DNA from: Granulicella sp.
GTDB taxonomy: Bacteria > Acidobacteriota > Terriglobia > Terriglobales > Acidobacteriaceae
Direction: 5' to 3'
Length of the DNA stretch: 57,511 nucleotides
Assembly: GCA_027365345.1 (NCBI GenBank)
Contig: DAHXNO010000073.1
Location: forward strand, 1-57,511
The number at the start of each line of letters is the position of its first letter. Within the stretch, counting starts at the first letter, position 1. The position numbers and the translations under genes were made by a program. Of this stretch, positions 1-57,511 are shown piece by piece. A model generated the notes under the pieces. It was given only the letters and a program-made list of their open reading frames with translations, did not search any database and was not told where the DNA came from.

Positions 1-116
1 TTATTATTTCAGGGTTATTAATATATCCAATATATATGAGGAATTTTTATACAAATAATTAAAAATTAATATTTGGCTTTATTGACGCATTCTATTAATA
101 GTTACATACAAATATT

Positions 117-308
117 TTAATAGTACCAAAACCACTGTCGACCAACATCGCCATCGCATACGATCGCCATCGCATACGCCGTGGCTACCGCATCGGCAAC
201 GCCACAGTGATACACGGGCAGCCCTCCGACCACGACCACGCGTTGATCTTCCTCGGCGCGCAAGCAACAGCGCGCATCGATGACCACGGGCTCCGATGCG
301 GCTACCAC
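117..308 (-). pseudogene. Truncated coding-like fragment, unidentified
   Basis: On the minus strand a frame opens with GTG and reads a plausible protein for about 45 residues, including VVVVGGLPVYHCGVADA and AYAMA. It then runs into the AT-rich edge, where the translation becomes unlike protein and stops after 63 residues. The beginning resembles short leader regions that I associate loosely with acidobacterial transposase or helix-turn-helix genes, but I cannot name the family. The 16-bp tandem duplication at 147-178 lies inside the frame and shifts it. Most likely a decayed or truncated gene start; it could also be a chance frame. Confidence 0.25.
147..178. repeat. 16-bp perfect tandem duplication
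   Basis: The unit ATCGCCATCGCATACG occurs twice without a gap. Because 16 is not a multiple of three, it would frameshift any gene crossing it. It sits close to the junction between the AT-rich edge and GC-rich sequence. Confidence 0.85.
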
Positions 309-555
309 AGGCAGCCCCAGGACAAGCTGGTTGTTCCTGCTTGCCAGCAGATGCCGGACAGGTTTGGGTCCGCGAGTCTATTCCGGGAAAACCCAAGATC
401 TGGCATTTATCCGCTATTATGCTGGAAAACCGGACAGGTATTGGTTCGAGCCCCGGGCAACAAAAAGCTCGGAATTGCCAGTTAGCAAGGGGCTATGTCA
501 GGAGGTCTGAACTTGGGACACGAACGCCTCCGGCCGTGGTTGTCTCCCCCCGGGC

Positions 556-1779
556 TCAGTTTTCCGCCGCATGCAGGATCAGAGCGAAGAAGCGCACCAG
601 CCGCCACTGGTCGCGGAAGGTGGGCCTTTGGCTACCGACGTCGATGTGCGAGATCACCGGAGAGATCAGCGCCATCTTGATCTCCTGGCGCGGAATCTGA
701 CGTTCCAGCCATTGCGTCTCTGCGGAGGGAATGATGTTGTCCGCCCTGCCGCTGAGCAGATAGACAGGGGTTGAGAGCTTCGGCATGCGCCCTTCAGGGC
801 TTACGGCGGCCATCTGCGCCTGGTGCCGCGCGTTGCTGGCGGCGATCATGCGGCGCGTCAGCGGAGAGGAGGTGTCCATCAACTGCCGAACCTCGGCGAG
901 CTGCCGTGGGGTGAGCTTCCGCATGACAGCGCGCTCGGCCGGCCGATCCTCATACAGGTGGTTGCGCAGCGCCAGGCGAACCGCAGCCAGATCCGCGGCG
1001 GGAACAAAGTCCTGGAGGTTTTCATACTCCAGCACCAGGGCGCCGTACTCATGCGGCGGGAGGACTTCTACGGCTCCGTCTGGCCGCGGCTCTCTGCCGG
1101 TGAGGTAGTAGTTGGCCACACGCGCCATGTTGTCCTCCGAGCCCACCGCGGCGACAAATCGGATGGCGGGCCGGTACTGCGGCTCCGTGGCGGCCAGCAG
1201 AGAAAGACTTCCAGAGAAGCTGATGCCCATCACGCCCACCGGCCGGTTACCGGTCGCGTGGTTCAGCCAGATGGCGGATTCGCCGATGGCGGCAATGGAG
1301 TTCGGGCCGACGTGGTAGTCCTTGATGTCCGGCAGCTCTGGGGTGAGCACCTGCAGACCGCAGGAGGCCATCGCTGAGGCGAATTCAATGATGCGGGGCT
1401 CATCGATGCCCAGGTAGTGGACGCCATGCACGATGACCACGCCGGGAGCGTGGGGATGGTCTACCGGCGAATACAGCCGGGCCCGGAGGGTTCCGCTGGG
1501 CAGGGCAAGAAGAAAATCAGTTCTGTGTACCGGTTCAGAGACCACCCATGCCAGGCTGCGGGGAACCGGATCGTCGGCCACGCGGTCCAGAACGGCGATC
1601 GCCTGAAGGCGCGCCAGGGCATACGGCCATTCCAGGGCGGCGTCAACGGCCAGCAGCGCCAGCAGGCACAGCAGCAGAGCCGCCATGTAACGGCGCGGAT
1701 GGGTTGCGATCGCCTGACGCCGCAGGCGCAGAACGTGGGCCAGAGACGGAGGCGCGGAACGGTTTTGCGGCTGAGGCAT
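556..1779 (-). CDS. Alpha/beta hydrolase with N-terminal membrane anchor
   Basis: 407 residues. Residues ~32-47 form a hydrophobic segment after a basic stretch, so the protein is probably anchored in the inner membrane with the enzyme outside. The hydrolase core follows: the strand VVIVHGVHYLG (oxyanion region), the nucleophile elbow around GISFSGSLSL, an acid in SGRADNIIPS, and a late His in ISHIDVG. The elbow reads G-I-S-F-S rather than the usual G-x-S-x-G, so the position after the nucleophile is unusual. Such proteins are esterases, lipases or dienelactone-hydrolase relatives; the substrate cannot be told. It lies 72 bp downstream of the VKOR gene on the same strand, so co-transcription is likely. 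The ATG at 1779 is the first in the frame; no strong ribosome site decides it. Confidence 0.75.
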   Translation of the reverse strand: MPQPQNRSAPPSLAHVLRLRRQAIATHPRRYMAALLLCLLALLAVDAALEWPYALARLQAIAVLDRVADDPVPRSLAWVVSEPVHRTDFLLALPSGTLRARLYSPVDHPHAPGVVIVHGVHYLGIDEPRIIEFASAMASCGLQVLTPELPDIKDYHVGPNSIAAIGESAIWLNHATGNRPVGVMGISFSGSLSLLAATEPQYRPAIRFVAAVGSEDNMARVANYYLTGREPRPDGAVEVLPPHEYGALVLEYENLQDFVPAADLAAVRLALRNHLYEDRPAERAVMRKLTPRQLAEVRQLMDTSSPLTRRMIAASNARHQAQMAAVSPEGRMPKLSTPVYLLSGRADNIIPSAETQWLERQIPRQEIKMALISPVISHIDVGSQRPTFRDQWRLVRFFALILHAAEN

Positions 1780-1851
1780 ACGGGGGCGCTGAGTCTGCGA
1801 GGCGCTGCTGGTGGAGACGGGCGCGGTGTGCGGAGCACTCCGCGGAATGGC

Positions 1852-2334
1852 TCACTTGCCGTGCAAAAGACCGCCTGCTTTGGCTGCGGCTCGTCGGCGG
1901 CGCAGGGCATCCGAGCCGACATTGGCGATGCTCAACAGCAGAATAAGCGTGATGATGCCCATGGAGACCAGGCAGTAGATACACCACTTCTCGATGACGT
2001 AGGCCTCCAGATAGGAGAGAAACGCAGCAAAGAAGAATCCGATTTCGGCAGCTTGCAGGGTGAGCCAGTACTGCTTGCTGAGCACCAGGACTGCAAGCAG
2101 TAGATAACCCGCGATGCCAATCACCGCGATGGGGATATGGATCTTTGCGTTGGCCGCTGCATCGAAGCTGAGGGGAGGGAAGACCGCAAAGCGTCCGTGG
2201 TTCACCTCGCCGCAATCGAACTTCGCTGTTACCGAACAGGGCGGAGCTTGCGATGGATCCTGGAGGTGAATTCGGAGGGCTAAGCAGGAATCGAAGATGC
2301 CGGCGAGTGCAAGCAATGCAATAAGGTAGCGCAT
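1852..2334 (-). CDS. Vitamin K epoxide reductase (VKOR) family protein
   Basis: 160 residues from the ATG at 2334, chosen over an upstream in-frame start because TGAGGT lies just before it and the protein then begins with a membrane segment (MRYLIALLALAGIF). Four or five hydrophobic segments are visible. The two cysteine pairs of bacterial VKOR are present: loop cysteines C33 and C41, and the active-site C118-I-Y-C121 in a WCIYC motif; IPIAVIG matches the conserved segment after the loop. Family members reoxidise periplasmic thiol oxidoreductases and pass electrons to quinone, replacing DsbB. No DsbA-like or thioredoxin-like partner is fused to it or adjacent, so the partner must be elsewhere. 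Membrane location, disulphide formation role inferred from family. Confidence 0.85.
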   Translation of the reverse strand: MRYLIALLALAGIFDSCLALRIHLQDPSQAPPCSVTAKFDCGEVNHGRFAVFPPLSFDAAANAKIHIPIAVIGIAGYLLLAVLVLSKQYWLTLQAAEIGFFFAAFLSYLEAYVIEKWCIYCLVSMGIITLILLLSIANVGSDALRRRRAAAKAGGLLHGK

Positions 2335-2760
2335 GGTGACCTCATTGTATGAGATCGCAGGCGAGCGGCGCCAAAGAGGGGCGCGGCGGGGCGACGCCCA
2401 GGGTTGCCTCCAAGCCAGCCGAGGAGACTGGCAAGTGTGTGCTGCCGGCGAGTTGTGTTCTGAGGACAATGGTTCCGCGTGGCGCTATGTACTACGCTAT
2501 GCAGTGATGGCGGTTACGAGGGGTTGTGGCCGTCGCAGGCGCGACCGAACATCGTCCAGCGAATGGGTGCGCCCAGGTCAGAAAAGGAACTCGCCGAGTT
2601 CCAGCGGTCTGCCACGGCAGTGGCCAAACCCCCTCTTCCATCACCATCAGGTACGCTGGAGCAAGATCCTTTATGGAATCCTCTCTGGGATCGAAGCGGC
2701 CGAGTGGATTCTCGTTGGCTCCGGGAGGCGGGACACTACGCTCTGCGCCGGGCTTTGGGA
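2335..2760. other. Intergenic region upstream of VKOR
   Basis: About 425 bases between the VKOR start and the 3' end of the next minus-strand gene. It must hold the VKOR promoter near its left side. I see no convincing gene, tRNA or strong hairpin; open frames here lack ribosome sites and protein-like composition. Confidence 0.5.
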
Positions 2761-3699
2761 TTACGGATTCAGAACGAGCGTGCGCTCCAACTGGAAGTTG
2801 AGGACGCTCTCCGCAGGCACCTTGACGGTCTTGCCATGGGTGAAGATCTGTGTGCCGAGCCCGCCGACACCCCCGGCCACGGCGCCTATGGCTGCGCCCT
2901 CGCCGCCGCCAAAGGCCGCACCCAGTAGCGAACCCAGAGCCAGTCCGCCGCCGCCAAAGAGCGCCGTACGCTTGTTCATACCCACGCCCTCCTGTCCACC
3001 GACGGAACTGGAGTCGACCATGTAGACCTGGCCATTCACACGGATCGCGTAGAGGTCAAGCGCGTAGGCTTGGCCATGCATGCCGCCCTGGGAAGCATCG
3101 ACTACCTGGAGTTCGGCGGGGGTTCCGGCGGGGATGGCGATGATCCCTTGGCTATCGCGAATGTTGTTCTGGATCGTGGCCGGGTACCGCATGCCTGCCG
3201 TGTCCTTGCTGGTGTCAATGCGAACATCGGTGCGGACGTCAATTTGCGTTCCGGAGGGAACGACGATGGAGCTGCGCTCAGGTCCCGCAGGGCTCCCGGC
3301 CATCGCGGGACCCATGGTTGCCGTGGTCATCGGCGCGGAAGGAGAAGCCTGCTCGGAGAAGATAAGGGTGGTAACGTCACTGAGCGGAAAGACGTACGAG
3401 ATGCCGCTTTCGCCGTTCATGCTCAGCGTGGTGAGGCCGACAAGCTGTCCCTTGTATGCGTGGCCGCTGCGTAGTGTGATGTGGTCGGCCACGTTGGAAA
3501 AGACGATGGACTGCACCTGAGCGATGGGGAAGGTGTACTGGATGCCTTGCATGTCCTTGAAGACGAGCTTTCCGCTGGGCGCGCCGGTGAAGGCGCCAGA
3601 GTAGCTGCGGCCATCATGCAGAACCACAATGTCAGCGTAGGAAGCGCTGCTGAAGGTGAAGAGAAATCCAAGGAGGAGAACGAGGACGAGCTTTTTCAT
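2761..3699 (-). CDS. Secreted protein with C-terminal glycine-zipper segment
   Basis: 312 residues. A clear signal peptide (MKKLVLVLLLGFLFTF..., cleavage probably after SYA) precedes two similar ~50-residue blocks, DGRSYSGAFTG...QVQSIVF and SGHAYKGQLVG...DVTTLIF, which look like an internal duplication. A middle part follows containing VVPSGTQIDVRTDVRIDT, then a glycine/alanine-rich stretch (residues ~250-283) of the glycine-zipper type, and a last strand VPAESVLNFQLERTLVL. I have seen this architecture in acidobacterial envelope proteins but know no assigned function. An AGGAG lies ~12 bases before the ATG. Periplasmic or outer-membrane-associated location is inferred. Confidence 0.7.
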   Translation of the reverse strand: MKKLVLVLLLGFLFTFSSASYADIVVLHDGRSYSGAFTGAPSGKLVFKDMQGIQYTFPIAQVQSIVFSNVADHITLRSGHAYKGQLVGLTTLSMNGESGISYVFPLSDVTTLIFSEQASPSAPMTTATMGPAMAGSPAGPERSSIVVPSGTQIDVRTDVRIDTSKDTAGMRYPATIQNNIRDSQGIIAIPAGTPAELQVVDASQGGMHGQAYALDLYAIRVNGQVYMVDSSSVGGQEGVGMNKRTALFGGGGLALGSLLGAAFGGGEGAAIGAVAGGVGGLGTQIFTHGKTVKVPAESVLNFQLERTLVLNP

Positions 3700-3782
3700 G
3701 GTTTCAAATGACTCCTGCGAAAGGGGCGCGATCCGTCTGCACAGCCTGGATCCATCACTCAGTCCTGAGGCGGCCCCAATGG

Positions 3783-4010
3783 TTCAATTGTTCGGGCAGT
3801 TTGCGCAACTTGCCGAGCACAAGTATACCGGATCAGGCGGCGGCTCTTTCAGGCTGGAGTGTGGCTAGCTGAGGTTATCGAACTCCAGGTAGCCACCGAT
3901 GGAGGTCCAGGCGTCCTGGGCTGCGGGCCAAGCGTGCAGTTAAACATCCTCGCGCTTGATCAGCCCGCTGCCGGCGAAGGCCGTCCCGGATGTCATCGAT
4001 ATGCCCTATC
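3783..4010 (-). pseudogene. Decayed C-terminal end of an IS3-type transposase
   Basis: Reading the minus strand gives a recognisable end of an IS3-family OrfB integrase: LIKREDV, then stop (TAA where the family has Tyr), LHAWPAAQDAW, IGGYLEFDN, a second in-frame stop, PHSSLKEPPPDPVYL, and a final TGA at 3783-3785. In intact elements this reads like IKYEDVYLHAY...YLxFYNxxRPHSSLxxxTPxxVY. Two internal stops and loss of everything upstream show it is inactive. It ends 12 bases from the degenerate tRNA-Pro copy, which may have been carried or disrupted by this element. Confidence 0.7.
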
Positions 4011-4022
4011 GCGGCAACAAGG

Positions 4023-4099
4023 CGGGACGTGGCTCAGCCTGGTAGAGCGCGTCTTTGGGGTGAGCGAGGTCGCGAGTTCGAATCGAGTCGTCCCGACGA
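4023..4099 (+). pseudogene. Degenerate tRNA-Pro(GGG) copy
   Basis: Same 77-nt length and almost the same sequence as the intact tRNA-Pro at 44672-44748, including acceptor stem, D arm, anticodon loop TTGGGGT and T loop TTCGAAT. Differences fall in stems. In the anticodon stem pair 28-42 changed from A-U to G-C (compensated), but pair 30-40 is now C-A and two others are G-U. In the T stem pairs 51-63 and 52-62 are G-A and A-G mismatches. The encoded CCA end reads CGA. A transcript would probably be unstable or unprocessed. Seven bases immediately upstream (CAACAAG) are also shared with the intact gene, so the duplicated block was larger than the tRNA. Confidence 0.8.
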
Positions 4100-4388
4100 T
4101 TGTGCTCAGCAGCAGCAACATCCTCCAGCGAAGACGCAGTCTGCTTCGAGCGGCGCGGAGCGTGTACTCCGGTTCCCATGTACACCGATTCCGTTCTACA
4201 CAACTCCACAGCTCGCGCCCCAGAAACTGGGCATGTGGCCTGGAAGGGAAGCGGTTTGATCGTCATTATGCCGAGCAGGCTGCCGCACGATTCGCGCGCG
4301 GGGGTTTCCATCGGCATGGGCGAAGGAATGACGCGACAGGGGCTTGATCTGAGGAATGTTCCTGGCACAAGACGAGGAAGCGCCCCTC

Positions 4389-7300
4389 TTACGGTGCGAG
4401 CGCCTCCCCTGCTGAAGCGACGGCTCCCATATTCGGCGGGTTGGTGTACGGCACGCCATAGTAGTCGTCGGTGAGTCCGCTGATGGCTACTCCGGCGCCA
4501 AGGATCTGGCTGTTCGGCAGAGGATAGAAGGAGTTGTTTGCCGCAAACGGATCGAACACATCCAGATCCGCCTCCCCCCCTGGCCACGGCTGAGCGGGTT
4601 CATTCACCAGCAGTGGGTCTTCACAAAGAACGCCGGTGCTGGTTCCTGGATAGGTCTCGCCGGTGCAACTTCCTGACGTCATGCCATACTCGATGTTGTG
4701 CGAGACGTTCAGAGTGATCCCCGTCTCGGCCAGGTCGCCATTGCCGCCGGCGGAGAAATAATAGACGGACGGAGTTCCTGAATCCGTGGCACCCCATGGG
4801 TCCTGGTATCCCAAAAACACGTTATTGGTGGAGTTGATCGTCGCCGGACAGTTGGTATCGGATCCGGAGCACGCCACATAGAGCGCAATGGAATCGGCGC
4901 TGATGAATGTATTGTTCTGTAAGTTCCATGTTGAACCGATCGGAATGACGCTGGCCATTCCATCTCCACCTGCCCGGCAGAAGTTAGAGAGGTACATGTT
5001 GTACGTGGACGGCACGCCATCCATGGGCTGGCTCATGCGACTGCAATTATTCACCGTGAGGTTATTTTGGAACGTCGTGGTATTGACGATTCCGTCGGTT
5101 CCTCCCCACTTCCAGTTCGATCCCATATTTCCAATGGCGACCGAGTTGATAATGGTTAACTGGGGTATGGAGATGTGCGGTCCAATGAATCCGTCCTTCG
5201 TGTTGTAATCATCTACGCAGTGGTTGCAGTAGAACGCAGAAAGTTCGCTGGACTGCCCCCCGCTGCCGGAACCCTGTCCGCTCCAGCTATCGCCAAAGCC
5301 CATGGAATTGGGGTCGTAGCACACTTGGGCTGGATACTTCGCCGTAATCGGATACTGTTCGTAGCAACCGTTAAAGATCATCGTCACATAGTTGGCCGTG
5401 ATGCTGGATCCGGGGGCATCCGGCGTGGCGTTCCCGTCATCGAACATCCATCCCGCAAGAGCATTGAAACCCGCAAACACTCGGGTCATAGTTATAGGCC
5501 CCCCTATGGGGCCAAAAAAGGCAGCCGAGTCGAAGCCATGGATATACACATCCTGAAAGGTAATGTTGGAAGTGGTATTGTCCGTCAAAAATCCGTTCTG
5601 CGCATAATCACTGTATGGTATGTTGTTCGAGCACGGTGCAGGATAAGCCGGGGCGCCTACCCCTATAGTGCATTTGCCGTTATGGGTAGTTAGTTCAATG
5701 CCCTCGATCTCGACGTAGCTGGTTGAGGTGAGATTGAACGTCTGGACGAGCCCAAACCCGCCAAACAGTTGCGTCTCGTTCGTCTTGCCGTACGGGTAGT
5801 TATTGTTGATCGGGGTGCAGGTGTAGGTTCCATAGGCGCATTGCCCAAGGATTCTGGTAGGCTGCTTGGCGGTGCCTGCGGGGATGGGCGGATTGAAGCA
5901 GCTAATATTGGGGTTTCCGTAGCCGCACCAGGAGTTCGGGGGGTTGCCGTTGTTGTTGTTGTCGTAACCCAGCCGGCAGTCTGGGTTCGCAGGGTTCATC
6001 TGAGAACCCAGCGCCGTGCAGCCACGAATCACTACTGTGTCTCCCCCGCTGATCACCCATGCGTTTGGGTCGCCCGCGTTATCGCTCCACAGATAGCGAA
6101 CGTCATTGAACGCACAGTTCTGATTGACGCCGTTACCCGGATAGGGCTGGTCGTACATCCCGTTGCACTGGCCGGTAGGCACGTTGGAACTGTACCGCGT
6201 TCCACCGTCGGGGCGAATAAACCAAGTGGTACCCGGCGAAGCTGTCTCCGGATCGATCGTCATTGAGATGGTGGCTGACTTACTCTGTGCTGGGCTACTG
6301 CTATCGGTTACCGTGACGGTAAAACTGGAGACTCCATCGCCGGTCGGCGTGCCGGAGACCACTCCGCTGGATGCAGCCAGTGTCAGACCGGCCGGCAGAC
6401 TCCCAGAGCTCACCTTCCACGTGTAAGGGGCGGTTCCTCCGCTGGCCGTCAGCGTCGCCGTGTAGGAGGTGTTGGTGGTTCCGGTGGCGAGGGTCGTCGA
6501 GGTGATGTTGAGCGCCGGCGGCGCCACGGTCAAGGTCAGCGTCTTGGAGGCACTCTGCTCCGGGCTGCTGCTGTCATGGACGCTGACGGTAAAGCTGGAG
6601 GTTCCATTTGACGTCGGCGTCCCAGAGATCGCTCCCCCAGAGGACAGGGTCAAGCCCGCAGGCAAGCTGCCTGAGCTCACCGTCCAGGTGTAAGGACTGG
6701 TTCCGCCGCTGGCCGACAGCGTCTGCGTATACGCCGTTCCGCTCGTGCCCGCGGGCAGCGAAGCGCTGGTAATTGCAAGCGGAGGATCCGACACCGGCGC
6801 AACCGTCACGGCGATGGAGACAGCCGCTGTCTGCGTTTGGACCGGACTGCTGCTGTCACTCACGCTGACGGTAAAGGCGAAGGTTCCGCTCAGCGTCGGG
6901 ACTCCGGAGATCACCCCACTCGCTGCGGCAAGGTGCAAACCCGCCGGCAGACTTCCTGCAACAACGCTCCAGGTATACGGGGACGTCCCTCCAGTCGCCG
7001 CAAGGGCGGCGTTGTAAGAGCTTCCCTCCACGCCGGTCGATAAGGAGGTGCTGGAGATCGCCAAAGGCAGTGTCGCATTGGTCGTGGCCGAGACGATGGA
7101 CACAGGAACCGTCTGCGACGATCTGCCTGTCGTGACATCCCGTACCTGCACTTGAGCTGTCCCCGGAACCGCAATGCTGCTCCCCTCAACCGATGCGGCG
7201 AGCGTCCCGGAATTCACCTGCGACGTGGATAGCTGGGCGCCGTTCCATAAGATTACCGCGCTCGGGGTGAAGTTGGTTCCAGACACCTCCACCGTGGCTG

Positions 7301-7475
7301 CCCGTGTGCCTGCCATGATCGACTGCGGAAGAACTGATTTGATCGTGGGGTTGACAATGGACTCGACCACTGCGCTGCCGCAACCTAGGAGCGACACGAT
7401 CGCCGTGATCCCCATACCGATTCCAATGGCCTTGACCGTTCTCAAGATGCACCTCTGAACCATGCCCAATTTCAT
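4389..7475 (-). CDS. Large lipoprotein: TIG domain, three putative-Ig repeats, C-terminal beta-helix-like region
   Basis: 1028 residues. The N-terminus is a lipoprotein signal with lipobox SLLGC (Cys32). Residues ~42-127 look like an IPT/TIG domain (SVLPQSIMAGTRAATVEVSG). Three ~88-residue putative-Ig (He_PIG) repeats follow at ~137-225, ~232-318 and ~322-409, each with GGTxPYTWxVxxGSLPAGL and ISGxPT. From ~418 to the end is a Cys- and Asn-containing region with short repeating strands (NNTF, NNVF, SHNIEYG), suggesting a right-handed parallel beta-helix of the pectate-lyase-like type. It is probably a surface-exposed adhesin or polysaccharide-binding or -degrading protein; no catalytic residues can be assigned. 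GGAAGGCGA precedes the ATG. A ~215-bp decayed relative of codons ~667-735 lies at 44397-44612, and both copies sit beside a tRNA-Pro. Confidence 0.75.
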   Translation of the reverse strand: MKLGMVQRCILRTVKAIGIGMGITAIVSLLGCGSAVVESIVNPTIKSVLPQSIMAGTRAATVEVSGTNFTPSAVILWNGAQLSTSQVNSGTLAASVEGSSIAVPGTAQVQVRDVTTGRSSQTVPVSIVSATTNATLPLAISSTSLSTGVEGSSYNAALAATGGTSPYTWSVVAGSLPAGLHLAAASGVISGVPTLSGTFAFTVSVSDSSSPVQTQTAAVSIAVTVAPVSDPPLAITSASLPAGTSGTAYTQTLSASGGTSPYTWTVSSGSLPAGLTLSSGGAISGTPTSNGTSSFTVSVHDSSSPEQSASKTLTLTVAPPALNITSTTLATGTTNTSYTATLTASGGTAPYTWKVSSGSLPAGLTLAASSGVVSGTPTGDGVSSFTVTVTDSSSPAQSKSATISMTIDPETASPGTTWFIRPDGGTRYSSNVPTGQCNGMYDQPYPGNGVNQNCAFNDVRYLWSDNAGDPNAWVISGGDTVVIRGCTALGSQMNPANPDCRLGYDNNNNGNPPNSWCGYGNPNISCFNPPIPAGTAKQPTRILGQCAYGTYTCTPINNNYPYGKTNETQLFGGFGLVQTFNLTSTSYVEIEGIELTTHNGKCTIGVGAPAYPAPCSNNIPYSDYAQNGFLTDNTTSNITFQDVYIHGFDSAAFFGPIGGPITMTRVFAGFNALAGWMFDDGNATPDAPGSSITANYVTMIFNGCYEQYPITAKYPAQVCYDPNSMGFGDSWSGQGSGSGGQSSELSAFYCNHCVDDYNTKDGFIGPHISIPQLTIINSVAIGNMGSNWKWGGTDGIVNTTTFQNNLTVNNCSRMSQPMDGVPSTYNMYLSNFCRAGGDGMASVIPIGSTWNLQNNTFISADSIALYVACSGSDTNCPATINSTNNVFLGYQDPWGATDSGTPSVYYFSAGGNGDLAETGITLNVSHNIEYGMTSGSCTGETYPGTSTGVLCEDPLLVNEPAQPWPGGEADLDVFDPFAANNSFYPLPNSQILGAGVAISGLTDDYYGVPYTNPPNMGAVASAGEALAP
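6249..7067 (-). repeat. Three tandem putative-Ig coding repeats
   Basis: Three in-frame units of roughly 270 bp within the lipoprotein gene encode near-identical motifs (PYTW, GSLPAGL, SGxPT, DSSSPxQ). The similarity is visible in DNA as well as protein, so unequal recombination could change the unit number between strains. Confidence 0.75.
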
Positions 7476-7492
7476 TCGCCTTCCGGTCAGTT

Positions 7493-7509
7493 ACTTCCTT
7501 ATCGGAAGT
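7493..7509. promoter_or_regulatory. Candidate operator: ACTTCC-N5-GGAAGT dyad
   Basis: A 6-bp perfect inverted repeat with a 5-base spacer lies 18-34 bases upstream of the lipoprotein ATG, between a TATAGT -10-like hexamer and the ribosome site. It is overlapped by two direct copies of AGTTACT (7489-7495 and 7507-7513), with an inverted copy AGTAAC just beyond. It could be a repressor site or a 5'-UTR hairpin. Confidence 0.35.
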
Positions 7510-7559
7510 TACTAAGCGGAACTATAGTAACCAACTTTGCGATTACTCTAGACTGTACC

Positions 7560-7616
7560 ATGGCGATACGAAAGTATCAGGTGCAACTGTCCGAAGAGTC
7601 TCTGCCTCAAAATTAA
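7560..7616 (+). pseudogene. 18-codon transposase-start-like remnant
   Basis: ATG opens the frame MAIRKYQVQLSEES and stops after 18 codons. The first dozen residues resemble the start of IS630-type transposases (M-x-x-KY-x-V-x-L-xx-EE). It is too short to be sure and there is no ribosome site, so this is only a suggestion of insertion-sequence debris. Confidence 0.2.
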
Positions 7617-8318
7617 CCAACTGATCAACTGCAACGATCATCGGTAATCGGAGAATGGCAGCTTGAGGTCGGGTTGACTATATAAACTATTTATTATCAG
7701 TTATTTATATCAAAACAATCTGTCCTCTCTCCATCAGAGGCAGGGTGTGTCGCTCTAAGAGATTGTTCAAATTAATCTGAAATAGTCAAAATGAGGGAGC
7801 GCAAGAAGCCTGCAGCGGCCGCAAGCAGCCAATAGCTGCTCGACTCCTCCTCTTTACAGGAATTTTGAATTATTTGATAGATTCTATTAGCCTTATAGAG
7901 CTAGCGTCGCGTAAGCACCGCCGCCAGGCTACTGGGTTTGCAGAACTAGGGCAGTGTCTCCAGGAAGGACACTCGTGACCGATAGTCGCCCGTGAAACGA
8001 AAGTGCTTCCCGATGCCTCGCTCCCCACGGCCCGGGCATGGTAATCAAAAGTTTTGTTACTTAAGAATATGTCGCGGCCATCCCTCGATAACCTCTGGGT
8101 TCGAGTACCCGGTTCGCCTTTCCGATCTCGTCCATCGGAGGGCCAACTCCGCCGGCCTGACCGTTGACAGAGACCCCACCCTCCAGCGCAGGAAACGCAC
8201 GCAGATGCGTTGCAGGCAGCGGGCGCCCGGAGTCGGCGCACACAGGGACTCTGCACCGGCACGACACACGCCGGCGACGCCGGGGCTGAAGCCGAACACC
8301 GGTACAAAGCCCCTCTGG

Positions 8319-9500
8319 CTAGCCCACCTTGAACATCTGCTTGATGCCGCGCAGCGCCTGCCGGGTACGCTCTTCATTCTCAATCAAAGAGAAGCGAACA
8401 TACCCGTCCCCACGGTCCCCAAATCCCACCCCTGGGCTCACCGCAACCTTCGCCTCGGCCAGCAGCTTCTTGGAGAACTCCATCGACCCCATGGAGCGAT
8501 AGGGCTCCGGAATGCGCGCCCAGACAAACATCGTCGCCTTGGGCAGCTCCACCGGCCAACCCACCCGGTTCAGTCCGGTGACCAGCACATCCCGGCGCGA
8601 CCTGTAGTTTTCGCGTATCTGCGCAACACAGTCCTGCGGGCCCTCCAGCGCGGCGATAGACGCAACCTGAATGGGAGTGAACATGCCATAGTCGAAGTAG
8701 CTTTTGATGCGCCCCAGCGCCGCGACCAGCTTCGGGCAGCCCACCATAAATCCGACCCGCCATCCCGGCATGTTGTAGCTCTTGGAAAGAGTGAAAAACT
8801 CCACGGCGATCTCCCTGGCCCCGGCAACCTGAAGCACACTGGGAGCCACATAGCCGTCAAAGGTCAGGTCTGCATAGGCTAGATCGTGCACGATGTACAC
8901 ACCCAGATCTCGGCACAGCGGCACCAGCCGCTCAAAGAAAGCCAGGTCCACGCAGGCTGCCGTGGGGTTGGCGGGGAAGTTCAGAATCAGCATCTTGGGC
9001 CGGGGCTGCATGCGTGGCAGCTCGTACTCCAGCTTCTCGATCAGCGCCGTCTGGTCGTATTCGTCCAACGCAATGGTCTGGACCCTGGCGCCCGCGATCA
9101 CCGGTCCGAAGATGTGGATGGGATAGCTGGGATTGGGAACCGCAACCGTGTCTTCGCCATCCAGAACAGCCAGACACAGATGGGCGATGCCCTCCTTGGA
9201 TCCGATGGTGACGATCGCCTGGCTCTCCGGATCCAGGGAGACGTCATATCTCCGCTTGTACCAGTTGCAGATAGCAGCCCGAAGCCGAGGGATACCCCGG
9301 GAAAGGGAGTAGCGATGGGTCGTGGTCCGCTGCGCGGCTTCAATCAGCTTGTCCACGATGAACTTGGGCGTGGCGCCGTCCGGGTTTCCCATGCCAAAGT
9401 CGATAATGTCTTCGCCGCGGCGCCGGGCGGCCGCCTTCAACTCGCCGGTTACGTTGAACACATAGGCCGGCAAGCTGGCTAACCGTCTAAACTCTTCCAT
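8319..9500 (-). CDS. alaC: PLP-dependent class I/II aminotransferase, AlaC-like
   Basis: 393 residues from the ATG at 9500, chosen because the protein then starts like the family (MEEFRRLASLPAYVFNVTGELK) and AGGAAAG lies upstream; a longer frame to 9620 has no family-like residues. Visible motifs are DFGMGNPDG near the N-terminus, GSKEGIAHL (phosphate-binding turn), PSYPIH, NFPANPTA, HDLAYADL, the Schiff-base lysine K240 in LSKSYNMPGWR, and a C-terminal arginine in YVRFSLIENEER that binds the substrate carboxylate. Closest remembered family is the glutamate-pyruvate aminotransferase AlaC (YfdZ), making alanine from pyruvate in the cytoplasm; related LL-diaminopimelate aminotransferases are an alternative. 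Divergent from the cyclodeaminase-like gene. Confidence 0.85.
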   Translation of the reverse strand: MEEFRRLASLPAYVFNVTGELKAAARRRGEDIIDFGMGNPDGATPKFIVDKLIEAAQRTTTHRYSLSRGIPRLRAAICNWYKRRYDVSLDPESQAIVTIGSKEGIAHLCLAVLDGEDTVAVPNPSYPIHIFGPVIAGARVQTIALDEYDQTALIEKLEYELPRMQPRPKMLILNFPANPTAACVDLAFFERLVPLCRDLGVYIVHDLAYADLTFDGYVAPSVLQVAGAREIAVEFFTLSKSYNMPGWRVGFMVGCPKLVAALGRIKSYFDYGMFTPIQVASIAALEGPQDCVAQIRENYRSRRDVLVTGLNRVGWPVELPKATMFVWARIPEPYRSMGSMEFSKKLLAEAKVAVSPGVGFGDRGDGYVRFSLIENEERTRQALRGIKQMFKVG

Positions 9501-9765
9501 TGCAGTACCACTTTCCTGGGAATCTGAACTTCGATGCGAGTGAGGAGCCCCCAAACCGGCGCCCAGCCCGCAGTTGGCCATGCACCCGGCAAACCTGTCA
9601 TCGTAGCTTTCAGCTTCCATTAAAGCAGAACCATCCTGCGCGGATCAGAACCGCCCGCCGGTGGTCCATAAAACCCGCCTCCACGCACAGCCGCATCCGG
9701 CTCCGGCCCAAGATTCCGCAAAGGATTCGGCAGAACCGGCGCCAATTGCTGGCATAATCAAAGCC

Positions 9766-10455
9766 ATGTCCAGCCTGTATATTCGGGCCATGGGAGAACC
9801 GCCCGGATCTCTCTGGGAACTGAAAGCCGAGCAGATTCGCGGTCTTGCCGCATCGCTCCAACCCACGCCGGGCAGCGGCTCCATCGCTCTGCTGACTGCA
9901 GCCCTTGCACTGGCTCTGGTACAAAAGGGCGCGAGCATCTCCTCCAAGCGAGCCGGGGAGGATCCAGCCCGGCGCGAGACGTTGTCCATTTTATGTGACA
10001 AGATCAGCAGTGCTCTGGACGCCATCAGCCGGCTGGCGGATGCCGACTCCCAGGCCATCCAAAGCTACCTGCAGGCTCGTTGCCTGCCCCGCGGAACGGA
10101 TGCCGATCAGTCGCGGCGCAGCGCCGCGATGCAGGACTGTCTTCTGCACGCGACCAGGGTTGCCTTAACCTCCGCCAAAGAGATCTGCGCCGCGCTGGAG
10201 CACGCCGCAACCGCCGTAGAGGTCTCTGATCTGCATCTGCTCAGCGATATCTTCGGCGGGGTGCTGCTGATGCAGGCCGCTGTCAGCGCCATGCTTCTGA
10301 ACGTGGACGCAAACCTTCGTATTCTGTCCGACACGGGAAGCCTCTCGGCGCTCCAAGAGCAGCGTCGGCAGTTGGAAGCCGAGTCGAACACACTGTGCGA
10401 GTCCATCGCACGTAGCTATCAGGCTCGCCTGAAAGCGGCAACCAGGCTCGCCTGA
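9766..10455 (+). CDS. Cyclodeaminase/cyclohydrolase family protein
   Basis: 229 residues from the ATG at 9766. The all-helical protein begins with a LAASLQPTPGSGSIALLTAALALAL segment that matches the (L)-PGGGS-x-x-A-x-x-GAL-x-x-AL hallmark of formimidoyltetrahydrofolate cyclodeaminases, although the usual PGGGS reads PGSGS. These enzymes convert 5-formiminotetrahydrofolate to methenyltetrahydrofolate and ammonia; whether this divergent member is active is unknown. There is no Shine-Dalgarno site. Instead CATAAT ends seven bases before the ATG, suggesting leaderless transcription. The last codons lie in a 23-bp tandem duplication that creates the stop (see repeat at 10421). Confidence 0.7.
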   Translation: MSSLYIRAMGEPPGSLWELKAEQIRGLAASLQPTPGSGSIALLTAALALALVQKGASISSKRAGEDPARRETLSILCDKISSALDAISRLADADSQAIQSYLQARCLPRGTDADQSRRSAAMQDCLLHATRVALTSAKEICAALEHAATAVEVSDLHLLSDIFGGVLLMQAAVSAMLLNVDANLRILSDTGSLSALQEQRRQLEAESNTLCESIARSYQARLKAATRLA

Positions 10456-10466
10456 AAGCGGCAACG
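10421..10466. repeat. 23-bp tandem duplication that forms the stop codon of the cyclodeaminase gene
   Basis: Two adjacent 23-bp copies differ only at the last base. The first copy reads QARLKAAT in frame; the second, shifted by 23 bases, reads RLA and then TGA. With only one copy the frame would continue about eight residues to a TGA near 10491. The protein tail has therefore probably been altered by a recent slippage event. Confidence 0.85.
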
Positions 10467-10638
10467 GCCCCGCGCTCCAGTTCGGCGCCCTGAAGATCGG
10501 CTTGAAGTCCTGTGCCACACTGGATAGACCGCAGGAGCAACAGGAGCAACAAAAGAGAAACGCAAGATGAAGGTTCCCCGCGTCCAAGCGGGACGCCTGC
10601 CAGGTTGTGGTACGGTTCCTTTTGCAGGGGGAGAACAT

Positions 10639-11961
10639 TTGAATCGATATCTAGTCAAGGCTACCGTGGTCGGGGCGCTGGGTGGGTTGCTCTTCGGCTT
10701 CGATACCGCGGTGATCGCGGGCGCCTCGCAGCAGTTGAGCCAGGTCTTCCACCTTACGCCTTGGACCCTGGGGTTTACGGTCTCCATTGGGCTGGCCGGC
10801 ACCATCCTGGGCGCGATGACCTCAGGCTGGCTGGGGCAGAAGATCGGCGGCAGAGAGGCGCTGCGGATCATGGCCCTGCTCTACCTGATCTCGGCGCTGG
10901 GATGCGCCTTGGCATGGAGTTGGAATGCGCTGATGCTGGCCCGCTTTGTGGGCGGCCTGGGCATCGGCGGCTCCAGCGTCCTGGGCCCTGTCTACATTGC
11001 GGAACTGGCGCCGCCCCGGTGGCGCGGCCGCCTGGTGGGCCTGTTTCAGATCAATATCGTCCTTGGCATCCTGCTGGCCTACCTCTCCAACTACATCATC
11101 GTGCTCCAGCACCCAGGCGCAATGCAGTGGCGCTGGCAGTTCGGCGTGGCTATTGTCCCTTCGGCGATCTTTCTGCTCCTGCTCTATGGCATCCCTCGCA
11201 GCTCGCGCTGGCTGGTCACCACCAGCCGAACCGATGAGGCGTTGGAGGTGCTGCGCCTGATGGGTTCGCCGAACTCCGAGGCTGAGCTTCAGGAGATTAT
11301 CGCCTCGGTGCATCTGGAGCGCGGGGTGAAGCCGGAGCCGCTCTTTCAGCGCAAGTATGCGCTTCTGTTGTTCCTGGCGGTCACCATTGGCATGTTCAAT
11401 CAACTCTCCGGAATCAACGCGCTGCTCTATTACTCCAACTCGATCTTCGCCTCCGCGGGATTTAGTTCGAACTCCGCCGCGCTGCAAACGGTAGGCGTCG
11501 GCCTGGTGAATCTGCTGGCCACGGTTCTGGGTATGAGCCTGATCGACAAGCTGGGCCGGAAGACGCTGATGCTGATCGGATCGGCAGGAACGATGCTCGC
11601 TCTCTCCGGGGTTTCCTGGATCTTCTTCACCCATACTCATCAGGCGCTGCTGATGTGGTGTTTTATGCTCTTTATCGTCTTTTTTGCCATCTCTCAAGGA
11701 TCGGTCATCTGGGTTTACCTCTCAGAGATCTTTCCCTCCCGGGTGCGATCCAAGGGGCAGAGCGTGGGGTCTTCGTCGCATTGGATCATGAATGCTCTGA
11801 TTGCCACCGCCTTTCCCTACATCGCCTCCCGCAGCCAGGCGCTGCCGTTTGTGTTCTTCGCGGTGATGATGGCGGCCCAGTTCGTGGTGGTGCTGTTCCT
11901 TTACCCGGAGACCAAGCAGCGCTCCCTTGAACAGATCCAGGCAGGCTTTGGCATTGGATGA
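10639..11961 (+). CDS. Sugar porter family MFS transporter
   Basis: 440 residues with twelve predicted membrane segments. I choose the TTG at 10639 as start: an AGGGGGAG ribosome site lies ~8 bases upstream and the first helix (KATVVGALGGLLFGFDTAVIAG) then begins at once. An upstream ATG at 10567 would add 24 hydrophilic residues. Sugar-porter motifs are present: GFDTAVIAGA in helix 1, RFVGGLGIGG, PPRWRGRLV between helices 4 and 5, PRSSRWL in the central loop, QLSGINALLYYS in helix 7, DKLGRK, and PETKQRSLE near the end. Such proteins import hexoses or pentoses, usually with protons, through the inner membrane. The exact sugar is unknown; xylose or galactose are reasonable guesses given the xylanase locus elsewhere in the window. 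Confidence 0.85.
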   Translation: MNRYLVKATVVGALGGLLFGFDTAVIAGASQQLSQVFHLTPWTLGFTVSIGLAGTILGAMTSGWLGQKIGGREALRIMALLYLISALGCALAWSWNALMLARFVGGLGIGGSSVLGPVYIAELAPPRWRGRLVGLFQINIVLGILLAYLSNYIIVLQHPGAMQWRWQFGVAIVPSAIFLLLLYGIPRSSRWLVTTSRTDEALEVLRLMGSPNSEAELQEIIASVHLERGVKPEPLFQRKYALLLFLAVTIGMFNQLSGINALLYYSNSIFASAGFSSNSAALQTVGVGLVNLLATVLGMSLIDKLGRKTLMLIGSAGTMLALSGVSWIFFTHTHQALLMWCFMLFIVFFAISQGSVIWVYLSEIFPSRVRSKGQSVGSSSHWIMNALIATAFPYIASRSQALPFVFFAVMMAAQFVVVLFLYPETKQRSLEQIQAGFGIG

Positions 11962-12048
11962 CGAGCTATGATCCTACCCAGCGGCCGTGAGCTCCATGGC
12001 GTTGGCTGCCGCTGGAAGCTCAGCATCGAAGGACAAAGGAGGCAAACC

Positions 12049-12510
12049 ATGGCATTTGCGGTCAAAGCAGTTGGAATCGCAGCCGGAGGAAAGATTCCGC
12101 GCGAGTTCACCTGCGAAGGCGCCGATAGGTCGCCGTCGCTGCGCTGGACCGATGCTCCCTCCGGAACCCGAAGCTTTGCCCTGATTCTGGACGACCCCGA
12201 TGCGCCGGGAGGAACGTGGACGCACTGGCTGATGTGGAACATCCCCGGCAGCGCGACAGGGCTGCCCGCCGACGTGGCCAAGGCTGCGGAGTTCCGCGAC
12301 GGAACTCGCCAGGGCAGCAGTGATTTCAAGCGAATCGGATACGGCGGACCTTGTCCTCCACCCGGAAGGGCGCATCGCTACTTTGTCCATCTCTATGCTC
12401 TGGATCGCAAGCTGGACCTGAAGTCCGGGGCTGGCCGTGCGGAGCTGGAGCGTGCGATGAAGGGCCACGTGATCCAGCAAGCTGAGTGGATGGGGCGCTA
12501 CCAACGCTAA
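12049..12510 (+). CDS. YbhB/YbcL family Raf-kinase-inhibitor-like (PEBP) protein
   Basis: 153 residues from the ATG at 12049, chosen for the near-perfect AAAGGAGG six bases upstream and because the family starts near this point. Hallmarks are FTCEGADRSPSLRW, LILDDPDAPGG (ligand-site aspartates D49 and D51), THWLMWNIP with His59, and GYGGPCPPPGRAHRYFVHLYAL. Bacterial PEBP proteins are small cytoplasmic or periplasmic phosphatidylethanolamine-binding-fold proteins of unsettled function. No signal peptide is seen. The gene follows the MFS transporter by ~90 bases on the same strand, so they may be co-transcribed. Confidence 0.9.
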   Translation: MAFAVKAVGIAAGGKIPREFTCEGADRSPSLRWTDAPSGTRSFALILDDPDAPGGTWTHWLMWNIPGSATGLPADVAKAAEFRDGTRQGSSDFKRIGYGGPCPPPGRAHRYFVHLYALDRKLDLKSGAGRAELERAMKGHVIQQAEWMGRYQR

Positions 12511-12569
12511 GGCATCTTCAGCGCGGGTGTAGCGCGATGCCTTGACTCTCGCCGGCTCTACCCCCTCCC

Positions 12570-12645
12570 CCGGGGTTCCCGTCAGGCTTGCCTGCTGGGG
12601 TGGTCCACCGGGGTTCCCGGCAGGCTTGCCTGCTGGGGTGGTTCC
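12570..12645. repeat. 38-bp tandem repeat, two copies
   Basis: Two adjacent units (12570-12607 and 12608-12645) differ at a few positions. Each contains CAGGCTTGCCTG, itself palindromic, so each can form a hairpin. The pair lies between the PEBP and methyltransferase genes and might work as a transcription barrier or be a dispersed intergenic element. Confidence 0.8.
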
Positions 12646-12757
12646 AAGCGGCCTTCTTTCGCCAGCGCACCCTCCATCGTGCCAGCGGAGCGCAGCTCGT
12701 CGGGAGCCGGCATCTTGCGGAGCCGCTCTGGCGCGGAGCCGACAGCGACCAGCAAAC

Positions 12758-12763
12758 TATAAT
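12758..12763 (+). promoter_or_regulatory. -10 hexamer TATAAT before methyltransferase gene
   Basis: A perfect TATAAT stands 26 bases before the methyltransferase ATG, followed by a purine-rich leader with CAGGAAAG. No good -35 hexamer is visible at the usual distance. Confidence 0.5.
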
Positions 12764-12789
12764 TCAGAGAAGAAAAAGAACAGGAAAGC

Positions 12790-13431
12790 ATGGGACTATT
12801 TGGCAAGAAACTCAAGCAGGAGCATAAGGTCATGCTCCAGGTAGAGCGCGCGCAGGGCAAGCGGCTCCCGGAATATCATCGCGCCACCGCCGAGTGTCCT
12901 CAGCCCGAGCGCTGGTCGATGTACGATTCGATGACTGCGGAGGTGGAGGTTCTGGAGTTCCTCCGAACTCTGGTGACCACCATCAAGCCCAAGCTGATCG
13001 TGGAGACCGGCTCCTTTCTCGGCGTCAGCACCTTGTGGATGGCGGAGGGGCTGGAGTCCAATGGCCTGGGCAAGATCGTCAGTTGTGAGTATGATCCCGT
13101 GGTCTTTGCCAAGGCGAAAGAAAAGATCGCCGCATCGCCCCTGAGCTCCCGCATTGAGCTGCGCAACGAGTCCAGTCTGGAGATGAAAATCGATGGGACC
13201 ATTGACCTCTTCTTCTCAGACAGCGACCTGCCCATCCGGGCCCTTGAAATCAAGCGCTTTCTGCCCCAGATATCGCCCTATGGGATGATTCTGATCCATG
13301 ACGCCAGCTCCCACCTGAAAGTGGTGCGTGAGGCCGCCTTTGAATTGGAGCAGCAAGGACTGCTCTCCTGCGTGTTTCTCAGCACGCCGAGAGGGATTGT
13401 TCTCGCCCAGAAGCGCGAAGGCCGCAAGTAG
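12790..13431 (+). CDS. Class I SAM-dependent methyltransferase
   Basis: 213 residues. The Rossmann core starts with LIVETGSFLGVSTLWMAEGL (motif I, residues ~69-88), followed by the acidic ribose contact in SCEYDP (~98-103), and the later strands DLFFSDSD and ILIHDASSHLK. It belongs to the methyltransferase-24/O-methyltransferase-like group, in which an Asp after strand 4 often binds metal. Substrate unknown. CAGGAAAG precedes the ATG. It faces the rhomboid gene tail to tail with ~125 bases between. Confidence 0.75.
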   Translation: MGLFGKKLKQEHKVMLQVERAQGKRLPEYHRATAECPQPERWSMYDSMTAEVEVLEFLRTLVTTIKPKLIVETGSFLGVSTLWMAEGLESNGLGKIVSCEYDPVVFAKAKEKIAASPLSSRIELRNESSLEMKIDGTIDLFFSDSDLPIRALEIKRFLPQISPYGMILIHDASSHLKVVREAAFELEQQGLLSCVFLSTPRGIVLAQKREGRK

Positions 13432-13557
13432 TTTTTTCCAAGTCCTTCCATCCATCCCAGACAGAACCGGCAAAGCCCCACTGGACCAGCGCCTCCCCGC
13501 GAACCCATCCCCCTTGCTCGTCTCCGAAGCGCACGGAGTCACCCACTCAAAGGGCCT

Positions 13558-14232
13558 TCAGTAGCGCGGCCACGCCGAGGGCGGTGCGATCCGCTGCGGA
13601 CGACGAAAGAAGGAGCACGCAACAACGCCGAAGAGAAACCCAGCGACGTGCGCCACATACGCCACGCCGCCCGTCTGCACAGAAACCACCGAGCCCACAT
13701 TGAGCAACTGCATCAGGAACCAGAATCCAATCAGCAGAATCGCCGGAATAAAGGTGATCCGGATGAAGAAGAAAAAGAAGAACAGCGCGCGAATGCGGTC
13801 GCGCGGATAAGTCACCAGAAAACCTCCCATCACCGCGGCAATGGCCCCGCTGGCGCCCAGCGTGGGAACCATCGAACCGGGCGAGGCGGCCATCTGCGCC
13901 GACATGGCGGCCAGCCCACCCAGAAGATAAAACACCGTGAAGGAAAAGGGATTCATAGCGTCTTCCATCGCCGGACCAAACGCCCACAGAAAGATCATGT
14001 TGCCCAGAATGTGCGACCAGCTTGCATGCAGAAACATGGAGGTAAGCAGCGTGATCAGGTTGTGGCCAGAGAGAATCACCGCGGGAATCGCTGCCCACTG
14101 GAAGACAAAGGCATCCCCGCCCTGCAACTCGTGGAAGAAGACAAAGACATTCAAAAGAATGATCAGCACGGTTGCGTAAGGAAAGTGCGACCTCCGACGC
14201 GATGCATCTCCCAGAGGGATCAGGCCACCCAC
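13558..14232 (-). CDS. Rhomboid-family intramembrane serine protease
   Basis: 224 residues starting at GTG 14232, preceded by GGGAGGAAG. Six or seven membrane helices. Catalytic hallmarks are all present: FLHASWSHILGNM (His69, His74 and Asn78 region), the nucleophile Ser128 in GASGAIAAVMGG, and the catalytic His195 in VAHVAGFLFG. Rhomboids cleave substrate membrane helices inside the inner membrane; the natural substrate is unknown. The gene is divergent from the KDPG aldolase gene with ~110 bases between, so the two probably share a promoter region. Confidence 0.92.
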   Translation of the reverse strand: MGGLIPLGDASRRRSHFPYATVLIILLNVFVFFHELQGGDAFVFQWAAIPAVILSGHNLITLLTSMFLHASWSHILGNMIFLWAFGPAMEDAMNPFSFTVFYLLGGLAAMSAQMAASPGSMVPTLGASGAIAAVMGGFLVTYPRDRIRALFFFFFFIRITFIPAILLIGFWFLMQLLNVGSVVSVQTGGVAYVAHVAGFLFGVVACSFFRRPQRIAPPSAWPRY

Positions 14233-14345
14233 GTTCCACTTCCTCCCATTGGTCTCTGGCCGAAGACTATCAGGTATACCCCGCTCCCGGGCGACGCAGG
14301 CCGAGGCAATGATAGTTTTATTGCAAAGGAGAGTTCGAAGAGGCG

Positions 14346-15002
14346 ATGCAAAAGAGCGTAGTTTTAAAGGCGTTGCAGGATTCTGGACTGGCGCCGGTCC
14401 TGCGTGGGGAGTCGATCGAAGGGGCCTTGGCGCTGGCCCACGCGATCGCTGCGGGCGGGGTGAAGGTGCTGGAAGTGACCATGACCGTGCCCGGAGCGGT
14501 AGAGGTGATCCGCCGACTGGTGAAGGACCGTCCCGAGATCCTGGTTGGCGCCGGCACCGTGCTGGATGCCGAAACAGCGCGCGCCTGCATTCTGGAAGGA
14601 GCGCAATTTATCGTAAGCCCGGCGCTGAATCTCAAGACCATTGAGCTTTGCCATCGCTACTCCATTGCCGTTCTTCCCGGCGCGCTTACGCCCACCGAAG
14701 TGGTTACGGCGTGGGAAGCCGGGGCCGATGTGGTCAAGATCTTCCCCGCGGGGGCGTTGGGCGGGGCCAAGTATCTGGCCGCGCTGAAAGGGCCGCTGCC
14801 CCACATCCAGATGATTCCCACCGGCGGCGTTACGCTGGCTACGGCCGCGGAGTTTCTGCGTGCGGGAGCGTTTGCTCTGGGCGTAGGTTCGGATCTGGCG
14901 GACGCCAAGGCGATGGCCGAGGGCAGAGCAGAGGCCGTTACAGAGACGGCGCGAAGGTATATGGAGATTGTGCGTCAGTTCCGTTCCGCAACCACAGCCT
15001 GA
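14346..15002 (+). CDS. eda: 2-dehydro-3-deoxy-6-phosphogluconate aldolase
   Basis: 218 residues, the usual family length. The enzyme cleaves KDPG to pyruvate and glyceraldehyde 3-phosphate in the Entner-Doudoroff pathway; many members also act on 4-hydroxy-2-oxoglutarate. Visible active-site features are APVLRG (Arg20), KVLEVTMTVPGA with Glu43, GAGTVLD, IVSPALN, VLPGALTPTEV, the Schiff-base Lys131 in VVKIFPAG, and the phosphate loop IPTGGV followed by ALGVGSDL. AAAGGAGAG and a nearer AGAGG precede the ATG. No edd or gluconate genes are adjacent. Confidence 0.93.
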   Translation: MQKSVVLKALQDSGLAPVLRGESIEGALALAHAIAAGGVKVLEVTMTVPGAVEVIRRLVKDRPEILVGAGTVLDAETARACILEGAQFIVSPALNLKTIELCHRYSIAVLPGALTPTEVVTAWEAGADVVKIFPAGALGGAKYLAALKGPLPHIQMIPTGGVTLATAAEFLRAGAFALGVGSDLADAKAMAEGRAEAVTETARRYMEIVRQFRSATTA

Positions 15003-15118
15003 TGCTGCCAGCGGATTTTCCTGCACACGCCGAACAGATCCGGCTGCTACGCTCCCCAGCCCCCCCCAGACCCAGCCAATCGCCAAACGGCAGCCGTTTG
15101 CCATAGACTCGCTTCATC

Positions 15119-15937
15119 ATGCCTCCTGCCATTGCTACCCATGCGCTCACTCGGAGCTTCGACGGGTTTACCGCCGTCGACCACATCGATCTCGCGGTAG
15201 AAGCCGGACAGTTCTTCGGATTTCTAGGGCCCAACGGCGCCGGCAAATCCACGACCATCAAGATGCTCACCGGATTGCTGGCGCCCAGCTCCGGGGCTGT
15301 GCAGATCCTGGGACAAGACCTGTTCTACAACCCCATCGAGGTGAAACGGCATATTGGGGTGGTGCCTGAGGGCATGGCTCTCTTTACCCGGTTGACGGCG
15401 CTCGAGTACCTGCGCTTTGTCGGCCGCATGTACGGGCTTGACAAAGCCACCACCGAGCAGCGCGCGGAAGAGTTGCTGGAGTTCATGGGGCTCTCTGACC
15501 AGTCTCGGAAGCTGATTGCGGATTACTCCCACGGCATGAGCAAGAAGCTGGCTTTGGCCGCGGCGGTGATCCACGGGCCCAAGGTGCTCTTTCTGGACGA
15601 ACCGTTCGAGGGCGTGGACGCCATCGCCGCAGGCACGCTGAAGGCCATGCTGCAGGGGATGATCGCCCGGGGCGCAACGATCTTCCTTACCTCGCACGTG
15701 CTGGAGATCGTGGAGCGGCTCTGCTCCCACGTGGCGATCATCAACCATGGGCAGATTGTGGCTCATGGCTCGCTCGAAGAGTTGCGGGCCGGGGTCCAGG
15801 CGCGCTTGCCGCTGCACGGCGCAGCCGACCCGGAGAACTCGGCTGAGGCCAACCTCACCCTGGAGCAGATCTTCCTGAACGTGGTGGGCGGAGCGTCGGC
15901 GGCGCGTCCTGAGCAGGAGCTGACATGGCTGAGTTAG
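15119..15937 (+). CDS. ABC transporter ATP-binding protein
   Basis: 272 residues. Walker A GPNGAGKST (37-45), signature region YSHGMSKK in place of canonical LSGGQ, Walker B VLFLDEPFEG with Glu161, and an H-loop TSHVLE. This is the CcmA/YbhF-type exporter subfamily. It overlaps the downstream permease gene by 13 bases, so the two are translated together and form one complex at the inner membrane. There is no clear ribosome site: a TAGACT hexamer ends nine bases before the ATG, another candidate leaderless start. The exported substrate is unknown. Confidence 0.88.
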   Translation: MPPAIATHALTRSFDGFTAVDHIDLAVEAGQFFGFLGPNGAGKSTTIKMLTGLLAPSSGAVQILGQDLFYNPIEVKRHIGVVPEGMALFTRLTALEYLRFVGRMYGLDKATTEQRAEELLEFMGLSDQSRKLIADYSHGMSKKLALAAAVIHGPKVLFLDEPFEGVDAIAAGTLKAMLQGMIARGATIFLTSHVLEIVERLCSHVAIINHGQIVAHGSLEELRAGVQARLPLHGAADPENSAEANLTLEQIFLNVVGGASAARPEQELTWLS

Positions 15938-17730
15938 AGACGCCCTCGCCGCCTTCCCCCCATGCTCCGGCCGTGGCGTGGACGCCGACCCAGACTCGGG
16001 CCCAGTTCGCCGCCATCGCCTGGCTGCGCTGGCGGATCACCGTCAACAGCCTCAGCCGCCGCGGCGGCGCAGGCGAACTGGCAGGCCGCGCGGTGACCAC
16101 CCTCATCTTCCTGGCCATCCTGATCCTCTGGCTGGGGGGCGCCGGTGTGGGCGGCTTCCTCTTTGCAAGCCATGCCCACATCTACCGGATTGCGTGGCTG
16201 CTGTGGGGAATCTTCCTCCTCTGCCAAATCCTGAACATCCAGTTTGGTCAACGCGCCACCAACTTTGATCCAACGCAACTGATCCGGTTTCCCATGCGAG
16301 CGGGCACCTATGTGGAGATCCGGCTGTTCTTTGGCATGCTCACTGCCGCCAACGTGACCGGAACGCTGATGGCGGCCGCCGTCGCTGGGGGGATAACCAT
16401 CGCTGCTCCAGCGCTCGGGCTCTACGCGTTCCTGGCCATGGCCGCCTTCGCAGCCGCCAACGCGCTCTTCTCCAGAATGATCTTTGCCTGGGTGGACCGC
16501 TGGCTCTCTACACGCCGCGCCAGAGAAGCCGTCACTGCCTTGCTGCTGGCGTTCTCGCTGGTAGCCCAGTGGGCAAACTTCACGTTCAACCCGGCCTACA
16601 ACAACCACCACCACGGAACCCATGCCTATCAGCTCTCCCAACAGCACCAGGCGTGGGTAAGCCACCTCATCCAGAGCTCCGGCCCGGTTCTGGCCATGCT
16701 GCCCCCGCACCTGGCCGCCGCTTCCTTGACGGCCGCGGAGCATGGCGACCCTTTGAGGTTTTTAGCCGACAGCCTGGCGGTCGCGGCCTACGCTGCGCTC
16801 TTTCTTCTGGTCTTTGCGCTGCGCATGCTGAAGGAGTTCCGCGGGGAGACTCTCTCTGAGGCAGCCGACGGAGTGCGGAAACCAAAGACAAATTCCGCGA
16901 AACTGCGCCCTGCAAGCACGGCCGTCTTCACCCAGAGCGCACTGTGGCCGGCCGAGCCCGCGGCCCGAGCCTCCGCGCCGGTGAAGCCGGCCGCTTGCCA
17001 GAGCCGGCTTCTGGAGTTGGTGGTGACCGTGCTGAGCAAAGAGATCCTCTACGCGCGCAGGAACATGGGGATTCTCTACGGCCTGTTGATGCCAATCTTT
17101 CTGGTGCTGATCTTTGCCAGCCGATTCGCCTCTTTGGGGAACAGCGCGCTTTGGACCTTTCCCGCGGCCGTCGGCTATAGCCTGCTGGTCATCTGCCCAC
17201 TCACTTACAACATCTTTGGCCTGGATGGACCCGGAGTCCAGATCTTCTTCTTCGCACCTGTGCGTCTGCGCGATGTGGTACTGGCGAAGAACATGCTCGG
17301 CGTGGTGCTGGCGGTCTTCGAGATCGTCCTGATCTTCTTGCTGATTGCTGAGATGGCCGGCGTTCCCTCGCCGAAGATCACCCTGGCAACGCTGTTCTGG
17401 GCAGCCGGGACTCTGGCCTTGAATCTGATCTTTGGCAATCGGCGTTCGATCGCTTCGCCCAAACGGATTGACCCGCAGCGCGTGGCGCGAAAACAGACCT
17501 CCCCGCTGAGCGCCCTGATCAGCCTGGCGTTTTTGATCCTCTGCGCCGGCCTGGCCGTGCTGCTCTATGGGCTCTGCTTCAGCCTGCACGCCTTGTGGGC
17601 GCTTCCCCTCGCCATGGCGCTCTTCGCCGGGATCAGCGTGGCTGCGTATGCGCAGAGTCTTCGCTCCATGGACGAGTACGCTCTACAGCATCGCGAGGAT
17701 CTGATGCGGGAGATCTGCAAGCTGGGTTAG
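15925..17730 (+). CDS. ABC transporter permease (large, multi-spanning)
   Basis: 601 residues. About ten to twelve hydrophobic segments are seen in two halves separated by a hydrophilic stretch (~310-350), e.g. TTLIFLAILILWLGGAGVGG, LLMPIFLVLIFAS and LISLAFLILCAGLAVLLYG. It starts inside the ATPase gene and is presumably its membrane partner. No database family can be named from motifs alone; proteins of this size and arrangement occur in two-gene exporters for membrane-active compounds or envelope components. An N-terminal region of ~35 residues rich in Pro and Ala precedes the first helix. Confidence 0.8.
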   Translation: MAELETPSPPSPHAPAVAWTPTQTRAQFAAIAWLRWRITVNSLSRRGGAGELAGRAVTTLIFLAILILWLGGAGVGGFLFASHAHIYRIAWLLWGIFLLCQILNIQFGQRATNFDPTQLIRFPMRAGTYVEIRLFFGMLTAANVTGTLMAAAVAGGITIAAPALGLYAFLAMAAFAAANALFSRMIFAWVDRWLSTRRAREAVTALLLAFSLVAQWANFTFNPAYNNHHHGTHAYQLSQQHQAWVSHLIQSSGPVLAMLPPHLAAASLTAAEHGDPLRFLADSLAVAAYAALFLLVFALRMLKEFRGETLSEAADGVRKPKTNSAKLRPASTAVFTQSALWPAEPAARASAPVKPAACQSRLLELVVTVLSKEILYARRNMGILYGLLMPIFLVLIFASRFASLGNSALWTFPAAVGYSLLVICPLTYNIFGLDGPGVQIFFFAPVRLRDVVLAKNMLGVVLAVFEIVLIFLLIAEMAGVPSPKITLATLFWAAGTLALNLIFGNRRSIASPKRIDPQRVARKQTSPLSALISLAFLILCAGLAVLLYGLCFSLHALWALPLAMALFAGISVAAYAQSLRSMDEYALQHREDLMREICKLG

Positions 17731-17915
17731 CCGCCGCTTGCATCGCCCGAGTCCAGCACCTCGGGGCCCCTGCGTGTTTTGTCCCCTCTTGCCCCCGCAA
17801 AGACGCCGCTGGTCAACCCCTCCGTTACGCTCGCGCGCGCCGGAGCTGCTCGTTAAAAGCGCCGCTGCACTGCTCGGTACGCAAGAACGGCCGGCCCCCA
17901 GCCCCAGCCCCAGCC

Positions 17916-18830
17916 TTACGGAGCCACTGTGCCGATGAGGCTCAGCATTCGTCCCGTAACGCCCCGTTCGGCGCGGTGGCTGAAGTACTTGCGCCGACCG
18001 TCCTCAAGACGCGTACAGGCTGTACACTCGCCGGTCAGGGTGATCGCAGAGGGGTGCAGACCCGCATCCAGAAGCTGGCGCCGGTTGGCCTCCCAAAGGT
18101 TCAGGTGAACCCTGGCCTCCGGCTGATCCTGTCCCTCCGCACCGTCGCCACGGCGGTCCATGGTCCGCCCAGCGCTCGGGACCTGCCTGAAAAGTTCTGG
18201 GCCGTACCCAAACTCGGCTTCATACCGCTCTTGCACCTCGCCGCCCACCTGAAAGCAGCAAGGGCCAATCGAGGGGCCGATGGCAACGATCAGATCCTGC
18301 GGGCGGCATCCCAAGCGCTCGCGGAGCAAGCCGACGCCGCGCTCCACAATCCGCTCCAGCGTTCCCCGCCAACCGGCGTGCAAGGCAGCCACTGCGTGAG
18401 TCCGCGTGTCGGCGATCAGAACCGGAACGCAGTCCGCAGTCAGGATGCCAAGCAGCAGGTTGGCGTCCAGCGTGTAAAGTCCATCCCCTTGCAGTGTGGC
18501 TGTGCCGTCAGCACTCGCCAGCGGAAGCTGCGACCGCTGCACCTGGCAAACAACGCCGCTATGGCACTGGCGGATGGTGATGAGTTCCGGCCGACAGCCC
18601 ACGCTGGCACTCGGACGGAGTCCAACCAGAGCCTCCAGCAGATGTTGCCGCGCCGCCGCCACCTGCAGCGGATCGTCCTCCGGGGTGTAGCCAAGATTCT
18701 GCTCCGGGGGTCCACCCGCGGCGTAGACCGTGGAAGCTCCCCCTTCGCGGGTGCTGAATCCGGCCAGGAGCCAAGGGTAGGATTGCCAGGCAGGAAGGGT
18801 CAGAATGCCTGGAGTAGGGCGGCTAGCCAT
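17916..18830 (-). CDS. pgeF: PgeF-like peptidoglycan-editing protein (laccase-domain / YfiH family)
   Basis: 304 residues from the ATG at 18830; a TTG at 18845 is an alternative. Family hallmarks are FSTREGG near the N-terminus, LTADCVPVLIAD, AALHAGWRGTLERIVERGV and AIGPSIGPCCFQVG, which carry the His/Cys metal and active-site residues. The family was first called multicopper polyphenol oxidase; later work assigns a cytoplasmic role in removing wrongly incorporated L-serine from peptidoglycan precursors, and purine-nucleoside activities are reported for relatives. No Shine-Dalgarno site: TACAAT ends six bases before the ATG, pointing to a leaderless message. It faces the ABC permease gene tail to tail. 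Confidence 0.9.
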   Translation of the reverse strand: MASRPTPGILTLPAWQSYPWLLAGFSTREGGASTVYAAGGPPEQNLGYTPEDDPLQVAAARQHLLEALVGLRPSASVGCRPELITIRQCHSGVVCQVQRSQLPLASADGTATLQGDGLYTLDANLLLGILTADCVPVLIADTRTHAVAALHAGWRGTLERIVERGVGLLRERLGCRPQDLIVAIGPSIGPCCFQVGGEVQERYEAEFGYGPELFRQVPSAGRTMDRRGDGAEGQDQPEARVHLNLWEANRRQLLDAGLHPSAITLTGECTACTRLEDGRRKYFSHRAERGVTGRMLSLIGTVAP

Positions 18831-18836
18831 AGCTGG

Positions 18837-18842
18837 ATTGTA
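18837..18842 (-). promoter_or_regulatory. -10 hexamer TACAAT of a leaderless pgeF message
   Basis: Read leftward, TACAAT is followed by six bases and the ATG of pgeF, so transcription would start at or beside the start codon. A -35 hexamer is not obvious. Confidence 0.45.
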
Positions 18843-18922
18843 CAAAGCGCGGATGCCTCGGCGGCAGGCCGTTCCGGAATCTGCTGGCAGTCCCGGAATC
18901 CGGCTCCTGGCTTAAAGATTTC

Positions 18923-18944
18923 GGGCCCGCTTTCTGGCGGGCCC
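18923..18944. terminator. 8-bp GC hairpin GGGCCCGC-TTTCTG-GCGGGCCC
   Basis: Perfect inverted repeat with a six-base loop. It lacks a T-run on either strand, so factor-independent termination is uncertain. It lies about 90 bases upstream of pgeF and far upstream of aroDE. Confidence 0.4.
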
Positions 18945-19271
18945 TTGAGAGGCTTTGGGGAGGGGAACTACTGAGGATTCGTAGGGGGTCGCCCAGAAGA
19001 TAGGGCAAAAAAGGAAGGACGTTCTATCAGAGTGGAATTGTTTAGGTTAGCCTCTCAGTTGTTAAGTCAGACGCACTACGACACAAATTGGTTGCTGGAG
19101 GATTACAACTTTTTGCAGTGCCGTATCGGCTCTGTATCAGTCTGCGAAAGAAACCAACCAACCGACGCAACGTTCAGCGCTTTGGCGCGTCCAATGGACG
19201 CAGTATCGAAACAAACGGGTAGAACCCAGAATTCTCCCTTGATTGTTGAATAGAAAGGTGTATTGGCGCCC

Positions 19272-19287
19272 GGCTGCTTCGGCAGCC
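19272..19287 (+). terminator. TTCG-tetraloop hairpin followed by TTT
   Basis: GGCTGC-TTCG-GCAGCC is a very stable small hairpin followed by TTTCCCTG. It could end a short transcript coming from the left, or be part of a structured leader. Confidence 0.45.
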
Positions 19288-19380
19288 TTTCCCTGAAAAT
19301 TTATAACAGCAGCAAACTATGCAACACTCTCTGATGGGAGTACAGCTCCCAGAGCCAACAAATTCAAGGAGTTTTCTAAG

Positions 19381-19527
19381 ATGTGCCGGCGCTTGCCCTG
19401 TCCGAGTCTGATGGTTTGGGAACCTTGGGTGCGGGGGCATGGCCCCGATGCACGGCGAGCCCCATCCTCAGCCGGGAAGCTCCGCCTGCCGGCCCATCCA
19501 AAATTTCCACCGGGCTGCCACGCCTAA
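19381..19527 (+). CDS. Possible 48-residue small protein or leader peptide
   Basis: ATG with AAGGAG nine bases upstream, the best ribosome site of this intergenic region, opens a frame of 48 codons beginning MCRRLPCPSLMVWEPW and ending TAA, five bases before the -35 hexamer of the aroDE promoter. A hairpin (CTCT...GGGAG-TACAG-CTCCC...AGAG, 19328-19354) stands just before it. The composition (Pro, Arg, Gly) is not convincing for a folded protein. It may be a leader peptide or a chance frame; I recognise no family. Confidence 0.3.
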   Translation: MCRRLPCPSLMVWEPWVRGHGPDARRAPSSAGKLRLPAHPKFPPGCHA

Positions 19528-19531
19528 CCTA

Positions 19532-19560
19532 TTGAACTGGAGAAGAATCTGGTTTATCAT
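19532..19560 (+). promoter_or_regulatory. Sigma-70-type promoter of aroDE
   Basis: TTGAAC and TATCAT are separated by exactly 17 bases. The expected start point is ~8 bases before the aroDE ATG, which has no Shine-Dalgarno site, so the leader would be very short. Confidence 0.65.
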
Positions 19561-19574
19561 TCCGCGACTGCAAG

Positions 19575-21371
19575 ATGAAAAATTCAACCCATATCGCCTC
19601 GCATCTCCTCCGTTCCCGAATCGGGAAGTTGTGTGTCGCCATCATCGGTACCTCTCCCAGCGAGATGATCGAGAAGGCCACGGAAGTACTGAAAGATTCC
19701 AATTTCCTGGAATTTCGGCTCGATTACCTCGCCAAGCCGGCCGCCGCGCTTCCCTCCCTGAAGCACTTTCTCTCCAGCAAAACTGCGGCTACGGCCATCG
19801 CCACCTGTCGGCGGAAGGAGAACGGTGGACGCTTTGACGGATCGAAGACCGCCGAACTGGAAATATTGTTGAAGGCTGCCGAAGCCGGCTTCCACCTGGT
19901 GGATATCGAGCTGGAAACGATCGAAGCACTGCCCCAGGAGAGCTTGAGCGAGCTCCGCGCGGCGGGTGCGGCGGTGATCGTCAGCTACCACGACTTCCAC
20001 GCGACCAAGGGCCTGGACGCCATCTATCAACGGATGCTGCCCTTCGCTCCCGATTACATGAAGATTGTCCCTACCGCCAGGACGCTCTCCGACAACCTGA
20101 CCCTGATGAAGTTTTTGGAACGTGTGGAGGATGAGTCCAACTCCAGCGTGGTGGGTATCTGCATGGGCGACCCCGGAATCATCTCCCGGGTGCTGGGACT
20201 CAGGGCAGGCTCTGCATTCACCTTTGCCTCGGCCAGCCAAGGAGAAGAGACGGCTCCCGGCCAGATCGCCGCGCGCACCCTGATCGAGACCTATCGTATT
20301 GATCAGGTGGATGCCGCGACCAAGATTTACGGCGTCGCCGGCAATCCCATCGCCAGTTCGCTCTCGCCCCTGATGATGAACACCGCCTTCCGCCGGGAGA
20401 CGGTCAACGCCGTCTACCTGGGCCTCCAAACGTCTAAGGTCGAGGACCTGTTCCGCCTGGCGCATGAGGTTCCCATCCAGGGCATGAGCATCACCATGCC
20501 GCTCAAGCAGGAGGTTCTGCCGCTGTTGGAGAGAACCGATGCGCTCTCGGCCAAGATTGGCGCGGTGAACACCGTCCTGCGGGCCCAAGACGGCAAGTTT
20601 TACGGCTTCAACACCGATGTGGCCGGCGTTGTCTCCCCCTTGGAAAGACGGCTCTCCCTGCGCGGCGCCAGAGTGCTGGTGCTGGGTGCGGGCGGCGCCG
20701 CGCGGGCTGCCGTCTTTGGCTGCTGCGACAAGGGTGCGGAGGTCTTCATTCTGAACCGCACGCCGGAAACCGCTCAGAAGCTGGCCAAGCAGTCCGGCGC
20801 CAAGACCATCAAGCGCGAGGCCGTAGCCAAATCCCAGTTCGAGGTCATCATCAACGCCACCCCCGTGGGCATGTCGGCGGCTGCGAAGAGCGGCGCCGCA
20901 GCCAAAGCTACCCCAGCCTCCCCGCTGGAAGAGCATGAGATCAACGCCCGGTTCGTCTTTGACCTGGTCTACAACCCCATCGAGACACCTTTGCTCAAGA
21001 TGGCTCGGCAAAAGGGCATCGGTGTCATCACCGGGGTGGAGATGTTTGTACAGCAGGGTGCGCGGCAGTTTGAGATCTGGACCGGCAAGCCGGCGCCAGA
21101 GGAGGAGATGCTGCGAGTCGTGCTGCACATGCTCCGGCAAAACGCGGAGCCATCGGCGCCAGCCAATCCCGTTGCCGCCACGTCCAGTGTGGTCTCTAAC
21201 CAAGCGGCTGCCGCGGAAAGGCCCAAATCTGAACCGAAGTCCGAAGCCAAAGCCCCGGCGAAACAGAGCCCGCCGGCGCCCGCCCGCAAGGCAGCGCCAG
21301 CCAAGCCTGTGCGGAGCAAGCCAGTCGTCAAGGAGCAGCCCAAGTCCAAGTCGAAGGCCCGGTCCCGGTAA
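19575..21371 (+). CDS. aroDE: Bifunctional 3-dehydroquinate dehydratase / shikimate dehydrogenase
   Basis: 598 residues; two shikimate-pathway enzymes in one chain. Residues ~15-230 are type I dehydroquinase: LEFRLDYL (Glu46), ATCRRKENGG, the catalytic His139 in VSYHDFH and the Schiff-base Lys163 in MKIVPTA. Residues ~250-510 are shikimate dehydrogenase: GVAGNPIASSLSP (shikimate-binding serines), ITMPLKQEV with catalytic Lys311, GFNTDVAG with Asp348, the NADP loop GAGGAARAAV and NATPVGM. This fusion order is known from plants and some bacteria. Unusual here is a ~75-residue C-terminal tail of Lys, Pro, Ala and Ser with no fold, strongly basic at the end. Cytoplasmic; makes shikimate for aromatic amino acids. 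Start set by the promoter immediately upstream. Confidence 0.92.
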   Translation: MKNSTHIASHLLRSRIGKLCVAIIGTSPSEMIEKATEVLKDSNFLEFRLDYLAKPAAALPSLKHFLSSKTAATAIATCRRKENGGRFDGSKTAELEILLKAAEAGFHLVDIELETIEALPQESLSELRAAGAAVIVSYHDFHATKGLDAIYQRMLPFAPDYMKIVPTARTLSDNLTLMKFLERVEDESNSSVVGICMGDPGIISRVLGLRAGSAFTFASASQGEETAPGQIAARTLIETYRIDQVDAATKIYGVAGNPIASSLSPLMMNTAFRRETVNAVYLGLQTSKVEDLFRLAHEVPIQGMSITMPLKQEVLPLLERTDALSAKIGAVNTVLRAQDGKFYGFNTDVAGVVSPLERRLSLRGARVLVLGAGGAARAAVFGCCDKGAEVFILNRTPETAQKLAKQSGAKTIKREAVAKSQFEVIINATPVGMSAAAKSGAAAKATPASPLEEHEINARFVFDLVYNPIETPLLKMARQKGIGVITGVEMFVQQGARQFEIWTGKPAPEEEMLRVVLHMLRQNAEPSAPANPVAATSSVVSNQAAAAERPKSEPKSEAKAPAKQSPPAPARKAAPAKPVRSKPVVKEQPKSKSKARSR

Positions 21372-21597
21372 AACCAGCTCCTCAACCTGGTCCCGGTAAA
21401 GCCGAGAGCACGCCTTACCCGGGGCCAAGTCAAAAAGTGCTTGCAACTACCCGAGTGGGTAGCTGTCCATGGAAGCTACAGATCTCGGCGGGCAAGCCTG
21501 CCCGGGTCTGGAGCTTCTGCATCCGCCCGGGCGGAGGCTACCGTTTGGTCTGCGGGTTAAAAGCGGCCGTCCCGGCTCCGCTGCCTGCTCTTTGCCG

Positions 21598-23691
21598 CTA
21601 ATCAAACTCCCGCGAGATCCAGCTCTTCAAGGCAGACATACTTGCCTCCCGGCCCAGAAAGGCGCGGACCAGCTCCCGCGCAGGCCTGGAGCCGCCCGGC
21701 TCCAGAACCTCGCGGCGGTAGCGCAGGGCCGTGGGGCTATCCATCAGGTTCCTCACATCAAACGCAGAGAAGAACTCCAGCGCCATCACCTTGTCATACA
21801 GATAGGTGTAGTAGTTGGAGGTGTAGCCAACCAGGTGGGTAAAGGCAGCGTACATGCGGTTGCCTTCCACGAACTGATAGCGGGAGAAGCGATCGTACCC
21901 CGCGCGGAGCAGACGGTCCAGATCCAGCATAGCCGCCGCCTGATCATGGGTCTCCAGCGAGTAGGTGGCGTACATCACCTGGGTAAGCGTCGCCAGGGCG
22001 CGGCCATGGGCGCTGGCCCGGACCATGCGGCCGAAGACGTCATAAGGAATCGGCTCGCCCGTCTGGTAATGCCGGGCGAAGGTGCGCACCAGCTCCGGAT
22101 CTTCAAAGAACTCCTCCAGCATCTGGGAGGGAACTTCAACAAAATCGCCTTCGGTGGCGATGCCGGACTGCCCGGCCCAGCGCTGCCGCCCACCCAGGAC
22201 CTCATGCATCAAGTGGCCAAACTCATGGAAGCAGGTCACCACATCGGAGTAGAGCATCAGCCCTGGATCGCTCCCGTTGGGCTGGGGAAAGTTGCACACC
22301 AGTGAGGCCTCTGGAAGCTGCCGGCCAAGCACGCCGCTCACCAGCGAGCACTCGCTGAACCACTTGCTCTTGCCCTCGCGCGGGTGCATATCCAGATAGA
22401 TGCGGCCGATCCTCTGGCCAAGGGTAGAGGAACCGGCTGCTTTGTCGATCACGTTGAAGGCCTTCACTCCCGGAGCCCACACGACGGCGTCCTCCGCCGG
22501 CGCAAACTCAACCCCAAAGAGCCTGCCGGCGGTGGAAAGAATTCCAGCCTCCACCTGGCTGTACGGGAAATACGGCCGAACCGACTGCGAGTCGAAGTCA
22601 AAGCGGGACCGGCGGAACTGCTCCTCCCAAAAGCGGGCGTCGCTGAGCGTCAGCGGAAGAGCGCCCGGATCGCGCTCCCGCACAAAGGCTTCCAGCTCTG
22701 CAAACTCGCGTTGCGCCGTCTCCCGCGCAGCAACTTCCACCTCGTTCAAAAAGCTGCGCATGTTGGCGGCCGAACCCATCATCTGGTCCACGGTGGCCAG
22801 ATCGGCCCAGCTACGGAAACCCAGCAGCTTGGCCATCTCCTCCCGCGCGGCCAGCAGATCCAGCAGCACCTGCCGGTTCGCCGGGTAGGCGCGGTCGTTG
22901 TAGGCCAAGTACATGCGCCTGCGTAACTGCGGGCTGACGGCGTAGCTCATCACCGGCGTCATCTCCGGAGGATCAGTGGTCAATGTGACGGGAGCGGCGG
23001 CTGTCAGTTGCTCCGCCGCGGCGCCTGTCGGGTCCTGACCGGGGCCAGAGGCTTCGACGCGCTGCACTCCATGGCGCGTCAGGAAATCCTCGGGCAATCC
23101 CCGCAGCTCATTGGGATCGTCGATCGGGATCTTGCGCACATCGTCCTGCACCGCGCGGCTAAAGGTCATGCTCAGGGCGGTCATGCGGTCTGCCAGGGAG
23201 CGGATGCGCTCGCGCGTCGCCTCATCCTTGTCTACGCCGGAGAGCCGGTAGCTCAGCAGCGTGCGATCCAGATAGTAGAGCGTCGCCGGATCGGCGGCGG
23301 ACGCATCGGCCGTCAAAGCCGCATGCAGGGCCTCCAGCGCCTGGTAGACCTCGCGATTCAGGCTCAGGGCCACGCTCTGTGCGCCGATCACCTGGGAGAG
23401 CTGCTGGGCGGCGTCGCGGACCTCCGCCAGCGGATGGACCATGAACATCACGCCGCTCTGGCTGCCGGCCATACCCAGATGCCAGCGTGCGCGGTCATAG
23501 GGCGTCAGCGTATTCTCCAGCGTGCGCTCTTCACCCACGGCCAGGAGCTCATCAACTGCGGAGCGCGCGGCGGCAAGGTGGTATTCCACCCACGCCCTGG
23601 TCTCCGCCGCCCCTGCCGGGCCGGACCAGATGTGGAGGGGATCGGCAATGGGTGGAGCTGGGGGTTTGGACTGTTCCTCAACGACCTGCAT
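21598..23691 (-). CDS. M3 family oligoendopeptidase (thimet oligopeptidase-like)
   Basis: 697 residues from the ATG at 23691, preceded by AGGAG at nine bases; an ATG directly touching the AGGAG and one further upstream are less likely. The zinc site is HEFGHLMHE at residues ~489-497 (His489, Glu490, His493), with the third ligand expected ~25 residues on, in EGDFVEVPSQMLEEF. The last third contains the Tyr-rich segment YTSNYYTYLYDKV typical of M3 enzymes. No signal peptide is seen, so it probably degrades peptides of up to ~20 residues in the cytoplasm. It converges with aroDE, with ~225 bases containing short hairpins (e.g. CGGGCA-AGCC-TGCCCG near 21491) between them. Confidence 0.92.
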   Translation of the reverse strand: MQVVEEQSKPPAPPIADPLHIWSGPAGAAETRAWVEYHLAAARSAVDELLAVGEERTLENTLTPYDRARWHLGMAGSQSGVMFMVHPLAEVRDAAQQLSQVIGAQSVALSLNREVYQALEALHAALTADASAADPATLYYLDRTLLSYRLSGVDKDEATRERIRSLADRMTALSMTFSRAVQDDVRKIPIDDPNELRGLPEDFLTRHGVQRVEASGPGQDPTGAAAEQLTAAAPVTLTTDPPEMTPVMSYAVSPQLRRRMYLAYNDRAYPANRQVLLDLLAAREEMAKLLGFRSWADLATVDQMMGSAANMRSFLNEVEVAARETAQREFAELEAFVRERDPGALPLTLSDARFWEEQFRRSRFDFDSQSVRPYFPYSQVEAGILSTAGRLFGVEFAPAEDAVVWAPGVKAFNVIDKAAGSSTLGQRIGRIYLDMHPREGKSKWFSECSLVSGVLGRQLPEASLVCNFPQPNGSDPGLMLYSDVVTCFHEFGHLMHEVLGGRQRWAGQSGIATEGDFVEVPSQMLEEFFEDPELVRTFARHYQTGEPIPYDVFGRMVRASAHGRALATLTQVMYATYSLETHDQAAAMLDLDRLLRAGYDRFSRYQFVEGNRMYAAFTHLVGYTSNYYTYLYDKVMALEFFSAFDVRNLMDSPTALRYRREVLEPGGSRPARELVRAFLGREASMSALKSWISREFD

Positions 23692-24065
23692 GATAAGCAT
23701 CTCCTGAAGGGAAAACGAAGGCGCAGACAACTGGGCCTGCTATCAATCTACGGCAAGCGGACTTGGAATTCGTGAGCCGCCCCCGGAGCTACGGGAAGCG
23801 CCTCGGGATCTCCCCCACGCCTCTGGCGACGCCGCCGCACACGGAACCTGCCGCCCGGAACCTGCCCCCCGGAACCTACGCCCAAGAGACGGCCCTCCCG
23901 GGCCAGATGGGTCGGCCAGATTCGCGGGTTAAGCTTACCGACCACGCCCACCCCAACCTGCAGACGGACCAGCTTTTTCTTTTCCCTTCTATTTTTCTCC
24001 AATTTTCAAGTTTCCTTGATATACTCCTCCAATTCTAATTATTCCGCCTTTAAGGAGGGCGACAA
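23692..24065. other. Divergent intergenic region, M3 peptidase / TIGR03118 gene
   Basis: About 370 bases. The left part is GC-rich; the right ~90 bases are AT-rich and pyrimidine-rich and presumably hold the promoter of the plus-strand gene, which has an excellent AAGGAGG ribosome site at ~24051. No gene or strong hairpin seen. Confidence 0.5.
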
Positions 24066-25295
24066 ATGAGACTCGAAATGCTCTATCGCGGTATGCTGCG
24101 GCTGGTCACGGCAGGCACGATCGCCGGGATCATGTTTCTCCCTTTGCTCACTAAGGCGCAAGCGCGTAATAACACGTACATGCAGGTGAACCTTGTTTCC
24201 AATGGCTACGTTTCGGCCAAGGTCACTGACTCCAATTTGGTCAACGCGTGGGGTGTGGCCGCCGGCCCCACAAACCCGCTTTGGATATCCGATCAAGTTA
24301 GCAACACCTTGACGGTCGCTCCAGTCAGCGCGGTTGAAAGTGGCTCGGCTCCGCCCTTGACGGTTTCCGTTCCAACGATGGGAGCCGGGCCCAACGGACC
24401 CACCGGGATCGCCTACAACCTCGCCTATGCCGCCAACGGATTTGGAATTCCTTCCTCAACCGGTATGTCGACAGTACCGCCGCTCTACATCATTGCGGAC
24501 CTGAATGGCACGATCCTTGGCTGGAGTTCGCAGAGTTCAGGCGGCCTGCATGAGGCAGTGGTTGCAGTGAACAACCAAGCAAGCCATGCAACGTACACCG
24601 GCCTGACCATGGCGGCGGTAGGCCAGAACATCTATCTTTATGTGGCCAACTTCACGCCGAACGGCGGCATTCAAGTCTTCAATAGCTCCTGGGATCCCGT
24701 CACGGATATGGGAAGTGAGGCGTTCCATGATCCACGACTTCCCGAGCTACCGGCAAGCGAGGTCTGGGCTCCGTACAACATTGCCAATCTCAATGGCATG
24801 ATGTACGTGGCCTATGACGCCATACCTTCGACGGGCGGTCTACCGATCACGCACATGGGACTGGGCGTCATCGGCGTGTTTACGGTGAAGGGCCAGTTCA
24901 TCCGTAATCTGGAAGTAGACCCAGGCCACCGGGACATGGAAAACGGAAACGGGCAAAATGGCCTTGCCCTGGGGCGGGCAGGTCAGCTAGACGCACCCTG
25001 GGGGATGGTGATGGCGCCGGCGAAATTTGGCCGTTTCAGCAATGAGTTGTTGGTAGGAAATTTTGGCAACGGACAAATTCTGGCCTTTCGCGCGGATGGC
25101 AAATTCGATGACACCCTGCGCGGAACTGATCATCATCCGCTAAAGAACGGTTTCCTCTGGTCCCTATGGTTCGGCAATGGGCAGGACGGCGCGGAACCAA
25201 CTACGCTCTACATCACCAGTGGCGGCCCCAATGAGGCAACCGACGGATTATTTGCCGCCATCACGGCCGCGCCTGCAAACAATCGGCAGCCATAG
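24066..25295 (+). CDS. TIGR03118 family secreted protein
   Basis: 409 residues. An N-terminal signal segment (LVTAGTIAGIMFLPLLTKAQA) is followed by the family opening VNLVSNGYVSAKVTDSNLVNAWGVAAGPTNPLWISDQ. Repeated blade-like segments such as GLTMAAVGQNIYLYVANF, NGMMYVAYD, GRFSNELLVGNFGNGQI and LYITSGG suggest an NHL-like beta-propeller. Function unknown; common in soil Acidobacteriota and Proteobacteria as exported proteins. AAGGAGG stands nine bases before the ATG. The gene ends in front of a strong two-way hairpin shared with the convergent GH31 gene. Confidence 0.8.
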   Translation: MRLEMLYRGMLRLVTAGTIAGIMFLPLLTKAQARNNTYMQVNLVSNGYVSAKVTDSNLVNAWGVAAGPTNPLWISDQVSNTLTVAPVSAVESGSAPPLTVSVPTMGAGPNGPTGIAYNLAYAANGFGIPSSTGMSTVPPLYIIADLNGTILGWSSQSSGGLHEAVVAVNNQASHATYTGLTMAAVGQNIYLYVANFTPNGGIQVFNSSWDPVTDMGSEAFHDPRLPELPASEVWAPYNIANLNGMMYVAYDAIPSTGGLPITHMGLGVIGVFTVKGQFIRNLEVDPGHRDMENGNGQNGLALGRAGQLDAPWGMVMAPAKFGRFSNELLVGNFGNGQILAFRADGKFDDTLRGTDHHPLKNGFLWSLWFGNGQDGAEPTTLYITSGGPNEATDGLFAAITAAPANNRQP

Positions 25296-25340
25296 CAAAC
25301 GGCGCAGCGTGCCGAATGCATCGCCAAGCCTGAAACCCAG

Positions 25341-25379
25341 CCGGAGGTCATCGGATGTTGGGCATCCGATGACCTCCGG
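25341..25379. terminator. 17-bp perfect hairpin between convergent genes
   Basis: CCGGAGGTCATCGGATG is followed by TTGGG and its exact inverse complement. The hairpin stands between two convergent genes and can serve both strands; only a short AGTTTCT follows, so termination may rely on the stem. Confidence 0.75.
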
Positions 25380-25450
25380 AGTTTCTGGACTCTCTCGAGC
25401 GGTAGCAACCAACGCTTGTTCAGCGTTGCCCCTCGATTTTCAGAGGCTTC

Positions 25451-27910
25451 CTAGTGGGCTGAATTCGCACTCTGTCCGACCACGCGGACTATACTCTGAT
25501 CTGATCCAGACCAAGCGGCATGACCGGTGTGGGTCAACCTGGCAGTGCTGTCGTCCCAATGCAATTGAGTGATTTGCGACGTTCCCTTCTCGTATGCGTA
25601 GGTCTTGCCGTCGTCTTTGAAAAGGGTGAAGTCAGCATTTGCGCCTGGATAGACCTGCAAAGCGGCGATATTTTGTGGTTGCGCCGTGCTGAGAATTTCA
25701 CTTCCAAGAGGAATGATGGATCCGGCGCGAACAAACAGTGGAATGGTGTCTATAGGCGCAGAGACGTCGATTGTCTGACCGCCCTTGAACCGCTCGTTTG
25801 TCCAGAAGTTATACCAGTCGGTACCTGCCGGGAGATATACCTGGCGGCTGGTTGCTCCTTGCTGAAATACCGGCGCAACCAGAAATGCCGGGCCAAACAT
25901 ATACTCATCGCGGATGTCCGCTACTTTCGGATCGCCAGGAAAGTCCATGAACAGGGCCCGCATATATGGGGCGCCAGTCTGATAGGTTCGATACGCGATG
26001 GAGTAGATATACGGTAGCAACTGGTAGCGCAGACGCAGATATTTTTCAAGGATGGGTTCGGCCTGATGTCCATACGCCCAGACCTCATTATTTTTTCTAG
26101 CTCCGTGGGCGCGCATGACCGGCTGAAAGACGCCCCATTCAAACCAGCGCACAAACAGCTCGGGATAATCTGAATAGCCGTCTATGGTGTTTTCCGCGCC
26201 CACAGGACTCACCAGCGGCTTATGTTCGGGCTGATAATCAGCAGGGAGATGAGGCGATCGAAATCCTGCGATATCCGTGTCCCAATAAGGCATCCCAGAA
26301 GCGGTGAACCCGAGTCCCGCGGGGATAGAGCGCTTCAGCATATCCCAGGTGGCTGTAATGTCGCTCGACCAAAAGACGGCTCCGTTTGCCTGCGCACCAA
26401 GGTAGGCCGCCCGCGCCAGGATGAATACGCGGCGGCTATCGCCGAAATCCCTTCGAAAGCCATCGTAGACGGAGGCTGTATGGAACAGAGGATAGATGTT
26501 GTAGTAGCGGCGTCCTGACCCGACATAGAAGAAGTCATGGAGGGGATCGATGTCTGGTTCCGTCTCGTCAAGCCAGATGTAACTGAACCCATCCTTCTTG
26601 ATGTAACCGTCCCGTATCTTATCCCACCACCACTTTGCGGCCGCAGGGTTGGTGGTGTCGATGTTGGGTCCTATCGAGTTGGAGACGCCAGTGAGATCCG
26701 GTTGGCCGTCAGCGTTGCTAACGAGCCAGCCATTGTTCCGCATGAGGGCGTAGTATTTGGAGTCGGTGGCAAAGTGCGGCCACACGCTAATCAGCGTGGA
26801 GATGCCCATCGAATGGAGTTGCTTATTCATGGCTGCCGGATCCGGCCATCGGCTGGGCGCCAGATCGAGATTGCCGTACCTGGTCATGTTGAAGAAGTCG
26901 ACAACAAGAATGTCCAGGGGGAGATTGCGGTCGCGGTACCCCTTGGCGACGTTCAGAAGCTCGTTCTGGCTAGCGTAGATCATCTTGCTCTGGATGAAGC
27001 CATAGGCGGGCTTTGGCAGCAGGTGCGCCGGTCCGGTGAGCAGCCGATAGCCTTGGTAGACCTGATCGGCGTCATTGCCAACGATCACAAAAAAGGAGAC
27101 TCGGTCTCCAACATCGGAAGACCATACATTTTTGAGGTTGAAGCCAAGATCGACGGTTGTTTTCGAAGGGTTGTCCCAGATGAGACCGTAGTGGCGGCTA
27201 GACACCATAAACGGAACGCAGACGGATTCTCCGCCAATGGCATCATAGTTTTGCCAGCAGTCAATATGATGGTCGCGGAGATCGAGAAAGCCCTGCTCAT
27301 ATTGTCCCAGTCCGTAATATTGCTCATCAGCCGGGGAGTCGAAGACGGCGGAAACGCGGTAGCCAGGATCGGCCGCTTGACGATTGACGGCGTTTCCAGA
27401 AGAGGCTTTGGGTTGATCTGGAACATTTGCAACCATGTCCCAACGCCGCATGGAAAGGAGCGGCTTTCCGGAGGGTGTTGCAATGGAGATTGAATCATAG
27501 AAAGGACCTCTTGCAGGTTGAGGGCTGCTGGGTTTACTTCCATCGCTTGCAAAGGCTGCCTTGGTTGCGTGGCTAAGCGGCAAAGTGTGAGGCGGCTGAT
27601 TGCCTGGACCTATGCGGATGACCATTTTGCTGGAGCGAATGATTTCATCTCTAGTGGAATCTTTTTCGTAAGCCCAACCATCCATGGACGGCTTAGCGAC
27701 GATCCCGTAACCGGGGGGCGCGACAGCAGCCGATGATTCCTTACTTAATGTGATTCGAATGATGTTGGGAGCGTAGGGCTCGATCACCACAGTCCTGCCG
27801 CTGCGCGACAGAACTACCTGCGTTTGAGCGGCCCAGACAGAGGGACCATTCACAAACACAATGCCAAACGCGAGCGCCAGGGCGGCCTTGAGAACGGAGC
27901 GGGTAACCAT
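25451..27910 (-). CDS. Secreted glycoside hydrolase family 31 (alpha-glucosidase/alpha-xylosidase type)
   Basis: 819 residues from the ATG at 27910, which begins a signal peptide (MVTRSVLKAALALAFGIVFVNGPSVWA); a longer frame adds 55 residues without one. After an N-terminal beta-sandwich with YYGLGQYEQG, the (beta/alpha)8 barrel carries the catalytic nucleophile Asp448 in FSYIWLDETEPD and the acid/base Asp517 in VFWSSDI, then GMPYWDTDIAGFR and the C-terminal sandwich with FLVAPVFQQGA and YLPAGTDWYNFW. The family removes terminal alpha-glucosyl or alpha-xylosyl residues. YicI-type alpha-xylosidase on xyloglucan oligosaccharides is a fair guess beside the GH10 xylanase 8 kb away. Periplasmic or exported. 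No strong ribosome site (only AGAAG). Confidence 0.9.
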   Translation of the reverse strand: MVTRSVLKAALALAFGIVFVNGPSVWAAQTQVVLSRSGRTVVIEPYAPNIIRITLSKESSAAVAPPGYGIVAKPSMDGWAYEKDSTRDEIIRSSKMVIRIGPGNQPPHTLPLSHATKAAFASDGSKPSSPQPARGPFYDSISIATPSGKPLLSMRRWDMVANVPDQPKASSGNAVNRQAADPGYRVSAVFDSPADEQYYGLGQYEQGFLDLRDHHIDCWQNYDAIGGESVCVPFMVSSRHYGLIWDNPSKTTVDLGFNLKNVWSSDVGDRVSFFVIVGNDADQVYQGYRLLTGPAHLLPKPAYGFIQSKMIYASQNELLNVAKGYRDRNLPLDILVVDFFNMTRYGNLDLAPSRWPDPAAMNKQLHSMGISTLISVWPHFATDSKYYALMRNNGWLVSNADGQPDLTGVSNSIGPNIDTTNPAAAKWWWDKIRDGYIKKDGFSYIWLDETEPDIDPLHDFFYVGSGRRYYNIYPLFHTASVYDGFRRDFGDSRRVFILARAAYLGAQANGAVFWSSDITATWDMLKRSIPAGLGFTASGMPYWDTDIAGFRSPHLPADYQPEHKPLVSPVGAENTIDGYSDYPELFVRWFEWGVFQPVMRAHGARKNNEVWAYGHQAEPILEKYLRLRYQLLPYIYSIAYRTYQTGAPYMRALFMDFPGDPKVADIRDEYMFGPAFLVAPVFQQGATSRQVYLPAGTDWYNFWTNERFKGGQTIDVSAPIDTIPLFVRAGSIIPLGSEILSTAQPQNIAALQVYPGANADFTLFKDDGKTYAYEKGTSQITQLHWDDSTARLTHTGHAAWSGSDQSIVRVVGQSANSAH

Positions 27911-28327
27911 TCGATTTCTTCTTTCTTCCCTTGTTGGGTTCTGAATCTCCAAGCTCGGTGTACCTGCCGCGATCATCGATCCCATCCAAAGCGAATAGAC
28001 CACTGGGGATTTGGCGCGAGCAGGCCATAGCCGAATCTTTGCTGAATTGCGGTGATTGTCCAGGAAATTATGCATATTTGAAAGCCCTCAAAGAGATCCC
28101 CCAAAGGTCATCATCGGGAGCAAGGGTTACGGTATGGCTGTGAGCTTACCCGGGTTGCCTCTGGTGGTTCCCAGGCGGGCGTGCTCCTGGCAGGTGACGA
28201 TGGGCGCGAAGCCAACCTCCAAACCTTTGGGTGGCGTGACAACGAGTGCAGAGTCAAGTGGGGCGAGTGAGCCGCTGTCTGAGGCGGCGTGTGGTTCGGC
28301 CGATCAGCCGATTCTTCTGTAGACGCT
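27911..28327. other. Intergenic region upstream of GH31
   Basis: About 415 bases. The part next to GH31 should hold its promoter. I see no gene, no strong hairpin and no repeat here; frames entering from either side look random. Confidence 0.45.
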
Positions 28328-28669
28328 TTATTCTGGGCGGTACATTTGCTTTTCTGGGTTGCTTCGATGCAGGTCTTGCAACGTCGACTGGTCCACGAAT
28401 CGATACCCATAGTATTTGACTTGGCTGCCGTCTGTCAGCACGGCAGGGGACGGTCCACTGCTGGGTCCAGGACTCTTCGCGGCGGCGCATGGATCCCTGG
28501 GTGAAGCATAGGGCTTGCCCACAACCGCGGGCGCGAGCGTCTGGGCTGTAAGCCTGGCTTCCTGGCGCGCCTGCGCAGCGTGGATGGTAGCCACTTCTCT
28601 ATTTGCCATCCTGCTTGAAATCACGACAGGAAGAAGCGGTTCCTGTACCAAGGCCGCTACCCCAATCAT
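28328..28669 (-). CDS. Possible small hypothetical protein
   Basis: 113 residues, divergent from the nifJ gene. The first ~20 residues are moderately hydrophobic (MIGVAALVQEPLLPVVI), the middle is Ala/Pro-rich with one Cys, and the end (VKYYGYRFVDQSTLQDLHR) looks protein-like. No family is recognised. A TGATAC hexamer stands four bases before the ATG and no Shine-Dalgarno site is present. It could be a genuine small exported protein or a chance frame. Confidence 0.35.
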   Translation of the reverse strand: MIGVAALVQEPLLPVVISSRMANREVATIHAAQARQEARLTAQTLAPAVVGKPYASPRDPCAAAKSPGPSSGPSPAVLTDGSQVKYYGYRFVDQSTLQDLHRSNPEKQMYRPE

Positions 28670-28790
28670 CGTATCACGATGTGATATTCAAATCCCTTCT
28701 GTGCCTCCCGTCACTGCACCCCGACGCCGGAGCGCGGAGACTTACGATAGCGGCGGGCCTTTCCACAAGCCGCACTGTGGAGTGAAGCGA

Positions 28791-32431
<3,641 letters not shown>

Positions 32432-32435
<4 letters not shown>

Positions 32436-33448
32436 CAGAGATTTCCATGCAGTATCTCGGCATGAAGTTGAGTAGCCCGATCGTGGTGTCAGCCACGCCA
32501 CTGTCGGAGTCGATTGCCAACATTCGCCATATGGAAGACGCCGGCGCGGCGGCCATCGTGCTCGCCTCGCTCTTTGAGGAGCAGTTGACGCTGGAATCGC
32601 GCGCGCTCGACGAGGATCTGTCGCGCGGCACGGAGTCGTATGCCGAGTCGCTCGGCTACCTGCCAGAGATGGGCAACTACCGCATGGCGCACGAAGGTTA
32701 CCTGGATCACGTGCGACGGGCGCGTGAGGCGGTGAAGATTCCCATCATTGCCAGCCTGAACGGGGCCACGCCCGGCGGCTGGGTGCGCTTCGCCAGGGAG
32801 ATGGAAGCGGCCGGGGCGCACGCCATCGAACTGAACACCTTTGCGCTGGTGACCGATGGCAGACAGACCTCAACCCAGGTTGAGGATCAGTTGGTGGAGC
32901 TGGTGGGCCGCGTCGTGAAGGAGGTGACCGTCCCCGTCGCCGTCAAACTCTCGCAGTCCTACACCAGTCTGCCGCACCTGTGCGGGCGTCTTGAAGAGGC
33001 CGGCGCGCGGGCGGTGGTGCTGTTCAACCGCTTCTATCAGCCGGATTTCGACATAGAGACGCTGGAGGTGCGGCCGACGCTGCACTTCTCCACGCCTGCT
33101 GAACTGTTGCCACGGCTGCACTGGGCGGCAATCCTTTTCGGGCATCTCGAGGGCGACATCTCCATCACCGGCGGCGTTCATGCCGCGGAGGATGTGCTGA
33201 AGGCTGTGATGGCCGGAGGCAGCGTGGTGGAGATGGCCTCCGCGCTGCATCTTTACGGCATCGATCACATTCGCCGCGTGCTGGGGGATCTGCGCTTCTG
33301 GCTGGAACAGCGCGAATACGCCACGCTGGCCGAGACGCGCGGCTGCCTGAGCCGCCGCTGCGTGCCCGACACCTCCCCCTACGACCGCGGCAACTACATC
33401 AAGACGCTCAGTTCGTACAGCCTTCGGCAAACGAAGGGCGCGTTCTGA
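32432..33448 (+). CDS. Dihydroorotate dehydrogenase-like flavoprotein coupled to PFOR
   Basis: 338 residues. ATG overlaps the nifJ stop by four bases and has GGAGG eight bases upstream, so translation is coupled. It is a TIM-barrel protein of the DHOD/PreA type: YLGMKLSSPIVVSATPLSES, IIASLNGATPGGWVRFAREMEAAGAHAIELN, VPVAVKLSQSYTSLP and SITGGVHAAEDVLKAVMAGGSVVEMASALH match FMN- and substrate-loop positions. It lacks its own iron-sulphur motifs. The usual pyrimidine role is doubtful because it sits in the PFOR operon; coupling to reduced ferredoxin is a possibility. Gene symbol withheld. Confidence 0.85.
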
Positions 33449-33473
33449 GGTTTCTGAAGAAGCTGGCTCGAAG

Positions 33474-33508
33474 GGTGGCTGCGGAAGTTTGCAGCCACCT
33501 TTCTTTTT
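33474..33508 (+). terminator. Rho-independent terminator after the PFOR operon
   Basis: GGTGGCTGC, an eight-base loop, GCAGCCACC and then TTTCTTTTT: a 9-bp perfect stem with a T-rich tail, 25 bases after the stop codon. Confidence 0.9.
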
Positions 33509-33909
33509 GGCTGTGGGCGGCAGAGGTTGCGTAGCTCCTCGTCCGTGACTTGGCAAAGGCAGTTTTCGCCAGCCCCATTCGGACATCTGAGTAATGAGGA
33601 CCGAGTTGGTCTGCTCGTACTCCTTCCTTAATCTTCTGTGCGATGTCCGGTTCACGCTGCTCGCTGTTTTCGTCGATGATGTAGGGTTCCTTTCCCGTGT
33701 AGGCGAGCGCTGAGGGCCTGCCTGCCGGGGGGTGCGGGAATCTTGCCGGCCGCATCGGCGGGCGCGGGAGCAAAGGCGGCGGGCGAGAGGAGAGACGCAA
33801 GGGATTGCAGGCGTGCCGGGGGCGACTCGGAGTATCGGGCCGGGCTCCTTCGTCGTCCTTTCGCGCAATTCGCTTTGCTCACGCTGCTGCACAGATGGGG
33901 TGCGCGTGC
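33509..33909. other. Intergenic region with possible decayed gene start
   Basis: No intact gene. On the minus strand two frames in succession give an Ala/Pro-rich signal-like segment (LASLLSPAAFAPAPADAAGKIPAPP, ~33727-33803) and, after a shift, ALAYTGKEPYIIDENSEQ (~33653-33706). Joined, these resemble the beginning of exported DUF3857/transglutaminase-type proteins (...YTxEPYVIE...), but the rest is missing. Low certainty. Confidence 0.3.
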
Positions 33910-34821
33910 TCACTGCGCCGTGGGGCCGGCAGGGTGGGACTCGAACCATTTTCTGGCCTGCTCTTGCGCACGGGACAGGTCATTGGGCGAGAGATGAGAT
34001 GCTGCGAAATCGCGGTTGCCGGCGAAGCCGTTCGCGTCTGCGGCATCCACTTTCCCAGCCGCCGCGAGGTCAAACCAGAAATAGGCCTGGGCGTCGTCCT
34101 GGGGTACGCCCAGGCCGTTGTAATACGCCACTCCAAGGCTGCCTTCTGCTTTGGCGTAGCCTTGCTCGGCGGCCCTGCGGTACCAGATCGCAGCCTGCGC
34201 GTAGTCCTGGGGCACGCCTTGGCCATTGTCATAGAGTAGGCCAAGGTTGTATTCTGCGCCGGCGTAGCCTTGCTCGGCGGCCTTGCGGTACCAGGCCGCC
34301 GCCTGCACGAAGTCCTGGGGCACGCCTTGGCCATTGTCATAGGCCACTCCAAGGTTGGATTCTGCCCCGGCGTCACCCTGTTCCGCAGCCTTGCGAAACC
34401 AGAACGCAGCCTGCGTGTAATCGTGGGGTACGCCTTGGCCAAGGGCATACATCGCGCCGAGTTCAGACTGTGCGTCAGGATCTCCCTGCTCCGCGGCCTC
34501 GCGGTACCAGATCGCTGCCTGGGTGTCATCGTGGGGTACGCCTTGGCCAAAGGCATACATCGCGCCAAGTTCAAACTGTGCGTGAGCATCTCCCTGTTCC
34601 GCGGCCTTGCGGTACCAAAGTGCGGCCAAGGCATGGTCCTGGGGCACATCCTGGCCAAGGGCATACATCGCGCCGAGTTCAAACTGTGCGTCAGCATCTC
34701 CGCTCTGGGCGTTCGCCGCGAGCGCGGCAATGCCTGGCGAATTTGGGGCCGTTTGCGCCGCCGCCGCGCAAGTGCAAGCGGCAAGCAACGCCCCGGCCAC
34801 GCATCCGAGCATCTTGGGCAT
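33910..34821 (-). CDS. Exported Sel1-like repeat protein
   Basis: 303 residues. A signal peptide (MPKMLGCVAGALLAACTCAAAA) is followed from ~36 to ~250 by six 36-residue Sel1 repeats of the form A-x-x-xLG-x-xYxxGxGVPxDxxxAxxWYRKAAEQG, nearly identical to one another. The last ~45 residues (DLSRAQEQARKWFESHP) are outside the repeats. Sel1 proteins are alpha-solenoids used as scaffolds in protein-protein contacts, often in the periplasm. The DNA repeats with a ~108-bp period, so unit number may vary between strains. Neighbours do not suggest a partner. Confidence 0.88.
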   Translation of the reverse strand: MPKMLGCVAGALLAACTCAAAAQTAPNSPGIAALAANAQSGDADAQFELGAMYALGQDVPQDHALAALWYRKAAEQGDAHAQFELGAMYAFGQGVPHDDTQAAIWYREAAEQGDPDAQSELGAMYALGQGVPHDYTQAAFWFRKAAEQGDAGAESNLGVAYDNGQGVPQDFVQAAAWYRKAAEQGYAGAEYNLGLLYDNGQGVPQDYAQAAIWYRRAAEQGYAKAEGSLGVAYYNGLGVPQDDAQAYFWFDLAAAGKVDAADANGFAGNRDFAASHLSPNDLSRAQEQARKWFESHPAGPTAQ

Positions 34822-34913
34822 TTGCAGTCACCCCCGGAGTTGGCGAGCGAGCGTGCTATACGAAACAACTCAGCCTCATCCTAACGCCACGCTGAGGGCA
34901 GGGCAAGGAGCAA

Positions 34914-35125
34914 CTGCGTTTGAGAAGCTTCAGCGCCGGACTCCGGAAGGGGCGATGCTGATTCGCCAGGCTTTTCTGCGCGGCATCTCGACCCGCCAGG
35001 GGGCCGTGTGGGGGCCACGCTGTGCGGCTACGTAGTGAGCGCGCAGACGATCTGCAACCTGACGCGCGATCTGGATGGGGCCGTCAAACAGTTTCATCAG
35101 ACGCCGTTTACGCCGCGTTGCTATC
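34914..35125 (+). pseudogene. Decayed fragment of an IS256 (mutator)-type transposase
   Basis: The plus strand reads FEKLQRRTPEGAMLIRQ, FLRGISTRQ, then after a one-base deletion near 35000 the frame shifts and continues GRVGATLCGYVVSAQTICNL, TRDLDGAVKQFHQTPFTPR. Intact transposases read FLRGISTRxVxxVVxxLxGxxVSAQTVSxLTRxLDxxVxxFHQxPL, so the match covers about 70 residues of a ~400-residue protein. Catalytic regions are absent. The remaining ~280 bases to the xylanase stop hold nothing I can identify. Confidence 0.72.
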
Positions 35126-35407
35126 GCGGCTGTCGGCATGGGTGCAAGGTTCTTCGGTCCGCTGTGGTTCTCTTCATGGGCGAAGGAACCACAATCCGGC
35201 AAGATGTTACCGCTCTTGCTCGGCTGCGCCGATTGTTGAAGGCTTCGGGCGAGTCAAGCCGAAAAATCCTTTTGTGATTCCATTAAGCCGGACGCCGTGC
35301 GCCACCGCCCGATGCCGGCCCGCCGGAGGCGCTTTCTGGTGGGGGCTCACCCTGGCCGCTTCTGCCCTCGGCCTCGCACTCACTGCGAGCGCAGATTGGG
35401 ATAGCAT

Positions 35408-36538
35408 TCATCGGGCGCTGGCCGACGCGGCCTTGAGCACGGCAAAGAACGCAGGCACCGGCTGACCATTCCGATCGAACAACAGGGGATAATTCGTCCG
35501 TCCTTTCACGGGCCAGTTATTCAGCCACGAACTGGCGTCCGTAACACCCCAGAAGGTAACGCGCGACACGATGTCGCGATGCGCAAGATAGATCCTGAAC
35601 AGGCCCTCATACCGATCTGCCAACTGTTGCTCTACGTCATCCGGCAGGCCGTTCGTATAGGGATTAAGCGCCGCGCTGGGGTGGACGCTCAGGCTTATAT
35701 TCGCCGTCAATCTCTTGGCCGCCCGGGGAAGCACATCGACGTCAAGCTCTGAGATCGCCACCTTCACGCCCAGCTTCCCAAATGCGAGGATCGTTTTCTG
35801 TTCCTGTTTGAGCGATGGCTGCGTCAGGGAAACGTGCCCCTGCATTCCAACCATCATCACGGGAACTCCCTCCCGCTTGAGTTTCGTGATGAGAGCCAGA
35901 GCCCCGGCGCGCTTTCTGGGGTACTCAAGATCGTAATCGTTATATGTCAGGATTGCCCCGGGGTCTGCCTGGTGTGCGAACTCGAAGGCTTTGGCAATGT
36001 AGTCTTCGCCGATGATCTTGTACCACAGAGTCTGGCGAAGGCTGCCGTCGTCATTCAGCGCTTCGTTCACAACATCCCAGCTCTTAACTCTTCCCTTGTA
36101 GCGCCCCACGATTGTCTGGATATGGTCCTGCATGCGCCGCAGCAGCGTGTCTCGATCCACCAGATTCCCGTGGCTGTCTCGGAAGACCCAGGCAGGAGTC
36201 TGTTGGCGCCACACGAGGGTGTGGCCAACGATGTACATATGGTGCTTCTCGCCGAAGGCAACGTACTTATCCGCAAGCGAAAAGCAATACACCCCGGGCC
36301 GGGGATGAATGTTCTCCCACTTGAGGACGTTTTCCGGGGAGATCGAGTCAAACTGGCTTTCGATGATCGCATCCCCTTGCGGATCTTGTCCCGTGATCTG
36401 CGCGGCGTTGATTGCGACCCCGATGTAGGGGGCGGGGCCCAATACCTTTTTGAGAGACGGCGTCCCGGCCCCTGATGGCAGCACGGCTATTGCCGCAAAG
36501 GCCACGGCTGTTAGACTTCGACGGTATGGAATGATCAA
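35408..36538 (-). CDS. Glycoside hydrolase family 10 endo-1,4-beta-xylanase
   Basis: 376 residues from a TTG at 36538 preceded by GGGAG at ten bases; the ribosome site overlaps the end of the upstream VWFA gene, so translation is probably coupled. A signal peptide (SLTAVAFAAIAVLPSGAG) precedes the barrel. GH10 motifs: SPENVLKWENIHP, GHTLVWRQQTPAW, the acid/base Glu159 in WDVVNEAL, NDYDLE, GMQGHVSL and the nucleophile Glu264 in VAISELDVDV; FWGVTDASSWLNN completes the site. The enzyme cleaves beta-1,4-xylan. No carbohydrate-binding module is attached. Last gene of the receptor-VWFA-xylanase set. Confidence 0.93.
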   Translation of the reverse strand: MIIPYRRSLTAVAFAAIAVLPSGAGTPSLKKVLGPAPYIGVAINAAQITGQDPQGDAIIESQFDSISPENVLKWENIHPRPGVYCFSLADKYVAFGEKHHMYIVGHTLVWRQQTPAWVFRDSHGNLVDRDTLLRRMQDHIQTIVGRYKGRVKSWDVVNEALNDDGSLRQTLWYKIIGEDYIAKAFEFAHQADPGAILTYNDYDLEYPRKRAGALALITKLKREGVPVMMVGMQGHVSLTQPSLKQEQKTILAFGKLGVKVAISELDVDVLPRAAKRLTANISLSVHPSAALNPYTNGLPDDVEQQLADRYEGLFRIYLAHRDIVSRVTFWGVTDASSWLNNWPVKGRTNYPLLFDRNGQPVPAFFAVLKAASASAR

Positions 36539-36545
36539 GCTGTCT

Positions 36546-38129
36546 TTACTCCCTTGCGGATTTCTTCACATCCAGCGAAACATTTATCGTGCCCATTCGG
36601 CCCGAGGTTGCATCCCACACCACCAGGTACAGGTAGTCTTGCCCCTTGGGAAGGCTGATCGTCTCATCGAAGCTCATCTTGCCTTCCGGCTTGGAGCGAA
36701 TCTCCGTCTCGTCCGCCGTCAGCGTTACGACTCGCGCCTGCCGTTTGATGACATCTCCGTTCCGGTCAAAGGCGAACGCTCCCGCTCCTAGAACAAACGT
36801 CCCGCGACCGTTCTGGCTCACACTCTGGGGGGTGAGCGTTCCAGCCGGCACCTGGTAATCGATCACGTAGGAGAGTTCCCCTCGCTCCGGGGCATGGGCT
36901 TGGCCGGCGCGCACGGCTGAGGCCACGGCCAACGGAGAGATTTCTACGACCTCTGCCTGCAAGGGTATCGGCTCGCTGCTGATGTCCGGCGCCGCCTGGT
37001 TCTCCGCCAGCAGGCCTTTGGTCTCCGCCCCCGGTGGCGCTTGATTCCACTGTTCGTCGAAGTATCCTCTCCGGTAACTCAGCCGATAGCCGGGCACGAG
37101 CAGCTTCACCTGGATGTGGCGCCATCTGCCGTCGCCGCGCAGGTGATCGGGCGAATACGCCAGGGAGTAGTAATCGCCGTCTGTGGTGACGATGTGCCCG
37201 GCTACCTGCGCCAGATCATTCGTGTCATACCAGGCCTGTCCGCCAGTCGCCTCAGCATCTTCTTTCATCTGCTCCTGTTGCGCCACGTATCCCTGGACGG
37301 GATTGGAAACCAGACCACGAGCGTCGATCGGGTACAACGTTATCCGCGCCCTCTCAAGCAGGTCATAGAGATACTGCAAGTCCGGCTGATTTGCGTCGGC
37401 GCTGACGGCTGGAACCGGGATCGATACCGACGCCCCCGAAGCTACCTGTGTGACGCCCGTGGCGCTCGGGTCCACCTGCAGAAACAACTGCGAACCGCCG
37501 CTGAACCACAGTATGTTCTTCCTTCCGGGAACCTGGACCAGGGCGCCGGCGATCTGCTCCAAGGTCTGGTCGTCGGTGGCGAACTGCGCCTCCGGCTGCT
37601 CAACATGAGGGATCGCCCTGTGGATCGCCTTCATCAGCAACGCATGGTCGGAGGTAAATCCTTGCAGCAGGAGCGTCATCTGGCCCGCCCTGCTGTAGAT
37701 GGCCAAGGGCGTCGCGGCCGGCAAATTCTGCACAAACCGCGCCAACTGCTGGTACAGATACATCTGGTCCGCAATGCCAATCGTCGTTGTGTCGATCAGG
37801 ATGACGTTCACCACCGGCGGCGGATGCAGCATCCCTCTGTTGGTGAAGACTCCCGCAGCCCCCGCCGCGGGTTCAGCGGCGATGCTGGCGTTGCCGGAGT
37901 GCTCCTCGAACGCATTCAGTGTCTGAGGGCGCCCATCGTCGAATACCTGAAACTCCTCTTTCTTCAGCCCCTGTACTGGATTCCCGTGGCTGTCGGTCAC
38001 CGTCACATCAATCAGCACATCTCGCACATTTACATGCAGAGTTGGCGCAGGCTGCGTTGCAGGGCTCTGCGCCTCGGCCGAGGCCGCCAGCAGACAGCAC
38101 AACACCCCCACAAAAGCCTGCTTCCTCAT
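36546..38129 (-). CDS. Acidobacterial VWFA-related secreted protein
   Basis: 527 residues from the ATG at 38129 (GGAG six bases upstream); a GTG seven codons earlier is an alternative. Signal peptide MRKQAFVGVLCCLLAASAEA. The start LHVNVRDVLIDVTVTDSHGNPVQGLKKEEFQVFDDG, then VNVILIDTTTIG, TPLAIYSRAGQMTLLQGFT-like strands and KNILWFSGG, place it with the VWFA-related domain family found mainly in Acidobacteriota (TIGR03436 type). The expected MIDAS DxSxS reads DTTTI here, so metal binding is uncertain. The C-terminal ~200 residues are beta-rich and unassigned. Role unknown. It sits seven bases upstream of the xylanase gene and ~210 bases after the receptor gene. Confidence 0.82.
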   Translation of the reverse strand: MRKQAFVGVLCCLLAASAEAQSPATQPAPTLHVNVRDVLIDVTVTDSHGNPVQGLKKEEFQVFDDGRPQTLNAFEEHSGNASIAAEPAAGAAGVFTNRGMLHPPPVVNVILIDTTTIGIADQMYLYQQLARFVQNLPAATPLAIYSRAGQMTLLLQGFTSDHALLMKAIHRAIPHVEQPEAQFATDDQTLEQIAGALVQVPGRKNILWFSGGSQLFLQVDPSATGVTQVASGASVSIPVPAVSADANQPDLQYLYDLLERARITLYPIDARGLVSNPVQGYVAQQEQMKEDAEATGGQAWYDTNDLAQVAGHIVTTDGDYYSLAYSPDHLRGDGRWRHIQVKLLVPGYRLSYRRGYFDEQWNQAPPGAETKGLLAENQAAPDISSEPIPLQAEVVEISPLAVASAVRAGQAHAPERGELSYVIDYQVPAGTLTPQSVSQNGRGTFVLGAGAFAFDRNGDVIKRQARVVTLTADETEIRSKPEGKMSFDETISLPKGQDYLYLVVWDATSGRMGTINVSLDVKKSARE

Positions 38130-38337
38130 CCATTCTCCAGAAAGCTCCACACCGCGCCGTTGGGCTGCCCGGGAGGAATGCCGAACTGGCGGCTGAAACC
38201 CGTCCCGGTTCCTGCGCCGTGGGACACATCTCTAAAACGCCGGAGCGCCATATTGCGCCGTGGTCCGTCTTCGCTTGAAAGCTGTGGGAAGGCCGCCGTC
38301 ATCGTAGGCCTTCCCACGCTCCCGGAGCATCCATGGA

Positions 38338-41300
38338 TCAGAAGTTGAAGGTGATTTGAATCTCTGAGATGCGCCGGCCCGTGCGCAGCGGAACCAATCC
38401 AAAGACAGTGGAGTTGGAGTTCGTAGCATCGGAAAGCGCCGTAGAGATGGGCTGATAGGAGTTCTGCGGCAGGTTGGTCTCATACAGCGTGATGGCGTTT
38501 GGGTCCACCGCGCTGGAATAGGTTCGATTGGCGTGATTGAGGAAGTTGAAAGCGGAGTAGCGCACCTGCAGGCTCCGGCTTCCGCCGAAGCCAAAACTCT
38601 TCTGTAGCGCCAGATCGCTGTCGGTATAAGCCGGACCATACAGATCGGGCTCATGGTAGGGGCCGTTCACACCGAGTTGCGTCTCCAGCGAGTAGCAGCT
38701 TCCGTTGATGTACCGCGAACCGTGGCGAGAGAACGGATTGCAGCTTACCGCCGGCATCAGGTAGACATCCGGGGTGCCCAGCAGATCCTGCGCTTCAACC
38801 GGAATCTCCCCTTGATTTCCGCCGTTAGCAACGTCGAGTTCGCCCTCGAGTGAGAAGTCAGGATTGTTGGTCGCCAACAGATCCGGCCCGCTTTGAATGG
38901 TCGTAATGCCGGAGATCATCCACTGATTCACCAACGCACCCAGGATACGCTGGTGGACAATATTACCCAGCGTGTAGGAGTAGCTGGCATTGAAGATATT
39001 CCGCCGGTCAAATGCCTCTGGACCATAATCATCGCGATAGTTGAAGGGCGTCACCGGCGTTCCATTACCATCAGCGCCCCATACACCCAATGCCTTGGAC
39101 CATGTGTAGTTAATGCCGTAATTCAGCGCCTTGGATGTCTTATTCCATACGATCTGCAGCGCGTTGTAGTTGGCATTCACGTTATGGTAAGCGACTTCCA
39201 ATTCGTCATACTCCGGGAAGGGGCGGTAGTCGTCCACCTCCTGCTGCGTCATCCCGCTGATATCGGTGCAGGTCGTGCTGCCGGTCGGGCAAACCAGGGG
39301 GTAGTTCTCTCCAGTGATGGGATCCGGCTTGAATAGACTGCCGATTGGCATGGCGTTGATGTTGTCCAGCGTGACCGGCTGGGTCGACCCGTCGTTGAGC
39401 AGATGCCGGCTGACGTTTCCGATGTAGCTGATCTGCACCAGGGAGTGGAAGGGCATCTCCTGATCGAGTATCAGATTATAGGTGTAGACCTGTGGCTGAT
39501 GATCGTCGTTCGGGAAGAAGCCAAACCCATCTTGCGTTGGGGTAAAGCTGCTGACCGAACCCACCGGCGGTGCGTTCGCAGGTACGTCCGCAAGCAGCAT
39601 CGGTCCGTCAACGGTTACGGTGCGTTGGTTCATGGAAGCGCTGGCGGCGTTCTCGATGTCGTTGGTGGAGTCGTGTGCGGTGTAGATGCCGGCACCTCCG
39701 CGAAGCACCGATCGACCATTGTGACCGATGTCCCAGGCAAAGCCCACGCGCGGTTCAACAAACGCCCAGCGAGAGAGCAACCCGGATTTAGGAATGCGGG
39801 AATCGAGGCTGTGCCACAGGAAGCCCGGCGCACTGGGATTCTGCGTTGTGCCATAGGTGGAAGGCTCCCACACCGGTATGCCCGCAAAGTTGGCCGCGCT
39901 CCACGGTGTGAGGTGATTGAACCGTACTCCAACGTCAAACGTCAGATAATTCTTCATACGGTAGTGATCCTGAACATACCCGTCGATCGTCCAGTCGTAG
40001 ACGTCGGGCGCGGGTAGAAGGCTGGCCTGGGTGTAGGAAAAGATTCCACCCTCCAGGAAGTCGGCAAGATAGTTACCACCGTTACCGCTGCCGATCGCGC
40101 CCGTCGAATAAACTGTCGTCCCCGCCGGCGTGCCATTGTAGGTTGGACCAATGTAATACATGGCGATAGCGCCGTTGGTATCAACGAAATCACTTACCTG
40201 ATGGTTGTTGTCCAGTTGCACATAGACACCGCTGCGCAGCGTGTGGCGGCCATAGACCTTGGTTATGTCGTCCTCCCCCGTGCGCACCCACTTCTTGGCG
40301 TAGATGCCGCCGAAGGTGGTGTCTGGATAGAGATTCACCGGCAAACCGTCATAACCGTAATCCTGAAACTGGGGAATACTCTTGGAGCCATTATTGAAGA
40401 TTCCAGGGAAGTTCCAACTGCCATTGAGCGACAGCGCCGAGAAGTCCTTGTCCACAAAGTCCTGATCGAAGTAAACACCGGAGACGCTCAGGTTGTTGGT
40501 TAGGGTTGAACTGGCGATCCATGTCCAGTTCAACGTCCCCATCTCGGAGTTGAGGTCGGCCAGCATACCGCCGCCAGGCGTGTTGGTGCCTCCCATATTG
40601 CCTCGCGGAGAGTAATACTCGATCTGCGGAACACCCTCTTTGCCTCGCTCTGTGCTGTACATGACAAAGATATGGTTCTTGTCGTTCAGTTCCTCGTCCA
40701 CGCGGCCCTGCCCCTGCCAGTCATCGTTGTCCACCAGGTTGGTAGTCGCCCAGTTGTAACCTTCGGGGTTGGTCGATGGCAGGTTGGGCAGCGGTAACGT
40801 ATTCAGCAGCGCCTGCATGGTGGGATTCACGTTCGAGCCCAGTTGCCCGTTGGTGAGAGGGCTGCCATCCAAACCCGTCGCCGGCACCGACGATATGTTG
40901 GAGTAGGTGCTGCTGGTAACCAGCGGACCCAGATATTGATTGATCTGTGACTGGCTGAAGTCACCGGTACGCATCTTGAGCGTCGGCACCAGCGCCGTGA
41001 GGATGGCGCTGGTGGCGTTGCCATACGCATACACGTCGCGCTGCACGTAGTCTTCCGCACCCACAAAGAACGTAAGATGCCGGTTATGATTGAAGTCCGT
41101 ATGCGGGATCAGGACCGGTCCACCAACGGCCAGCCCCGGGTAGATCTCGTAGTCAGGCGGCTTCCCCTGGTGGTCGTAGTTCGCGAGCCAGTCGGTTGAA
41201 TCCAACTGGTAGGTGCGGCCATACGTGTAGACCTCTCCGTGCAGATGATCCGATCCCGACTTGCCTGCGGCGTCGATCACGATGGGACCATACGCCTGGT

Positions 41301-42060
41301 CCGCCGTTATGGCCGAGGTCTGCACCTTGACCTCGGAGACCTGGTCGTAGTTGGTGTTCTGGAGCGTGCCCGCGTAGGCTCCGGGATCGGTAAGATCCAC
41401 GCCGTCATAGAGGACTTCCACGCCATTGGTGATGGTGCCTTCGCCGGAGTACGACCCGTAAGCGCCGGTCACGCTCACTTGGGATGGGTCATAGGCGGTA
41501 TTGCTCACGTTGTTGTTGCCGCCGCTGATGGCAAATCCGGGCAGAATCTTCAGCAACTCCGTGACGTCGCGACCCTCCACCGAGAGGTGCTTTATCTGTT
41601 CCGAGGAGATCATCGTGCTGGCCGTGCCGGAGTCGAGCGTGATTCCCTGGGTAGTCGCACTGACGCTGACTACCTGCGAAGCCGCGCCGGGCTCCAGCAC
41701 GAGCTCCCGCAGGCTGCGCGAGTCTCCTGGGTCGAGGTGGATGTCGCTCTCCTTCAATGCCTTGAAGCCAGCGGCTGACAGGCTCAAACGGTAGTCGCCG
41801 GGTGTAACATCGGCAAACAGGAACTCGCCGACCTGGTTCGACTTGACCACCCGGGTAGAGCCGCTGGCCTGGTTGGTCAACGTGGCCTGGGCGCCGGGAA
41901 TTACGGCGTGGGTGGGATCCACCACCGTGCCGCTCAGGTTAGCCAAGGCGGCGATCTGAGCCTGTGCCGACGGATAGGCTGCGAGAACCCAGACCAGCAA
42001 CAGGGCCGCCAATGGGAAAACACGGCGGCGCGTCCCGTGGGCTGCTTCCAAACCTGACAT
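38338..42060 (-). CDS. Giant TonB-type outer-membrane receptor with carboxypeptidase-regulatory domain
   Basis: 1240 residues from the ATG at 42060, chosen for GGAGAAGAGGG directly upstream. A signal peptide (VFPLAALLLVWVLAAYPSAQA) is followed by a CarboxypepD_reg/Cna-type beta-sandwich (LSGTVVDPTHAVIPGAQATL... FLFADVTPGDYRLSLSAAGF, ~40-115), a plug-like region (ISSEQIKHLSVEGRDVTELLKILPGF) and a very long beta-barrel with many aromatic strands. The protein ends ...ISEIQITFNF; a final Phe is the signal recognised by the barrel-assembly machinery. Such receptors bind oligosaccharides in SusC-like fashion, though these acidobacterial members have no SusD partner here. Together with the xylanase downstream, xylan oligosaccharide uptake is the natural inference. 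Confidence 0.88.
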   Translation of the reverse strand: MSGLEAAHGTRRRVFPLAALLLVWVLAAYPSAQAQIAALANLSGTVVDPTHAVIPGAQATLTNQASGSTRVVKSNQVGEFLFADVTPGDYRLSLSAAGFKALKESDIHLDPGDSRSLRELVLEPGAASQVVSVSATTQGITLDSGTASTMISSEQIKHLSVEGRDVTELLKILPGFAISGGNNNVSNTAYDPSQVSVTGAYGSYSGEGTITNGVEVLYDGVDLTDPGAYAGTLQNTNYDQVSEVKVQTSAITADQAYGPIVIDAAGKSGSDHLHGEVYTYGRTYQLDSTDWLANYDHQGKPPDYEIYPGLAVGGPVLIPHTDFNHNRHLTFFVGAEDYVQRDVYAYGNATSAILTALVPTLKMRTGDFSQSQINQYLGPLVTSSTYSNISSVPATGLDGSPLTNGQLGSNVNPTMQALLNTLPLPNLPSTNPEGYNWATTNLVDNDDWQGQGRVDEELNDKNHIFVMYSTERGKEGVPQIEYYSPRGNMGGTNTPGGGMLADLNSEMGTLNWTWIASSTLTNNLSVSGVYFDQDFVDKDFSALSLNGSWNFPGIFNNGSKSIPQFQDYGYDGLPVNLYPDTTFGGIYAKKWVRTGEDDITKVYGRHTLRSGVYVQLDNNHQVSDFVDTNGAIAMYYIGPTYNGTPAGTTVYSTGAIGSGNGGNYLADFLEGGIFSYTQASLLPAPDVYDWTIDGYVQDHYRMKNYLTFDVGVRFNHLTPWSAANFAGIPVWEPSTYGTTQNPSAPGFLWHSLDSRIPKSGLLSRWAFVEPRVGFAWDIGHNGRSVLRGGAGIYTAHDSTNDIENAASASMNQRTVTVDGPMLLADVPANAPPVGSVSSFTPTQDGFGFFPNDDHQPQVYTYNLILDQEMPFHSLVQISYIGNVSRHLLNDGSTQPVTLDNINAMPIGSLFKPDPITGENYPLVCPTGSTTCTDISGMTQQEVDDYRPFPEYDELEVAYHNVNANYNALQIVWNKTSKALNYGINYTWSKALGVWGADGNGTPVTPFNYRDDYGPEAFDRRNIFNASYSYTLGNIVHQRILGALVNQWMISGITTIQSGPDLLATNNPDFSLEGELDVANGGNQGEIPVEAQDLLGTPDVYLMPAVSCNPFSRHGSRYINGSCYSLETQLGVNGPYHEPDLYGPAYTDSDLALQKSFGFGGSRSLQVRYSAFNFLNHANRTYSSAVDPNAITLYETNLPQNSYQPISTALSDATNSNSTVFGLVPLRTGRRISEIQITFNF

Positions 42061-42248
42061 CCCTCTTCTCCTGCAATTCCAAATTTGCATAATGACCTCT
42101 GAAGTTTTTGTGGCTGAACCTGCTGAGCCCCATAACGCAAACAGAATCTGCGCTGCTGCTCAGCCGTGTTTCAAAGCCATTCCAGCTTGTTGTAAAAAGC
42201 GACGCTAGACTAACTGAGTCAAGCCGTGCCTTGGGAAGGGTTATTAAA

Positions 42249-42308
42249 GTACAAAAAAGTACGCAACCCCGTTTCACAGGTGCAACCCTTGTGAAATCAA
42301 CCACGTAC
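42249..42308. promoter_or_regulatory. Candidate operator region: TTTCACA-N11-TGTGAAA dyad with flanking GTAC elements
   Basis: A perfect 7-bp inverted repeat spans 42272-42296 (TTTCACA, 11 bases, TGTGAAA). On one side two GTAC palindromes lie exactly 10 bp apart (42249-42252, 42259-42262), one helical turn; on the other a third GTAC lies within ACGTACGT (42304-42309). The cluster stands ~190 bases before the receptor start and ~170 before the -10 of the divergent regulator gene, a good place for a dimeric regulator. Confidence 0.55.
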
Positions 42309-42463
42309 GTGTTCGCGTAAAGACGCGGATCCTGTCCCGTTACATCGCTGGATAAATCGCTTTAATGAAGATGCCCACCGGCCTCTTGCCTGCCTCTCCT
42401 CGTCCCGCTCCGCCGCCCGTCCTACGCGCTGGTCAGGAAACGGGAAAGTCTCTGCGTTAGCGA

Positions 42464-42471
42464 TGTATAAT
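42464..42471 (+). promoter_or_regulatory. Extended -10 promoter TGTATAAT of the malectin regulator
   Basis: TG followed by TATAAT. No clear -35 hexamer, as is common for extended -10 promoters. The leader would be ~75 bases. Confidence 0.55.
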
Positions 42472-42553
42472 CGGGCTTGCCGCCCGAGGTTACCGATACT
42501 ACGCGGGGTTTGAACGGCCCCCTATCGGGTAGGCCACCTGGGTCCTAGCCGAT

Positions 42554-44275
42554 ATGGATACTCGCAAAGGATCAGAGACCCAAGACATCACGTCTCCACG
42601 CCTTCTTGCGGCCGAACGAGCCGAGTTCGAGATGGTTTCGGCGGACCTTCGGCACGCTCATCGACTGTGGAAACTACTGCAGTATCTCGGAGAAAAGTAT
42701 TTTTCCGGCTGCGCCCACGATTTGACTGAGTTCAACATCGCCACCGAGGTCCTGGGACGGAGCAAAAGCTCCTTTGCAACCAGCGAGGATGCGATTGCCC
42801 GCGTGGAAGCCCACCGGCTGCGCAAATGGCTCAAAACCTATTACCAGAATAAAGGCAGAGACCACGCTATCCAGATTGCCCTGCCGGCAGGAACCTACGT
42901 CCCCGTCTTTGAATGCCATGACCTGGAGGACAACCCACCTCTCGACGGACCGGATACGGCGACCGCGACGGCCCACCCGCCGAGCGCATCCCACTTCGCG
43001 GGCCAATCCCCGGCCCAATCCAGTTGGAAAGATGAGCAGGCTACGGCATCGCAACCGGATGAGACGCAGAGCGCCACTCCAGCGGTCCTCGCTGCCGGGG
43101 AGCAGCGCCATCGAGCCACTTTGCAGAAGGCTCGGTTCGCGGCGCTCTTGTTCTTGATCTTCGCTCTCGGAGCCGGGTTCGGAATCTGGATGCACTTCGC
43201 CCCGCCTATGCGCCCCGCTTGGTCGGAGGCACAAGCCGCGCCGCTCGTCGCGCGTGGTGTCTCCGCCCACCATGGTGTCTCCTCCTACCGCGGGGCCGCC
43301 GCCAGTGTCCCCGTCCCCCTGCGGATCATTTGCGGCTACTTTGGTCCTCCCCAAATGGACAGCGCGGGGGACCTCTGGCAGCCTGATCAATATTGGGAGA
43401 ACGGTTGGACAAAGAGTCAGCCGACCGTCTACATTGCCCGAACGAGCGATCCCTTTCTCTTTCGCTACGGCCGCTTTGGGGACTTCAGCTACAAGATTCC
43501 TCTGGCTCCGGGGATCTACGAGCTTCATCTTTACTTCATTTCGGCGGCTGCGGCCCCGGAACCGGAAGAAGATCAGGACAAATCTGTATTCACGGTGGCA
43601 ATCAACGGCAAGAATACCTTCGACGACTTCGATCCTCTTTCAGACGCCATGGGGATCAATATCGCCGATGAACGCGTTCTTCGCGATATCTCTCCGGCTC
43701 CGGACGGGTTCCTGCACATTCAACTCAGCACCTATGTCGGCTCACCCTCGTTGAGCGCCCTGAAGATCCTGCCTGGCTTGCCCCATAAGCAACTTCCGAC
43801 CCGAATCATTACCAGAGCCACGTTCTGGATGGATCCTCATGGACAGCTCTGGCATCCGGACACGTACTACCTGGGCGGCAGGCGGCTGACGCATAATGAC
43901 GTCGCCAGTTCCGAGGCCGGCCCCGGAACCGACGCGGATCTCTACCGCACAGAACGTTACGGGCACTTCTCTTACGCCATCCCCGTAGATCCCAGAGACC
44001 AATACACCGTCATTTTGCACTTTGCAGAGCTCTACTTCGGACCCAAAGGCCAGGAGGGTGGAGGGGTGGGAAGTCGAGTCTTCCGCGTCTTATGTAATGG
44101 CAGCACGCTGCTCGACAACTTCGACATCCTCCGCGAGGCTGGCCCCGGCCATCCGCTGGTCAAGACCTTCTATCACCTGAAGCCCACCGCGCAGGGCAAA
44201 CTCAATCTTGTCTTTGAGCCGATCAGGAATTACGCAACGGTATCCGCCATTGAGGTTCTCGACGAATCGAATTGA
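42554..44275 (+). CDS. Membrane-spanning winged-helix-like/double malectin protein, candidate carbohydrate-sensing regulator
   Basis: 573 residues. Residues ~25-120 match an N-terminal domain common in acidobacterial regulators and TPR/TolB proteins: LWKLLQYLGEKYFSG, LTEFNIATEVLGRS, SEDAIARVEAHRLRKWLKTYY and IQIALPAGTYVPVF. Its pattern is that of a winged-helix/CadC-like DNA-binding domain. A Pro/Ser/Gln-rich linker (~121-190) leads to one membrane helix (~195-216, FAALLFLIFALGAGFGIW). Outside are two malectin domains: ~255-405 with GDLWQPDQYW, YGRFGDFSYKIPL and IYELHLYF; ~418-570 with GQLWHPDTYY, YGHFSYAIPV, VILHFAELYFG and FDI. Malectins bind glucose-containing disaccharides. Divergent from the receptor/xylanase genes. 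The inferred role is a ToxR-like one-component regulator reading periplasmic sugars; DNA binding is unproven. Confidence 0.8.
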   Translation: MDTRKGSETQDITSPRLLAAERAEFEMVSADLRHAHRLWKLLQYLGEKYFSGCAHDLTEFNIATEVLGRSKSSFATSEDAIARVEAHRLRKWLKTYYQNKGRDHAIQIALPAGTYVPVFECHDLEDNPPLDGPDTATATAHPPSASHFAGQSPAQSSWKDEQATASQPDETQSATPAVLAAGEQRHRATLQKARFAALLFLIFALGAGFGIWMHFAPPMRPAWSEAQAAPLVARGVSAHHGVSSYRGAAASVPVPLRIICGYFGPPQMDSAGDLWQPDQYWENGWTKSQPTVYIARTSDPFLFRYGRFGDFSYKIPLAPGIYELHLYFISAAAAPEPEEDQDKSVFTVAINGKNTFDDFDPLSDAMGINIADERVLRDISPAPDGFLHIQLSTYVGSPSLSALKILPGLPHKQLPTRIITRATFWMDPHGQLWHPDTYYLGGRRLTHNDVASSEAGPGTDADLYRTERYGHFSYAIPVDPRDQYTVILHFAELYFGPKGQEGGGVGSRVFRVLCNGSTLLDNFDILREAGPGHPLVKTFYHLKPTAQGKLNLVFEPIRNYATVSAIEVLDESN

Positions 44276-44396
44276 GCGGCTGCGAGCGGCGACGCATCTT
44301 CTCCGCGAGGGGACCGGGACCGCAACAACAGATCAGCTTGCGCTGTATCAGAGACCGCAGCATCTCAGATCTCCCGCCATCTCGGGCCGGGCTTCG

Positions 44397-44612
44397 CCGG
44401 CGCTGCCGGAACCCTGCCCGCTCCAGCTGTCGCCAAAGCCGCCGGAGTTTGGGTCATAACGGACCTGGGCAGGATACTTTTGCCGTAATCGGATGCTGCT
44501 TATAGCAACCGTTGAAGATCATCGTCGCCTAGTTGGCGGTAATGCTTGATCCGGTTCCATCGGGCGCCGCATTCCCGTCGTCGAACATCCACCCGGCAAA
44601 GCCAATGAACCC
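44397..44612 (-). pseudogene. Decayed remnant of the TIG/Ig lipoprotein gene
   Basis: About 215 bases align, by eye at roughly 80 percent identity, with positions ~5270-5476 inside the 1028-residue lipoprotein gene, in the same strand. Translation gives FAGWMFDDGNAAPDGTGSSITAN, then a stop where the intact gene continues YVTMIFNGC. Nothing upstream or downstream of this block matches. It ends 60 bases from the 3' end of the intact tRNA-Pro. Confidence 0.8.
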
Positions 44613-44671
44613 AGGTGAACCCGCGCTTGAACCTTTTTGCCGGCTCTGGATTGCCAAGTGATTGAGAAGAA

Positions 44672-44748
44672 TGGTCGGGACGACTAGATTCGAACTAGCG
44701 ACCTCACCCACCCCAAGGGTGCGCTCTACCAGGCTGAGCCACGTCCCG
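44672..44748 (-). tRNA. tRNA-Pro (anticodon GGG)
   Basis: 77 nt including an encoded CCA. Acceptor stem CGGGACG/CGTCCCG, D arm GCTC-AGCCTGGTA-GAGC, anticodon stem CACCC/GGGTG with loop TTGGGGT, variable AGGTC, T arm GCTAG-TTCGAAT-CTAGT; all stems pair. Reads proline codons CCC/CCU. A degenerate copy lies at 4023-4099. Confidence 0.97.
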
Positions 44749-44930
44749 ACTTGTTGCGTTGGCCGCTCCGCCAAAAGGCTGGAGCAGCCGGGGTATCGTC
44801 AGTTTACACCACTCCATGCTGAGAGACGGATGGCCGGACGCAGTTGCTCCTGATTCCTGATGGTTGCTCCTGATTCGTCCTGGCTTCTTGTGGGCAGGGG
44901 GAGTGCCGCAAGACTGGCGCTAAGGCTCTG

Positions 44931-47599
<2,669 letters not shown>

Positions 47600-47679
47600 C
47601 CGTCTTTTATTCATCGGAAGGAGTGGAATGGAATAAGCTGAACGCGGACGCGGGTAGGTTGACGCGAACTGGAGAGCGT

Positions 47680-48462
47680 GTGAGTCAGGTAGTCTTCGTC
47701 CTGGAAGATGATGCGGACATCCGGCGGCTGGTGCAGTTCCAGTTGGAGGGCGCCGGGTATACGGTGAAGGCGTATGCGATGGTGGGAAGCATCGTGCAGG
47801 ATGCGGAACGCCAGCGTCCATCGCTGTTTTTGCTGGATATTATGGTTCCCGGCGGGGATGGATTGGAACTGTGCCGAAGGTTGAGGCAGAATACTACGCT
47901 GGCCAGTGTTCCCATTATCTTTTTGACTGCCCGGGCAGCAGAAAATGACCGGGTGCATGGACTGGAGCTGGGCGCGGATGACTATATCACCAAGCCGTTT
48001 GCGATGCGGGAGCTGCTGGCCCGGGTGAAGGCCGTGCTGCGGCGGTTTGAGCGCCCGGTGGAGACGGCCGACTCGCCGTCGGTGCTGATCATCGACAGGC
48101 TGGAGATTGATGGGAACTCCATGCAGTTGCGGGTGAATCACGAACTGGTGACGACCACGGCTACGGAGTTCCGGCTGCTGGATTACCTGGCTCGGCATCC
48201 GGGCAGGGTGTTCAGCCGCGATCATTTGCTGGATGCGGTGTGGGGGGATGCGCGCTTTGTGACGCCGCGGAGCGTGGATGTGTATGTGCGCCGCATCCGA
48301 GAGAAGATTGAGGTGGATCCAGATACGCCAAGGTTTTTGAAGACGATGCGCGGGGCCGGTTACCGGTTTGATCTTCCCCGGGTGAAGGAAGGATCTACGG
48401 GCGCGGTTCCCGGTTCGTCTGGCAGCCCGGTGGGCCCTGCGGCAACCACGGTGACCGAGTAG
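47680..48462 (+). CDS. phoB: PhoB-like response regulator
   Basis: 260 residues from a GTG at 47680 with GGAGAG just before it; an in-frame GTG at 47623 touching GGAAGGA is the alternative and would add 19 residues without family match. Receiver domain: acidic pocket EDD (9-11), phosphoacceptor Asp53 in LFLLDIMVPGGDGLE, Thr83 and Lys105 in ITKPFAMRE. Then an OmpR/PhoB winged helix with LTTTEFRLLDYLARHPGRVFSRDHLL-like sequence, VTPRSVDVYVRRIREKIE and TMRGAGYRF. The phosphate assignment rests on the neighbours: a PhoR-like kinase ten bases on, then porin, pstSCAB and phoU. ATTCAT, like the half-sites at 50285 and 53904, occurs in the short gap after ligA. Confidence 0.9.
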   Translation: MSQVVFVLEDDADIRRLVQFQLEGAGYTVKAYAMVGSIVQDAERQRPSLFLLDIMVPGGDGLELCRRLRQNTTLASVPIIFLTARAAENDRVHGLELGADDYITKPFAMRELLARVKAVLRRFERPVETADSPSVLIIDRLEIDGNSMQLRVNHELVTTTATEFRLLDYLARHPGRVFSRDHLLDAVWGDARFVTPRSVDVYVRRIREKIEVDPDTPRFLKTMRGAGYRFDLPRVKEGSTGAVPGSSGSPVGPAATTVTE

Positions 48463-48471
48463 TCTTTTGCC

Positions 48472-49917
48472 ATGGGATTGTGGTTGCGTAAGAGCCTTTA
48501 CGTTGCTTTGCTTTGGCGGATGATGCTGGGCCTAGCGCTGGCCGTGGCCGCAGCCATGCTGCTGCCGGAGCGTTGGATGGCCGTGGGCACGGGGCTGCTG
48601 CTGGCGCTATGGATGGCCGCCTGGGCCACGCGGCTGGTGACGCACCTGATGGAGCAGGTTGAGCCGGCGGCGGCCAGCGTAGCGGACCAGGAGAGACAGT
48701 GGCCGGAGGCTCCGGTGTGGCAGTTGGAGCCGCTGATGCATGCGTTGCAGGTCTCCCGGGATGAGGTGGCGCGCCAACTGGAGGCCAACTCCGAGACTCG
48801 GAGGAAGCTGGAGGCGCTGCTGGATTCGATGCAGGACGCTGTGACCAGCGTGGACCGGGCGGGGCGGATTGTGTGGGCGAACGTTCCGATGCAGCGGTTG
48901 GTGGCTCAGTCGTCGGGGAGCGTGCGCGCGGGCCGCTCCCTGGTGCAGACCATTCGCTCGCCGCAGGTGCTGGACTGCGTGCAGGAGGCGCTGGAGCATC
49001 GGAGTTATGCGGAGGTGCGTCCGGTGCCGATGCCCATGGGAAGAATCTATGCGGTGAGCGCGGCTCCGATGCCGGAGGGTGGAGCGGTGGTGGTGATGCA
49101 GGATATTACCCAGGTGGAGCAGGTGGAACGCACCCAAAGGGAGTTTGTGGCCAATGTGAGCCATGAACTGCGCACCCCTTTGACTTCCATCTCCGGCTAT
49201 GTGGAGACGCTGCTGGAGGATAGGCGAACTGCGCCATCGCTGAACCCGCTGGTGCGAGAGTTTCTGGAGGCGATCCACAAGAGCGCCAGGCGGATGAGCC
49301 GGTTGACGGACGACTTGCTGGCCATGGCGCGGGTGGATTCCGGCGAACAGAAGGTGCGGCCGCAGCCAGTGGATGTGGCTATGGTGATGCGCGAGGCGCA
49401 GAGTGCCGTAGCCGCGCTGACTCGGGAGCGGCAAGGGGTGCTGGAGGTGACGGAGTTCCCGGAGGTGGAGGTGGTCGCCGACCTGGACGCCATTGTGCAG
49501 GTATTGAGCAATTTGATTGAGAATGCTCTGAATTATGGGGTGAGCCCCGGAGCGGCGCAGGCGCTGGGCCAGGCCGGCACGGATGAATCCGTTGCCGGGC
49601 AGATGCCGCCAGGAGCAAGAGTGGTCTTGAGCGCGCAGGCAATGCCTGAGAGCGGGGAGGTGAGATTCTGCGTGCAGGATTTTGGCGCTGGGATCGCCTC
49701 AGAGCATCTGGACCGGCTGTTTGAGAGGTTCTACCGAGTGGATAAGACGCGCTCGCGGGAGTCTGGCGGCACGGGTTTGGGGCTGGCGATCGCCAAGCAT
49801 CTGGTTGAGGCGCACCGGGGGAAGATCTGGGTGGAGAGCGAGTTGGGGCGGGGGAGCCGGTTCTGCTTTACATTGCCGTGCCCGTCTCGGCTTCCTACGG
49901 AATGTGCCGCTTCCTGA
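48472..49917 (+). CDS. phoR: PhoR-like sensor histidine kinase
   Basis: 481 residues. Two membrane helices close together (~10-32 and ~36-56) with almost no periplasmic loop, so it probably senses inside the cell or membrane, as PhoR does through the Pst complex and PhoU. A PAS domain follows (~105-215: [22 protein letters not shown]), then the dimerisation/phosphoacceptor domain with His231 in [22 protein letters not shown], and the ATPase domain: N box with Asn351 in [11 protein letters not shown]1 DFGAGIA, F box [12 protein letters not shown] and G2 GGTGLGLAI. An Ala/Gly-rich insert (~356-380) separates N and G1 boxes. Ten bases after phoB, therefore one operon. Confidence 0.9.
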
Positions 49918-50434
49918 GGTGTTCTGTTTAGCCATTCGTGGTCTGGGTGGGGCCAGCCTTGCTGAAGCAGAGGTTCTGAAGGGTGAGGCCCATGCGCTGG
50001 TCTTCACGCGGTGACTCGAAGCGGATTCCACGTGGGTGAGAGCGGGGGAGAAACCGCCGAGGGACCTCCTCGCGTTTGCAGGCCGGAGCCTTGGTGCCCA
50101 GCCGGGTCTGTTGTGTGCATCGTGTGGCTGTGCGACCGCGGATTCCTGGGAGTTGTGGCGCTGGACTGGCCAGCCAGGCGGGTCCCTTTGGGCGCCGCGA
50201 AGGTGGGGTTTCCGGGGGTAGGAAAGAAGGAGTTTGAAGTCACGCTCCTGTTCTGACTTACGTCGACGGTGGAAAACGCGGCCATATTCGTGACGATTAA
50301 CACTCTATTCATCGTCTGTTCTTAATCGCCTCACATTGGACTGCAAGCATTGTTAACGCTTGGACAAAATTGGCAAGGTTTCGGACCCAGGTCTTCGGGA
50401 GTCCTGCCGCCTTAGCCAGAGTCCGCGAGAGACG
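49918..50434. other. Intergenic region phoR-porin with Pho-box array
   Basis: About 515 bases, GC-rich and featureless to ~50240, then AT-richer. It contains the five-unit 11-bp repeat array listed separately. No gene accepted; a minus-strand frame of ~100 codons looks random. Confidence 0.55.
50285..50339 (+). promoter_or_regulatory. Pho-box-like array of 11-bp repeats before the porin gene
   Basis: Five consecutive 11-mers, aligned as TATTCGTGACG, ATTAACACTCT, ATTCATCGTCT, GTTCTTAATCG, CCTCACATTGG, keep TT(C/A) near the left of each unit and an AT-rich right end. PhoB binds tandem 11-bp units with a (C/A)TGTCAT-like 7-mer. The middle unit matches best. The same motif recurs at 53904-53936. 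Confidence 0.5.
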
Positions 50435-52354
50435 ATGCGACCAGAGAGAGTGCTGCGTGCTGTTCTAGTGGTGACGATGATGTTGGGAACCCAGATCAAG
50501 ATGCGGGGCCAAACGACCGATACAGCGCCTCCCCAAGAGAATGGCGCACAGCAGAAGCATCAGCCAGAGACGCCGGAAGAGATTCAGTTGCGCGAGATGC
50601 GCGAGGAGATGCAATCCCTGCAGAAGCAGCTCGATGAGCTGAAGCAGCAGCTCCATGCGAAGAGCGGAGAGGCGACTTCTGCCCAGCAGACGGCTGCCTC
50701 TGCCCGGCAGGCGGCGGCCGACGCGCAGGCTCAAGCTGCGGCTGCGGCAAGTGCAGCCCAGCAGGCGAAGCAGGCGGCGGAGGGGGCCAGCGCCAAGGTA
50801 ACCGCGGTCTCCGGCAGTATCGATCGGCTGCAGAGCACGCAAGCCGGCGTGAGTCAGAACGTGGTGCTGACGGACCAGCAGCTCCGGCGAGAGACCGAAT
50901 CGCCTGACGCCCTACACTACAAAGGCGTGTCGATCACTCCGGGTGGTTTTGCCGCGTTTGAAGGGGTATGGCGGCAGCACTCGGAGAACTCAGGCATCAA
51001 TTCGGCGTTCAATGCCATTCCGCTGCCGAGTGCGAATCAAGGACACGTAAGCGAGCTGAACTTCTCTGCCCGTCAGAGCCGGCTCTCCATGTTGGTGACA
51101 GGCGATGCCGGCAGTTACCAGCTTACCGGTTACTACGAGATGGATTGGTTGGGTACCGGCGTCACGTCAAATAACAATGAGACCAACAGCTATGTGCTGC
51201 GTCAGCGGCAGATCTGGGGGCAGAGCGCTCTGCCGAGCGGCTTTACGGTAACCGGCGGCCAGATGTGGTCCCTGGTGACAGAAGACCGCAAGGGGACGGA
51301 TGTGCGGACGGAGATTACGCCGGAGACGATCGATGCCCAGTACCTGGTTGGGTTTTCATGGACCCGTCAGCCTGGGTTTCGTGTGCAACAGCGCTGGGGT
51401 AACTACCAGACGGGAGCATTCACGATTGCAGGCTCTGCCGAGCAGGCGCAGATTACGAACTTCACGGCCTCCGGCGATATTCCAACCCAGTTCTTTTTTG
51501 GCGGTATTGGCAACGCCGGCGGCCTCTACAACGTTGCTCAGGCGGTGGGTGCGGGGAACACGGCGGGAAACAGCGCCATCACCACCTACGCCAACAACCT
51601 GGCTCCGGATGTGATTGTGAAGGCCGCGTTCGATAAGCCGTGGATTCACGCAGAGTTCGGCGGCATCGGACGCTTTATGCGCAACGAGTTCTTCCCGGCG
51701 ACGCCTGGAACGACGGTGGATACGTATACGTACGGAACGAAGCTGGAGAGCAACACGGCTGCCGCGGGCGGTGTGTTTGGCGCCATTCGGGTGTACCCGA
51801 CCAGGAACCTGGAGATTGGGATCCAGGGGATGGGCGGGACAGGGTTGGGGCGTTATGGCGCTTCTCAACTCGCCGATGCGACGTTGAAGCCGGATGAAAG
51901 GCTGGAGCCGATCCGGAACTATCGCGGCATGTTTAGCCTGGTAGAACATCCCACGAAGAAGCTGGAGGTGTTTGCGTACTACGGCGGTGAGTACGACCAG
52001 CGCACGGTGTACCCGGTGAGGTTTGGAAACACTACGGAATTGATCGGTTACGGCCCGGATACTCTGAATGACACGGGTTGCTACAACCTGCCCAGCAGCA
52101 TCCCGACGGCCGGCACGGGCGGATCGATCCTGGCGAGCAATTGCGCCTCACCCACAAGGTATATTCAGGAACCGATGGCTGGGTTTATCTATCGCATGTA
52201 TGACAACCCCAGCAAGGGCCGGCTGCAGTACTGGGTTACCTACAGCTATCTTCAGCGTAATCTGTGGTCCGGCATCGGCTCTTCCACCACCCCGACTGGG
52301 CCGCGCGCGACTGATCCGATGATCGACGTGAGCATGCGCTACTACATCCCGTAA
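50435..52354 (+). CDS. Outer-membrane porin with N-terminal coiled coil, probable Pho-regulated porin
   Basis: 639 residues from the ATG at 50435 (GAGAG before it), which begins a signal peptide (VLRAVLVVTMMLGTQIKMRGQ). Residues ~50-130 form a long coiled coil (EEIQLREMREEMQSLQKQLDELKQQL) running into an Ala/Gln-rich helix. From ~165 a beta-barrel of many short amphipathic strands starts with LHYKGVSITPGGFAAFEGVW and ends VSMRYYIP. This stalk-plus-barrel layout resembles DcaP- or OprP-like trimeric porins. Its place between phoBR and pstS, and the 11-bp repeats upstream, suggest a phosphate-uptake porin of the outer membrane, although no phosphate-specific arginine ladder can be seen by eye. 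Confidence 0.78.
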   Translation: MRPERVLRAVLVVTMMLGTQIKMRGQTTDTAPPQENGAQQKHQPETPEEIQLREMREEMQSLQKQLDELKQQLHAKSGEATSAQQTAASARQAAADAQAQAAAAASAAQQAKQAAEGASAKVTAVSGSIDRLQSTQAGVSQNVVLTDQQLRRETESPDALHYKGVSITPGGFAAFEGVWRQHSENSGINSAFNAIPLPSANQGHVSELNFSARQSRLSMLVTGDAGSYQLTGYYEMDWLGTGVTSNNNETNSYVLRQRQIWGQSALPSGFTVTGGQMWSLVTEDRKGTDVRTEITPETIDAQYLVGFSWTRQPGFRVQQRWGNYQTGAFTIAGSAEQAQITNFTASGDIPTQFFFGGIGNAGGLYNVAQAVGAGNTAGNSAITTYANNLAPDVIVKAAFDKPWIHAEFGGIGRFMRNEFFPATPGTTVDTYTYGTKLESNTAAAGGVFGAIRVYPTRNLEIGIQGMGGTGLGRYGASQLADATLKPDERLEPIRNYRGMFSLVEHPTKKLEVFAYYGGEYDQRTVYPVRFGNTTELIGYGPDTLNDTGCYNLPSSIPTAGTGGSILASNCASPTRYIQEPMAGFIYRMYDNPSKGRLQYWVTYSYLQRNLWSGIGSSTTPTGPRATDPMIDVSMRYYIP

Positions 52355-52542
52355 AGAGAGTGAGATGCGGGCGAGGGCGCTTCCGCCCCCGGCGCAATTT
52401 CACAGGCTGGTGATGATGCCCCCGGTCCCGGCGCATAGTATGGTCGCAGAGGAGGCCGGAGACGCGGGGTCTTGGGCTGAGTTTACGGAACAGGGCCATG
52501 CGAAGGGCAGAGCGGTTCAAGAGAGTTCGGAGGAAGTTTGAG

Positions 52543-53598
52543 ATGACGAGGAAGAGAATTCAGGCGGCGATGCTGGCCAGTGTGCTGACGCTGGCTCCAC
52601 TTGGTTGCAAGTCAAACCCAGGGACGTCGACGGGAGGGCCGGTCCACATGACCGGCGCGGGGGGGACTTTTCCGAATCCGATCTATCAGCGGTGGTTCGC
52701 GGAGTACGCGATGGTCGATCCGGGCGTGCAGATCAACTATCAGTCTGTGGGATCGGGCGCTGGGATTCGGCAGGTCTCGCAGGGCACGGTGGACTTTGGC
52801 GCCTCCGACGGTCCGATGACCGACAAGCAGTTGGCGGATGCCGCCGCCAACAAGGTGCATCTCCTTGAGATTCCGACGGTGCTGGGCGGGGTGGTTCCGT
52901 CCTATAACATTCCGGGGACTACGGCCGAGCTGAAGTTTGCGCCGGAGGTGATTGCGGATATCTATCTGGGCAAGATTACGAAGTGGAACGATCCGCGCCT
53001 GGCGAAGGACAACCCGGGCGTCAAGCTGCCGGATCAGACTATTCTGCCGGTCTATCGCTCGGATGGTTCGGGCACCAACTATATCTTTACGGATTTTCTG
53101 AGCAAGGTGAGCCCGGAGTTCAAGACGAAGATTGGTTGCTCAACCTCCGTGCAGTGGCCTACGGGTGTTGGGGGCAAGGGGAATGAAGGCGTGGCGGGGA
53201 CGATCCGCAACACGCCTTACTCGTTTGGCTATGTGGAGTTGATGTACGCCGTGCAAAACCACATGCTCTATGGCCTGGTGAAAAACGCGGCAGGGAACTG
53301 GGCGAAGGCTTCGACAGAGACGGTAAGCGATGCGGCGGCGGGAGCGGCGGACAGCATGCCGGCGGACTACCGAGTTTCGATCACCAATGCGCCGGGCGCG
53401 AGTTCCTATCCGATTGCGTCCTTTACCTGGCTGCTGATCCCTGTGCCGATGGATTCACCGGCGAATGGCAAGGTGATGCATGCCTTTTTGGAGTGGATGC
53501 TGGATCACGGAGAGTCCGAGGCGGCGAGCATGACGTATGCTCCGCTGCCGCCAGCGGTGATCGCCAAAGTTCGCAAGACCATTGAAGAGGTTCATTAA
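52543..53598 (+). CDS. pstS: Phosphate ABC transporter substrate-binding lipoprotein
   Basis: 351 residues from the ATG at 52543 with GGAGGAAG seven bases upstream. Lipobox LAPLGC (Cys22). The mature part begins with the PstS signature MTGAGGTFPNPIYQRWFAEY and INYQSVGSGAGIRQVSQGTVDFGASDGPM, and YRSDGSGTNYIFTDFLSK and GNEGVAGTI(R)NTPYSFGYVEL contain the phosphate-binding Ser, Thr, Arg and Asp positions. It delivers phosphate to PstCA in the inner membrane. About 190 bases separate it from the porin gene; no separate Pho box is evident there, so it may be read through from the porin promoter. Confidence 0.95.
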   Translation: MTRKRIQAAMLASVLTLAPLGCKSNPGTSTGGPVHMTGAGGTFPNPIYQRWFAEYAMVDPGVQINYQSVGSGAGIRQVSQGTVDFGASDGPMTDKQLADAAANKVHLLEIPTVLGGVVPSYNIPGTTAELKFAPEVIADIYLGKITKWNDPRLAKDNPGVKLPDQTILPVYRSDGSGTNYIFTDFLSKVSPEFKTKIGCSTSVQWPTGVGGKGNEGVAGTIRNTPYSFGYVELMYAVQNHMLYGLVKNAAGNWAKASTETVSDAAAGAADSMPADYRVSITNAPGASSYPIASFTWLLIPVPMDSPANGKVMHAFLEWMLDHGESEAASMTYAPLPPAVIAKVRKTIEEVH

Positions 53599-53968
53599 TG
53601 CCGTAGCGGGAGTGGCTGGCGCTGCGTCGGCTACTCCTGGTGTGAAACCTCCTGGGAAGGCTGCGCAGCTTAAATATGGGTAGGAGGAACGCCGCGATGG
53701 ATGGCTCCGGATGGAAGAGCGCAGCGGCCGAGCGCGAAGACGGGTGGCTGGCAGCCGATCTGGTTCTGGTGTTGACGGGATGTTCCCGGGGCGAGAGGTT
53801 GCGCGAACGCTGGGGGAGGGCTCGGCAAGAGGACGTTGTCTTCTGGCGCTGTTCCAGTTTCTTCGCCTTTTCTGCGCCAGACCGGCGCTCCGAAATGGTC
53901 GAAATTCACGGTCTATTCACATTCCTTTCATAAAGTGGGGTTAGGCGGGGGTTGGTCCTGAGAGAGTG
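53599..53968. other. Intergenic region pstS-pstC with second Pho box
   Basis: About 370 bases. It carries three very regular 11-bp repeats ending ~30 bases before pstC. Small frames here (e.g. 53676-53933) lack family resemblance and are not accepted. Confidence 0.6.
53904..53936 (+). promoter_or_regulatory. Pho-box-like triple repeat before pstC
   Basis: ATTCACGGTCT, ATTCACATTCC and TTTCATAAAGT follow one another without a gap; (A/T)TTCA(C/T) begins each 11-bp unit. This is the spacing of PhoB-binding sites, with half-sites resembling CTGTCAT. The array ends 32 bases before the pstC ATG. Confidence 0.65.
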
Positions 53969-55111
53969 ATGAACGACCCAGAGATCATTTCGTTTTCTGC
54001 AAGGTCGAGAGCCGGCTTGGAGTCCTCTTCAGGGCCGGCGGGCGCTTCCGTGCGGCCAGGGGGTGAGCCTGCTCCTGGCGCAGATCTTCCAGGCCGGCGG
54101 ATGGAGATACCGCCGGCGATGGCGGCGCGGGCAACGCCAGCGGAGCAAGGAAGCTCTGTGATCCGCAGCTTTCTGCAAAAGAAGAGCTCTGGCCGGATGG
54201 CGGATGGCGTCTTCGCCGGTTTGATGCTGATCTGCGCGCTGGCCATCTTCGGGATTGTGGTGCTGATTCTGCTGATGTTGATCGATCAGTCTCGTCTGTC
54301 GATCCACGCCTTTGGGTTGCGGTTCTTTATCAACAGGGTGTGGGATCCGGTGACGGGCAAGTTTGGAGCGCTGCCGTTTCTCTATGGAACGGTGCTCTCC
54401 TCGCTGCTGGCTGTCTGTATGGCGGTTCCCCTGGCGCTGGCTGTGGCCATCTTTCTGCTGGACGTCTGTCCCAGGGCGCTGCGGGGGCCTATCTCTTTCC
54501 TGACCGAACTGCTGGCGGCCATCCCCAGTGTGGTGTATGGGCTTTGGGGAATCTTTGTGCTGGCGCCGATCATCCGCGACTATGTGGGCCCGGTGTTGAT
54601 CCGGTACCTGGGCTGGACGGGTTTGTTTGTTGCGCCAGACTTTGGGGTGGGCATGTTTACGGCTGGTGTGATCCTGGCGATCATGATCTTCCCGGTGATC
54701 AGTTCCATCAGCCGGGATGTGATGCGGGTGGTGCCGGTGAGCCAGCGGGAGGGGGTGCTGGCGCTGGGAGCGACGCGGTGGGAGATGTTGCGCATCGGGG
54801 TGCTGCGCAATGCGCGGATGGGGATTATCGGATCGGTGATTCTTGGCCTGGGACGGGCATTGGGCGAGACGATGGCAGTGACGATGGTGATTGGAAACCA
54901 TCCGGGGATGGAGAAGAATCTGCTTGCGCCGGGATACACGCTGGCCAGCGTGATCGCCAATGAGTTCACGGAGGCGACGGGAGATCTCTACCTGAGCGCA
55001 TTGATCGAGATCGGCCTGGCGCTATTTTTGGTGACGATTGTGGTGAATGCGGTTGCGCGCCTGATGGTGTGGGCGGTGACGCGTGGGAATCCAGGGAGCG
55101 TGCAGTCATGA
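53969..55111 (+). CDS. pstC: Phosphate ABC transporter permease PstC
   Basis: 380 residues. ATG at 53969 directly follows a GTG in frame; GAGAG lies upstream. The first ~70 residues are cytoplasmic, Pro/Gly/Ser-rich and longer than in most PstC proteins. Then six membrane helices: MLICALAIFGIVVLILLMLID, the PFLYGTVLSSLLAVCMAVPLALAVAIFL segment, LAAIPSVVYGLWGIFVLAP, and the EAA-like loop SQREGVLALGATRWEMLRIGVL that contacts PstB. LGRALGETMAVTMVIGN is the signature helix. It pairs with PstA to form the phosphate channel. Its stop overlaps the pstA start (ATGA). Confidence 0.95.
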   Translation: MNDPEIISFSARSRAGLESSSGPAGASVRPGGEPAPGADLPGRRMEIPPAMAARATPAEQGSSVIRSFLQKKSSGRMADGVFAGLMLICALAIFGIVVLILLMLIDQSRLSIHAFGLRFFINRVWDPVTGKFGALPFLYGTVLSSLLAVCMAVPLALAVAIFLLDVCPRALRGPISFLTELLAAIPSVVYGLWGIFVLAPIIRDYVGPVLIRYLGWTGLFVAPDFGVGMFTAGVILAIMIFPVISSISRDVMRVVPVSQREGVLALGATRWEMLRIGVLRNARMGIIGSVILGLGRALGETMAVTMVIGNHPGMEKNLLAPGYTLASVIANEFTEATGDLYLSALIEIGLALFLVTIVVNAVARLMVWAVTRGNPGSVQS

Positions 55112-56019
55112 GTATGCAGCAGAGTTCCCAGCCGGGTTCAGCGCCGGTTCGGTCGCAGAGCCTGGAACGGATGATCCGCCTGCGCCGCAGCGCCACCAAT
55201 CACCTGGTGACTGGCGTGGCCATCGTCAGCACAATTGTGGTGTTGACGCCGCTGGTTGCGATTCTGGGGTACCTGCTGCTGAAGGGCGCGAGTTCGCTGA
55301 ATCTGGCCTTTTTCACGCGTCCGCCGATGCCAGTTGGCATGCCGGGCGGGGGCATGGCCAATGCGATAGCGGGCTCCGCAGCAGTGCTGGGGCTGGCCAG
55401 TCTTCTGGGCATTCCTGTGGGTATTGGCGCGGGGGTCTATCTGGCCGAGTATGCGCGTGGCACCAGGCGAGGAGCGATTGTGCGGTTTACGGCCGATGTG
55501 CTCAATGGCGTGCCGTCCATTGTGATGGGCATTGTGGCCTATGCGTTGCTGGTAGCTCCGGAGCATCATTTTTCCGGCATGGCCGGAGGGGTGGCGCTGG
55601 CGATTATGATGGTGCCGACGGTGGCCCGCACCACGGAGGAGATGCTGGCGCTGGTGCCCAATCCGGTGCGCGAGGCGGCCTTTGGCCTGGGCATTCCCAA
55701 GTGGCGCACGGTGCTCTCGGTGAGTCTGCGGACGGCCTCCCCGGGTATCATTACCGGCTGCATGCTGGCGTTTGCCCGGGTTGCCGGAGAGACGGCTCCA
55801 CTGCTGTTTACCGCCTTTGGGAACCAGTTCTGGAGCTTCGATCTGAATCAACCGATAGCGGCGCTGCCGCTGCAGATCTTTGTGTATGCCGTGTCACCCT
55901 ATGATGAGTGGCATCGCCTGGCATGGGCCGGGGCGCTGGTGTTGATGGTGATGATTATGGCTTCAGTGACGTTGGTGCGGATCTTTGCCGACCGCGGCGT
56001 TCTGAAGGGAGGAAGTTAG
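55108..56019 (+). CDS. pstA: Phosphate ABC transporter permease PstA
   Basis: 303 residues. ATG at 55108 overlaps the pstC stop, GGGAG upstream. Six membrane helices beginning [29 protein letters not shown]. Characteristic PstA elements are [73 protein letters not shown] (PstB-contact loop) and [21 protein letters not shown]. The stop TAG shares a base with the pstB GTG. Confidence 0.95.
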
Positions 56020-56777
56020 TGGGAGTCGACATTCGCGTGGAAGGCTTGAATGCCTGGTACGGTTCTACCCATACGCTGAAGGATGTGAGCCTGCACATTC
56101 CAGCTAACCATGTGACTGCGCTGATCGGCCCCTCTGGTTGTGGAAAGAGCACCTTTGTTCGCTGCCTGAACCGGATGCATGAGACGAACCCCATAGCGCG
56201 GGCGGAGGGGACGGTGCGCATGGGCGATCTGGACATCTACAAGGATGCGACGCCGGTAGAGATCCGGCGCAGGGTGGGCATGGTGTTCCAGCGGCCCAAT
56301 CCGTTTCCTACCATGTCCATCTATGACAATGTGGCGAGCGGCTTGAAGCTGAATGGATTTCGCCGCAAGCGCATACTGGACGAGGTGGTGGAGCGGTCGC
56401 TGCGGCAGGCGGCGCTGTGGGATGAGGTGAAGGACGATTTGAAGAAGAAGTCTGGAGCGAGCATCTCCGGTGGGCAACAGCAGCGGCTCTGCATTGCGCG
56501 GGCGCTGGCTGTGGATCCGGAGGTGCTGCTGATGGACGAGCCGGCCAGTGCGCTGGACCCGGTATCCACGGCGAAGATCGAGGATTTGATCTTCAAGCTG
56601 AAGAGCCAGTATACGATTGTGATCGTGACGCATAATATGCAACAGGCGGCGCGGGTTGCGGAGAAGACTGGGTTCTTCCTGATGGGCAGGCTGGTGGAGT
56701 TTGATGCGACGACGAAGATCTTCACGAACCCCTCCGACAAGCGTACGGAAGACTACATAACGGGGAGGTTCGGATGA
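56019..56777 (+). CDS. pstB: Phosphate ABC transporter ATP-binding protein PstB
   Basis: 252 residues from a GTG at 56019 with GGGAGGAAG five bases upstream. Walker [10 protein letters not shown] (37-45), the PstB-specific [22 protein letters not shown]-loop [18 protein letters not shown], signature [15 protein letters not shown], Walker [14 protein letters not shown] and H-loop [11 protein letters not shown]. Hydrolyses ATP to drive phosphate import. Overlaps phoU by four bases (ATGA). Confidence 0.97.
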
Positions 56778-57439
56778 TACGGATCAAGTTCCAGCAGAGT
56801 CTCGATGAGTTGAAGGAACGTCTTCTGGTGATGGCCGGTCTGGTGGAACAGGCGATCCAGCGCGCGACCGAAGCGTACTCCTCGCGTGATTCCAGTGTGT
56901 GCGAACTGGTGCGGAACTCCGAGCCGGCGATCAATCGGATGGAGTTGGAGATTGATCAACTGGCCCTGGATTTGCTGGCCATGGAGCAGCCGATGGCGGT
57001 GGATCTGCGCTTTATTCTGGCGGTGATCCACATCAACGTCGATCTGGAGCGGATGGGGGATCAGGCTGCCGGGATCGCGATGCGAGTGATGGATCTGGGC
57101 AAGCAGCCCAAGGTGGATCTGCCGGTGGATATTCCACGCCTTGCGCAGTTGGCCTCTGCCATGGTGCGCAAGGCCCTGCAGGCGTTTATTGAGGGGGACG
57201 CGGATCTGGCGCAGTCCGTTCTGATGCTGGATGACCAGGTGGACGAGATCAATCGCGAGGCCTTTCATTCGCTGAGCACGCTGATCAAGAGCCAACCGGA
57301 TCTGGCTTCGCAGGCGCTGGATACGCTGATCATCTCCCGCAACCTGGAGCGGATCGGCGACCATGCGACCAACATCGCGGAGGATGTCATCTTCTGGGTG
57401 CGCGGCGCTGACGTTCGCCACCATGTAGCCCCGGTATAA
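56774..57439 (+). CDS. phoU: Phosphate signalling regulator PhoU
   Basis: 221 residues, the family's usual length; two three-helix bundles, each with the conserved metal-site type motif: [31 protein letters not shown] in the first and [28 protein letters not shown] in the second. PhoU links the Pst transporter with the PhoR kinase and turns off the Pho response when phosphate is plentiful. Start overlaps the pstB stop. About 70 bases remain to the right edge with no feature seen. Confidence 0.96.
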
Positions 57440-57511
57440 GGTGCGGGCAGGGCTGAAGGGGCGGGGCTGAGAGCCGATCGTCCGTGGCGGAGGGCCGGGG
57501 AGGGTTGGAGC

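Follow-up and report, generated by a model that had tools for sequence, protein, structure and literature searches.

We asked whether a membrane protein with two malectin domains, encoded in a Granulicella sp. genome back to back with the gene for a TonB-type outer-membrane receptor, is a regulator that senses sugars outside the cell and controls the genes across the shared promoter region. Acidobacteria are major degraders of polymers in soil. Narrow searches of the open-access literature returned no account of how these bacteria choose which TonB-type receptor or polysaccharide system to express. The locus lies in a stretch of 57,511 nucleotides, the whole of which we refer to as the window, and its features are collected in Table 1; loci compared with it carry L numbers and genomes carry G numbers, the window genome being G000. 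An initial annotation of the same DNA had proposed a one-component, sugar-sensing regulator of the ToxR/CadC type, and as regards the type of regulator our analysis finds that proposal largely right.

Table 1. Features of the regulator locus, with window coordinates
Feature	Position	Strand	Basis and remarks
Candidate one-component membrane regulator, 573 aa	42554..44275	+	ORF and full-length homologues
N-terminal winged-helix-like domain (putative), residues 18-121	42605..42916	+	Family profile match and hhalign to OmpR-type domains; weak Trans_reg_C likeness in relatives, not here
Single membrane helix, residues 195-213	43136..43192	+	Hydropathy; same in 26/26 aligned sequences
Malectin domain 1	43343..43678	+	Pfam PF11721, E 2.2e-9
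Malectin domain 2	43814..44230	+	Pfam PF11721, E 9.1e-22; alignable to frog malectin
Divergent TonB-type outer-membrane receptor (OMP_b-brl_4, carboxypeptidase-regulatory domain and Plug), putative target	38338..42090	-	Pfam
VWFA protein (TIGR03436), putative target, same strand as receptor	36546..38150	-	NCBIfam; close homologue in L023 and L056
GH10 xylanase, putative target, 7 bp after the VWFA gene	35408..36538	-	Pfam; homologue in L023
Candidate operator AAAGTACaaaAAAGTAC, tandem direct repeat AAAGTAC with 10-bp pitch	42246..42262	+	With up to one mismatch, once in the window and 0 in 100 shuffles; conserved in L023, with 1 mismatch in L056
Conserved palindrome CACGTACGTG, possible second regulatory site	42302..42311	.	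9/10 bases invariant in three genomes

The open reading frame leads from an N-terminal domain of about 100 amino acids through one membrane helix to two malectin domains, the layout that had been read from it initially. Both N-terminal motifs singled out at that time (SEDAIARVEAHRLRK and LPAGTYVPVF) are present, the helix then placed at about residues 195-216 appears as a single hydropathy segment (residues 195-213) with no further transmembrane-like stretch outside it, and the two malectin-like domains beyond it are both recognized by the Pfam Malectin profile (PF11721), the whole protein scoring 112.6 bits over two stretches against a curated cut-off of 23. NCBIfam added one thing, a partial, sub-threshold match to a malectin-bearing glycosidase family, and neither Pfam nor NCBIfam matched the N-terminal part at E values up to 1. 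The gene is not a chance reading frame, since a full-length homologue with 77% identity and an identical start is present in another Granulicella MAG (L023, contig DAHWOF010000204.1) and 24 further homologues have the same layout. These 25 homologues are 30-77% identical to the window protein, and in the alignment of all 26 sequences each has one transmembrane-like segment and the common layout (L044 starts inside the N-terminal domain as called). The 15 residues preceding the helix include four lysines or arginines and those following it include one; the positive-inside bias is weak over the whole aligned family, so that an N-in orientation, with the malectin pair outside, is the most likely one on the strength of a modest bias. 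Two tRNA-Pro(GGG) genes are found in the window (4023-4097 and 44672-44748), the second just downstream of the regulator gene.

The malectin pair is the putative sensor. The Pfam Malectin family is also called CBM57. At E values up to 1e-5, the window genome has no malectin domain beyond the two in this protein. For frog malectin, excerpts of a published study name five residues proposed to contact diglucose, Y67, Y89, Y116, F117 and D186 (PMC7783096). In the second malectin domain Y469, Y494 and F495 align with frog Y89, Y116 and F117, so these aromatics are kept; the frog numbering used here is offset by 23 from the chain numbers, based on the agreement of Y116/F117 and Y89, and the alignment as printed spans neither Y67 nor D186. 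The first domain, as judged by eye, has no aromatics of the Y116/F117 type in the corresponding loop, which makes the second domain the likelier, if putative, sugar binder of the pair.

The other bacterial malectin domains scanned belong to large proteins, several of which also have glycosidase domains, and three of the five malectin proteins scanned near regulators carry a GH12, GH16 or GH81 domain. By hand count, 19 of the 35 non-regulator malectin ORFs in four genomes (G002, G009, G056 and G062) lie within 30 kb of a malectin regulator, one of the 19 being an 80-aa piece at a contig end; by our own arithmetic the 30-kb zones make up roughly 1 to 9% of these genomes. The same kind of count in the other 18 genomes gave nine more malectin ORFs, two of them at least 39 kb from a regulator on the same contig and seven on contigs without a regulator, thus far from one or at an undefined distance. 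The clustering in the four genomes, together with the GH12, GH16 and GH81 domains, ties the malectin module to glucan enzymes. Runs of genes for malectin proteins adjoin a double-malectin regulator at G056:C115:81096-103515 (eight ORFs) and at G009:C19:207977-222878 (four ORFs).

What, then, is the N-terminal domain? The window's own copy has no Pfam match at E values up to 10; it does not match PF00486 (Trans_reg_C, the OmpR/PhoB-type effector domain) at the curated cut-off, and is absent from the results of a PF00486 search of the window genome at E values up to 10. Among 87 N-terminal domains of the family, 16 match Trans_reg_C weakly (best E 0.0013), and any other Pfam family matches at most two. 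The family consensus (...LxYxxxxxxxGxxxxLKEYxIGxEVFGRxxxFDPxxDxIVRVxAxRLRxxLxxYY...IxLPxGxYxPxF) can be aligned to the OmpR-type effector order of helix, helix, long helix and hairpin. When a profile of the 87 domains was compared by hhalign with nine Trans_reg_C domains of the same genome, it scored 27.9 (probability 55.8%), and 21 unrelated real alignment windows used as controls scored at most 18.3; with a 35-row alignment the score was 27.4, versus at most 20.2 in 200 column shuffles and 12.4 on reversal. Profile searches of the PDB with 35 and with 87 N-terminal domains returned no match at E values up to 10.

Structure prediction gave models of low confidence. The full-length model, made from two sequences, was unusable (pLDDT 32.5). 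A low-confidence model of the N-terminal domain (pLDDT 59; 112 residues from window residue 13; four sequences) has, in its own numbering, helices at 3-19, 24-38, 47-53 and 68-88 and two short strands, a predicted order that is compatible with a winged helix and no proof of one. It opens with a helix, and OmpR-type domains begin with a beta-sheet, according to excerpts of PMC8517210 and PMC5430869. Foldseek returned nothing at E 0.001 with this model; its six weak matches were two structures of the OmpR-family protein RpaA on DNA (E 6.2 and 7.4), three of MutSbeta and one methyltransferase, for which VIA-align gave Z scores of at most 2.3. The winged-helix-like domain foreseen by the initial annotation draws its backing from remote profile evidence and from the promoter repeats described below, and we base nothing on these models and fold matches. 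Together, the weak Trans_reg_C matches, the hhalign scores and those repeats suggest that the domain is a winged-helix-like DNA-binding domain. We call it winged-helix-like, and do not file it as Trans_reg_C, because the window sequence has no Pfam match and the model starts with a helix.

The domain is not confined to malectin proteins. Some match to the regulator protein was found in 65 of 101 genomes (the window's own and 100 relatives), many of the matches in these genomes covering the N-terminal domain only or malectin only. In a phylum-wide draw of 297 genomes, with five candidates scored per genome, full-length double-malectin matches occurred at seven places in six genomes, the window included, and the N-terminal domain without malectin was far commoner among the matches listed. 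Pfam scans of ten such relatives identified the C-terminal partners as NB-ARC with TPR (L099), a PD40 propeller (L117 and L118), TPR (L119 and, weakly, L105) and GH16 (L057), the C-terminal parts of the remaining four (L052, L094, L102 and L123) having no Pfam match. The family joins a single DNA-binding-like domain to C-terminal modules that can be exchanged (malectin, GH16, beta-propeller, TPR and unassigned), and it recurs beside TonB-type receptors in Acidobacteriota. In the open-access literature we found neither a malectin regulator nor this regulator family described, which does not prove their absence from print.

Several members deserve description. The one further copy of the domain in the window genome (G000:C98; L052:6108-7481) stands divergent from the gene for a TonB-type receptor of 1260 aa, and many receptor-paired relatives, at about 410-505 aa, are similar to it in length. 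A glucanase-like GH16 module forms the C-terminal part of L057:753-2603, by Pfam, and of L053:9595-11478 and L055:5007-6776, by eye; these enzyme modules are possibly used as sensors. In L099:2734-5448 an NB-ARC-type ATPase and TPR repeats come after the domain, an arrangement like that of STAND transcription factors. One contig of a viral collection (L074, IMGVR_UViG_2622736433_000002), possibly host DNA, also encodes a family member, which has a membrane helix and additional sequence in its C-terminal part.

The position of these genes points to their likely targets. As the initial annotation had anticipated, homologues recur beside TonB receptors: 28 of 32 malectin regulators have an upstream gene in divergent orientation (a raw count), and in 13 of the 32 this is a TonB-type receptor gene. 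Dropped from this count were L024, on the same contig as L023, and L090, a near copy of L089, and at two loci, L026 and L028, the sequence in view includes no upstream gene; in L056 a contig end falls after the N-terminal domain and hides the malectin part, and the receptor of L051 is split into two ORFs. For 47 relatives whose C-terminal part is not of the malectin type (five of 52 having no upstream gene), there are 32 divergent upstream genes and 16 receptor genes, and a hold-out of 54 further relatives gave 46 and 29. ORFs were called by a simple longest-ORF rule, neighbors were counted from 160 aa up, and the Pfam scans of neighbors covered 30 chosen proteins. Viewed from the receptor side, the pairing is rarer: in a sample of 40 high scorers of which four could not be placed, three of 36 receptors have a regulator next door, all three divergent. 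The window genome has at least 27 TonB-type receptors (27 of 46 candidates scored).

Four of the 15 non-receptor divergent genes are linked to sugars, encoding GH12 with a ricin-type lectin (L025), GH16 with four malectin stretches (L030), a malectin/fn3 protein (L046) and an ROK protein (L087). For ten of the 28 divergent genes no link to sugars is evident, namely those for TPR proteins (L036, L037, L040 and L042), glucose-6-phosphate dehydrogenase (L034), a type III PKS (L031), a BNR-repeat protein (L041), a chemoreceptor (L088) and two proteins without a match (L050 and L089); the divergent gene of L039, at a contig end, lay outside the Pfam scan. At other positions near regulators we found a GH81 protein with three malectin stretches and a GH12 protein with four (L045), GH16 with a lectin (L049), a malectin/fn3 protein (L029), GH43 with a lectin (L033 and L085) and GH3 (L085). 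The proposed link to carbohydrate genes therefore stands insofar as receptors recur and glucan-active enzymes accompany homologues in several genomes, and gives way for the roughly one-third of divergent neighbors that lack an evident sugar link. Its specific form, a link to the xylanase, is weak: among the loci compared, a homologue of that xylanase occurs in the window and L023 only, and we reject a xylan-specific regulator on this ground. The enzymes beside other homologues (GH12, GH16 and GH81) would point to glucans rather than xylan. A plain enzyme accessory protein was likewise rejected, given the conserved N-terminal domain ahead of an internal membrane helix.

If the N-terminal domain binds DNA, its site may lie in the 463 bp between the regulator and receptor genes (42091-42553). 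Across three genomes (window, L023 and L056) this region contains conserved blocks that rise above a mean invariance of 0.48, and the best 17-bp windows, with 15 of 17 positions invariant, are on 42230-42262, which contains the candidate operator, and on 42352-42369. In a search of genomes G000, G023 and G007, AAAGTACaaaAAAGTAC occurs without mismatch in G000 and G023, solely at the orthologous position; allowing one mismatch adds that position in G007 and three further sites in G000 and G023. The pattern GTAC-N6-GTAC has one match in L027, a homologue paired with the same divergent receptor, but this match lies outside the intergenic region, so the exact repeat word was seen among close relatives only. 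A scan of 41950-42700 for consensus promoters and terminators found none.

ToxR recognizes a direct repeat, according to the title of reference 20 in PMC8517210, and we therefore tested how general such repeats are in the promoters of the family. In a first set of 49 divergent upstream regions, exact repeats of at least 6 bp numbered 15 at a lag of 10 bp and 10 at a lag of 11, versus a mean of 4.05 at the other lags within 8 to 30; in 300 dinucleotide shuffles, the two lags together gave 6.7 +- 2.6 repeats and at most 15. Because lags 10 and 11 had been chosen after the window site was seen, we examined a hold-out with a pre-stated test. Sixty further loci yielded 54 regulators and 40 usable divergent regions of 60-900 bp, all from relatives with other C-terminal parts, not malectin types, and from genomes that overlap with those of the first set. 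The hold-out gave 4 repeats at lag 10 and 11 at lag 11 versus a mean of 2.33; the two lags together are again in excess, owing to lag 11 alone, the count at lag 10 not being raised (other lags reach 5). After removal of related regions, among them two hold-out regions related to first-set ones, 84 of 91 regions were left, with 17 repeats at lag 10 and 20 at lag 11 versus a mean of 6.14 and a maximum of 11 over the 21 other lags. Within these, the hold-out part gave 4 and 11 versus 2.29, and the malectin types alone 9 and 6 versus 2.05, with a maximum of 6 at other lags.

Control regions had no such peak. At lags 10 and 11, we counted 0 and 1 repeats versus 2.71 in 33 divergent regions of the first loci away from the regulator, 18 and 14 versus 13.5 in 175 promoter-bearing regions, 3 and 3 versus 1.95 in 42 regions of the hold-out loci, and 3 and 2 versus 2.38 in 28 regions upstream of TonB-type receptors without a regulator next door. 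Three receptor upstream regions with a regulator next door gave 1 and 1 versus 0.10. The repeat signal is thus tied to the regulator gene. Of the 84 regions, 29 contain a repeat at one of these two lags (pairs of lags not touching 10 or 11 give 7 to 15), which makes the signal a statistical trait of the family and not a site in every promoter.

Sites of OmpR/PhoB proteins are direct repeats with a pitch of 10-11 bp. The candidate sites of the family described here have that pitch, and its domain shares a profile register with Trans_reg_C; it differs in that the matches are weak in relatives and wanting in the window protein. Its closest functional parallel would be the ToxR-like receptors CadC and ToxR, which, in excerpts of PMC5430869 and PMC8517210, likewise combine an N-terminal DNA-binding-like domain, one membrane helix and a C-terminal sensor and use direct repeats as sites, for which we have candidates. 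Unlike theirs, the N-terminal domain is not recognized as OmpR-type by Pfam and in the low-confidence model starts with a helix in place of a beta-sheet, and a malectin pair serves as the putative sensor. Both domains of the pair belong to PF11721 above the cut-off; here they end a membrane protein that begins with a regulator-like domain, whereas the other bacterial malectins scanned sit in large proteins. The RsgI anti-sigma factors of Clostridium thermocellum offer a second comparison: according to excerpts of PMC12203970, these single-span proteins inform the transcription machinery of substrates by means of a carbohydrate-binding or glycosidase module outside the membrane, and the GH16 of L057 occupies the place of such an outer module. 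The window protein, in contrast, has no match to an RsgI-type domain at E values up to 1, and its inner domain looks DNA-binding, so our model needs no sigma factor.

Three other readings of these data have to be weighed. The RsgI plan of inner domain, membrane helix and outer carbohydrate-binding or glycosidase module would equally suit a membrane-anchored lectin that does not touch DNA, its N-terminal domain being a cytoplasmic protein-interaction domain, for example an anti-sigma-like one, and any regulation passing through a partner. That the window sequence belongs to no recognized DNA-binding family fits such a protein. We nonetheless regard it as very improbable, given the recurrent weak likeness to Trans_reg_C, hhalign scores above those of the controls and 10-11 bp repeats specific to promoters beside these genes. 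Those repeats could in turn be owed to other regulators of the same promoters, with the gene an ordinary neighbor, and their presence in little more than a third of the regions leaves room for this; the missing peak, both upstream of the 28 receptors without a regulator and in other divergent regions of the first loci, leads us to give this reading hardly any credence.

A different question is what the malectin pair binds. The protein could be a regulator of the same type in which the pair binds a protein partner, the receptor or its plug, or a cell-wall glycan, and so reports transport or the state of the envelope, not glucan oligosaccharides. Receptor pairing recurs whatever the C-terminal module, the first malectin domain lacks the loop aromatics, and in plants tandem malectin-like domains form the ectodomains of receptors, ANXUR and FERONIA, where they bind peptides. 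The concentration of malectin ORFs within 30 kb of malectin regulators, and the glucan-enzyme domains on those scanned, argue against this reading, which we consider unlikely.

We therefore favor, as the probable reading, a ToxR/CadC-like one-component regulator with a winged-helix-like N-terminal domain, a malectin pair outside and the divergent receptor genes as its targets. The N-terminal domain would lie in the cytoplasm and bind direct repeats that follow each other in the divergent promoter at a pitch of about 10-11 bp, here those at 42246-42262, and the one membrane helix would join it to two malectin domains in the periplasm. Oligosaccharides, most likely of the glucan type and freed by secreted glycosidases, would bind the pair and alter how the DNA-binding domains dimerize or are arranged. 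The divergent TonB-receptor/VWFA/GH10 genes would then be transcribed differently, most likely more strongly, and transcription of the regulator gene itself would probably change too. Of this reading, computation shows the architecture and its conservation, the gene order and the enrichment of repeats; the membrane orientation, the binding of DNA, the ligand and the sign of regulation are inferences.

The larger result is the regulator family and its operator signature, beyond the single malectin gene, in a family that is little described and in soil Acidobacteria. In its widest form our proposal is that Acidobacteriota have a plug-in family of one-component regulators anchored in the membrane. 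Their common part would be an undescribed winged-helix-like domain that recognizes tandem repeats of 10-11 bp; each member would sense its substrate by a borrowed outer module, including the malectin or GH16 modules that also occur in glucanases, and would control a divergent TonB-type receptor system. Such a family would be the phylum's counterpart of the hybrid two-component and sigma/anti-sigma polysaccharide systems found elsewhere. We hold this generalization tentatively, judging it somewhat short of an even chance. If it is true, one domain family would link many regulator genes across the phylum to a likely target, the divergent receptor gene; the operator signature could be read, and the outer module would hint at the substrate. 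Malectin, and perhaps GH16, would join the sensor modules of membrane-bound transcription factors, and the substrates of receptors in the phylum would become testable gene by gene.
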